40,994 bases of DNA from an uncultured SAR86 cluster bacterium (GTDB lineage: Bacteria > Pseudomonadota > Gammaproteobacteria > Magnimaribacterales > D2472): positions 1-40,994 of the forward strand of contig CABYNW010000004.1 in assembly GCA_902520495.1 (NCBI GenBank), written 5' to 3'. Position numbers and translations under genes: made by a program. Below the pieces are notes generated by a model. It saw only the letters and a program-made list of their open reading frames with translations, was not told where the DNA came from and ran no database searches. Each line of letters begins with the position of its first letter. Position 1 is the stretch's first letter. Shown one piece after another: positions 1-40,994 of this stretch.

Positions 1-1
1 A

Positions 2-1663
2 AATGAAAGAAAGATTAAAAATAAAAAGCCTAAAATTTCAACCGAAGCTGAAATAAAAGAAAAACCAATAAAAGAAGTTACAGATAATTTAAAACAAGGT
101 GATTTACCAATTGAATCAAAAAATCCGTTAAAAGAAATTTCTAAACCTGATTCCAATAATGAGTCCGAAGAAAAAAAAGAAAAAATTGTTATGCCTAGTA
201 CAGAATTACTTGATAGAGCTCTTGATGATGGGAGCTCTTTATCTGAGGATGAATTAAATCAAATAGCATCTTTATTGGAAATCAAACTAGAAGAATTTGG
301 AATAGAAGCAACTGTAGAGTCCGTATTACCTGGTCCAGTAGTTACAAGATTTGAAATTCAGCCAGCTCCTGGTACAAAGGCAAGTAAAATTACAAATATT
401 GCACAAGATATTGCAAGATCTTTGTCTGTAAGCAGTGTAAGAGTTGTAGAGGTCATAGAAGGGAAATCATATGTGGGTATTGAAATACCAAATACTAATA
501 GAAAAATGGTACGACTTACTGAGATATTATCTACAGAAACTTTTAAATCATCTCCATCAAACTTGAGCATTGCACTAGGTCACGATATTTCAGGAAATCC
601 AATTGTTGTTGATTTGGCCAAAATGCCTCATTTGCTTGTTGCTGGGACCACTGGTTCAGGTAAATCGGTTGGACTTAATGCAATGTTACTTAGCCTATTA
701 TTCAAATCTAATCCAGAAAATGTAAGGCTAATTTTAATTGATCCAAAAATACTTGAGTTAAAAGTATTTGATGATATTCCTCACTTATTGACACCAGTTA
801 TCACTGATATGACCAACGCATCTAATGCTCTAAGGTGGTGTGTTGCAGAAATGGATAGAAGATATAAGTTAATGTCTATGATGGGAGGTAACGTAAAAAA
901 TATAGCAGGATTTAATAAAAAAATTCAAAATGCTGATGCTAATGGCAAACAAATTTTAAATCCATTAAATGAAGATGAAGAAGAGTTTTTAGAAGTGCTT
1001 CCATCTATAGTTGTAGTGGTTGATGAATTTGCAGACATGATGATGCTAGTTGGCAAGAAAGTCGAACATCTCATTGCAAGAATTGCACAAAAAGCTAGAG
1101 CTGCTGGAATACATTTAATTTTAGCAACACAAAGGCCTTCGGTAGATGTTATCACTGGACTAATAAAAGCAAACATACCAACCAGGATAGGATTTCAAGT
1201 TTCAACAAAAATTGATTCAAGAACTATATTAGATCAAGGTGGTGCTGAGCAACTTCTTGGATATGGTGATATGTTATACCTTCCTCCTGGAGTAGGTGTT
1301 CCTATAAGAGTTCATGGAGCTTTTGTAGGTGATGACGAAGTTCATCGAGTTGTAAATGATTGGAAATCAAGAGCTGAACCAAATTATGTAGATGATATTG
1401 TTTCATCAAAACAAGATACTGGACCAATACCTGGTTGGTCTGGAACTGAATCTGGTTCTTCTGATGAACAGGATGAATTATATGATGAGGCTGTTAGCTT
1501 TGTAATTGACTCAAGAAGAGCATCTATATCAGCCGTTCAAAGAAAATTACGAATCGGTTATAACAGGGCAGCAAGATTAATAGAAACCATGGAAGAGGCA
1601 GGACTGGTTTCTGAAATGAGTTCCAATGGTTCAAGAGAAGTTCTAGTTCCAAAAAGAGATTAG
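2..1663 (+). CDS. ftsK: DNA translocase FtsK, C-terminal part (5' end cut by window edge)
   Basis: FtsK is the ATP-driven DNA pump at the division septum that moves the chromosome termini and activates XerCD recombination. The frame is open from base 2, so the gene starts off the left edge. The first ~63 visible codons encode a Lys/Glu/Asn-rich low-complexity stretch, as expected for the FtsK linker; the ATG at 191 is internal to it. Numbering from that ATG, an alpha/beta motor domain follows with Walker A GTTGSGKS at 152-159 and a Walker B-type [12 protein letters not shown] near 275-286. The [12 protein letters not shown] motor motif comes next, and a C-terminal winged-helix gamma domain ([17 protein letters not shown]... 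to the end) would read KOPS sites. Membrane segments are not in the window. It is followed after one base by the lolA-like gene, the common gammaproteobacterial order. Confidence 0.96.
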
Positions 1664-1664
1664 A

Positions 1665-2162
1665 TTGAAATTCTTATATATAAGTATCTTATTTATATCA
1701 AGCATACTAATTACAGCATCTCCAGTTGATGAGTTAGAGCCTTTTTTTAATACAAAATTATTTTTTACTCAGTCTAGCTTAAATAAATTAAGTAAAACAT
1801 ATGAAGTATCCAAAGGAACGTTTATAAGAAATTCTGATAGTTCCGTGAGAATTGATATCAATTCTCCTTTCAAAGAAATTTACTTCTTAAGTATAGATGG
1901 ATTAGAAATCCATGACTTAGACTTCGATCAAATTAAAAAAATACCAATTAGTGAAATCAATAATTTTTTAGTTAGTTTTATAATAAATGGAGACATTAAC
2001 AGTTCACAAATTATCAATCTAAAAAAGAAATCTTTTTCAATTATTGAAAATGAAAAAAAGTTTGATTTTGAATTTATTAATCAAAATACCTTACATGTTA
2101 CATTTCAAGATAATATGGAAGTAGATAACTTAATTAAATTTACAAAAGATAATGCTAACTAA
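1665..2162 (+). CDS. lolA: LolA-like outer-membrane lipoprotein carrier (divergent)
   Basis: This is a 165-residue protein with a clear cleavable signal peptide (MKFLYISILFISSILITAS). The mature part is rich in Ile, Asn, Ser and Phe with alternating hydrophobic residues, compatible with the LolA half-barrel. LolA carries lipoproteins through the periplasm from LolCDE to LolB. Sequence identity to LolA is weak by eye; the call rests mainly on position, since ftsK-lolA is a conserved pair in gammaproteobacteria. The protein is somewhat shorter than typical mature LolA (~180). The start is a TTG one base after the ftsK stop, giving an intact signal peptide; no ATG offers a better one. The 3' end overlaps crcB by 11 bases, so translation is probably coupled. 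Confidence 0.7.
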   Translation: MKFLYISILFISSILITASPVDELEPFFNTKLFFTQSSLNKLSKTYEVSKGTFIRNSDSSVRIDINSPFKEIYFLSIDGLEIHDLDFDQIKKIPISEINNFLVSFIINGDINSSQIINLKKKSFSIIENEKKFDFEFINQNTLHVTFQDNMEVDNLIKFTKDNAN

Positions 2163-2511
2163 TATTTTATTTGTAGGAATTGGAGGTGCATTAGGAGCAA
2201 TTGCTAGATTTGGAGTTAATGAAACTTTTGAAAACTATCTATCAGTATCAACACCTACTGGAACTTTATTTATAAATGTAATTGGATGTTTTTTTATTGG
2301 TATTTTTATAGGCTTTTCTATGCCAGTTAAAGATACTTCATATTATTTTTTTATAATTGGATTCCTAGGCTCATTTACAACAATGTCAGCATTTACACAT
2401 CAAACAATTATGATTGCAAATTTAAATTTAACTAATGCTGTTTCATATATAATGCTTACAATAGTATTAAGCATTTTGGCTACTTATATTGGAGCTATAA
2501 TTTCTAAATAA
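2152..2511 (+). CDS. crcB: Fluoride ion channel CrcB/Fluc
   Basis: CrcB is a small dual-topology membrane channel that lets fluoride leave the cell. The 119-residue length and four hydrophobic segments fit. Family motifs visible are GGALGAIARFGVNE near the N-terminus, GTLFINVIGCFFIGIF in the second helix, and GFLGSFTTMSAFTHQT, the GxxGxxTTFS signature with Met in place of Phe. The gene overlaps the lolA-like gene by 11 bases, and its stop shares one base with the serS start (TAATG), so the four genes probably form one transcript. No fluoride riboswitch is visible, as expected for an internal operon gene. In many gammaproteobacteria rarA lies between lolA and crcB; here it is missing. Confidence 0.95.
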   Translation: MLTNILFVGIGGALGAIARFGVNETFENYLSVSTPTGTLFINVIGCFFIGIFIGFSMPVKDTSYYFFIIGFLGSFTTMSAFTHQTIMIANLNLTNAVSYIMLTIVLSILATYIGAIISK

Positions 2512-3755
2512 TGTTAGATATAAAAAATTTAAGAGATAACTTTGACAACATCAAAGAGATGCTTTCTTGGCGTGGTTACTCAATTGACAAAGACAAATTT
2601 CAATCATTAGATGAAAAAAGAAAACTCTTACAAGTCAATGTAGAAAACCTTCAAGCTGATAGAAAAAAACTTTCATCAGAATATGGAAAACTTAAAGCTT
2701 CAGGAGAGAATGTAGATAAATTAAAATCAATTATTGATTCAACAAACAACGAGTTAGATAAAAAAGACAAAGATCTCCAAGAGCTTCTTCAAGATATAAA
2801 TAATTTCATGCTGGATATTCCAAATATTCCAGATCGGTCAGTTCCTAATGGAAAAAATGAAAATGACAATATTGTTATAAAAAAATACGGATCAATAACC
2901 TCAACGAATACTTTAGATCACCTTGAAATAACTAAGGATATAGATACTGACATGGCTGCTAAAATTGCAGGATCCAGATTTTCCGTCCTAAAGGGACAAT
3001 TACCAAAATTACAAAGAGCATTAATATCATTCATGATTGATAATGCAATAAAAAATGGCTATGAAGAATATTATGTTCCATTCATGTCTAATACTGATTC
3101 ATTAATAGGAACTGGGCAATTACCAAAGTTTGAAGATGACTTATTCAAAACTGCTGAAAATTTATATTTAATTCCAACAGCAGAAGTACCGTTAACAAAT
3201 ATTTTTAGAGATGATTTTGTAAATGAGGCAGATTTACCTATAAAAGTTACTTCACATACGCCTTGCTTCAGATCTGAGGCAGGCAGCTATGGAAAAGATA
3301 CTAGAGGGTTAATAAGACAACATCAATTTGAAAAAATCGAACTTGTGCAAATAACAAGACCAGATAATTCTATGGAATGTCTTGATAATCTTTTATCTAA
3401 TGCATGTGAAATTTTGGATTTGCTTGAACTTCCATATCAAGTTATAGAGTTATGTTCTGGCGATTTAGGATTTTCATCAGCAAAAACCTATGATATTGAA
3501 GTTTGGATGCCTAGCCAAAATAAGTATAGAGAAATTTCATCGTGCTCAAACTTTACTGATTTTCAGGCCAGAAGAGCAAATATAAAATTTAAAAGCAAAG
3601 AAGGTAATCATTTTGTTCATACAATTAATGGTTCAGGGCTTGCAGTTGGCAGATGCTTAATAGCGCTTATTGAAAATAATTATGATGGAGCTGGTGTTAT
3701 TAATATTCCAAATTGCCTCAAATCCTATATAGGAACGGATACTCTTAAGGCTTAA
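2511..3755 (+). CDS. serS: Seryl-tRNA synthetase
   Basis: This class II aminoacyl-tRNA synthetase charges tRNA-Ser with serine. The 414 residues match the family length. An N-terminal antiparallel coiled-coil arm (about 30-105), which grips the long variable arm of tRNA-Ser, precedes the catalytic domain. The catalytic domain has TAEVPL at 223-228 (serine site), motif 2 CFRSEAGSYGKDTRG at 252-266 and motif 3 NGSGLAVGR at 373-381. The ATG overlaps the crcB stop by one base. No intrinsic terminator follows; the gap to the next gene holds overlapping palindromes and a promoter. One cognate tRNA, tRNA-Ser(UGA), lies at 36124-36215. Confidence 0.98.
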   Translation: MLDIKNLRDNFDNIKEMLSWRGYSIDKDKFQSLDEKRKLLQVNVENLQADRKKLSSEYGKLKASGENVDKLKSIIDSTNNELDKKDKDLQELLQDINNFMLDIPNIPDRSVPNGKNENDNIVIKKYGSITSTNTLDHLEITKDIDTDMAAKIAGSRFSVLKGQLPKLQRALISFMIDNAIKNGYEEYYVPFMSNTDSLIGTGQLPKFEDDLFKTAENLYLIPTAEVPLTNIFRDDFVNEADLPIKVTSHTPCFRSEAGSYGKDTRGLIRQHQFEKIELVQITRPDNSMECLDNLLSNACEILDLLELPYQVIELCSGDLGFSSAKTYDIEVWMPSQNKYREISSCSNFTDFQARRANIKFKSKEGNHFVHTINGSGLAVGRCLIALIENNYDGAGVINIPNCLKSYIGTDTLKA

Positions 3756-3760
3756 TAACT

Positions 3761-3775
3761 AAGTTAACTTAAGTT
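3761..3775. repeat. Two overlapping 10-bp palindromes (AAGTTAACTT / AACTTAAGTT)
   Basis: AAGTTAACTT at 3761-3770 and AACTTAAGTT at 3766-3775 are each perfect palindromes sharing five bases. They lie just after serS and about 20 bases upstream of the -35 element of the TonB receptor gene, a position suitable for a regulator site. In such AT-rich DNA chance is possible. Confidence 0.3.
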
Positions 3776-3793
3776 CACAAAAAAATTACAAAA

Positions 3794-3823
3794 TTGTCAT
3801 AGTGCAATATTAATTTTTAATAT
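3794..3823 (+). promoter_or_regulatory. Sigma70-like promoter of the Oar-like receptor gene
   Basis: TTGTCA at 3794-3799 and TAATAT at 3818-3823 are separated by 18 bases. Transcription from here would give a leader of roughly 35-40 bases before the ATG at 3867, which contains the GGGG ribosome-site core at 3854-3857. Confidence 0.5.
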
Positions 3824-3866
3824 ATATTATGTGTATAGATTAATTTTCACAATGGGGTGTGTCATT

Positions 3867-6800
3867 ATGATTCGTAACTTTTTTAAAATATCTTTATTAT
3901 CAATTTTTATTTCACCAATTATTCTTGCTCAAGAATTAACATCAGACATAACAGGTTCAGTATCTTCTTCTAGCGGATCTGTAAGTGGCGCTCAGGTAGA
4001 AATAACCTATGAGCCAACTAATACTACTGTAACTAGAACAACCGATGCTTCAGGTAGGTATTCTGCTGGTGGACTTAGGCCGGGTGGTCCTTACACTATT
4101 AAAGTAAGTGCTGCGGGTTTGATGTCAGACAAAGTAACAACAAGTCTAGTTATTGGTGAAACCTCAAGACTATCCTTTACACTTCAATCATCATCATCGG
4201 TTGATGATGTTATTGTTACTGCTCAAAGGATAAGTGCTGATGATGGTTTAGGCTTTTCATCAACAATTGACGCACAAACAATCCAGGAAACACCTTCTGT
4301 TACAAGAGACATAAAAGATTTAATTAAATTAAATCCATTAGTCTCACTAGATGATGCTGAAGATGATTATGCCAGTATTTCAATTGGAGGAGCTCACCCA
4401 AGAAGTAACGACATAAAAGTTGACGGTGTTTCATTTAATGATGACTTTGGTCTAAATGATAATGGGTATCCTTCACAGAGAAGCCCAATAAATCTAGATG
4501 CAATAGAACAAATGTCAGTAAAAGTTGCTCCTGCATCTGTAGAGTATTCAAATTTTAGAGGCGGTATTATTGAATTTGTAACTAAAGGCGGTACTAACGA
4601 ATTCGAAGGAAGCGTTGGTTATTATGATAGGGGTGATCAATTCTATGGTAGCAAAATTGAAGGTCAAAAATATACTTTCGATAAGGAAGATACAGCTCAA
4701 AGTTTTACTTTTGGCGGCCCAATTATTAAAGATAAGGCTTTCTTTTATGTAACATACGAAGATACAACTGTAACTAACCCAGTTTTATATGGTCCAGCTG
4801 GATCAGGTGCTGCAAATGAACAAGCTATAACTCTAGAACAAGTTGATAGTTTAAGACAATTAACAATTAGTAAGTATGGATGGGATCCTCTTGGTGTAGC
4901 ATCTACAACAGAATCTAAACAAGAAAACACATCTTTAAGAATTGACTATATTTTAAATGAAAATCATAGATTAACTTATAACTATAAAAACACTGAAGGT
5001 GATAGATTAAGAGCAAGTGGCAGTAATTCATCTTTTTACTTTGAATCAGCTTCATATTTTAAAGGTGAAAAAACAGATACATCTAGTATTCTTTTAGTGT
5101 CAGATTGGTCTGATAACTTGATATCAGAAATTTATTATTCGAATAAATCTACTGATACAAGTCAAAACTCACCAGCAGGACAAGATGTCCCTAATTTCTA
5201 TATCGATGATGCATATGGAATGAGGGTTTATTTAGGCGCTGATATTTTTAGAAGTGCAAATAAATTAGCAACTGAAACAGATTTTTTGAAAGCAAAACTA
5301 ACTTACTATACTGGCAATCATAAAATAACTGCTGGTTACGAAAATACAACATATGATATCTATAATGTATTTATTGTTGCACAAGATGGTGAATGGGAGT
5401 TTGATTCGTTAGCTGATTATCAAGCTGGTGTTGCAAGTTCATTTAGTGCAAATAATGCAAAAACAGGTAACGTTAATGATGCAGCTGCTGTGTTTGACTA
5501 TGGTTTAACATCGATATATTTGATGGATGAAATTTCAGTCTCAGATAGATTCAGCTTTACTGCTGGTATTAGGCATGATGAATATGATTCAAATGATGCT
5601 CCAGCTAAGAATGCTGCCTTTGAACAAACATACGGTTTCGCAAATGCAGGTATCGATGGCACAAGCTTAACCAATATAAGACTTGGAATGGATGTTGTTA
5701 TTGATGATGTAAGTGATTTAAATGCTACATTTGGAACTTATTCTGCAAAACTTCCAGCTGTATGGATCTCTAATGCTTACACAAACGATGGGGTTAGGGT
5801 ATCTTCATACAATAGTGCGAATGCTCCAGCAGGTTGTGATCCATTAACATCTCCAGGAGCAGGTTTACCAGCCTGTGTACAACAAGCAATTCAGGACGCT
5901 CCTTTGACGGATGCTAAAATTGACTTTATTGCCCCAAGCTTTGAATGGCCTGATTCAAAGATACTTAATATTACTTATACAAGAGACCTTCCAAATAATA
6001 TGGATATGAGTTTTACATACTTAAAATCCAAACAAGAGGAAGCTTTATACAAAGTCATTGATACTGGTTACCCATTAAATGGTGATATTCCAACTGTGCC
6101 AACAGAAGCTGCTCCAGATGGAAGACCTATTTACAACATGACTGGAAGAAGAACATATAAGGCAGGCCTATATAATGATTGTTGTGGCGAAAGAGAGGTT
6201 ATTTCTGCAACTCTAAACAAAGCATTTAGAGATGGAGACACTGTTGTGTCATTAAGCTACACAGGTCAGAACAATACAGAATTAAGTGGGATGACTTCAT
6301 CAACCTCCAACTCTAACTATGGTAAAACAGGTGCGATTGACTTTAATAATAGAAAGGCAATGACATCTATATATGAAACAGAACATAGACTTTTAGCTAC
6401 ATTAAGGTCTAAGCATTACTTCTTTGGTTCTGATAAACCAACTACCTTTACTTTGATTTTTGAGAGAAAGTCTGGATTACCAGCTTACCCAACCTTTGAT
6501 ACATTTACTGGGTGGACTGGCGATTATAAAACTAAGGCATTTGGATATGACTATAATTTAAATGATGATAGTTCATCATTACTTTATATTCCGACAAGAA
6601 GTGATCCAATAGTATGTTATTCATATAAATGTACAGATGAAGGATCAGCAGATGCGCTAGCACGTGAAGAAGCTGTATTAAACCTTCTCTATAATGTTTT
6701 TGGTCTTGAGGGTAAGGCTGGTGAGATAGCTGATAGAGGATCTATGAGGTTCCCATGGCAATCCTCATTAGATTTTAAGATAACTCAAATATTACCTGGC

Positions 6801-7058
6801 TTTAGAGAAAATGATGAGTTTGTAATTACATTAGGGATCGAGAATCTTCTTAATCTAATCGATGACGATAAAGGAGTTGTAAGATATGGATATTATTCAG
6901 GAAGAATACCTGTAATAGATCTAAGAATTGTTGATGGTACAAAGTATGATTACAGCAGAAATGCATATAGATATAGCTTTGATGATCCATATAACATGAG
7001 TTTATCTGCTACACAGAGTGTATGGAGAGCTCAACTTGGATTTAAGTATAATTTCTAA
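3867..7058 (+). CDS. TonB-dependent receptor, Oar-like, with N-terminal carboxypeptidase-regulatory domain
   Basis: An outer-membrane active transporter powered by TonB/ExbBD; the ligand cannot be told from sequence. The ATG at 3867 gives 1063 residues with a signal peptide (MIRNFFKISLLSIFISPI, then ILAQ|EL) and a GGGG site 9 bases upstream. The GTG at 3831 would add 12 residues and disrupt the signal peptide. Domains in order: a carboxypeptidase-regulatory beta sandwich (about 25-110, with GSVSSSSGSVSGAQV and TDASGRYSAGGL), a plug (about 115-240, with VDDVIVTAQR and the KVDGVSF region), and a long beta-barrel ending in aromatic QLGFKYNF. This layout is that of Oar/SusC-related receptors, longer than siderophore receptors. 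A CC pair (NDCCGERE) lies in a probable surface loop. The gene is followed at once by an intrinsic terminator. Confidence 0.92.
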   Translation: MIRNFFKISLLSIFISPIILAQELTSDITGSVSSSSGSVSGAQVEITYEPTNTTVTRTTDASGRYSAGGLRPGGPYTIKVSAAGLMSDKVTTSLVIGETSRLSFTLQSSSSVDDVIVTAQRISADDGLGFSSTIDAQTIQETPSVTRDIKDLIKLNPLVSLDDAEDDYASISIGGAHPRSNDIKVDGVSFNDDFGLNDNGYPSQRSPINLDAIEQMSVKVAPASVEYSNFRGGIIEFVTKGGTNEFEGSVGYYDRGDQFYGSKIEGQKYTFDKEDTAQSFTFGGPIIKDKAFFYVTYEDTTVTNPVLYGPAGSGAANEQAITLEQVDSLRQLTISKYGWDPLGVASTTESKQENTSLRIDYILNENHRLTYNYKNTEGDRLRASGSNSSFYFESASYFKGEKTDTSSILLVSDWSDNLISEIYYSNKSTDTSQNSPAGQDVPNFYIDDAYGMRVYLGADIFRSANKLATETDFLKAKLTYYTGNHKITAGYENTTYDIYNVFIVAQDGEWEFDSLADYQAGVASSFSANNAKTGNVNDAAAVFDYGLTSIYLMDEISVSDRFSFTAGIRHDEYDSNDAPAKNAAFEQTYGFANAGIDGTSLTNIRLGMDVVIDDVSDLNATFGTYSAKLPAVWISNAYTNDGVRVSSYNSANAPAGCDPLTSPGAGLPACVQQAIQDAPLTDAKIDFIAPSFEWPDSKILNITYTRDLPNNMDMSFTYLKSKQEEALYKVIDTGYPLNGDIPTVPTEAAPDGRPIYNMTGRRTYKAGLYNDCCGEREVISATLNKAFRDGDTVVSLSYTGQNNTELSGMTSSTSNSNYGKTGAIDFNNRKAMTSIYETEHRLLATLRSKHYFFGSDKPTTFTLIFERKSGLPAYPTFDTFTGWTGDYKTKAFGYDYNLNDDSSSLLYIPTRSDPIVCYSYKCTDEGSADALAREEAVLNLLYNVFGLEGKAGEIADRGSMRFPWQSSLDFKITQILPGFRENDEFVITLGIENLLNLIDDDKGVVRYGYYSGRIPVIDLRIVDGTKYDYSRNAYRYSFDDPYNMSLSATQSVWRAQLGFKYNF

Positions 7059-7080
7059 TAATACTTATATATAATTTAAA

Positions 7081-7102
7081 GGCGGTTTATACCGCCTTTT
7101 TT
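7081..7102 (+). terminator. Intrinsic terminator after the Oar-like receptor
   Basis: GGCGGT (7081-7086), loop TTAT, ACCGCC (7091-7096) and six T residues. The next gene's ATG is only four bases beyond the T run. A TATAAT at 7070-7075 lies just before the hairpin and could start a transcript within it, near 7082, leaving a ~24-base leader for the oxygenase gene; no good -35 accompanies it. Confidence 0.9.
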
Positions 7103-7105
7103 ATT

Positions 7106-8008
7106 ATGAAAAATTTAATACCTGAACTATCTTTTAAAGAAATTGAAAAAGGAGATATTACTTCTATTAATTTACTAAAAGATGCTTTATCTGATCATGG
7201 TTTTTTTTCAATTGTTGATCATGGCTTGCAAGATGATTTGATAGAGAGATGTTACAAGTCATCAAAAGAATTTTTTTCTTTAGATTTTGATGTTAAAAAT
7301 ACTTACAGTTCTATTGGTTCAAAAGGGGCGAGGGGTTATACACCAAAAGGGATAGAAACTGCAGTTGGTGAAAAAATAGCAGATCAAAAAGAATTTTGGC
7401 ACCATGGACCGATTATTGATGAAACTTACGATAGTAATATTCCAGAAAATATTAATATAAAACAAATCCCAGAATTTAATCAAAACTTTGATGAGTTATA
7501 TTTAAAACTTCATAAGATTGGTTCAAGAGTTTTATCTGTGATTGCTCTCACACTGGACCTTAACAAAGATTATTTTGAGTCTTGGATTGAGAAAGGTAAT
7601 TCATTATTAAGATCGATTCATTATCCTCCAGTAGATTCATCAATCAATCCGCATCGAGCTAGAGCTCATGAAGACATAAACTTAATAACTTTATTAATTG
7701 GAGCAGCTGAAGGTGGTCTTGAGGTTCTAAATAAAGACGGTGATTGGATTAAAGTCTCGCCAAGCTCTACTGCAATTGTTTGTAATATAGGCGACATGAT
7801 GCAGCTTGTAACTGAGAAAAAACTAAAAAGCACTACTCATAGGGTTATTCAGAATAAAAAAACAGAATCCAAACCAAGATACAGCATTCCTTTCTTTCTT
7901 CATCCAGCTCCATCGGTTAATTTAAAATCAATATTTAACGATGACGATCAGGGTATTCTTGCTAACGAATTTTTAAACCAAAGGCTAAAAGAGATAAAAC
8001 TATATTAA
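7106..8008 (+). CDS. 2-oxoglutarate/Fe(II)-dependent oxygenase, isopenicillin N synthase-like
   Basis: A soluble 300-residue oxygenase of the plant-type/IPNS-like 2OG superfamily, which couples 2-oxoglutarate decarboxylation to hydroxylation or related oxidation. The N-terminal DIOX_N-type part includes DHGFFSIVDHGL (30-41). The catalytic double-stranded beta helix has Fe ligands H188 and D190 (AHEDIN) and H245 (STTHRV), and the 2OG-binding pair R258/S260 (RYSIPFF). All key residues are present, so it should be active. Substrate is unknown. The nucleoside transporter starts two bases after its stop, suggesting co-transcription and linked function; thymine 7-hydroxylase belongs to the same superfamily, so a pyrimidine or nucleoside substrate is plausible but unproven. 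No Shine-Dalgarno sequence precedes the ATG. Confidence 0.9.
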   Translation: MKNLIPELSFKEIEKGDITSINLLKDALSDHGFFSIVDHGLQDDLIERCYKSSKEFFSLDFDVKNTYSSIGSKGARGYTPKGIETAVGEKIADQKEFWHHGPIIDETYDSNIPENINIKQIPEFNQNFDELYLKLHKIGSRVLSVIALTLDLNKDYFESWIEKGNSLLRSIHYPPVDSSINPHRARAHEDINLITLLIGAAEGGLEVLNKDGDWIKVSPSSTAIVCNIGDMMQLVTEKKLKSTTHRVIQNKKTESKPRYSIPFFLHPAPSVNLKSIFNDDDQGILANEFLNQRLKEIKLY

Positions 8009-8010
8009 TT

Positions 8011-9261
8011 ATGGATATTTATACGATTTTACAAATAATAATAGGCTTTATTGGTTTAACAGCTCTTGCTATACCATTCTCTGACAATTTTAAAATAATA
8101 AACTATAGATATGTTGGTTACGGCATTCTTTCACAGATCATTCTTGCTGTAATTTTATTAAAACTCCCTTTTGTGATTAATGCTTTTGAAATTTTAGGCA
8201 ATGGAGTTGTTGTTCTTCAAGAAGCAACTAGAGAAGGCGCTAATTTTGTATTTGGTTATCCTCCTAGTGATGATACTAATGTTTATATATCTTTGCTTGA
8301 AACGTTTGCTTTTGGAGTTCTACCTTACATAATTGTTATGGCCTGTATTTCAGCAATATTATGGTACTGGGGCGTTCTACCATTTATAGTAAATTTAATT
8401 TCTAAAGCATGTCAGAAACTTTTTAATATAGGCGGCCCGGTAGGCCTTGGAGCAGCTGCAAATATTTTTGTAGGACAGGTTGAAGCTCCTTTATTAGTAA
8501 GACCTTATGTAAGCAAATTATCAAATAAAGAACTTTTAATTTTGATGACAGCAGGCATGGCAACTGTTGCAGGCTCTGTGATGGTAGCTTTGATAGCTAT
8601 ATTAGAAACATCTTTTATTAATGAAAATTTGATACAACATTTTATTACCGCATCAGTCTTATCTGTTCCTGCAGCAATAATGTATGCAAATATCATGATA
8701 CCTTCAAACACAATTACTGATTTTGATGAAAACAAAGTTCCAAAAGTTTATAAAAGCACTATGGATGCTGTTACAAGAGGAGCATCAGATGGAGCAAGTA
8801 TTGCTTTAAGTGTTGGAACAATTCTTATTGCAGTTATTGCTCTTGTTTATATAGTGAATTCTATTCTTGGAATTATTTCGCATCCGTTTGGTTTTGATTT
8901 ATCAATAGAAGTTATACTAGGTTATATATTTGCTCCAATAGCATGGTTAATGGGTATACCATGGAATGAAGCTCTTATTTCTGGTCAACTTTTAGGAATT
9001 AAAACTACTTTGAATGAGTTTGTAGCATATCCTGGCCTAGCAGCTCTTGAAAATGGCGAACTTTCTGAAAGATCAAAACTTATTACTTTTTACAGCCTAT
9101 GTGGTTTTGCTAACCTATCATCCGTTGGTATATTAATTTCTGGTATAACTGCAATGGCGCCTGAAAGAAAAGATGATTTAATTAAGGTATCTTTTAAAGC
9201 TCTTGTAGGAGCTACTTTAGCATCGTGCATGACAGGACTAATTGTTGGAATATTTATCTAA
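8011..9261 (+). CDS. Concentrative nucleoside transporter (CNT family)
   Basis: An inner-membrane cation-coupled nucleoside importer of 416 residues. Signatures: GAAANIFVGQVEAPLL (147-162), TRGASDGASIA (255-264), the EF-type helix end TTLNEFVAY (332-340) and CGFANLSSVGI (364-374). By analogy with the Vibrio cholerae CNT structure, the ribose-contacting Glu (E336), N368 and S371 are kept, as are Q156 and E158. The residue between Q156 and E158 is Val (V157), where the Vibrio protein has a base-contacting Thr, so base preference may differ. It follows the 2OG oxygenase by two bases. Its TAA overlaps the convergent tspO stop (CTAA at 9258-9261), with no terminator between them. Confidence 0.94.
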   Translation: MDIYTILQIIIGFIGLTALAIPFSDNFKIINYRYVGYGILSQIILAVILLKLPFVINAFEILGNGVVVLQEATREGANFVFGYPPSDDTNVYISLLETFAFGVLPYIIVMACISAILWYWGVLPFIVNLISKACQKLFNIGGPVGLGAAANIFVGQVEAPLLVRPYVSKLSNKELLILMTAGMATVAGSVMVALIAILETSFINENLIQHFITASVLSVPAAIMYANIMIPSNTITDFDENKVPKVYKSTMDAVTRGASDGASIALSVGTILIAVIALVYIVNSILGIISHPFGFDLSIEVILGYIFAPIAWLMGIPWNEALISGQLLGIKTTLNEFVAYPGLAALENGELSERSKLITFYSLCGFANLSSVGILISGITAMAPERKDDLIKVSFKALVGATLASCMTGLIVGIFI

Positions 9262-9704
9262 TTATTTAGAACAATAAATAAGTTTAAATATGAAGCAAAC
9301 AACAACCATACTATATAGGGTGTATATAGAAATACAGCCAACATATCTTCTTTTGAAACCATAAATAATATTTTTATATTAATAAATATCAATAACCATA
9401 TATCAATTAGTGATATCAATGGCAAATGAAATGAAAAAAATAGCCATGACCATATAGCATTAAAAAATAATTGGATATAAAAGATGTTTTTTATTGTGTA
9501 GAAGTTTCGCCAGACCGTTATACCCATTAATAAATATAAAATTGGCCACACTATTCCAAATACATAACCAGGAGGATTCAAATTGGACTTCACAAGATCT
9601 TGATACCAGGAATCAGTAGCTGTACCTGATGATGCGAGACTACCAACAATTAAAGTAATCAGAACCAATATAATGCTATTGATTTTAGGAGTGTCTTTAA
9701 GCAT
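9258..9704 (-). CDS. TspO/MBR family membrane protein
   Basis: A 148-residue, five-helix membrane protein of the TspO/translocator-protein family, which binds tetrapyrroles and influences porphyrin or stress physiology in bacteria. Motifs: WYQDLVKSNLNPPGYVFGIVW (about 33-53), the family's W-x5-K-x2-x2-P-P core, WPILYLLMG, FFNAIWSWLFF and PYIVWLLFASYLN at the C-terminal end. Trp-rich helices are typical of the family. The ATG (9704-9702) overlaps the TAA of an upstream 47-residue membrane protein by one base (TAATG on the minus strand), so it is probably translated by coupling to that small gene. Its 3' end overlaps the convergent CNT gene by four bases. Confidence 0.95.
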   Translation of the reverse strand: MLKDTPKINSIILVLITLIVGSLASSGTATDSWYQDLVKSNLNPPGYVFGIVWPILYLLMGITVWRNFYTIKNIFYIQLFFNAIWSWLFFSFHLPLISLIDIWLLIFINIKILFMVSKEDMLAVFLYTPYIVWLLFASYLNLFIVLNN

Positions 9705-9847
9705 TATTTATTTCTAAAGAATCTACTTATAGTTTCAGAAATATTACCAAAAAAATTTGAGCCTTTGGGTTTTGCTTCTATATAGATATAAAAGCCAACA
9801 AAAGCCAATGAAATTATAAAAACCCATACTGAATCGTATTCACCCAT
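9704..9847 (-). CDS. Small single-pass membrane protein (47 aa) coupled to tspO
   Basis: The frame begins MGEYDSVWVFIISLAFVGFY and ends SETISRFFRNK. It has a short acidic N-terminus, one hydrophobic helix (about 7-23) and a basic C-terminal tail containing EAKPKGSNFFG. I do not recognise a family. Three things argue it is real: its TAA shares one base with the tspO ATG, a TATAAT lies exactly six bases before its ATG, and the stretch otherwise would be an unexplained gap between fabH-like and tspO. Topology by the positive-inside rule is N-out, C-in. It may be a partner of TspO or simply an upstream coupling gene; no function can be given. Confidence 0.72.
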   Translation of the reverse strand: MGEYDSVWVFIISLAFVGFYIYIEAKPKGSNFFGNISETISRFFRNK

Positions 9848-9853
9848 ATTTAA

Positions 9854-9859
9854 ATTATA
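9854..9859 (-). promoter_or_regulatory. -10 element (TATAAT) of the 47-aa/tspO unit, leaderless type
   Basis: TATAAT on the minus strand ends six bases before the ATG at 9847, putting the expected transcription start on or next to the A of ATG. No Shine-Dalgarno sequence is present and the -35 is weak. Confidence 0.5.
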
Positions 9860-9888
9860 AGTGTTTTAATTATATAAATATATTTAAT

Positions 9889-11010
9889 TTATACCTTCTC
9901 TACAAGAAGAGAGCATACAGAATAACCCGCACCAAAAGAACAAATTATTCCTTTTTCTCCTTTTTTTAGATCATTATTTAGATTAAAAGAAAACATAGAT
10001 CCAGCACTAGCTAAGTTTCCAAATTTTTCTATAGGTAAGGGCGCTAAACTTGTATCAAAATCATCAGATCCTATAACTTTAGAAACTATGAGATTTATCA
10101 TTCTTGAGTTTGCCTGATGTAACCAGAATTTTGATATTTCATTAGGCTTTATATTATTTTTTTCTAATTGTGTAGAAATAAATTCAGCAACCAAAGGGCA
10201 GACTTCTTTAAAGACACTACTTCCATTTTGATTGAATATTAAATCATCTTCAGTTTTATAATCAGAAGCAGTTCTTGCTAAATAACTCCAATCACTTCTA
10301 ATGTTATTTGAAAATTGTGTAATCAGTTTTCTATCTATAATCTTGAAACTGTTTTTAGAGTTGCTCCCTTTTTTTACAATTGTAGCTACACATCCATCAC
10401 CAAAAATAAAATGAATATCTCTTTTTCCAAAATTCACAGCAGGCGTAGAGATTTCAGGATTAACAACTAGGATTGTTTCAGCTAGACCTGAGGCTATATC
10501 GCTGTATGCATTATTAATAGCAAAAGTAGTTGAAGAACAACCAACAAGCATGTCATAAGCATAACCATTTATACCTAATTCTTTTTGTATTTCAATTGCA
10601 ACCGCTGGGTAGTATCTAGCATTATGAGACGTACCTAAGATGACAGCATCTATATCATTTGGAACAACATTAGCTTGTTCCATAGCTCTTTTAGCAGCCT
10701 TAATTCCAGCCTCAGCCTGAATAGATAGCCTAGATTCATCTTCATGTTTTAAGGATGGCATCATTCTGTTCACATCTAGAATATTTTTTTTATCGACCAC
10801 ATGTCTTGTTTTGATGCCAGATGCTTTTTCAATAAAAGCGGAGGAAGAATGCTCTAAAGAATCAATCTTACCAGTATCAATTTCTTCTTTATTATCAAGA
10901 TTATATCTATCTACATAATCATTGAATGAAGAAACTATTTCATCATTAGTGATAACATCTTCTGGATACCAAATACCTGTGCCTGCTATATGTATTTCTT
11001 CCATATTCAT
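9889..11010 (-). CDS. FabH-like 3-oxoacyl-ACP synthase III
   Basis: A 373-residue thiolase-fold condensing enzyme. The catalytic triad is readable: Cys158 in MLVGCSSTTF, His298 in WLHQAN and Asn332 in FGNLASAGS. KAS III enzymes condense an acyl-CoA primer with malonyl-ACP to start fatty-acid synthesis. This one is longer than housekeeping FabH (~317), with an inserted N-terminal stretch (about 30-95) containing SSSAFIEKASGIKTRH. It therefore fits the FabH-like paralogues that use alternative primers or make secondary metabolites and lipids better than the essential enzyme. It sits alone, divergent from alpha/beta hydrolases rather than in a fab operon. Start could be M1 or M3; neither has a Shine-Dalgarno sequence. 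The spacer to the divergent hydrolase is 33 bases. Confidence 0.9.
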   Translation of the reverse strand: MNMEEIHIAGTGIWYPEDVITNDEIVSSFNDYVDRYNLDNKEEIDTGKIDSLEHSSSAFIEKASGIKTRHVVDKKNILDVNRMMPSLKHEDESRLSIQAEAGIKAAKRAMEQANVVPNDIDAVILGTSHNARYYPAVAIEIQKELGINGYAYDMLVGCSSTTFAINNAYSDIASGLAETILVVNPEISTPAVNFGKRDIHFIFGDGCVATIVKKGSNSKNSFKIIDRKLITQFSNNIRSDWSYLARTASDYKTEDDLIFNQNGSSVFKEVCPLVAEFISTQLEKNNIKPNEISKFWLHQANSRMINLIVSKVIGSDDFDTSLAPLPIEKFGNLASAGSMFSFNLNNDLKKGEKGIICSFGAGYSVCSLLVEKV

Positions 11011-11043
11011 TTAAATAATTAGATTATGAGTTTATTATAAATT
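11011..11043. promoter_or_regulatory. 33-bp divergent promoter spacer between fabH-like gene and hydrolase
   Basis: Both genes must be transcribed out of this AT-only spacer or from within each other. On the plus strand TATTAT at 11033-11038 ends five bases before the ATG at 11044. On the minus strand only loose TAATTA-like hexamers are seen. Neither start has a purine-rich ribosome site. Confidence 0.4.
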
Positions 11044-11943
11044 ATGAATTTAAACACCTTAAATGATGATTATATTTATAAGTATCTATCAAGCACAAGT
11101 GAAGCAAGAGGTATTGTGCATATATCTCATGGAAAAGCAGAACATATTGGTAGATATAAATGGTTAATATCAATGCTAAACAATAATGGATATCATGTTA
11201 TTTCAATCGATCATCGTGGTCATGGTAATAGAATAAATAATAAAAGAAGTATTGGTATTTTTTCAAACTCATTTGGTTGGAAGAAAGTTGTAAAGGATTT
11301 AAAAACTCTAATCGACAATACAAAAAAAGAGTATCCAACCTTAAAACAATATATATTTGGACACAGTATGGGGTCATGGATTGCACTATCTCTTTTTAAG
11401 GAAAGGCTTGATATTAGTGGAATGATATTATCTGGTTCATCAAAATTTCCCTATTTCTTAATTGTTCTTCAAAGATTAATAATTAAATTTGATATCTTAT
11501 TTTTTGGTCAAAACAAGATTAATAATATTATGGAGACTCTATCAACTAAAAGATTTAATAATTACTTTAAACCAAATAGAACTCAAAGTGATTGGATATC
11601 AACTGATGACGCAAATGTTGATAATTATGTTGATGACAAGTTATGTGGGTATAAAGTAACTTCAGGTCTGTGGCTGGATATGGTAAATGGCATAGAAGAG
11701 GTTTTTAACAAAAAGAACTATGATGGGCTGAATAAAGACGTCCCAATTTTAATAATATCTGGATCTGATGATCCTGTGGGAGACTTTACCAAGGGAGTTA
11801 CTAGTTTATATAATTATTTGAAGAGTATCTTCAGCAATGTCGAGTTAAAAATCTTAAGCTCTGAAAGACATGAAGTCTTTAGTGGCATTAAAAAAAATGA
11901 TGCATATAATTCACTTAAATTATTTTTAGATAAAAATTTATGA
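11044..11943 (+). CDS. Alpha/beta hydrolase, monoacylglycerol-lipase-like (Hydrolase_4)
   Basis: A 299-residue cytosolic serine hydrolase with no signal peptide. The oxyanion motif region is VHISHGKAEHIGRY (25-38), followed by IDHRGHG (55-61), the nucleophile elbow GHSMGS with Ser108, acid Asp243 in SGSDDPVG and His276 in SSERHEVFSG. The HRGHG plus GHSMGS pair is typical of lysophospholipase/monoglyceride lipase-like proteins (PldB group), so a lipid ester substrate is likely. The next hydrolase overlaps its stop (ATGA), so the two are probably an operon. With the FabH-like enzyme across the divergent spacer, a lipid-modifying locus is possible. Confidence 0.9.
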   Translation: MNLNTLNDDYIYKYLSSTSEARGIVHISHGKAEHIGRYKWLISMLNNNGYHVISIDHRGHGNRINNKRSIGIFSNSFGWKKVVKDLKTLIDNTKKEYPTLKQYIFGHSMGSWIALSLFKERLDISGMILSGSSKFPYFLIVLQRLIIKFDILFFGQNKINNIMETLSTKRFNNYFKPNRTQSDWISTDDANVDNYVDDKLCGYKVTSGLWLDMVNGIEEVFNKKNYDGLNKDVPILIISGSDDPVGDFTKGVTSLYNYLKSIFSNVELKILSSERHEVFSGIKKNDAYNSLKLFLDKNL

Positions 11944-12983
11944 GATCGATATTTTTATTTCTACTTTTCATTTCTGCACCTATTTTTAGTGAAATGGAAA
12001 AAGTTTATATAAATCATAATAATGAATTAAGGCATTATTTAATCTATAAACCTATTAATTTTTATAAAAATAAAACTACTAAACTTGTAATCGGTATTCA
12101 TGGATACAACGGAACAGCATCAGGTTTTGAAAGCGAAGTTACAGGAGGCTTCAATAAATTAGCTGATAAGTATAATTTTATTGCAGTTTATCCAGAATCA
12201 GTTAATTTCTATGATGGAACAACACTGGTTAATACCTTCAATGACATAGTAAGACAAACCAATATAGATGAAATTTCTAAAATCTGTCTTAGTGATGAAG
12301 AAAGATATGTCTACCCAAAATATCCAGATTGTGATCGAGGAAGATGTGGTTGGGCTCCATGTGTCGATGATGCCGCTTATATAAAATCATTGATTGATAA
12401 ATTTGAATTGGAGTTCAATCTAAGTGATGTCTATATAATTGGTAATAGCTCAGGTGGGACGTTCGTAAACTCATTTATATGTAAGTATCCTGAATCAATA
12501 ACTACAGGCGTGAGTATAAATGGCATGGCAAGATTAGGATTCAGTTGCGCTCCTGATAATCCAGTAAACTTTATCAGTTATGCATCTTTAAATGATACAA
12601 GTGTTCCGCCTGTTGGAAATCTTTCATTGGATGGATTATTTTATGATACCCAAGAGACATTAATTAATAAGTGGGTAGAAAAATTTGATTGTAAAAACAT
12701 TAAACAGAAGTCATATAAACATAATGAAAGATTTGAAGAAACAATCTTTTCAAAGTGTAATAATCAAATTGTCATAATGTCTATTTTAAATTTAGATTCA
12801 GATCATATGTGGCCTGAGGCTGGTTATGACGAAGAGACAGGAATAAGCTCCTATACCAATTTCGGTACATGTGTTTCAGATATACAAAGTGAATATAAAA
12901 TTCCAAAATGCTATAGAACCAATAATCGATGGGGCAGCGAATATATTCTTAAGAAATTATTTGCTATTGATAATATTAATTAG
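11940..12983 (+). CDS. Secreted PHB-depolymerase/feruloyl-esterase-like hydrolase
   Basis: A 347-residue exported esterase related to the LpqC/PHB-depolymerase family. It has a signal peptide (MRSIFLFLLFISAPIFS). Catalytic features are the nucleophile elbow GNSSGG with Ser170, Asp219 in SLNDTSVPP, and His289 in SDHMWPEAG, which corresponds to the family's GGHxWPG box. A Cys-rich insert (CDRGRCGWAPCVDDAAY, about 131-147) contains the DDxxY element common in the family, and about ten Cys overall suggest disulfides. It likely acts in the periplasm or outside the cell on polyester or phenolic-ester material. It overlaps the upstream hydrolase by four bases, and its 3' end overlaps the convergent hydrolase by 27 bases. 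Confidence 0.88.
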   Translation: MRSIFLFLLFISAPIFSEMEKVYINHNNELRHYLIYKPINFYKNKTTKLVIGIHGYNGTASGFESEVTGGFNKLADKYNFIAVYPESVNFYDGTTLVNTFNDIVRQTNIDEISKICLSDEERYVYPKYPDCDRGRCGWAPCVDDAAYIKSLIDKFELEFNLSDVYIIGNSSGGTFVNSFICKYPESITTGVSINGMARLGFSCAPDNPVNFISYASLNDTSVPPVGNLSLDGLFYDTQETLINKWVEKFDCKNIKQKSYKHNERFEETIFSKCNNQIVIMSILNLDSDHMWPEAGYDEETGISSYTNFGTCVSDIQSEYKIPKCYRTNNRWGSEYILKKLFAIDNIN

Positions 12984-13835
12984 TTCTTTTGAAATTAGAG
13001 CAGGATCTTCAAAATAAGGAAAATGACCAACGTCTTCAAGCATAGTCATATCTTTATCAAGATCTGCATTTTTAAATAATTCATTTTCAGGATTAAATCT
13101 TGCTAATTTATCTTTTTCACTAAAAATATATTTTATATTTTCTAATTTAGATATTTGTTCTTCTGATAATCTAAAAACATTACAAGACTTAAGATCAATT
13201 GAGCTTATTTCTTTTTCTGATTGATTAAATAATCTTTTCAAAGGGTATAGCTTTATTTCTCTTTCAGGATCGTCCTCAACAACCTTAGTTCCATAAGGGG
13301 ACTTAATTTGCCCTTTTTTTCTTCCATAAAAACCAGAACCCATGGTTCCAAAACCTTTTGTTTTTATTTCAGTTTTAGGAAATTTATAGACGCCATATTT
13401 CATTAAAAATTCAACAGCTTGATCAAGATTTCCTTTAGCATAATCAAGCAGCATATCTCCAACTAAAAAAGGATATGCAATATTCATACAAATTGTCATC
13501 TTGTTCTGAAATTCAGTAGATAAATCTAATGCTACCAAACCTCCCCAACTATGTCCTATTACAATTGGCGCACTAATATCTATTTCATTAAAAACATCAA
13601 TACAAAAATTAGTATGATCTCGTATTGAATCTACAATTGGTCCAGATGTATACCCATGTCCAGGTAGATCGATTCCTAAAATATTATATTGATCATACAA
13701 ATCTTTTAGATCAAACATTGATATTATTCTATGGTCCATTCCTGCTCCAGGCAAAAATACTATAGATTTTTTTTTAGAATCAAATTGATTCTTTTCAAAG
13801 ATATTTGCTCTATGATTTTTTAAAGTTAATTGCAT
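12957..13835 (-). CDS. Alpha/beta hydrolase fold enzyme
   Basis: A 292-residue cytosolic hydrolase. IVFLPGAGMDHRI (25-37) supplies the oxyanion hole, IDLPGHG is at 55-61, the nucleophile elbow GHSWGG carries Ser96, Asp242 lies in SEKDKLA, and His271 lies in DVGHFPYFEDP. The fold is clear but the substrate is not. It is the second gene of a minus-strand pair: its start overlaps the end of BCCT carrier 1 by 26 bases, so hydrolase and carrier are probably co-expressed. The carrier may deliver a compound the hydrolase cleaves, though this is inference. Its 3' end runs 27 bases into the convergent PHB-depolymerase-like gene. Confidence 0.88.
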   Translation of the reverse strand: MQLTLKNHRANIFEKNQFDSKKKSIVFLPGAGMDHRIISMFDLKDLYDQYNILGIDLPGHGYTSGPIVDSIRDHTNFCIDVFNEIDISAPIVIGHSWGGLVALDLSTEFQNKMTICMNIAYPFLVGDMLLDYAKGNLDQAVEFLMKYGVYKFPKTEIKTKGFGTMGSGFYGRKKGQIKSPYGTKVVEDDPEREIKLYPLKRLFNQSEKEISSIDLKSCNVFRLSEEQISKLENIKYIFSEKDKLARFNPENELFKNADLDKDMTMLEDVGHFPYFEDPALISKELINIINSK

Positions 13836-15285
13836 TTTTAAAGATAGATATTATTAGGAATATATAAATAAACATTAATGGTACAGATATTATTACTAAA
13901 AGCCACATAAATGAATCCTTCCCGCCTAAAAACATAATTAATGCAGGTTGAATCATTAAAATAATTGCAAAGAATACTCTAAGGTTTTTTGAGGGCTTAT
14001 CTTTAAAGTTTTTCATTGATGCCGTGGCAAGAATATAGGAAAGCGAATCATATGTTGTACATAAAAATATTACTGCAATTATTGCGAATAATATTAAGAA
14101 ATAAGTACCATAATTTAATAAAGAAATTGTTTCTACTACAAGGGCATGAGATGACATGGTTTGATCTGCAAAAATTTTGGGAGCATCCAAGATTCCATTT
14201 TCATAAAAATATATAGATATATTTGAAAGTATTCCTATATGGACGATGCAACCAAATGAACCAATGATCAATGCCCCAAAAATTAATTCTCTTATAGTTT
14301 TTTGATTTGAAATATTAACAATAAAAGCTCCAACCGCTGGCGCCAAAGCAATGTACCAAGCCCAATAAAAAACTGTCCAATCAAGTGAGTATTTTGATTT
14401 GATTAAACTCATAGAAAGATAATTTTTAAAGACATAAGATACAGGCTCTAAGGTGTTGATAATAATATATTTAGTAGGACCTATTAGTAATACTAAAATT
14501 AAAAAGATAATTACTAATATAATATTCAAGTTACTTAGCTTTTTAATACCGTTTTCAAGACCCTTATAAACACTAATAGAAACAATGCACATACATATCA
14601 AAAGCATTAGAAAATCTATAAATATTGTTTGATTTAAACTAAATATTTTAGCTATTGCTGCTGACATCAAAGGGAAGGATAGGGCTAAGCCAACACCCGC
14701 ACCTGTTAAAATGGCCCCAATAAAAAAAACGTCTAATATAATTCTTAAAATTCCTGACTGTTTTTTTAATAGTATTCCTGAAAAAGTAAGAGGCGTATTT
14801 ATGTTTTTCATTAAAGAAAAAACAAATGCAACTGTTGGAAGAATATATAATGCCCAGCCTGTAAACATCCAATGAAAAAGCGGATAAGATCTAGAAGTTA
14901 AAAGTGATTGATCGTCATTTTCAATTGGGTTTGTATAATAAACTAGCCACTCATATGTTGACCAATACAAAAGCGCTGCTCCCATACCAGTTGCAAAAAG
15001 CATGGAGCACCAAGAAAAATATGAATAATTTTTTCTTCCTTCAAGAATAATTTTTTTTGAACCGGAAGGCGAGAAGGCTATTACTATTAATATAATTAAT
15101 GTAAGAAATCCAAATAAAAGAAATAACGACTCAAAATTTATTGCAAAGAAATTATAAATATTTAATAAAGCAGCTGCGCTTCCATCAGGATCAATTAATA
15201 CATACAAAGACAAGATCACTAAAAAACTAAAAGTAATAGCAAGAACAGTTTTGCTCCAGAGAGGATTTAACTTAATATTAAACAT
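13810..15285 (-). CDS. BCCT family transporter 1, divergent substrate site
   Basis: An inner-membrane carrier of the betaine/choline/carnitine family, 491 residues, about 12 helices. The family signature region reads DWTVFYWAWYIALAPAVGAF (302-321). Compared with BetP, the TM4 tryptophans are kept (W139, W144), but of the TM8 aromatic box only W310 remains: Y311 and L314 replace W374 and W377. The glycine-rich TM3 segment GMGAALLYWSTYEW (100-113) also departs from the usual GIGLxFWGVAEP. The usual ARISRG loop is VNISNQ. Substrate may therefore not be glycine betaine. The downstream alpha/beta hydrolase overlaps it by 26 bases. A second, more canonical BCCT lies at 23516-25006. Confidence 0.92.
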   Translation of the reverse strand: MFNIKLNPLWSKTVLAITFSFLVILSLYVLIDPDGSAAALLNIYNFFAINFESLFLLFGFLTLIILIVIAFSPSGSKKIILEGRKNYSYFSWCSMLFATGMGAALLYWSTYEWLVYYTNPIENDDQSLLTSRSYPLFHWMFTGWALYILPTVAFVFSLMKNINTPLTFSGILLKKQSGILRIILDVFFIGAILTGAGVGLALSFPLMSAAIAKIFSLNQTIFIDFLMLLICMCIVSISVYKGLENGIKKLSNLNIILVIIFLILVLLIGPTKYIIINTLEPVSYVFKNYLSMSLIKSKYSLDWTVFYWAWYIALAPAVGAFIVNISNQKTIRELIFGALIIGSFGCIVHIGILSNISIYFYENGILDAPKIFADQTMSSHALVVETISLLNYGTYFLILFAIIAVIFLCTTYDSLSYILATASMKNFKDKPSKNLRVFFAIILMIQPALIMFLGGKDSFMWLLVIISVPLMFIYIFLIISIFKNAINFKKS

Positions 15286-15307
15286 ACATAGTAAAAATAA
15301 AGCAGTA

Positions 15308-15988
15308 ATGATAACAAATAAATTTGAATATCCTGAATTAAATAGAGTTGAAAATGATTTGGGAAGATTTTATATAGATCTTAAGGGTAATCATGTACCG
15401 AGTGTAACAACAGTTCTTAATAATATTTCTGACAAGCAATCATTTATAGATCAATGGAGGAAAAGAGTTGGCGAAGAAGAAGCAAATAGAGTAATAAAGA
15501 AAGCAACAGATATTGGAACTATGGTTCACTTAGCTTTGGAAAACCATTTAAAAAATATAGATCAAAATATTTTTACAGATGATTCAATTGGAAATCTAGC
15601 ACGTAAAATGTCGAAGAAGCTTATAAATGATGCGCTTTGCGATATCACAGATGTTTATGGTTTGGAAGTTCACCTTGTATTGGAGAATCTATATGCTGGA
15701 ACAGCAGATTGTGTTGGTGTAATTGATGGGAGAGATACACTTATTGATTTTAAAACCTCAAAAAGAATGAAGAAGAAAGAATGGATTGATGATTATTTTT
15801 TACAATGCGCTGCATATGCAAATGCGCATAATGTAATGTTTGGAACGAACATCTCTCAAGTTGCAATATTAATGGTAGATAGAGATCTAATTTATAAAAG
15901 ATTTGTAATTAAAGATGCTGAGTTTGATCATTTTACAAAAATTTGGAAACAGAAATTATTACAATTTCATAATAATTTTAGTTGGTGA
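15308..15988 (+). CDS. PD-(D/E)XK exonuclease, MGME1/phage-exonuclease-like
   Basis: A 226-residue protein from the ATG at 15308. A TTG at 15251 would add 19 residues overlapping the BCCT gene start and lies before the conserved part. Features: PSVTTVL at 31-37 (typical of the mitochondrial MGME1-like group), IGTMVH at 69-74, then the nuclease core AGTADCVGVI (130-139), DFKTSK (147-152) and the QxxxY helix Q166-Y170. D134, D147 and K149 are the expected metal and catalytic residues. The family degrades single-stranded DNA ends; cellular role here is unknown. It stands alone, divergent from BCCT 1 and convergent with the M28-like gene. Related proteins occur in marine phages, but no other phage gene is nearby. 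Confidence 0.85.
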   Translation: MITNKFEYPELNRVENDLGRFYIDLKGNHVPSVTTVLNNISDKQSFIDQWRKRVGEEEANRVIKKATDIGTMVHLALENHLKNIDQNIFTDDSIGNLARKMSKKLINDALCDITDVYGLEVHLVLENLYAGTADCVGVIDGRDTLIDFKTSKRMKKKEWIDDYFLQCAAYANAHNVMFGTNISQVAILMVDRDLIYKRFVIKDAEFDHFTKIWKQKLLQFHNNFSW

Positions 15989-15995
15989 TTTTTTA

Positions 15996-17705
15996 TCAAT
16001 TAGATATGTCTATTGGAGCTGCAATACTCATATCAGTATTTCTAAAACTTTGATCAGTTAGAATAGGCTTTATTTTTTCAAGATCGCTATACATCAAAAC
16101 ACCAGTTAAATCGATTAATGTAGAGGTTTGTTGTATGAACAATTCGGAGTTCCATTTATTAATATCAGAATATTTATTCCAATAGTATCCCAAAAAACCA
16201 CCTTGCCCATAAGCAGGCACATTAAAACATGTCCATACTTCACAGCTAGATCCATCCCATATTAATGGACTTTTAGATGTTGAATCTTCAACACAAGAGT
16301 ATTCATCACAATTTTCATTATTTCTTAGCTCATTAGCTAAAGCAATAATGCCAACTCCCCACCAGACTTGTTGAAGTTTACCATTTGGTCCTGGTCTTTC
16401 TGGTACTGATAACATACCTCTGGACCAACCATATCTATCCAATGCCATTTTTGCAGAATCTATAAGATAATCATTATTTCTAGTCCATAAATATGATTGT
16501 TCTGTATATCCGGTTGGTAATACTTCACCATTAACTTCTTTATAATCCATTTCACCCAAATGTTCAGCTTGAATTAATCCAACAATCTTATTTTTTAAAT
16601 TTGGATTTTTATTAAGCCATGAAACATCTTTATGAGATTGTTCCATGCCAGGCATATAATGTCTGCAATCAAGATAGATAAGCAATGTTCTGTCTCTCTT
16701 TTCTTGTGGAATATTAGAAAAATATTTAACAATACCCAGGATACCCAATGCTCCATTATCTTGAGTAATAGATGGTCCGTCTGTGTGGTTTGTTAAAATA
16801 ATTTGTTCATCATCATCTGTACCATAATCTTTTCCCGGCAAGTAACCTATTAATTGAAACGCTTCAGATTTTTCCATGCGACTGTTTAATACTATAGTTG
16901 CTCTTTTATTATCTTTTGCTGCTTCTATGACTTTGCTGCCATCTTCTCTTGAAAGTATTAAAGTAGGAGAGTTGTAATGATCAGGAACAGGGAAAGTATA
17001 GAGACCTTTGGTTCTATCGTATGCCATGTCATAAACAATTATTGCACCAGCAGCTTCTCCATCTTCTGGAATCTGATCAAGTCTTTGTGCAAGTTGGTAC
17101 CAGATATCAAATGTAAAAGAAGTCTCAGGATCTACAAATTCAAATGGTTGAGGTAAAGTTTCACCATCAATAACATACTCATAATCGTTATATGTATAAT
17201 TTGTTAAATAATTATTACTGTAGGGTTTCTCAGGGTGCTTTCTTGTTGGGATAACTACAATTTTGTCTTTTATATCATTCGGAGGATTTTCATGGTCATA
17301 AAAAACCATTTCGGCTGTAATTCCATCAAGATCAGTTTTACCAGAATATGCGCCATAGTAAGCAACTCTAATATTTTTATTATCAACTGAGAGTGTCCAG
17401 TTTTTTTCATCTTCAGATATGACCCATCTATCAAATTCCCAGGAATTCTTATATAAATCTATAACCCCATATTTTATAAACTCATTTTCTAAAAAATTCA
17501 TATAGTTTAACCACTCAGTAGAACCAGTTAGAGTCGGTAGATTGTCGTGTTTAACCATTGACCATCTTGTTGCCTCTTCCTTATCAACTACCCATTGATT
17601 ATTTAAAGGCAAGAATGAGTTCTGGTCATTATTTTGAGCACATGAAGCTAAAATTATTAAAATAGATAATAATTTAATTATTTTTGTATTTATTAATTCC
17701 GACAT
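15996..17705 (-). CDS. M28-like peptidase-fold lipoprotein with degenerate metal site
   Basis: A 569-residue predicted lipoprotein: signal peptide with lipobox LASC and acylated Cys22. Residues ~110-275 resemble a protease-associated (PA)-type insert. The C-terminal half resembles the M28 zinc-peptidase fold: NHTD (306-309) and DNGALG (316-321) match the first His and bridging Asp, and IQAEHLGEM near 378-386 matches the later acidic ligand. The usual Glu-Glu pair is replaced by DCRH (346-349), and the last His motif is not seen. Activity may be altered or lost, or the metal site may differ. It is divergent from TonB receptor 1, with 66 bases between them, and could process material captured at the outer membrane. 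Confidence 0.7.
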   Translation of the reverse strand: MSELINTKIIKLLSILIILASCAQNNDQNSFLPLNNQWVVDKEEATRWSMVKHDNLPTLTGSTEWLNYMNFLENEFIKYGVIDLYKNSWEFDRWVISEDEKNWTLSVDNKNIRVAYYGAYSGKTDLDGITAEMVFYDHENPPNDIKDKIVVIPTRKHPEKPYSNNYLTNYTYNDYEYVIDGETLPQPFEFVDPETSFTFDIWYQLAQRLDQIPEDGEAAGAIIVYDMAYDRTKGLYTFPVPDHYNSPTLILSREDGSKVIEAAKDNKRATIVLNSRMEKSEAFQLIGYLPGKDYGTDDDEQIILTNHTDGPSITQDNGALGILGIVKYFSNIPQEKRDRTLLIYLDCRHYMPGMEQSHKDVSWLNKNPNLKNKIVGLIQAEHLGEMDYKEVNGEVLPTGYTEQSYLWTRNNDYLIDSAKMALDRYGWSRGMLSVPERPGPNGKLQQVWWGVGIIALANELRNNENCDEYSCVEDSTSKSPLIWDGSSCEVWTCFNVPAYGQGGFLGYYWNKYSDINKWNSELFIQQTSTLIDLTGVLMYSDLEKIKPILTDQSFRNTDMSIAAPIDISN

Positions 17706-17771
17706 AAAAATTTACTATGTATTCGTTTTATTGTATATTTTTTATTACTTTTTTAAAAATAGGGGAAAAAT

Positions 17772-20042
17772 ATGAATATATTTCACGCTGAGAAGGTGCA
17801 TAATGCTGTTGTTAAAACTACAAAAGCAACTGCTATTGCTTCTGCTGTTTTAGTAAGTGCTAATACCATAGCTCAAGAAGATCTAATGATCGAAGAAGTT
17901 ATAGTTAGCGCTCAAAAGAAATCAGAAAACCTTCAAAATGTACCAATTAGTGTTACAACATTATCTTCTGATGAGCTAGATGCACTAAATATTAAAGATT
18001 TTGCGGATTACGTTCTTCAACTGCCAGCAGCATCTGCAGTGCAAAGAAGACCTGGTCAGGGCCAGATTTTTATGAGAGGTGTTTCTGATGGAGGCAACTC
18101 TAACCAATCACTTCAAGGCCCGGCTGTAGCTATTTATTTAGATGAATCACCAGTTACTATGATTGGTGATAACCTTGATGTTCATGTTTATGACATAGAA
18201 AGAGTTGAGTCATTAACAGGCCCGCAAGGAACTTTATATGGTGCTGCTTCTCAAGCTGGTAATTTAAAAATTATTACAAAAAAACCTTCCAATGAATTTG
18301 ATGCTGGATACAACCTAAGCGCAGAATCAACAAGAGGTGGAGATGGAAGCACAATGGTTGAAGGGTTTGTAAATATTCCTTTATCTGAAAATGCTGCATT
18401 AAGGTTTGTCGGTTTCAATGACAGAGACGGAGGTTTTATTGACGCGGTTAATGATTCTATTACATATCCGGTTAGTGGAATTACAAAATCTAATGAGGTT
18501 TTTGTTGAAGATAATTTTAACGATGCGGTAAAAGATGGATATCGAGCTGCATTGAGAGTTGATTTAAGTGAGAATTGGAACCTAGATGTAAATATGATGG
18601 GTCAAGAGACTTCAACTAATGGTGTATGGGACCATAATCCTGATGAATTAGGTGAATACAACGTTAGCAGATTCTATGATGATAAATCACACGATGAGTG
18701 GACAAGATTTTCTGCAACCTTGACAGGTGATTTAGGATTTGCTGATTTAACTTTTACAACATCTAGTCTTGAAAGAGATTTTGAAGTATTAAGCGATTAT
18801 TCTCATTATGCAATTGATGGTTACGTAGAAGGTTATTACACATGCTATACATACTATTTTGGACCATGTGTTGATCCCAGTATCCAGTTTGAGAATGATA
18901 CTCACCAAGAATATGACACAACAGAAATTAGATTATCATCAAAAGTTGGTGATAAATTTAATTGGATAATCGGTGCTTTTCAAACTGAAAATATTACTGA
19001 ATATGATTCACAATGGCATGTTCCAGCAATTAACCCTGCTGCAGCAGTTCCAGGTTCTGCAGATCTTTATTATCAAACAGATCAGGTAAGAAGCGAAGAT
19101 GAATCAGCAGTATTTGGAGAGATATATTATCAAGTAAATGACAAGATAGAACTCACTTTAGGTCATAGAAAATTTGATAATGAAACAACTTTAAAAGGAT
19201 TTGTAGGGACAGTATGGTGGCCAAATTATATTTTAGGCAGCGCTACAAGACCAGATAATGTTAATTCTGTCTACGATGGAAGCGATAGCATTTCTAAATT
19301 TAATCTATCGTATCAAATAGATAATAATTCTATGATCTATATAACACAATCAGAGGGTTACAGGCCTGGCGGAGCAAATAGAACTACTCAGCTTGGAGCT
19401 ACATATGATGCTGACTTCTTAACTAGTACTGAGTTTGGCTTTAAATCAATCTCAATGGATGGCAGGCTAAGATTGAACGGCGCTATGTATCAAATGGATT
19501 GGGATGATATCCAATTAGGCTGGTTTGATTCTTCTATCTCTTTATTAGGATTAGTAGACAATATAGGTAAAGCTAATAGTAATGGTTTTGAACTAGATGC
19601 TAAGTACATACTAAGCGATACAACCACTGTATCTTTTGGATATGCAAATAATGAAGCAAAACTTAAAGAAGACTATGTTTTAAGAGGTGTTGTAGAAGCA
19701 CAAGATGGTCAAGATCTTCCTTTCACTCCTGATACAAAATATAACGTAACTGTTAATGTGGACACTTCAGATAGGTCTAATATTCAGTTTAACTATGTTT
19801 TTGTTGATGAAATGTGGAATGATTTATTCTATACCGATAGAGAAATGCAAGACTCTTATGGTATTGCAAATCTTTCATTTACAACAATGGTTGGAGAAAG
19901 TGGCTCAGTTCAGATATATATGGATAATATTTTTGATGAAGTTGCTCAACTTTATATAAACAGTGAAGATATTCAAAAATTAACTACTGTGAATAGACCA
20001 ACAACTATTGGCGTAAAATATAGTTGGAAACTTAAGCAATAG
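17772..20042 (+). CDS. TonB-dependent receptor 1
   Basis: A 756-residue outer-membrane receptor. AGGGGA at 17761-17766 is a good ribosome site for the ATG at 17772. The N-terminal export region is about 35 residues, ending SANTIAQ|ED. A TonB-box-like IEEVIVSAQKK follows (41-51), then a plug with RPGQGQIFMRG and the family motif GPQGTLYGAASQAGNLKIIT (about 154-173), and a 22-strand-type barrel. A loop carries a likely disulfide (CYTYYFGPC). The C-terminus reads YSWKLKQ rather than ending in an aromatic residue, which is unusual. Ligand unknown. It is clearly paralogous to receptor 2 at 25259. A strong terminator follows, then TPR-sulfotransferase 1. Confidence 0.94.
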   Translation: MNIFHAEKVHNAVVKTTKATAIASAVLVSANTIAQEDLMIEEVIVSAQKKSENLQNVPISVTTLSSDELDALNIKDFADYVLQLPAASAVQRRPGQGQIFMRGVSDGGNSNQSLQGPAVAIYLDESPVTMIGDNLDVHVYDIERVESLTGPQGTLYGAASQAGNLKIITKKPSNEFDAGYNLSAESTRGGDGSTMVEGFVNIPLSENAALRFVGFNDRDGGFIDAVNDSITYPVSGITKSNEVFVEDNFNDAVKDGYRAALRVDLSENWNLDVNMMGQETSTNGVWDHNPDELGEYNVSRFYDDKSHDEWTRFSATLTGDLGFADLTFTTSSLERDFEVLSDYSHYAIDGYVEGYYTCYTYYFGPCVDPSIQFENDTHQEYDTTEIRLSSKVGDKFNWIIGAFQTENITEYDSQWHVPAINPAAAVPGSADLYYQTDQVRSEDESAVFGEIYYQVNDKIELTLGHRKFDNETTLKGFVGTVWWPNYILGSATRPDNVNSVYDGSDSISKFNLSYQIDNNSMIYITQSEGYRPGGANRTTQLGATYDADFLTSTEFGFKSISMDGRLRLNGAMYQMDWDDIQLGWFDSSISLLGLVDNIGKANSNGFELDAKYILSDTTTVSFGYANNEAKLKEDYVLRGVVEAQDGQDLPFTPDTKYNVTVNVDTSDRSNIQFNYVFVDEMWNDLFYTDREMQDSYGIANLSFTTMVGESGSVQIYMDNIFDEVAQLYINSEDIQKLTTVNRPTTIGVKYSWKLKQ

Positions 20043-20058
20043 TTTTAAAGAACCATAT

Positions 20059-20089
20059 AAAAGGCTGTATCATTGATACGGCCTTTTTT
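20059..20089 (+). terminator. Intrinsic terminator after TonB receptor 1
   Basis: AAAAGGCTGTATC (20059-20071), loop ATT, GATACGGCCTTTT (20075-20087) with one G-U pair and a run of six T. The 13-bp stem is strong. The next gene starts 12 bases later at a TTG preceded by TATATA at 20089-20094. Confidence 0.93.
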
Positions 20090-20101
20090 ATATAAAGACA
20101 A

Positions 20102-21688
20102 TTGAAGACATATAGTAAAGAAAATATACCAGATCAACTCATTGAGGCAGCAAAGTTGATATCAGAAGATAAGCTTAAAAAAGCTGAACCAATACTAAGA
20201 GATTATTTAAAAGATGATCCTATGGATGTTAATGCTATGAAGCTATTAGCTGATATAGGCATTAAATTTAGAGCATACAAAGATGCTGGATACTTGCTTA
20301 CAAGAGCATTAGACCTCTCACCTGATTATGATCAAGCAAGGCTTAGTTATGCAAATTTACTTTACAAAAGACAATTACCGTTTGAGGCATTAGAACAAAT
20401 AAATATTTTATTAAAAAAAGAACCTAGTAATATTCAATATTTAACACTTAAAGCTGTTAATTTAGCTTTAGCAAATCAACATGATGATGCTTTAAGCATC
20501 TTTGAAATTATTATCAAAGATAAAAAAGTAAAAAATAATCAACTTCATTTAAGTTATGGTCATACTCTAAGAGCTGTTGGCAGAATTGATGAAGCTATTC
20601 AGTCATACAAAAATTCAATTTCTACTAAAACTGGATATGGTGAAGCATATTGGGGTTTAGCAAATCTTAAAACTTTTGATTTTAATCAAGATGATATAAA
20701 TGAAATCAAGAATTTATTGAATAACAAAGACTGCAAGATCGATGATTATTACCATTTGCTATTTGCACTCGGGAAGGCTGAAGAGGATAGACAGAATTTC
20801 GAAGGATCTATGGCTGCATATTCAAAAGGCAATCACGTTAAAAGCAAACAAGTTCCATGGAATTCCAAAGGGTTTAGTGATGAATGTGATGAACTTATAA
20901 AATTCTTTGATGAGTCTTTAATCAAGAAATATAAAGAAGTAGGTGATAAAAATTCTGATCCCATATTTGTTGTTGGTTTACCAAGATCTGGTTCAACATT
21001 GATAGAACAAATTCTTTCTTCTCATTCACTTGTAGAAGGAACAACAGAACTTCAAAATATAATAGCTTTATCAAGAAAGATAGCTAATAAAAAAAACGCA
21101 AATAGTAAGTCTGAATATCCATCAGCAATATTAAATATGAAAACTTCTGAATTTAAAAAAATGGGCGCAGCTTATATAAAAAATACATTAGATCAAAGAG
21201 TAACTGATAAGCCTTACTTTATAGATAAGATGCCAAATAATTTTGTTCACATTGGACTTATTCATTTAATACTCCCCAACGCCAAAATAATTGATGCAAG
21301 AAGAAATCCTATGGATTGTTGTTTTAGTTGTTATAAACAATTGTTTGGATCTGGGCAAGGCTTTACATACTCACAAAATAGAATTGGAAATTATTATCTT
21401 GATTACTTAAAAATAATGAATCATTGGGACAAAGTGCTTCCAAAAAAAGTTCACCGAGTTATGTATGAGGATATGGTTAAAAATACTGAATTTGAAATAA
21501 AAAAACTACTTGAATACTGTGAATTAGATTTTGAAGAAAGTTGTTTAAATTTTTATAAAACTAAAAGAACAGTAAGAACTCCAAGTTCAGAACAAGTTAG
21601 ACAACCCATATATAAGAAAGGAATTGGACAATGGGAATATTTTGACAAATGGTTAGATCCACTTAAAGAATCATTAAGAATGGAGTAA
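20102..21688 (+). CDS. TPR-repeat sulfotransferase 1
   Basis: A 528-residue protein with N-terminal TPR helices (about 10-270; for example AEPILRDYLKDDPMDVNAMK and the GHTLRAVGRIDEAIQSYK repeat) and a C-terminal sulfotransferase domain resembling tyrosylprotein sulfotransferases. The PAPS 5'-phosphosulfate loop is VGLPRSGST (291-299), and the 3'-phosphate site RRNPMDCCFS (400-409) keeps Arg, Pro, Asp and Ser. The motif YFIDKMPNN lies between them at 372-380. It probably transfers sulfate from PAPS to a protein or glycan bound by the TPR part; no signal peptide is seen. TTG is the only start near the terminator; it sits seven bases after TATATA with no Shine-Dalgarno sequence. Its close paralogue is at 28579-30531. 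Confidence 0.88.
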   Translation: MKTYSKENIPDQLIEAAKLISEDKLKKAEPILRDYLKDDPMDVNAMKLLADIGIKFRAYKDAGYLLTRALDLSPDYDQARLSYANLLYKRQLPFEALEQINILLKKEPSNIQYLTLKAVNLALANQHDDALSIFEIIIKDKKVKNNQLHLSYGHTLRAVGRIDEAIQSYKNSISTKTGYGEAYWGLANLKTFDFNQDDINEIKNLLNNKDCKIDDYYHLLFALGKAEEDRQNFEGSMAAYSKGNHVKSKQVPWNSKGFSDECDELIKFFDESLIKKYKEVGDKNSDPIFVVGLPRSGSTLIEQILSSHSLVEGTTELQNIIALSRKIANKKNANSKSEYPSAILNMKTSEFKKMGAAYIKNTLDQRVTDKPYFIDKMPNNFVHIGLIHLILPNAKIIDARRNPMDCCFSCYKQLFGSGQGFTYSQNRIGNYYLDYLKIMNHWDKVLPKKVHRVMYEDMVKNTEFEIKKLLEYCELDFEESCLNFYKTKRTVRTPSSEQVRQPIYKKGIGQWEYFDKWLDPLKESLRME

Positions 21689-21695
21689 TTTTTTT

Positions 21696-22394
21696 ATGAG
21701 ACAAATTATTGCAATTGGTGGCGGGGGATTTGGAAGAGAAATAAAAGACCTCAAGATAGAAAATTATATTATTAGCCAATCTTCAAAACATAATCCTTCT
21801 ATATGCTTTATACCTACTGCAACCGGAGACAATAGCGATTATATCGATAATTTTTATAAGGCTTTTGAATCATTGAAGTGTAAAACATCTCATATTAATT
21901 TTTTTAAACGAACTATTAACTTAGAAAAGCATATTAATGCACAAGACATAATATTTGTTGGCGGTGGTAATACTAAAAGCATGTTAGCTGTATGGAGAGA
22001 ATGGAACTTAGACAAGATTCTAAAAAAGGCATACGACAACGGAACTATTTTAAGTGGAGTAAGTGCCGGAGCTATATGTTGGTTCACAAATGGAATAACT
22101 GACTCATGGAAAGATCATCAGGCAATTCTTCCATGTCTTGATTTTGTTGAAGGAAACTTTTGCCCTCATTATGATGAAGAGCCTGAAAGAATCCCCTATG
22201 TAAAAGAAATTTTGGAAAAAGATATAATTAAGACTTGCTTAGCAGTTGAGGGTTTTTGTGCTCTTCATCTAGTTAATGATATACCTAAATTTGTTGTTAG
22301 CTTTGGAAATAAAAGTAATTCATATGATGTTTGTTGCAAAGATAATAAAATAATCCATAATCAAATCAAAGGCACAACAAAAATTCAGTTATGA
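21696..22394 (+). CDS. Peptidase S51 (dipeptidase E-like)
   Basis: A 232-residue cytosolic serine peptidase. The N-terminal IGGGGFG, FIPTATGD (38-45) and VGGGNTKSML (88-97) are family signatures. The nucleophile is Ser123 in GVSAGAICWF, and His158 lies in CPHYDEEPER. The family includes peptidase E, which cleaves Asp-X dipeptides, and cyanophycinase; the length fits peptidase E-like enzymes. GGAG at 21682-21685, inside the end of the sulfotransferase gene, lies ten bases before the ATG. The gene follows that one by seven bases, so the two may be co-transcribed. The next gene overlaps it by four bases (ATGA). Confidence 0.9.
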   Translation: MRQIIAIGGGGFGREIKDLKIENYIISQSSKHNPSICFIPTATGDNSDYIDNFYKAFESLKCKTSHINFFKRTINLEKHINAQDIIFVGGGNTKSMLAVWREWNLDKILKKAYDNGTILSGVSAGAICWFTNGITDSWKDHQAILPCLDFVEGNFCPHYDEEPERIPYVKEILEKDIIKTCLAVEGFCALHLVNDIPKFVVSFGNKSNSYDVCCKDNKIIHNQIKGTTKIQL

Positions 22395-22768
22395 AAATTG
22401 AAAACATATTCTCAATTCTACTTGGAATAGTACTCTTATTAATTTCTCTCCAATGGATTTTTACACCTAAGCTAGCTGCTGAATCGCTTAATATGGTTTT
22501 TTTAGAAGAGTATGGTAGAAATACTCAAATAAGAGATTTTACTGCATTCTTTCTTGCAACATCTATAATGTCATTTGCATCTTTTTTTACAAAACAATAT
22601 CAATGGATTTTTTGCGCTGGATTAATCTATTTTTTGGCTGCAGTTTTCAATGTATTAGCATCCATAAATCATGATGCACCAATCGCTTTTTCATCATTAA
22701 TCTCAGAAATCATATTCTGTTCAATGGCATTTATTTCAGCGTATCTATATAAGTCAAATAATTTATAA
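22391..22768 (+). CDS. Four-helix membrane protein of unknown function
   Basis: A 125-residue protein with four predicted membrane helices (about 5-25, 49-67, 72-91 and 99-119) and a conserved-looking polar stretch EEYGRNTQIRDFTAFFLA between helices 1 and 2. I do not recognise the family with confidence; small four-TM proteins of this type are often annotated as DUF membrane proteins. It overlaps the S51 peptidase by four bases (ATGA), so the two are translated together. Its end overlaps the convergent nitroreductase by six bases. Confidence 0.75.
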   Translation: MKIENIFSILLGIVLLLISLQWIFTPKLAAESLNMVFLEEYGRNTQIRDFTAFFLATSIMSFASFFTKQYQWIFCAGLIYFLAAVFNVLASINHDAPIAFSSLISEIIFCSMAFISAYLYKSNNL

Positions 22769-23314
22769 ATAACTTACAAAATCATCTGTTTTTAAAATTG
22801 GTATATTTTTCTTCTTACCAACCTCAGTCCCAATATACAGATATCCAAGAATCTGTTGATTTGAATTAAGCCCCAAATTTTTTTCTATTTCTTTATTAAA
22901 TGCTAATTTTCCAGTTCTCCATATAGATGAGTAATCCATAGCATTCAAAGCAAGCATTATATTTTGAGCAGCAGTTGCTGTTGATAATTTTTGTTCTACA
23001 GAAGGAACTTTGGGATGTTCCTTATAGGTATTTATAAGAATAATAATCATTGGAGCTCGGTATGGAGCATTTTTATATTTTTCAATAACTTCACTTGAGA
23101 CATCAGATTTAGATAAAGCATAATCATGAAATATTTTTGATAATTTATCTAGACCCTCATCCTTAACTTCAATAAAACTGCTTGGTCTAAGCCAGGCATG
23201 ATCTGGTGCTCTTAAAGCTCCTTGGTATACTACATCCATCTCATCTTTAGAAGGATAAGGTTTAGATAGTTCTCTTGCAGAGACACGATTAAGAATATTT
23301 TTTATAGCATCCAT
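22763..23314 (-). CDS. Nitroreductase family protein, YdjA-type
   Basis: A 183-residue FMN-binding flavoprotein of the nitroreductase superfamily that reduces nitro or quinone-like compounds with NAD(P)H. The motif RAPDHAWLRPSSFIEV (35-50) is the YdjA subgroup's RAPDHGxLxPWxF signature, and SxRE at 12-15 is the N-terminal flavin-phosphate region. ATAAQNIMLALNAMDYSSIWRTG (about 112-134) is the usual flavin-binding helix, and LGYLYIG lies near the end. Natural substrate unknown. A small membrane-protein gene is divergent from it, 55 bases away. Confidence 0.9.
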   Translation of the reverse strand: MDAIKNILNRVSARELSKPYPSKDEMDVVYQGALRAPDHAWLRPSSFIEVKDEGLDKLSKIFHDYALSKSDVSSEVIEKYKNAPYRAPMIIILINTYKEHPKVPSVEQKLSTATAAQNIMLALNAMDYSSIWRTGKLAFNKEIEKNLGLNSNQQILGYLYIGTEVGKKKNIPILKTDDFVSYL

Positions 23315-23357
23315 TTTATAATTATTTTAAAAGGGTTAAGATATATTTAATTAATTA

Positions 23358-23363
23358 TATAGT
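23358..23363 (+). promoter_or_regulatory. -10 element (TATAGT), leaderless type
   Basis: TATAGT ends six bases before the ATG at 23370. A TTAAGA at 23336-23341, 16 bases upstream of the -10, is a partial -35 match. No ribosome site lies between the hexamer and the start. Confidence 0.45.
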
Positions 23364-23369
23364 GAATTC

Positions 23370-23519
23370 ATGCTTTACCAACTTGGAATAATATTAATTT
23401 TTATTGTTGCTGCTTTAATTATCTCAAAGAGGTTTAAAAATAATGAAAATAAAGATCTTGTATATGAAGATGAAATGGATAAAGACGAATTAGAAAAAAT
23501 TGATGATGAGCTAGATTAA
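23370..23519 (+). CDS. Small membrane protein with acidic tail (49 aa)
   Basis: A 49-codon gene starting MLYQLGIILIFIVAALIISK: one N-terminal membrane helix (about 3-19), a basic patch KRFKNNENK, then a strongly acidic tail (EDEMDKDELEKIDDELD). Positive-inside predicts N-out, C-in, with the acidic tail in the cytoplasm. I do not recognise a family. Support comes from the -10 hexamer six bases upstream, sensible amphipathic composition, and an end that interlocks with BCCT 2: both stops are TAA sharing TTAA (23516-23519). Otherwise 23315-23515 would be a gene-free gap. Function unknown; it may be a small regulator or membrane tether. Confidence 0.7.
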   Translation: MLYQLGIILIFIVAALIISKRFKNNENKDLVYEDEMDKDELEKIDDELD

Positions 23520-25006
23520 TTTTTTAATTCACCTTCAAGAGACTTATAAAAGTGTCTACAAGCGAATACAACAATAATTGAAAAAGGTACCCCTAAAATA
23601 ACAACAGAGGTTTGAAGCGCTGTTAACCCACCGGCGAATAAAAGCACACCAGCTAAAATACCTAACAATATTGCCCATGTAATTCTAGATATAATTGGAG
23701 AATCGTCATTGATACTGGTTTGACTTTTAGATGAAAGCATTGAGGCAACCAGGGCTCCGGAGTCAGATGATGTAACAAAGAAAGTAACTATAAGAATTAA
23801 TGAAAATATTGATGCTATTTTAGAAATAGGATAAACATCAAAAAGTGCGAATAATGCAACAGTGTAATTATTATTTACAACATCGTTAATCTGACTTGTT
23901 TCATTAATAACTTGAAAAATAGCTGCGTTACCAAAGATTCCCATCCACAAAAAAACTATAAGTGATGGAACAAATAATACTCCAATAATAAATTCTTTAA
24001 TTGTTCTCCCAAACGATATTCTTGCTATAAACAGTGATACAAAGGGAGCCCATGCAAACCACCAAGTGTAAAAAAATAATGTCCAACCATTTTGCCATGA
24101 TGAGGATTGATAAACCTCAGTCCATGTAGCGGACTCTATGAGATTATTTATATAGGATCCAAAATTCTGTATAAGGGCATTTAATATAAATACTGTTGGA
24201 CCAAATACAAAGATAAAGACCATAAGAGTAGTTGCTAATATCATATTTACTTGAGATAGTTTTTTTATTCCAGAATCAAGTCCAAGACAAACACTTATAA
24301 GTCCTATTAGTGTGATTATAGTAATTATTATGATTTGATTTAAAAAGGATTCATTGATTCCAAAAACATGACTTAGTCCAGAACTTATTTGAACCGTACC
24401 CAGTCCCAAAGATGTTGTAACACCAAATACTGTAGTCAAAATTGCAATAATATCGATTAATATTGCTAACGGCTTATTATTTGCAATTTTTGATCCTAAC
24501 AATGAGCTAACTCGGAAAGGAAGTTTTTTATTATACGAAGCAAAAGCAAAACATAATCCAAGTGATGAATAGATTGCCCATCCATGAAGCCCCCAATGGA
24601 GATTTGCTAGACCTATAGCTTTTCCAGCATTGTATGAAATGTCATTATCTGTCATTCCTGGATAAGAATTCAAATGCATTATTGGTTCTGCAACACCATA
24701 AAAAAGAAGACCAATACCTAGACCCGCACTAAATAACATCGCTATCCAGTTAACATAAGAGTAGGTTGGTTTGGCATCTGGTCCACCAAGCCTAATATCT
24801 TTATATTTTGTGAAAATTAAAAATATTGAGAATATTACAAACCCATTAGCTAGTATGATAATCATCCAGCCTAAATATTTAGATAAAAAAGTTTGTAAGT
24901 CTAAAAAAAAGTATTCAGAAATATCAGAATTTAATGAGACCATTGCGGTAATAAGTGATATCAATAATACCGATATGAGAAATCTTGGTTTGCTAATATT
25001 ATGCAT
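23516..25006 (-). CDS. BCCT family transporter 2 (betaine/choline/carnitine/DMSP type)
   Basis: A 496-residue inner-membrane carrier, about 12 helices, with canonical features. TM3 is SAGLGIGLLFYGVAEPIMH (93-111), TM4 is HWGLHGWAIY (137-146) with W138 and W143, and TM8 is GWTLFFYTWWFAWAPF (307-322), keeping the aromatic box W315, W316 and W319. The loop FIARISFGRTIKEF follows. The GIG sequence in TM3 is seen in sodium-coupled members. Likely substrates are glycine betaine, choline or DMSP; sequence alone does not decide. It is divergent from TonB receptor 2 across a 252-base region holding the structured leader. It lacks a long C-terminal osmosensor tail such as in BetP. Confidence 0.94.
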   Translation of the reverse strand: MHNISKPRFLISVLLISLITAMVSLNSDISEYFFLDLQTFLSKYLGWMIIILANGFVIFSIFLIFTKYKDIRLGGPDAKPTYSYVNWIAMLFSAGLGIGLLFYGVAEPIMHLNSYPGMTDNDISYNAGKAIGLANLHWGLHGWAIYSSLGLCFAFASYNKKLPFRVSSLLGSKIANNKPLAILIDIIAILTTVFGVTTSLGLGTVQISSGLSHVFGINESFLNQIIIITIITLIGLISVCLGLDSGIKKLSQVNMILATTLMVFIFVFGPTVFILNALIQNFGSYINNLIESATWTEVYQSSSWQNGWTLFFYTWWFAWAPFVSLFIARISFGRTIKEFIIGVLFVPSLIVFLWMGIFGNAAIFQVINETSQINDVVNNNYTVALFALFDVYPISKIASIFSLILIVTFFVTSSDSGALVASMLSSKSQTSINDDSPIISRITWAILLGILAGVLLFAGGLTALQTSVVILGVPFSIIVVFACRHFYKSLEGELKN

Positions 25007-25104
25007 TTGAATAAATAAATTTAGCTTAGTGAAACATAATTAATTTCATTTATCTAGTTATAAAAAATCCATATTTCTTATTATATTTAAAATTTATATC
25101 TATA

Positions 25105-25132
25105 TTGCATCATTATTTTAAGATGTTATGAT
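25105..25132 (+). promoter_or_regulatory. Sigma70-like promoter of TonB receptor 2
   Basis: TTGCAT at 25105-25110 and TATGAT at 25127-25132 with a 16-base spacer. Transcription should start near 25139, giving a leader of about 120 bases before the ATG at 25259. Confidence 0.55.
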
Positions 25133-25138
25133 TGTTGC

Positions 25139-25258
25139 AAGACCGATTTAAAGAAATTGCTGGTCTATAAATATGGCTAAACTTCCATAGGGGGAATACT
25201 TCTGGGATACCAGGCTGGTTTATTTTGCAATTTATATTAACTAACTATGAGGACTCAT
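25139..25258 (+). promoter_or_regulatory. Structured 5' leader of TonB receptor 2 (candidate cis-regulatory RNA)
   Basis: This leader is more G-rich than its surroundings and holds several hairpins. First, AGACCGATTT (25140-25149) pairs with AAATT (25154-25158) and GGTCT (25162-25166) around a 3-base bulge. Second, TTCC (25183-25186) pairs with GGAA (25192-25195). Third, CTGG (25202-25205) pairs with CCAG (25210-25213) around GATA. Two copies of the self-complementary TTGCAA (25135-25140 and 25225-25230) frame it. It ends in GAGGA (25249-25253), the ribosome site. It does not match the conserved boxes of cobalamin, TPP or FMN riboswitches that I know. Ligand or regulator unknown. Confidence 0.5.
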
Positions 25259-27688
25259 ATGTTTAATTTTATTAATACAAAAGAACAATTAAATAAAATA
25301 ACAAATAAGCTTTCTTTAGGTGTTTTAGGTGCTGTTGCTGCAATGGCTCCTCAAACTGCTGAATCACAAGAAAGACAAATTGAAGAAGTTGTTGTTTCTG
25401 CAACAAAGAAGGATGAAAGTGCTTCTAAAGTTGCTGTAACAGTTACTGCTTTAACAGAAGAAACACTAAAAGAAATGAACGTTTCAAATTTTGATGAATA
25501 TGTTCAATTCTTACCAAATGTTTCATCAGGTGGTAGAGGACCTGGACAATCAACAATCTATATAAGAGGTATGGCTGTCGATCCAGTTAATGTTTTTCTA
25601 TCAGCTGCTCAAGGTTCTTCGCCAAACGTAGCTCTGTATTTAGATGAGCAACCACTTCAGGTTCCTGGAAGGAATTTAGATGTATACGTTGCAGATATGG
25701 AGAGAATCGAAGTATTGCCTGGACCACAAGGAACACTTTATGGTGCTAGTTCGCAAGCTGGTACTGTGCGAATGATTACTAATAAGCCTAAATATAATGA
25801 ACAAGAGGGCGGTTTCAATATGTCGCATTATGCAACAGCTCATGGTGACCCAAGTTATTCATATGATGCGTTTTTAAACGTTCCTATGATTAATGATGTT
25901 TGGTCTATCAGAGGTGTTTTCTATAAATCTGAACAAGGTGGTTATATTGATAACGTTCCTGGAACATGGTCTGGTGCAGGAAGAGGAAGCTTCCCTGCAG
26001 CTGGAGCAGCAATGTTTGTTACTGAAGATAATTCAACTTTAGTTGAAGATAACTTCAATGATGCATCATATGAAGGTTTCAGACTTTCATCTGCTTCTTC
26101 GATTGGCGATGATTGGGAAATGTTAATAACTCATATGAGTCAAGATATTAGTGCTGATGGTGTATTTGACTATGACCCAGAAAAAGGTGATCTAAATGTA
26201 AGCAGGTTCGTACCTGATACATTAGATGATTCATTTACTCAAACATCTCTAACATTAGAAGGAAGAATGGGTAAACTTGATGCTTTATACACTGGAGCAT
26301 ATTTAGAGAGAGAATCTGAACAACAGGTTGACTATAGTGGTTATGCAAATGTTGGAGCTTGGTTACCATATTATGTTTGTAACTACACCGCTTATAACCT
26401 TTGTGGACCTGCTACAGTTTCTGTTGAGTTATTAGATGATAACCAAAGAACAACTCATGAATTTAGAGTATCCAGTAATGAAGAGAGTGATTTACCATTC
26501 TCATATACAGCTGGTGTATTTATTGATGAAAGTATCTTAGAAACAGAGAATGATTATTGTTACTTAGGAACAGATCATCCATATGCATCTGCAGGTACTT
26601 GGGCTGCATATCAGGCTAATAATCCATTACCTGGTGCTTGGTCTAGAGAAGGCAGAGTCAGAAGACCTGCTTGTAGATTCTTCAATGATCTTAAGAGAAC
26701 TGAAGAGCAAACAGCATATTTTGCTGAAATGACTTTCCCGGTTAGCGATAAGTTAGATCTTATTGTTGGTGCTAGAAAGTATGACCTAGATGTTGACTAC
26801 ACAGGTCAATCAAAATTTGGCTATAGAGGTTCAAATGTTGCAAATGGAAGAGATTATGATGTGTCTGGTGATCATAGCGCTGATCCATTAAACATGAACG
26901 ATACAATTACAAAAATCTCAGCTAAATATACTGTTGATGATGACACAATGTGGTATTTCACAAGATCTGAAGGCTACAGACCTGCAGGATTTAATAGGGG
27001 TGGTGGACTTGCTTCAAGGAATGCATCATTACCAAATGTTCTTCTAACATATGGCACAGATGATACTACCAACACAGAGGTTGGGGTTAAAACTGTAATG
27101 CTGGATGGAACATTAAGACTTAATGCATCATATTACATGATCGATTGGACAGATGTTCAAGTATCTCAATTTGATCCGGTCAATGTTGGATTATTAACAT
27201 TTATTGAAAATGCTGCTGACGCAGAAATAAGTGGTATGGAAGCTGATATCCTTTGGTATCCAAGTGATAATGTAACTGTTGCAAGTGCTGTTTCTTATAA
27301 TGACACTGAAGTTACTGCTGATAAATCTAGAATTATCCAAATATCAAATGTTGGAAGTCAGATGCCTTTATCACCAAAACTTCAATACAACATTAGAGTT
27401 AAGGTTGATTCAGAGTTAGCTGGTAATCCTGCATATACGCAAGTTGCTGTTAAAAGCTCTGATAAAGCATACAGCTCACTTGAAACTGCAAAACGTCTAG
27501 AGCAACCATCGTATACTATATGGGATGCTGCATACGGAGTAAGCATTAATGGAACTGATGTAGAGTTCTTTATCAGAAACATTACTGATGAAAGAGCAAA
27601 CTTCTATTATAACGATCAGGATGATATTCCAAGAATTACAACCAATAGACCTAGAAATATTGGTGTTAGAATATCTTATAAATTCTAA
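25259..27688 (+). CDS. TonB-dependent receptor 2
   Basis: An outer-membrane receptor of 809 residues from the ATG at 25259, which has GAGGA six bases upstream. The ATG at 25247 would overlap that ribosome site. The export region ends near PQTAESQ|ER, followed by the TonB-box-like IEEVVVSATKK. The plug contains GPGQSTIYIRG and GPQGTLYGASSQAGTVRMIT; the barrel ends in aromatic VRISYKF. A probable loop disulfide (CNYTAYNLC) lines up with the CYTYYFGPC loop of receptor 1, and the two share plug motifs, so they are paralogues. Receptor 2 is longer, with inserts such as the 560-600 region. It has a long structured leader and ends at a strong terminator. Ligand unknown. Confidence 0.94.
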   Translation: MFNFINTKEQLNKITNKLSLGVLGAVAAMAPQTAESQERQIEEVVVSATKKDESASKVAVTVTALTEETLKEMNVSNFDEYVQFLPNVSSGGRGPGQSTIYIRGMAVDPVNVFLSAAQGSSPNVALYLDEQPLQVPGRNLDVYVADMERIEVLPGPQGTLYGASSQAGTVRMITNKPKYNEQEGGFNMSHYATAHGDPSYSYDAFLNVPMINDVWSIRGVFYKSEQGGYIDNVPGTWSGAGRGSFPAAGAAMFVTEDNSTLVEDNFNDASYEGFRLSSASSIGDDWEMLITHMSQDISADGVFDYDPEKGDLNVSRFVPDTLDDSFTQTSLTLEGRMGKLDALYTGAYLERESEQQVDYSGYANVGAWLPYYVCNYTAYNLCGPATVSVELLDDNQRTTHEFRVSSNEESDLPFSYTAGVFIDESILETENDYCYLGTDHPYASAGTWAAYQANNPLPGAWSREGRVRRPACRFFNDLKRTEEQTAYFAEMTFPVSDKLDLIVGARKYDLDVDYTGQSKFGYRGSNVANGRDYDVSGDHSADPLNMNDTITKISAKYTVDDDTMWYFTRSEGYRPAGFNRGGGLASRNASLPNVLLTYGTDDTTNTEVGVKTVMLDGTLRLNASYYMIDWTDVQVSQFDPVNVGLLTFIENAADAEISGMEADILWYPSDNVTVASAVSYNDTEVTADKSRIIQISNVGSQMPLSPKLQYNIRVKVDSELAGNPAYTQVAVKSSDKAYSSLETAKRLEQPSYTIWDAAYGVSINGTDVEFFIRNITDERANFYYNDQDDIPRITTNRPRNIGVRISYKF

Positions 27689-27704
27689 TCTGAGATAGTA
27701 TTTT

Positions 27705-27736
27705 AAAAAGGCCAGTTTTTTAACTGGCCTTTTTTT
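27705..27736 (+). terminator. Intrinsic terminator after TonB receptor 2
   Basis: AAAAAGGCCAGTT (27705-27717), loop TTTT, AACTGGCCTTTTT (27722-27734) and further T to 27736: a perfect 13-bp stem with a T run. The A-rich 5' arm also lets it act weakly on the opposite strand. Confidence 0.95.
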
Positions 27737-27752
27737 AATTAATAATAAAAAA

Positions 27753-27781
27753 TTGAAATCTAATAATTTAGATATTATTAT
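27753..27781 (+). promoter_or_regulatory. Promoter of the MORN-repeat gene, leaderless type
   Basis: TTGAAA at 27753-27758, a 17-base spacer and TATTAT at 27776-27781, then six A residues and the ATG at 27788. This is the best -35/-10 pair in the window, and its expected start point coincides with the start codon. Confidence 0.65.
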
Positions 27782-27787
27782 AAAAAA

Positions 27788-28453
27788 ATGAAATTAAAAA
27801 TATTCTTCATATTATGTTTAAATTTTTTAATAATTGAGGTTGAGTCACAATGGTTTAATAGTGACAAACCTTTATTTGAAAAGTATCAAAATTCAGCAGT
27901 GCCATCAAGAACTCTAGTTGAGAGACAGGGTTTAAAATATCAAGTTAATACCAATAAAGCTTTTTCAGGAACATTTTTAACTTTTGAGGATGAATATGGT
28001 TTCTGCGTGACAGAAGCTGGCTCATATAAGAATGGTCTCTTGCATGGTGATTTTGAGGCATACGAAGGATGCGGCACTCTATATTCTTACAAAACTGGAT
28101 ATAAGAATGGTCTTGAACATGGAAAATATACCGAATATATGGATGGTTTATTATATATGGAAGGTTCAAACGTAAACGGTGTGAATGAGGGTGAATGGAC
28201 TGGATATGAAAATGGTCTTATATCTTGGACTGAAAATGTCAACAATGGTGAAACTGTAAACTATACAGAATTCTTATATCACGACAATGGTCAATTATCT
28301 TTAAAGGAAATATATAATAGCGATGAAGTATTGCATGGTATTTCAGAGGCATATCATCAAAACGGTCAATTAAAATCAAAAATTGAATACAAAGATGGAG
28401 CTGTTTTTAAGATAATTGAAAAATATGATTTTAACGGCAACCCCATAAATTAA
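27788..28453 (+). CDS. Secreted MORN_2-type repeat protein
   Basis: A 221-residue protein with a signal peptide (MKLKIFFILCLNFLIIEVES|Q). The rest is made of MORN_2-like units of about 20-25 residues, with cores such as YKNGLLHGDFEAYEG, YKNGLEHGKYTEYMDG, NVNGVNEGEWTGYENG, YHDNGQLSLKEIYN and YHQNGQLKSKIEYKDG. These repeats form beta-hairpin stacks. In bacteria they are often exported and of unknown role. Two Cys (C73, C95) may form a disulfide. It lies between TonB receptor 2 and TPR-sulfotransferase 2, so it may be the substrate or partner of either; receptor 1 and sulfotransferase 1 have no such gene between them. Start is fixed by the promoter six bases upstream. Confidence 0.82.
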   Translation: MKLKIFFILCLNFLIIEVESQWFNSDKPLFEKYQNSAVPSRTLVERQGLKYQVNTNKAFSGTFLTFEDEYGFCVTEAGSYKNGLLHGDFEAYEGCGTLYSYKTGYKNGLEHGKYTEYMDGLLYMEGSNVNGVNEGEWTGYENGLISWTENVNNGETVNYTEFLYHDNGQLSLKEIYNSDEVLHGISEAYHQNGQLKSKIEYKDGAVFKIIEKYDFNGNPIN

Positions 28454-28530
28454 TATTTTGAATAAATGTCCTTTTCAAAGAATTTATCAATTTAATACCA
28501 CATAAATTTTACTAATGAAATTAAATATTT

Positions 28531-28567
28531 TTGGGCATGACGTCATAAAAATAATACTATCTATGAT
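28531..28567 (+). promoter_or_regulatory. Promoter region with palindromic operator ATGACGTCAT before TPR-sulfotransferase 2
   Basis: A perfect 10-bp palindrome ATGACGTCAT lies at 28537-28546. It sits between a TTGGGC (28531-28536) and a TACTAT (28555-28560), an 18-base spacer, where a bound protein would block or bend the promoter. A second hexamer TATGAT lies at 28562-28567. The start codon is 28579, so the leader would be at most about a dozen bases. Confidence 0.4.
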
Positions 28568-28578
28568 TAGCTTCAATT

Positions 28579-30531
28579 ATGCAAAGTACAGAATCAACTA
28601 AAATTATTGAAAATTCAATCAAGAATAAAGATTTTAAAAATGCGTTATCTTTATGCATAGAACATTCACAATCATTAAACAAAAAGGATTTTTATTATTT
28701 AACATCGGTATGTTATAGATATCTAAAAGAGCCAAAAAAAGCTTTAGTTAATTTAGATAAATTAATACAAATTAATCCAACTTACGGAAGAGCCTATCAG
28801 GAAATTGGACATACTAATATTCTTTTAAAAGAAAAAAATAAAGCTCTAAAGGCTTATTTAAGAGCTGTTAGACATAATCCATCACTTCAGTCATCTTGGT
28901 TAGGAATACTTGCATTAGAAAACAAAAATGAAGAATTAATAAAATTTGTTGAACAAAATGTTATATATCTTAAAGATCTCGCACCAGAACTTAAAACAGT
29001 AATTAGTTTTACTCATGAAGGAAAACTTTCAAGAGCTGATCGTATTTGCAGAGAATACTTAAGAGATCATCCGCATGATATTGAGGCTATGAGATTATTA
29101 GCTAATATTGGAAGAGACCTAAATATATACGAAGATGCTGAGTTCCTTCTTGAGAGCGCATTATTATTTGATCCAGATAATCCAAAAATTAAATATGACT
29201 ATATTAATATTCTTACAAAAAGGCAGAAGTATGGTGAAGCATTAAAATATGCACAGGAATTTTATAACGAAGATCCAAAAAATATTAATGCAATGAAGTT
29301 GTTATCAACGGCATTGTTTAGAACTGATAGATATAAAGAAGCCATACATATCTATAATGAAATTCTAAAGCTAGAACCTAATAATACAGATGTTATGTTG
29401 TCTATGGGTCACTTATATAAGACATCTGGTGAAATTGAGAAATCAATAAGTTCATACAAAAAAGCATATAAAACTGATAAGTACTTTGGTGATTCATATT
29501 GGAGTTTAGCTAATCTTAAAACCTATAAATTTTCTGAATCTGAAGTCAAGTCCCTAGATGAGATGGTTGATGATGTATATGTTTCAGAGGATGAGAGATC
29601 TTTTATGCATTTTGCGCTTGGAAAAGCATATGAAGATCTCAATGAATATGAGAAATCATTTAACCACTATAAAGAGGGTAATTTAATTAGAAAAAGTAAA
29701 TCATTATTTAACGTAAATGATTTTAATAAAGAATGTTTAAATCAAATAGAGGTATGTACTGATGATTTATTTAATATGAAATCTGAATGGGGGTCAGAAT
29801 CAAGTGCGCCAATATTTATCCTGGGCCTACCTCGAGTTGGATCAACACTTATTGAACAAATTCTTTCATCTCACTCTTTGGTAGAGCCAACACATGAACT
29901 GCCTAATATTATTTCAACTGCACTAAGGCTAAATGAAAGAAAATCACAGGATATAAAATCAAGATATCCTGATATTTTGTTAAGTTTGTCTGAGCCACAA
30001 TTGAAGCTAATAGGAGATAAGTATATCAATGATAGCGATGTCTTTAGAACAGATAAGCCATACTTTATAGATAAGATGCCAAATAATTTCAGACATATTG
30101 GCTTGATAAAACTTATTCTACCTAATGCAAAAATAATTGATATTAGACGATCTTCGATGTCTGCATGTTTTTCTTGTTACAAACAATTATTTGCTGAGGG
30201 TCAGGAATTTACCTATGATCTAAAAGATTTAGCTGGATACTATAATAATTACGTTGAATTGATGGATCATTGGAATAAGGTTTTACCAAACCAAATTTTA
30301 TCTATTAATTATGAAGATGTAGTCAATGATTTTGAAAATTCAGTTAATCAAATATTAGATTATTGTAATTTAAACTTTGAAAAAGAGTGCCTAGAATTCT
30401 ATAAATCAAAAAGATCAGTTAAAACCCCTAGTGCAGAACAAGTAAGACAACCAATATACAAAACTGGAATGGATTATTGGAAAAATTACGAACCTTATTT
30501 AGATGATTTAAAAAATAATTTAAAATATTAA
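28579..30531 (+). CDS. TPR-repeat sulfotransferase 2 with altered PAPS motifs
   Basis: A 650-residue paralogue of the protein at 20102, with a longer TPR region (about 5-370; for example ALVNLDKLIQINPTYGRAYQ and AIHIYNEILKLEPNNTDVML) and the same C-terminal sulfotransferase fold. The two share long stretches such as YFIDKMPNN, LILPNAKIID and SAEQVRQPIYK. The 5' loop reads LGLPRVGST (415-423), with Val where sulfotransferases usually have Ser. The 3'-phosphate region reads RRSSMSACFS (523-532): the Pro and Asp of the paralogue are both replaced by Ser. PAPS binding may be weakened or the donor may differ. No signal peptide and no Shine-Dalgarno sequence. It follows the MORN gene by 125 bases with its own promoter-like region. 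Confidence 0.88.
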   Translation: MQSTESTKIIENSIKNKDFKNALSLCIEHSQSLNKKDFYYLTSVCYRYLKEPKKALVNLDKLIQINPTYGRAYQEIGHTNILLKEKNKALKAYLRAVRHNPSLQSSWLGILALENKNEELIKFVEQNVIYLKDLAPELKTVISFTHEGKLSRADRICREYLRDHPHDIEAMRLLANIGRDLNIYEDAEFLLESALLFDPDNPKIKYDYINILTKRQKYGEALKYAQEFYNEDPKNINAMKLLSTALFRTDRYKEAIHIYNEILKLEPNNTDVMLSMGHLYKTSGEIEKSISSYKKAYKTDKYFGDSYWSLANLKTYKFSESEVKSLDEMVDDVYVSEDERSFMHFALGKAYEDLNEYEKSFNHYKEGNLIRKSKSLFNVNDFNKECLNQIEVCTDDLFNMKSEWGSESSAPIFILGLPRVGSTLIEQILSSHSLVEPTHELPNIISTALRLNERKSQDIKSRYPDILLSLSEPQLKLIGDKYINDSDVFRTDKPYFIDKMPNNFRHIGLIKLILPNAKIIDIRRSSMSACFSCYKQLFAEGQEFTYDLKDLAGYYNNYVELMDHWNKVLPNQILSINYEDVVNDFENSVNQILDYCNLNFEKECLEFYKSKRSVKTPSAEQVRQPIYKTGMDYWKNYEPYLDDLKNNLKY

Positions 30532-30553
30532 TATAATTAAATAGGAGATATAT

Positions 30554-30937
30554 ATGGTTAATTTAATAATATGTGTTGGGATGTTTTATGTATTACATTT
30601 GTTTCTAACAATGAGTCTTTCTCTTCATAAAGTTCCATTTGTAAACTGGACTATTGCAGGCGGTGATATTTCAAATATGACGAACTTATCATCAAGAATG
30701 TCTTTAGCTAGTGATAATTTAAGGCAATCATTGCCATTATTTATGACATTTGCTGTTTTATCAGTTGTAATGGATGTAGATAACTTGATGTTAGCAAAAG
30801 TATGGTTTGGCTTAAGAATAGTTTATCTTGTTGGGGCTGCTATTGATTTATATAGAGTACCTTTAGTAAGGCCAGTAATTTGGTTACCATCCATAGTTGT
30901 TCTTGTCATGATGGGACTTAATTTGTGTGTGGGTTAA
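30554..30937 (+). CDS. MAPEG family membrane protein
   Basis: A 127-residue, four-helix membrane protein of the MAPEG superfamily (membrane-associated proteins in eicosanoid and glutathione metabolism). The motif SRMSLASDNLRQSLPLFMTF (47-66) is the conserved AxDNxxExLPxF signature between helices 1 and 2, with Gln for the usual Glu. C-terminal helices contain LRIVYLVGA and YRVPLVRPVIW. Bacterial members are mostly uncharacterised, and some have glutathione-dependent activity. GGAG at 30544-30547 lies six bases before the ATG, one of few clear ribosome sites here outside the TonB receptors. It follows sulfotransferase 2 by 22 bases and may be co-transcribed. Confidence 0.9.
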   Translation: MVNLIICVGMFYVLHLFLTMSLSLHKVPFVNWTIAGGDISNMTNLSSRMSLASDNLRQSLPLFMTFAVLSVVMDVDNLMLAKVWFGLRIVYLVGAAIDLYRVPLVRPVIWLPSIVVLVMMGLNLCVG

Positions 30938-30952
30938 GTTAAATTAAAAGTC

Positions 30953-31285
30953 TTATTTGAACTTTCTATCAGTTCTTGGCTTTCCTCGATAGACACAACT
31001 TAGATTAGATGTTTTTTCATCTATAAGGGTTACTATTTCATGATTAAACATACACATATTTTGGATTAGATCAGTTACGTAGACTTTGCTAACTGATTCT
31101 TCTAGGAAACTAGTCACTGATAAAATATCGTATTTTTCGCATTGCTGTATTTTGTTTAAAGCATCTTTGTAAGCATCTTCATTTGATTGGAATCTTAATG
31201 TAATCAGGATCGAGCATTTATTATCAAAATCCGCACTTAAATAGACAGGAAATATAAATAATAATGAAAGTATTAACTTATACAT
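30953..31285 (-). CDS. Secreted four-cysteine protein of unknown function
   Basis: A 110-residue protein with a signal peptide (MYKLILSLLFIFPVYLSA|DF). The mature part carries four Cys (about C24, C49, C77 and C97) and could form two disulfides in the periplasm. I do not recognise a family. The end is basic (RGKPRTDRKFK). On the minus strand TATACT (31297-31292) lies six bases before the ATG, the same arrangement as other leaderless starts here, which supports the start choice. It is divergent from the gamma-glutamyltransferase-like gene with 42 bases between. Confidence 0.68.
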   Translation of the reverse strand: MYKLILSLLFIFPVYLSADFDNKCSILITLRFQSNEDAYKDALNKIQQCEKYDILSVTSFLEESVSKVYVTDLIQNMCMFNHEIVTLIDEKTSNLSCVYRGKPRTDRKFK

Positions 31286-31291
31286 TTATAG

Positions 31292-31297
31292 AGTATA
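31292..31297 (-). promoter_or_regulatory. -10 element (TATACT), leaderless type
   Basis: TATACT on the minus strand ends six bases upstream of the ATG at 31285; no ribosome site is present. The -35 is not convincing. Confidence 0.4.
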
Positions 31298-31327
31298 TAT
31301 TATTAGATTATTTAATTAATAATTAAC

Positions 31328-33007
31328 ATGAAATATTATTTTCTAATTTTATCTATTTTTATAACATCTTATATTTCAGGATATGATCGTATAACAGGTC
31401 TTGATTTTGCAAGCAGATCTGAAGTTCTAGCTTCAAATGGAATGGCTGCAACAAGTCATCCTTTAGCAACTCAAACAGCAGTATCTATTCTTAAAAACGG
31501 TGGAAATGCTATAGATGCAGCAATTGCAGCCAATGCTGTGCTTGGGTTAGTTGAGCCTACTGGTTGTGGTATAGGTGGTGATCTATTTGCAATTATATGG
31601 AGCTCGGACAAAAAAAAATTATATGGATTAAATTCGTCTGGCCCAGCACCAATGAAATTATCCATAGACGAAATAACTAAAAAGGGTTTAGACAAAATAC
31701 CTGCATATGGTCCGTTACCTGTAACAGTTCCTGGAGCAGTAGCTGGCTGGACAGAACTTCATAAAAAATTTGGATTAATGGAATTTAATCTGTTATTCAA
31801 AGATGCTATCAATTATGCAGAAAAAGGTTTCCCTGTATCGGAAGTTGTTGCATATTATTTAGGACTTTCATCAAATAATTTTAAAAATTATCCCAACTTT
31901 AAAGAAACCTGGATGCCTGATAATAAAATTCTTAAGAAAGGCGATATTTTTAAAAACCCTCATTTAGCTAATACATATAAAAAAATTGCTCAGTCTTATG
32001 GCTCAGAATTTTATCAAGGAGACATAGCAAATGAAATCGTAAGCTTTATCAATAGCCAGGGGGGATATTTTACTATTGAAGATTTAAAGAATTTTAAACC
32101 TGAATGGATAGAACCTGTTTCAGTAAACTACAGAGGATATGATGTTTGGGAACTTCCTCCAAATGGTCAAGGTATAGCTGCATTGCAAATGCTTAATATT
32201 TTAGAAAATTTTGATATTAAAAAATTAGGTTTTGGAACGTCTGAATATATTCATCTTTTTGCTGAAACAAAAAAAATTGTATATGAAGATAGGGCTCTTT
32301 ATTATGCCGATCCCAATTTTTCTGACATTCCTGTATCAAAATTAATATCAAAAGAATATGCTAAGAACAGATTAAACTTGATTGATCCTAATAAATCATC
32401 AATAAAATTTGATGCTGGTAACTTAGAGAATGGGGATACAATTTACTTAACTGTTGCTGATCAATTTGGAAATATGGTCTCACTAATACAAAGTAACTAT
32501 AGAGGCATGGGTTCTGGCATGGTCCCAAATAAACTGGGCTTTATGTTACAGGACAGAGGTGAAATGTTTAGTTTGGACAGAAACCATAAAAATTCTCTTT
32601 TGGGAGGAAAACGACCATTTCATACAATAATTCCTGCTTTTATTTCAAAAGATGGCAATCCTTTAGTAAGTTTTGGCTTGATGGGTGGGGCGATGCAACC
32701 TCAAGGACATGCACAAATAGTCATAAATCTAATAGATTTTAAAATGAATCTTCAGGAAGCTGGTGATGCACCACGAATTAGGCATATTGGTTCATCTCAA
32801 CCTACTGGTGAAAAAATGATTGATGGAGGATACCTAAGTCTTGAAAAAGGTATACCTTCTGAAGAGATAAATAAATTAAAAAAACTTGGTCATAAGATTC
32901 AGTATGATTTAGGTGGTTTTGGTGGTTATCAAGCAATTATGATTAAAGATGGCGTATATATTGGCGCATCAGATAGCAGAAAAGATGGCCAAGCTTCAGG
33001 GTATTAA
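31328..33007 (+). CDS. Gamma-glutamyltransferase-like N-terminal-nucleophile hydrolase
   Basis: A 559-residue exported enzyme of the gamma-glutamyltranspeptidase fold, which self-cleaves into large and small subunits and hydrolyses or transfers gamma-glutamyl groups (or acts as an acylase). It has a signal peptide (MKYYFLILSIFITSYISG). The large subunit has SHPLATQTAVSILKNGGNA (43-61), EPTGCGIGGDLFA (76-88) and VPGAVAGW. Cleavage should occur before Thr371 in NGDTIYLTVADQ, making Thr371 the nucleophile, and SNYRGMGSGM lines the site after it. The GDT-x-Y-L form resembles the YwrD/acylase-like branch rather than E. coli Ggt. It probably acts in the periplasm on glutathione or other gamma-glutamyl compounds. 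The aminotransferase gene starts 30 bases after it. Confidence 0.92.
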   Translation: MKYYFLILSIFITSYISGYDRITGLDFASRSEVLASNGMAATSHPLATQTAVSILKNGGNAIDAAIAANAVLGLVEPTGCGIGGDLFAIIWSSDKKKLYGLNSSGPAPMKLSIDEITKKGLDKIPAYGPLPVTVPGAVAGWTELHKKFGLMEFNLLFKDAINYAEKGFPVSEVVAYYLGLSSNNFKNYPNFKETWMPDNKILKKGDIFKNPHLANTYKKIAQSYGSEFYQGDIANEIVSFINSQGGYFTIEDLKNFKPEWIEPVSVNYRGYDVWELPPNGQGIAALQMLNILENFDIKKLGFGTSEYIHLFAETKKIVYEDRALYYADPNFSDIPVSKLISKEYAKNRLNLIDPNKSSIKFDAGNLENGDTIYLTVADQFGNMVSLIQSNYRGMGSGMVPNKLGFMLQDRGEMFSLDRNHKNSLLGGKRPFHTIIPAFISKDGNPLVSFGLMGGAMQPQGHAQIVINLIDFKMNLQEAGDAPRIRHIGSSQPTGEKMIDGGYLSLEKGIPSEEINKLKKLGHKIQYDLGGFGGYQAIMIKDGVYIGASDSRKDGQASGY

Positions 33008-33023
33008 ATTTAATTTTTTCTAG

Positions 33024-33029
33024 TATTAT
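33024..33029 (+). promoter_or_regulatory. -10-like element (TATTAT) before the aminotransferase gene
   Basis: TATTAT ends seven bases before the ATG at 33037, with no ribosome site. It is a slightly looser copy of the leaderless arrangement; the gene could equally be read from the upstream gene's transcript. Confidence 0.3.
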
Positions 33030-33036
33030 TATCATC

Positions 33037-34152
33037 ATGAAAACTCAATCCTTTATTCCTCCATCAAGAACACTAATGGGGCCTGGACCATCAGATGTTA
33101 GCTCCAGAGTCCTAGATGCAATGGCAAGGCCAACGATAGGACATTTAGATCCAATTTTTATAAAAATGATGGATGAGGTTAAAGCTCTGATTCAATACGC
33201 ATTTCAAACTAAAAATGAACTTACCTATGCTATTTCTGCTCCTGGAATGGCAGGAATGGAATGTTGTTTCGCTAATTTAGTTGAAGAAAAAGATAAAGTT
33301 ATTATTTGCAAAAATGGTTTTTTTGGTGAGAGGATGAAAGAAAATGTTGAGAGGTACGGTGGCATTCCTATCATGGTTGAGGATGAATGGGGTAAAAAAA
33401 TTGATATAAATAAAGTTGAAGAGGCTTTAAAAGAGAATGAAGATGCAAAAATAGTAGCTTTTGTGCATGCTGAAACATCTACTGGTGTTAAATCTGATCC
33501 AAAATCTCTAACGAAGCTAGCGCACGATTACGATTGTTTATCTATTGTTGATACCGTTACAGGTTTAGCAGGTATTCCCTTATTAGTTGATGAATGGGAA
33601 ATTGATGCAATTTATTCTGGAACTCAAAAATGTCTTTCAGCATCTCCTGGTCTTTCTCCTATAAGCTTTTCTAATAAAGCTAAAGAAAAAATAAAAAATA
33701 GGAAAACAAAAGTCAAAAGTTGGTTTCATGATTTAAATTTAATAATGTCTTACTGGGAGGGAGAGGGTGCAAGGTCATATCATCATACCGCTCCTATTAA
33801 TGCATTATATGGATTGCATGAAGCTTTATTAATTCTCTCAGAAGAGGGTATTGAGAATTCATGGAAAAGACATCTAGATAATCATATCCTTTTAAGAGAC
33901 GGCCTAGAAAATATTGGAATAAATTTTTTAGTAAATGAAGATGATAGATTACCTCAATTAAATACAATTTTTATTCCTGATGGAGTACAAGATGCCGAAA
34001 CAAGATCTAGATTATTGAATGAATACAATCTTGAAATTGGAGCTGGCCTTGGAACACTGGCAGGAAAAGTTTGGAGAATAGGCTTGATGGGTCATTCATC
34101 TAATGAAAACAATATAGACCATTGTTTAAAATCTCTATCTGAAGTTATTTAA
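33037..34152 (+). CDS. Class V aminotransferase, alanine/serine-glyoxylate type
   Basis: A 371-residue PLP enzyme. N-terminal MGPGPSDVSSRVLDAMARP (14-32) followed by GHLDP is the AGXT/SGAT signature. Asp172 in VDTVTG contacts the PLP ring, and Lys198 in SGTQKCLSASPG is the Schiff-base lysine. A conserved HHTAPINALYGL lies near 252-263. Enzymes of this group move an amino group from alanine or serine to glyoxylate, making glycine; 2-aminoethylphosphonate transaminase (PhnW) is a relative and cannot be wholly excluded. Its neighbours, a gamma-glutamyltransferase-like gene and a DmdA/GcvT-like folate enzyme, suggest amino acid and one-carbon metabolism. Its 3' end overlaps the convergent MBL-fold gene by eight bases. 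Confidence 0.92.
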   Translation: MKTQSFIPPSRTLMGPGPSDVSSRVLDAMARPTIGHLDPIFIKMMDEVKALIQYAFQTKNELTYAISAPGMAGMECCFANLVEEKDKVIICKNGFFGERMKENVERYGGIPIMVEDEWGKKIDINKVEEALKENEDAKIVAFVHAETSTGVKSDPKSLTKLAHDYDCLSIVDTVTGLAGIPLLVDEWEIDAIYSGTQKCLSASPGLSPISFSNKAKEKIKNRKTKVKSWFHDLNLIMSYWEGEGARSYHHTAPINALYGLHEALLILSEEGIENSWKRHLDNHILLRDGLENIGINFLVNEDDRLPQLNTIFIPDGVQDAETRSRLLNEYNLEIGAGLGTLAGKVWRIGLMGHSSNENNIDHCLKSLSEVI

Positions 34153-34882
34153 ACTCAAAGTAATCACCCTCATTAATGCAAGTATCAATTTGTTTGGATA
34201 ATTCTTTATAATTGAAGGACTTTGTATATAGAAAATTACTTATAAATCCTTCTGTCTTATTAGGACTATTTCCAGTTATAAATAATTTTTTAGATTCAAG
34301 TAATTTTATTGCTCTTAATGTATTTTTATAATTCATGCCTAGTTGAATAAGACCAAATAGCTTGCTTTCTTCAGCAGTTAAAATTGATACGTCGGCTTTA
34401 ATATTATTTTTTGTTATATATTTAAAATTTACTCTATGCCCTTCATGAAAAACTTTATTATTATTTTCATCTTCAAAAAGTATTGAAAATGTTGACTTGT
34501 AATATGGGTAGCTCGTTGGAACTGATTTAACATTTATATCATTTATAAAAGTACCTGATTCATCAAGAATCTTTATAGAGTTTTTGACATTGTTTTTAAG
34601 TAATAATTTTTTAACTATATTTGATGTGTATATATTTATTTTTTCAGGAAGCATCTTTAGAGTTCCTATATGGAGATGATCTTCGAATGGCGCAGTAATA
34701 ATAATTGCATTTACGGTCTTAATTTGTTCATTTGTTAAAACACTGTTGTTCGACTTATATCTTTGAATAAAAAATGAGTCTTTTGGTTGTAAATTATTAG
34801 TCAACCATGGATCTATTAGAATTGAATTATTTTTATAATCAATGAACCAGGTTTGATAATTATCAGCTTTAATGATTTTCAT
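34145..34882 (-). CDS. Metallo-beta-lactamase-fold protein with atypical metal motif
   Basis: A 245-residue protein with the MBL fold layout: ILIDPWL (21-27), a motif region TAPFEDHLHIGTL in place of the classical HxHxDH, and EGHRVN where GDT would stand. The DHxH-x2-TL form matches an MBL subgroup found in plants and cyanobacteria (SQxLxDHxHxxTL) in which the first two His are absent, so this may be a subfamily feature rather than decay. Metal content and substrate unknown. No signal peptide. It is convergent with the aminotransferase (8-base overlap) and divergent from the DmdA-like gene (41 bases apart). Confidence 0.75.
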   Translation of the reverse strand: MKIIKADNYQTWFIDYKNNSILIDPWLTNNLQPKDSFFIQRYKSNNSVLTNEQIKTVNAIIITAPFEDHLHIGTLKMLPEKINIYTSNIVKKLLLKNNVKNSIKILDESGTFINDINVKSVPTSYPYYKSTFSILFEDENNNKVFHEGHRVNFKYITKNNIKADVSILTAEESKLFGLIQLGMNYKNTLRAIKLLESKKLFITGNSPNKTEGFISNFLYTKSFNYKELSKQIDTCINEGDYFEFK

Positions 34883-34911
34883 TTATATAAGGCTTTATTT
34901 TTAATAGATTA

Positions 34912-34917
34912 TATAAT
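34912..34917 (+). promoter_or_regulatory. -10 element (TATAAT), leaderless type
   Basis: A consensus TATAAT ends six bases before the ATG at 34924 (intervening GCAATC), so transcription should begin at the start codon. No ribosome site; -35 weak. Confidence 0.5.
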
Positions 34918-34923
34918 GCAATC

Positions 34924-36075
34924 ATGAGCAAATTAAACGATTTTGGCTTTGGTACTCAAATAAGAAAAGGTCCATTTTTTGATGCTACCGTCAGATGGGG
35001 AGCAAAAGGATTTTCTGTTTATAATCATATGTATATACCAAGAGATTTTGGTGATCCAGAGCAGAATTTTTGGAATTTAATTAATAATGCAATTCTTTGT
35101 GATGTAGCCGTAGAAAGACAAGTTCAAATAAAAGGCCCTGACGCTAGTAAATTTGTTCAGATGATGTCTCCAAGGGACTTATCTAATATGCAAGTTGGCC
35201 AATGTAAGTACGTTATTCTTACAAATCAATTTGGTGGAATCTTAAATGACCCAGTTCTATTAAAGGTATCAGAGGATTGTTATTGGTTTTCACTAGCTGA
35301 TAGTGATATTTTATTTTGGGCTCAAGGCTTGGCTGTTAATAATTTATATGATGTAGCCATAACTGAGCCAGACGTTTCACCTATTCAATTACAAGGACCT
35401 AAATCCAAAGAAATTATGGTAAAGATATTTGGTAATGAAATTCTAGATATCAAATATTATTGGTTCAAAAAGTTTAATTTAAATGGTATTGATTTAATTA
35501 TTTCTCGAACGGGCTGGTCAAGTGAATTTGGGTATGAGATTTTTTTATTAAATTTTGAAGACGGAGATGAACTTTACGAAACATTAATGCAATCTGGAAA
35601 AGGCCTAGGCCTTCATCCAGGTCATACTTCAACTATAAGAAGAATAGAGGGTGCTATGCTTTCATATCATTCAGATATGGATATAAATACTAATCCATTT
35701 GAATTAGGTATGGATAAATTCATTGATCTAGATAAAGGTTTTGATTTTATTGGTAAAAATGCTTTATTGAAAATTAAAAAAAAAGGTATTACAAGAAAAC
35801 AAGTTGGAATAATTCTCCATAATAATCCAATGGAAGGACCAAATACAAGACACTGGGATATAAAAAAAGAAGATAAATATATAGGCAAAGTAACCTCAGC
35901 AGTATATTCACCTAGATTAAAACAAAATATTGGCTTAGCTCTTGTAAATATAAATTATTCTAATATCGGTTCAAGATTCAGCGTTTGCATGGATAGTAGC
36001 CCTGTTGAGGCAGAGGTAGTTGAAAAACCTTTTTATGATCCAAATAAATTAATTGCAAAAAATTCGAGTAGTTAA
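34924..36075 (+). CDS. GcvT/DmdA-family folate-dependent demethylase
   Basis: A 383-residue member of the aminomethyltransferase fold that passes a methyl or methylene group to tetrahydrofolate. Instead of the GcvT-type DLSHMG motif it has VYNHMYIPRDF (32-42), CDVAVERQVQIKG (59-71), SPRDLSNMQVGQCKYV (82-97), NDPVLLK and LADSD (124-128), and later EPDVSPIQLQGPKS and SRTGWSSEFGYEIF. From memory these closely match the DMSP demethylase DmdA of marine bacteria, which makes methylmercaptopropionate. GcvT homologues are easily confused with DmdA, so the substrate might instead be another methylated amine or sulfonium. Two BCCT carriers in the window could import such substrates. The gene is monocistronic and leaderless by its promoter. 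Confidence 0.8.
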   Translation: MSKLNDFGFGTQIRKGPFFDATVRWGAKGFSVYNHMYIPRDFGDPEQNFWNLINNAILCDVAVERQVQIKGPDASKFVQMMSPRDLSNMQVGQCKYVILTNQFGGILNDPVLLKVSEDCYWFSLADSDILFWAQGLAVNNLYDVAITEPDVSPIQLQGPKSKEIMVKIFGNEILDIKYYWFKKFNLNGIDLIISRTGWSSEFGYEIFLLNFEDGDELYETLMQSGKGLGLHPGHTSTIRRIEGAMLSYHSDMDINTNPFELGMDKFIDLDKGFDFIGKNALLKIKKKGITRKQVGIILHNNPMEGPNTRHWDIKKEDKYIGKVTSAVYSPRLKQNIGLALVNINYSNIGSRFSVCMDSSPVEAEVVEKPFYDPNKLIAKNSSS

Positions 36076-36080
36076 ACCAA

Positions 36081-36108
36081 TTGATTAATAGTTTAAACCA
36101 TTTAAAAT
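36081..36108 (+). promoter_or_regulatory. Promoter of tRNA-Ser
   Basis: TTGATT at 36081-36086, a 16-base spacer and TAAAAT at 36103-36108. The start would be near 36115, nine bases before the mature tRNA 5' end. Confidence 0.5.
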
Positions 36109-36123
36109 ATCGTTTTTAGAACA

Positions 36124-36215
36124 GGAGGGGTGGCAGAGTCTGGTTTATTGTAACGGTCTTGAAAACCGTCGTGCCTTCATCGGCACCGTGGGTTCGAATC
36201 CCACCCCCTCCGCCA
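36124..36215 (+). tRNA. tRNA-Ser (anticodon UGA)
   Basis: A complete class II tRNA. The acceptor stem is GGAGGGG (36124-36130) with CCCCTCC (36205-36211), discriminator G and encoded CCA (36213-36215). The anticodon stem is ACGGT/ACCGT (36153-36157 with 36165-36169) with loop CTTGAAA and anticodon TGA at 36160-36162. A long variable arm GTGCC-TTCATC-GGCAC identifies serine, and the T arm is GTGGG-TTCGAAT-CCCAC. It reads UCA and other UCN codons and is a substrate of the SerS encoded at 2511. The thioesterase ATG is seven bases downstream. Confidence 0.97.
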
Positions 36216-36222
36216 ATTTAAT

Positions 36223-36639
36223 ATGAATACAGACCTCAAAGAATTTTTTCAAGAAGCACCAGAATTTTTATCCATGCTAGGTTTTACCAATGCTTATTAT
36301 GATGAAAATAAAAATGCTTGGGTAAATGAATATATGCCTACTGAAAAGTTAACACATTCTAATGGAACTATTATTCAAGGTGGTTTTGTTACAGGTATGA
36401 TAGATGCTTGTATGTCTCAATTTATAATGTTTGAATCAGAGGGTAAATCTTTACCTCTGACTTTAGATATTGATGTTAAGTTTCTTAAATCATGCTCACC
36501 AAATATAAAAACAACTGCAATTGGTAAAATTATAAAAAAAGGTAAATCTGTTGCTTTTACAACAGGCGAACTATATCAAGATGGGAACCTTGTCGCTGTA
36601 GCATCAGCAACTAACAAAATTATTCACATTAAAAATTAA
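36223..36639 (+). CDS. Hotdog-fold thioesterase (PaaI/acyl-CoA thioesterase-like)
   Basis: A 138-residue hotdog protein, which would hydrolyse an acyl-CoA thioester. The motif THSNGTIIQGGFVTGMIDACMS (44-65) is the PaaI-like HxxGxxxQGGxxxxxxDxA signature with catalytic-type Asp61. Later strands LDIDVKFLKSC and GKIIKKGKSVAFTTGELYQDG fit the family. It forms tetramers in relatives. Substrate unknown. Its ATG is only seven bases after the CCA of tRNA-Ser with no promoter or ribosome site between, so the mRNA is probably released by tRNA 3' processing and starts almost at the AUG. Confidence 0.87.
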   Translation: MNTDLKEFFQEAPEFLSMLGFTNAYYDENKNAWVNEYMPTEKLTHSNGTIIQGGFVTGMIDACMSQFIMFESEGKSLPLTLDIDVKFLKSCSPNIKTTAIGKIIKKGKSVAFTTGELYQDGNLVAVASATNKIIHIKN

Positions 36640-36698
36640 TATTTCTATGAACAACATCATATTTTTTATATGGGGTAGGTGTGTGATATTTTTTAAGA

Positions 36699-36704
36699 TA
36701 TAAT
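36699..36704 (+). promoter_or_regulatory. -10 element (TATAAT) of the HD/hydrolase/symporter operon, leaderless type
   Basis: Consensus TATAAT, six bases (TTTTTG T-rich spacer) and ATG at 36711. No ribosome site and no good -35; a G-rich GGGGTAGGTGTGTG tract at 36672-36685 lies where an activator could bind. Confidence 0.5.
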
Positions 36705-36710
36705 TTTTGT

Positions 36711-37283
36711 ATGGTCGAAGATAGAGCAAAATTTACACAAATGAAGGACGGGGATGCTGAAGATTATTCCATTATTGCAGCAAGTAATGCAGAAGATTAT
36801 GATCATTTAGCTGATAAGGTTTTAGATCATTTAAGAATGCTTGAAAACGACTACGGGGGCTTTCAAGTTGATAGATTAACTCATTGCTTACAAACAGCTA
36901 CAAGAGCTTACAGAGATGGCAAAAATGATGAATATGTCGTGTGTGCACTAATACATGATATTGGAGATAATCTTGCTCCCGCTAATCACGCAGAGTTAGC
37001 AGCAACAATATTAGAGCCTTTCGTATCTGAAGAAAATTATTGGATTGTTAAACATCATGGAATCTTTCAGGGATACTATTTCTTTGAGTTTCTTGGTTTA
37101 GATAAAAATATGCGAGATAAATATTCAGATAGTCCATATTTTGAAAGTTGTAGAGAATTTTGTGAAAAATATGATCAAAATAGCTTTGATCCTGAATATG
37201 ATGCATTTGATTTAGATTTTTTCGTTCCAATGGTAAAAGAGCTATTTAAGAAACCAAAGAAGTCTATATATCTTCAGTCATAA
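36711..37283 (+). CDS. HD-domain metalloenzyme, possibly PhnZ/TmpB-type oxygenase
   Basis: A 190-residue HD-fold protein. Metal ligands in order: H58 (RLTHCLQTA), H82-D83 (ALIHDIGDN), H93 (NHAE), H115 or H116 (VKHHGIFQGYYF) and a late Asp in AFDLDFF (about 167). HD proteins are usually phosphohydrolases. The size, ligand spacing and HxxQ(T/C)A segment also resemble the mixed-valent di-iron oxygenases PhnZ and TmpB, which break the C-P bond of hydroxylated phosphonates. No 2OG partner such as PhnY is adjacent, so this is only a possibility. It is the first gene of a tight four-gene operon, and the DUF3089 gene begins directly after its stop. Confidence 0.75.
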   Translation: MVEDRAKFTQMKDGDAEDYSIIAASNAEDYDHLADKVLDHLRMLENDYGGFQVDRLTHCLQTATRAYRDGKNDEYVVCALIHDIGDNLAPANHAELAATILEPFVSEENYWIVKHHGIFQGYYFFEFLGLDKNMRDKYSDSPYFESCREFCEKYDQNSFDPEYDAFDLDFFVPMVKELFKKPKKSIYLQS

Positions 37284-38405
37284 ATGACAGACAACAATAC
37301 CAAAAAACTTCTTGAGTTTATTAAGCCCGATTATGATTTTGACACTTCATTATTACCACCTTCACCTGATTATAATGATTTAAGTAATTGGGCGGCTACA
37401 CCTCTTACTGAGGGTCAACAATTTTACGTTCCAGATGAATCTTATGAAGTTAAAAAAGATAATAATGATATAAATGTTTTTTATATACATCCAACTGGTT
37501 TTTATGAAAAGAATTGGAATTCTGACATGGGCAAAAATAAATCTGCATATGAAAGAACTGAAATTATGCTTGGCAACCAAGCATCAGTATTTAATGATTC
37601 TTGTAATATATATGCACCTGAATATAGACAGGCTACTTATTATTCATTTTTTGATAGAAATGATAATGGAAGAAAGGCTTTAGATCTTGCATACTCAGAT
37701 ATAGAGTCAGCATTTAAGCATTTTATAAGATACATCAATGATGCAAAACCATTCATTATTTATGCTCATAGCCAAGGCGCACTTCATGCACAAAGACTTA
37801 TTAATAATTTGATTGATAATACAAAACTTCAAAATCTTTTTGTGTGCGGATATATTATTGGATATATGATTCCTGAAAAATATTATAAAAATTTATTTCC
37901 AAGTATTAGAAGATCTTCTTCATATAACGATTATAATTGCATAGTTTCATGGTCCACGGTTGTTGAAGGTTTTAAAAGAAATAGAGAAAAAACTTTATTC
38001 TGGAAACCGGATGGTTGGTCAGTGGAACTTATGAAACAAAAAGTTGTATCTACCAATCCTTTCTCATGGTCAAATGATAACGATTGGCATTCTGATTTAT
38101 TTAATAAATCTATAATTAATAAGGCTAATAACTATGATTTTACTGATAGGCTAAGATCTGAACATACTGGTACTAAAAAATCGATAGGATTAACTAGAAT
38201 TCAAGGTTTTGAAGCCTGTTTAAACAATGAATCTGGTCTAATAGAAACTAAAGGACCATTGATTGATAATATTAAAAAAATGAAATTTTTCAATGGTGAT
38301 CTACATCCCTTTGATGTAATGCTATTTTGGGGTACATTAAGGCAGAACATTAAAGATAGAATAGATGCTTATTCAAGGTCTATATTAAATGACTATGGAG
38401 AATAG
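37284..38405 (+). CDS. DUF3089 family alpha/beta hydrolase
   Basis: A 373-residue protein with DUF3089 hallmarks: INVFYIHPTGFYEKNW (63-78), IYAPEYRQATYYSF (109-122), AYSDIESAFKHFI and a nucleophile elbow AHSQGALHAQ with Ser163. The family is predicted lipase or esterase-like but has no known substrate. No signal peptide is obvious; the N-terminus (MTDNNTKKLLEFIKPDYDF) is polar. It starts right after the HD gene stop and overlaps the next hydrolase by 17 bases. The position suggests it works with the secreted hydrolase and the symporter downstream. Confidence 0.85.
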   Translation: MTDNNTKKLLEFIKPDYDFDTSLLPPSPDYNDLSNWAATPLTEGQQFYVPDESYEVKKDNNDINVFYIHPTGFYEKNWNSDMGKNKSAYERTEIMLGNQASVFNDSCNIYAPEYRQATYYSFFDRNDNGRKALDLAYSDIESAFKHFIRYINDAKPFIIYAHSQGALHAQRLINNLIDNTKLQNLFVCGYIIGYMIPEKYYKNLFPSIRRSSSYNDYNCIVSWSTVVEGFKRNREKTLFWKPDGWSVELMKQKVVSTNPFSWSNDNDWHSDLFNKSIINKANNYDFTDRLRSEHTGTKKSIGLTRIQGFEACLNNESGLIETKGPLIDNIKKMKFFNGDLHPFDVMLFWGTLRQNIKDRIDAYSRSILNDYGE

Positions 38406-39381
38406 TATTTATAAAATTTTAATTATATTTTCAATTATGTTTACAAACTCAAATTTATTTTCATTCGAAGAAGGAACGGCATTAAACAATGATATAGAAA
38501 TATATTATCGAGATTATGGACCTAGAGACGCAGATCCAATACTTCTAGTTCAAGGATTGGGAGGGCAGTTAATTAATTGGCCAGAGCATTTAATTGAATT
38601 TCTAATTGAAAATAATTTTAGACCAATTGTTTTTGATAATAGGGATACTGGATTATCATCAAAAATCAAAAATGATGATTTTTCAAATGATAATGTCGAT
38701 AACACAGTTGTTAAAAATTACATCAGATACTACTTAAGACTTCCTATTCAATCTGAATATACTATAGATGATATGGCAGGTGACGCAGTATCTGTTCTGG
38801 ATCACTTAAAAATAGACAAAGCCCATGTTTTAGGAATATCTATGGGTGGCATGATAGCTCAAATTATCGTTGCAAATTATCCGGCTAAAGTTAAAACATT
38901 TACTTTGATTTCATCAACAGCATCAACACCATCTCCATTCAACGGTCCAACTAGAAAAGTTAGGAAATTATTAATGAATAGAACAAAAAACCCAAATGCA
39001 ACAATTGATGAAAGGGTTGAACGATCAAAAAAAATATTTAAAGAAATTGGTTATGAAGGTATAGATCTTAATACAGATGAATTTTATGAAAGTATTAAAA
39101 TATCTGCCGAAAGAGGTGGAACAGAAGATACTGGTTTTGGAAGGCAAATAACATCTATCTTAGGATCAGAAAACAGATTAAATAAAGTGCGCTCTATTTC
39201 AGCCTCAACTTTAATAATTCATGGTGCAGAAGATCCTCTAATAAAAGTAAAAAATGCCTATAAACTTAACAATTTGATTAAAGATAGTAAACTGAAAATA
39301 ATACCGAATATGAGACACTTAATTGAACCTCCGGTATTTATTCAATTTAAAGATGATCTTCTAATTCATCTAAATCAATAA
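38389..39381 (+). CDS. Exported alpha/beta hydrolase
   Basis: A 330-residue hydrolase with an N-terminal signal peptide (about MENSIYKILIIFSIMFTNSN, cleaved near LFS|FEE), hence periplasmic or outer-envelope. Catalytic features are VQGLGGQLINW (54-64), FDNRDTGLS (82-90), elbow GISMGG with Ser151, Asp282 in HGAEDPL and His310 in NMRHLIEP. This arrangement (DNRDxGxS) is common in the TAP/ester hydrolase group. The ATG at 38389 overlaps DUF3089 by 17 bases; M3 is an equal alternative. It is followed six bases later by the symporter, which may import its product. Confidence 0.88.
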   Translation: MTMENSIYKILIIFSIMFTNSNLFSFEEGTALNNDIEIYYRDYGPRDADPILLVQGLGGQLINWPEHLIEFLIENNFRPIVFDNRDTGLSSKIKNDDFSNDNVDNTVVKNYIRYYLRLPIQSEYTIDDMAGDAVSVLDHLKIDKAHVLGISMGGMIAQIIVANYPAKVKTFTLISSTASTPSPFNGPTRKVRKLLMNRTKNPNATIDERVERSKKIFKEIGYEGIDLNTDEFYESIKISAERGGTEDTGFGRQITSILGSENRLNKVRSISASTLIIHGAEDPLIKVKNAYKLNNLIKDSKLKIIPNMRHLIEPPVFIQFKDDLLIHLNQ

Positions 39382-39387
39382 TTTAAA

Positions 39388-40773
39388 ATGTTAACTAACA
39401 AGTTTAAGATAAATTATTCTATCGGTGCTGTTGCTAATGGTATTAAAACAGATACATTTACCTTTTTTTTACTATTCTTTTATAGCAACATCATTGGTTT
39501 AAATCCTGGATTGGCAGGATTAGCTATTTTTATTGCGTTATGTGTTGATGCAGTTACAGACCCATTAATGGGAACTATATCCGATAGAACTAATTCTAAA
39601 TATGGAAGACGTCATCCATACATGATGATTTCATTCATACCCATGTCATTAGGTTATATTTTGTTATTTGCTCCAAGACAAGATTGGGATATGTCTCAAA
39701 ATGATTTATTTCTGTGGATGACAATATTTACAATCATTACGAGAATTGGAATGACGCTTTTTGATATCCCTCATAGAGCATTTGGTGGAGAAGTAACCAA
39801 AGATTATGAGGAAAGAACTTTATTAATGTCTTGGCGAGAAATGATAGGGTGGGTCGCTGGTCTTAGTAACGCATTTCTTGGATACGGTATATTTTTTGCA
39901 TCAACTCCTGAATATCCTCAAGGTCAATTAAATCCTGATGCATGGTTTCCTTTTGCCTTAACTGGTGCAGTATTTATGATAATCTCTGTACTTTATTCTT
40001 CATTTTCAACAAAAGATGAAATTAAAGATTTGTCTAAATGGAATGGAAATATAGCTCTTTATGAAATCTTTAATGAATTAAAAATAGCTGTTACAAACAA
40101 AGCATTTCTAATTTTCTTTTTTGGAAACCTATTTCTATCACTAGCATGGGGCTTAGCCAATACATTAACTTTATTTGTAAATACCTATTTTTGGGAATTT
40201 GAAGCTACACAGATTAAATATTTTTTACCAATTTATCTAATTGCTACATTATTAGCTTTTTATATAACCCCTAGAATAGTTAAAGTTCTTGAAAAAAGAA
40301 CTGTTGTCTTAATAGCTATAGCAGGCGTTGGATTCTTATCTCCTGCTGCATTTGTTATGTACAATCTAGGCCTTACTCCAGAAAAAGGCTCATTACAGCT
40401 AGTTTTGTTTATAAGTTTCTTTTTAGTTTTTTTAGTTACCTTAAACGTTATGGGTATTATGGTTAGGGATTCAATGGTAGGTGATATTGCAGACGAAGTT
40501 GAGTTACAAAGCAATACAAGACAGGAGGGTATATTATTTGCTACAGTTGGATTTATGCAAAAACTGAATGCTGGTTTAGGTTCATTTTTTGCTGGTTTGG
40601 TTCTAAATTATATTAATTTCGATAGAGTGAATCATACCGCTGAACAGGCCTATACGTTAGCTTTTATCCAAGGCCCTGTAACAACTTTATTAATGATCGT
40701 ACCTTTTATAATATTTCTTGGTTATTCATTATCTTCATCTAGGCATAAAGAAATAATCAACAGCCTCAAATAA
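39388..40773 (+). CDS. GPH-family cation symporter (MelB-like MFS)
   Basis: A 461-residue, 12-helix inner-membrane carrier of the glycoside-pentoside-hexuronide:cation symporter family. Signature: FIALCVDAVTDPLMGTISDR (48-67), with cation-site-type Asp54 and Asp58, then SKYGRRHPYM (70-79). IPHRAFGGEV (127-136) corresponds to the family's conserved P-x2-A-x4-(E/T) loop. Many marine GPH members carry compounds other than sugars, so the substrate is open. It is the last gene of the operon from 36711; its end overlaps a convergent partial gene by eight bases and no terminator is present. Confidence 0.92.
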   Translation: MLTNKFKINYSIGAVANGIKTDTFTFFLLFFYSNIIGLNPGLAGLAIFIALCVDAVTDPLMGTISDRTNSKYGRRHPYMMISFIPMSLGYILLFAPRQDWDMSQNDLFLWMTIFTIITRIGMTLFDIPHRAFGGEVTKDYEERTLLMSWREMIGWVAGLSNAFLGYGIFFASTPEYPQGQLNPDAWFPFALTGAVFMIISVLYSSFSTKDEIKDLSKWNGNIALYEIFNELKIAVTNKAFLIFFFGNLFLSLAWGLANTLTLFVNTYFWEFEATQIKYFLPIYLIATLLAFYITPRIVKVLEKRTVVLIAIAGVGFLSPAAFVMYNLGLTPEKGSLQLVLFISFFLVFLVTLNVMGIMVRDSMVGDIADEVELQSNTRQEGILFATVGFMQKLNAGLGSFFAGLVLNYINFDRVNHTAEQAYTLAFIQGPVTTLLMIVPFIIFLGYSLSSSRHKEIINSLK

Positions 40774-40994
40774 GAACATCAAAACATTTCTCCATTCTAT
40801 TCCATAATTTTTTATGATCAGATGCAGCATCGGAAGATGAAAAATTAATAATATAGTGACAAATTATTGAGTCAATATTATCTAGATTTACTTTATCAGT
40901 TTTATTGAATTTATTTTGAAGTAACTCGAGTTGAATAATATTTCTTAATTCTTGATATTTTTTTAATGAATCAAGTTTGGCTAATATCTCTAGT
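40766..40994 (-). CDS. C-terminal part of an unknown gene (5' end beyond window edge)
   Basis: On the minus strand a frame is open from the right edge (first full codon at 40993) to a TGA at 40768-40766, giving 75 residues. It starts LEILAKLDSLKKYQELRNII and ends KKLWNRMEKCFDVLI. The segment looks helical, mixed charged and hydrophobic, and contains two Cys. I recognise no family. It is convergent with the symporter gene, overlapping its stop by eight bases, like other convergent pairs here, which supports its being real. The alternative is a chance open frame in AT-rich DNA. Confidence 0.55.
   Translation of the reverse strand, partial: LEILAKLDSLKKYQELRNIIQLELLQNKFNKTDKVNLDNIDSIICHYIINFSSSDAASDHKKLWNRMEKCFDVLI

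Follow-up and report, generated by a model that had tools for sequence, protein, structure and literature searches.

The closest described relatives of the RNA considered here are the SAM-II riboswitches (RF00521 SAM_alpha, RF01726 SAM-II) and the SAM-V riboswitch (RF01826). RNA switches are also found ahead of TonB receptors, in that cobalamin riboswitches occur before those of the btuB type. The ligand site in the SAM-V crystal structure comprises U8-U10, A18, U20, G21, U47, A48 and A50, with U47 and A50 binding SAM, according to the accessible text of that report (PMC6061858).

The window, meaning the whole analysed stretch of 40,994 nucleotides from an uncultured SAR86 cluster bacterium, carries a leader between a divergent BCCT transporter gene and a TonB receptor gene (Table 1). 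Like SAM-II, this leader has P1, AUUU[GA], a short spacer, [AC]UUGC, P1', an A-rich joint, GCUAAA and pairing by the bases after GCUAAA. SAM-II-like RNAs occur upstream of methionine genes in this bacterial family and, in genus g9, at the locus of the leader itself. Unlike SAM-II, it is left unscored by the Rfam models, has AUUUA rather than AUUUG and GAA/UUC as P2a, has a long extension on its 3' side that includes complements of core strands, and precedes a TonB receptor. With SAM-V it has in common the same pocket nucleotides (PMC6061858, accessible text) and a marine, AT-rich host. The strand after GCUAAA in SAM-V is the ribosome site near the start codon, whereas in the leader 25182-25185 is CTTC and the ribosome site lies about 64 bases further on (25249-25253); nor did RF01826 match at the leader among the matches listed. 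Cobalamin riboswitches, compared through Rfam only, are alike in being RNA switches before a TonB receptor and unlike in RNA and ligand, with no Rfam cobalamin match at the leader.

The leader is real and conserved; it either belongs, as a divergent form, to a known riboswitch superfamily or is closely related to one, and the genes around it are an unusual setting for such an RNA. It is read as a divergent riboswitch of the SAM-II/SAM-V type, with a probability of roughly four in five, because P1, the pseudoknot strands and the equivalents of the nucleotides that contact SAM in SAM-V are kept in the distinct copies and because a SAM-II-like RNA occupies the same locus in another genus. SAM is its likely ligand. 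The original prediction is supported in that a TonB receptor gene is preceded by a structured cis-regulatory leader that is conserved. Its further proposal of a new RNA class holds in so far as no Rfam family matches, and fails in that the leader shares its core with the SAM-II/SAM-V superfamily, a SAM-II-like RNA being present at this position in a sister genus. Compared by sequence, the leader is not a wholly new class: it resembles SAM-II and SAM-V in the core features open to comparison, although Rfam scores do not place it in either family.

The leader and its promoter

The promoter was described correctly: 25105-25132 holds TTGCAT, a 16-nt spacer and TATGAT (25127-25132), with a TG upstream of the latter. 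Homologues have TTGCAT as the -35 element, except in genus g8, where it is TTGAAT or TTGATA, and TG[TG]TAT-N-[AG]T as the -10 element (TGGTAT in L057 and L058). A consensus promoter scanner left 25105-25132 unflagged. From the position of the -10 element, the transcript would start at about 25138-25140. GC content rises from 0.14 just upstream to 0.34 in the leader, in keeping with the claim that the leader is G-rich against its surroundings, and the ribosome site GAGGA does form its end. The receptor most likely starts at the second ATG (25259), which is preferred because the reading frame start at 25247 is not kept in L024-L028.

The hairpins proposed for the leader fared unevenly, in that AGACC/GGTCT with GATTT/AAATT, and also CTGG-GATA-CCAG, are present, whereas TTCC/GGAA is not conserved. 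The idea that two TTGCAA repeats frame the leader was ruled out: of the two, the 5' copy (25135-25140) lies across the position where the transcript is predicted to begin and lacks conservation, and only the 3' GCAATTT is kept. Folding energy was dropped as evidence of special structure (z -1.17, with 24 of 200 shuffles equally good), so that energy alone would not mark the leader as special; comparison with homologues does. A leader peptide was also rejected. ATGGCTAAACTTCCATAG encodes MAKLP* in the window, and its ATG is missing outside genus g1 and in L039, L049 and L053 (by eye).

Table 1. Positions of the leader elements and of the genes around them.
Feature	Position	Strand	Basis and remarks
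Divergent BCCT transporter gene, locus marker	23516-25006	-	in 27 of 28 fetched loci; the 28th is cut off on that side
-35-like hexamer TTGCAT	25105-25110	+	sequence; also in homologues, genus g8 excepted
Extended -10, TGTTATGAT	25124-25132	+	sequence; recurs in homologues with small variation
Putative aptamer core, SAM-II/SAM-V type	25140-25185	+	nt 1-46 (nt i = 25139+i); comparison, models, descriptor
P1 5' strand AGACC	25140-25144	+	pairs with 25162-25166; family members have C-G, U-G or U-A at nt 5-23; two-sided changes at all five pairs in the joint alignment
UUU, equivalent of SAM-V U8-U10, triplex third strand	25147-25149	+	29/29 copies
GAAATTGC, pseudoknot strand; AUUG = equivalent of SAM-V A18-G21	25153-25160	+	AUUGC kept in 29/29
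P1 3' strand GGTCT	25162-25166	+	same basis as the 5' strand
Joining segment ATAAATA, complementary also to most of 25217-25223	25167-25173	+	alignment
GCTAAA; UAAA = equivalent of SAM-V U47-A50	25176-25181	+	29/29 copies
TTC, proposed P2a 3' strand, partner GAA 25153-25155, at SAM-V's ribosome-site position	25183-25185	+	joint alignment
Peripheral hairpin CTGG-GATA-CCAG, variable	25202-25213	+	lost in L059-L062 and L064 (by eye)
3' arm GGTTTAT, complementary to joining segment	25217-25223	+	92.7% of A1 cells paired
GCAATTT, candidate anti-aptamer strand, complementary to 25154-25160	25227-25233	+	100% of A1 cells paired, with G-U changes in genus g8 among them
Ribosome binding site GAGGA	25249-25253	+	sequence
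TonB-dependent receptor behind the leader, group A	25259-27688	+	Pfam Plug, 4.1e-16
gamma-Glutamyltransferase	31328-33007	+	TIGR00066, 403.7 bits (cut-off 357.85)
DmdA-like GcvT-family protein	34924-36075	+	DMSP demethylase model, 372 bits (under the cut-off, 410)

Distribution

The leader was proposed to serve a single receptor, and one copy was found in its own genome. A DNA search of 100 genomes (its own included) found copies in 20 others at E<=2.3e-9, 15 in the same genus and five in other genera, the latter matching in part only. A covariance model built from these 21 copies (R1) gave strong matches (E<1e-10) in 30 of 107 genomes of the family, all at one syntenic locus consisting of the BCCT transporter, the RNA and the TonB receptor. 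A search of the order (203 genomes) recovered the same 30. In a sample of 369 genomes from the class, only two of the 30 were found, together with two weak matches (E 0.04 and 0.10), and no members beyond family f1. An IUPAC pattern run against a collection of 85,000 species returned 28 stretches, 24 titled SAR86 and four titled only as gammaproteobacteria, all of them sequences already found in the family; in viral contigs the pattern had no match.

A TonB receptor lies downstream of all 29 distinct copies, and wherever the locus extends far enough (18 cases) a TPR-sulfotransferase gene follows the receptor. Receptor A is accompanied by the RNA in 16 of 16 genomes. At 12 loci of the same genus the BCCT gene is present with a group-B receptor (about 40% identical) and no RNA.

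Conservation of the putative aptamer core

The order AUUU[R]-N5-AUUGC-P1'-A-rich joint-GCUAAA is, read from sequence, that of a SAM-II/SAM-V core. Its constant parts are P1 (nt 1-5 with 23-27), U8-U10, A17-U-U-G-C21 and GCUAAA (37-42). The last three are intact in 29 of 29 distinct copies, a count that includes some selection, the copies having been gathered by models that reward the core; the outermost P1 pair is lost in L060 and L061. Mapped by motif, the equivalents of the SAM-V ligand site would be nt 8-10, 17, 19, 20, 39, 40 and 42.

Conservation is concentrated in the core. In L054, L055, L056 and L060 the core is 0.88-0.93 identical to that of the window and the rest of the leader only 0.49-0.61, and the first 300 bases of the L055 receptor have an identity of 0.50. 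In the far copies L063 and L067 the core stands at 0.76 and the remaining leader at 0.48 and 0.42. Unpaired core bases are kept no less well than paired ones, which goes beyond what a simple stabiliser hairpin would need.

Detection by Rfam, lineage models and descriptor

The Rfam check that had been called for found no relevant family at the leader, either at gathering thresholds or at E<=10 on 501 and 104 bases. The SAM-II models (RF00521 and RF01726) did not reach their gathering thresholds at the window leader, and eight other leader loci were likewise without a match. In 107 genomes RF00521 reported no leader among the matches listed and nothing in G000; at E<=10 it also gave matches in 13 of 14 control genomes. 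RF01826 (SAM_V) gave no match over its cut-off in the 107 genomes and none in G000, and none of its listed matches lies at a leader. The window's only Rfam match at the gathering threshold is a tRNA-Ser(TGA) gene at 36124-36212.

A second model (R2) was made from 36 SAR86 SAM-II leaders, those before TonB receptors being left out; in three of these the gene downstream is for a desaturase and not for methionine metabolism (L170 by Pfam, L146 and L185 by eye). Within the window, R2 placed the leader top, narrowly (14.2 against 13.7 bits, E 0.088). Over the leader loci it matched at the leader in 24 of 30, including all 17 top matches, with a best E of 0.0031. Over the window's own genome the copy ranks 11th (14.2 bits, E 2.4), and over the 107 genomes at E<=0.05 a single leader of the 30 was reported (G034, E 0.041). 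The reverse test failed, R1 returning none of the SAM-II-like leaders at E<=1. In view of these ranks and of the reverse failure, sequence scoring alone does not prove the window copy.

The features of an H-type pseudoknot core (P1, the UUU third strand, UUGC, GCUAAA and fixed spacing) are present in the leader. A descriptor combining a 5-bp P1, AUUUR, [AC]UUGC and GCUAAA with their spacing matched once in the window (both strands), against no match on one strand of 100 Mb of random sequence with matched dinucleotide composition. It matched 34 of 36 SAR86 SAM-II loci, 25 of 30 leader loci and none of the 12 RNA-less loci; five of the 30 leader loci thus fail it in its strict form.

SAM-II-like RNAs elsewhere in SAR86

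Over the family, RF00521 scores above its cut-off in two of 107 genomes and just below it in many, and R2 has matches at E<=0.05 in 66 of the 107. The weakest of the latter are probably due to chance, since several of that score seem to lie within coding sequence (by eye). Downstream sequences were examined at 48 RF00521 places and at 40 further RF00521 or R2 places, most of which precede methionine genes. The SAM-II-like RNAs (L140-L195, L226-L263) stand before metK, metF, metY, metB, metH and homocysteine methyltransferases. With one representative checked per gene type, metY, metB and metK exceeded the NCBIfam cut-offs, and metF, a partial metH and two homocysteine methyltransferase types were supported by Pfam. 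This suggests that SAR86 places many methionine genes under the control of SAM-II-type RNAs, mostly below the Rfam threshold.

Some of these RNAs have features of their own. P1 seems very short in the metK/metF type. SAM-II-like RNAs also precede fatty-acid desaturases (L170 by Pfam, L146 and L185 by similarity), and L194 lies about 212 bases before an OmpW-family protein. The protein downstream of L140 (genome G107) is a cystathionine gamma-synthase over the NCBIfam cut-off, in family f1; metB is reported missing from two of four SAR86 families in the accessible text of PMC11582366.

The most telling evidence is positional homology. In genus g9 (G110, G116 and G117) the same locus consists of a BCCT gene (52% identical), a SAM-II-like RNA and a group-B receptor, so that the window leader sits where relatives have a SAM-II-like RNA. 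The G110 RNA starts some 116 bases ahead of its receptor. R2 gives it 61.6 bits, Rfam SAM-II 37.5 against a cut-off of 44, and RF00521 35.2 against a cut-off of 36. The G116 RNA scores 57.6 bits with R2 and lies about 298 bases before the receptor, and that of G117 is a degenerate copy (28 bits). In G110 a sulfotransferase-like gene follows the receptor.

Covariation

Covariation appears only once the leaders are aligned with the SAR86 SAM-II RNAs. Within the leader family, where the original prediction had proposed to look for it, a single pair changes on both sides and 92 of 500 shuffles are as good, which is no greater than expected from shuffling; read strictly, the covariation check proposed there thus went against the leader. 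Of the 35 rows of the joint alignment, 16 are leader cores and the other 19 come from the set of 36 SAM-II RNAs; of the 17 left out, nine are metB/metY types with a longer loop and eight were taken as near-duplicates. In it 98.1% of cells are paired, and none of 500 shuffles reaches either this percentage or the covariation score. Seven of nine pairs change on both sides, a number reached by 28 of 500 shuffles. Most of these double changes separate the leaders from the SAM-II RNAs, and therefore represent few events. They include both P2a pairs tested, of which the second is unpaired in five of the 35 rows; the P2a columns are G-C and A-U in the leaders and C-G and C-G in most SAR86 SAM-II rows.

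A model for switching

Two strands 3' of the core are complementary to it, an arm ending in UUUAU to AUAAAyA, and GCAAUUU to AAAUUGC, and forming these two pairings would break the aptamer. In an alignment of 21 of the 30 copies (A1), 97.3% of cells of the whole structure are paired, against at most 44.7% when the strands are slid. The changes are nearly all one-sided, so that complementarity is kept rather than covariation proved.

The following scheme can be proposed. SAM would be bound in a pseudoknot of GAAAUUGC with GCUAAAnUUC, the AUUU providing a third strand. Without SAM, GAAAUUGC and AUAAAyA would instead pair with the downstream GCAAUUU and UUUAU, such that the aptamer is opened and the receptor mRNA can be translated. 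With SAM the 3' strands would be released, and in sister genera they would be able to cover the ribosome site. The expected effect is OFF at high SAM; the receptor would accordingly be made when methionine or SAM is short, and would probably import an organosulfur or methionine-related compound.

Folding predictions bear on the last step to differing degrees. In genera g5 and g8 the released strands are predicted to pair with the ribosome site. When the aptamer is forced in place of the anti-aptamer, predicted ribosome-site accessibility falls by at least 0.25 in 11 of 13 g5/g8 sequences, although for single sequences among those 11 as many as 23% of 60 shuffles reach the same effect. In the window's genus the change is at most 0.15 in 11 of 15 sequences (0.11 in the window), and of the 29 sequences taken together only 17 do better than the average of their shuffled versions. 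Masking of the ribosome site is predicted for the sister genera, most strongly for L057 and L062, and is weak in the genus of the window. A translational OFF mechanism is put forward tentatively, at somewhat less than an even chance.

A slightly more speculative reading, likewise given a little less than an even chance, is that the leaders form a distinct SAR86-specific subclass of SAM-II/SAM-V that is switched by a long-range anti-aptamer strand instead of a ribosome site in P2a, and that would make a nutrient TonB receptor directly responsive to SAM. No such RNA was found in the accessible literature on SAR86 riboswitches, marine TonB receptor RNA motifs, marine SAM-II/SAM-V, SAR86 methionine/TonB and SAM-II with the outer membrane (PMC2704228, PMC7160235 and PMC5343134 among the sources), a body of text that takes in few subscription papers. 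Nor did accessible text that mentions both SAM riboswitches and TonB-dependent receptors link the two.

Alternative explanations

The platform might act on transcription instead, the CTGG/CCAG hairpin and a T-rich tail terminating transcription when the 3' arm is released. This would be a rival for the platform and not for the aptamer. Most SAM-II switches are transcriptional, according to the accessible text of PMC6061858, and the window has one terminator-like site at 25201-25214 where 0.1 is expected in shuffles. The stem is of only five pairs, however, the tail CTGGTTTATT is interrupted, and five homologues have lost the hairpin (L059-L062 and L064, by eye), so attenuation by a SAM-binding RNA seems unlikely.

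That the leader serves only a transporter gene raises the question of whether a SAM-II-derived aptamer has changed its ligand, for instance to S-adenosylhomocysteine, a sulfonium osmolyte or another compound of the methionine cycle. The variant is confined to the receptor locus, it has AUUUA where the SAR86 SAM-II rows have AUUUG, and SAM-I variants that bind spermidine offer a precedent (PMC10853860, accessible text). Yet all 29 copies retain the equivalents of the nucleotides by which SAM-V contacts SAM, and the RNAs with AUUUG at the same locus in G110 and G116 are SAM-II-like, so that a change of ligand is judged improbable. Least probable of all is a protein- or sRNA-binding leader or a 5'-end stabiliser, whose likeness to SAM-II would be due to convergence or to descent after loss of ligand binding. 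P1 does begin where transcription is predicted to start, the RNA is absent in 12 genomes of the genus, and the Rfam models give the leader no score; against this, the unpaired pocket nucleotides are conserved at the same spacing and the sister genus has its SAM-II-like RNA at the same locus.

The receptor and its neighbourhood

All NCBIfam matches of the receptor are below their cut-offs, and these and the PDB matches are mostly siderophore and heme receptors. The gamma-glutamyltransferase and the DmdA-like protein are encoded within about 11 kb downstream of the leader. Should the receptor be under SAM control, a prediction of its substrate class could be put to the test, and if the leaders are indeed a subclass of their own, the receptor would be an outer-membrane port for methionine or organosulfur compounds, which to our knowledge are not an established substrate class of TonB receptors. 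SAR86 genomes give no support for sulfate incorporation, and glutathione and, in some genera, DMSP are the sulfur sources proposed for them in the accessible text of PMC11582366. An organosulfur substrate would fit both the neighbourhood and these sources.

A few further observations concern the loci recovered in the searches. Of fourteen weak R1 matches (E 0.02-0.95), 11 were inspected together with one BLAST match (these 12 being L068-L079), and further membership was rejected: six precede an apparent map gene (label by eye), and the others were judged by eye not to be members. L068-L071, L073 and L074, from genomes of genus g5, have a conserved element of 65-66 bases before the apparent map, which we would guess to be a divergent rpsB leader read on the other strand. 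In L105 and L106 the receptor frame after the RNA ends early (252 and 353 aa), as a pseudogene or through an assembly error. The window itself holds two pairs of a TonB receptor and a TPR-sulfotransferase of similar make-up, at 17772-21688 and 25259-30531, and the leader stands at the second only.
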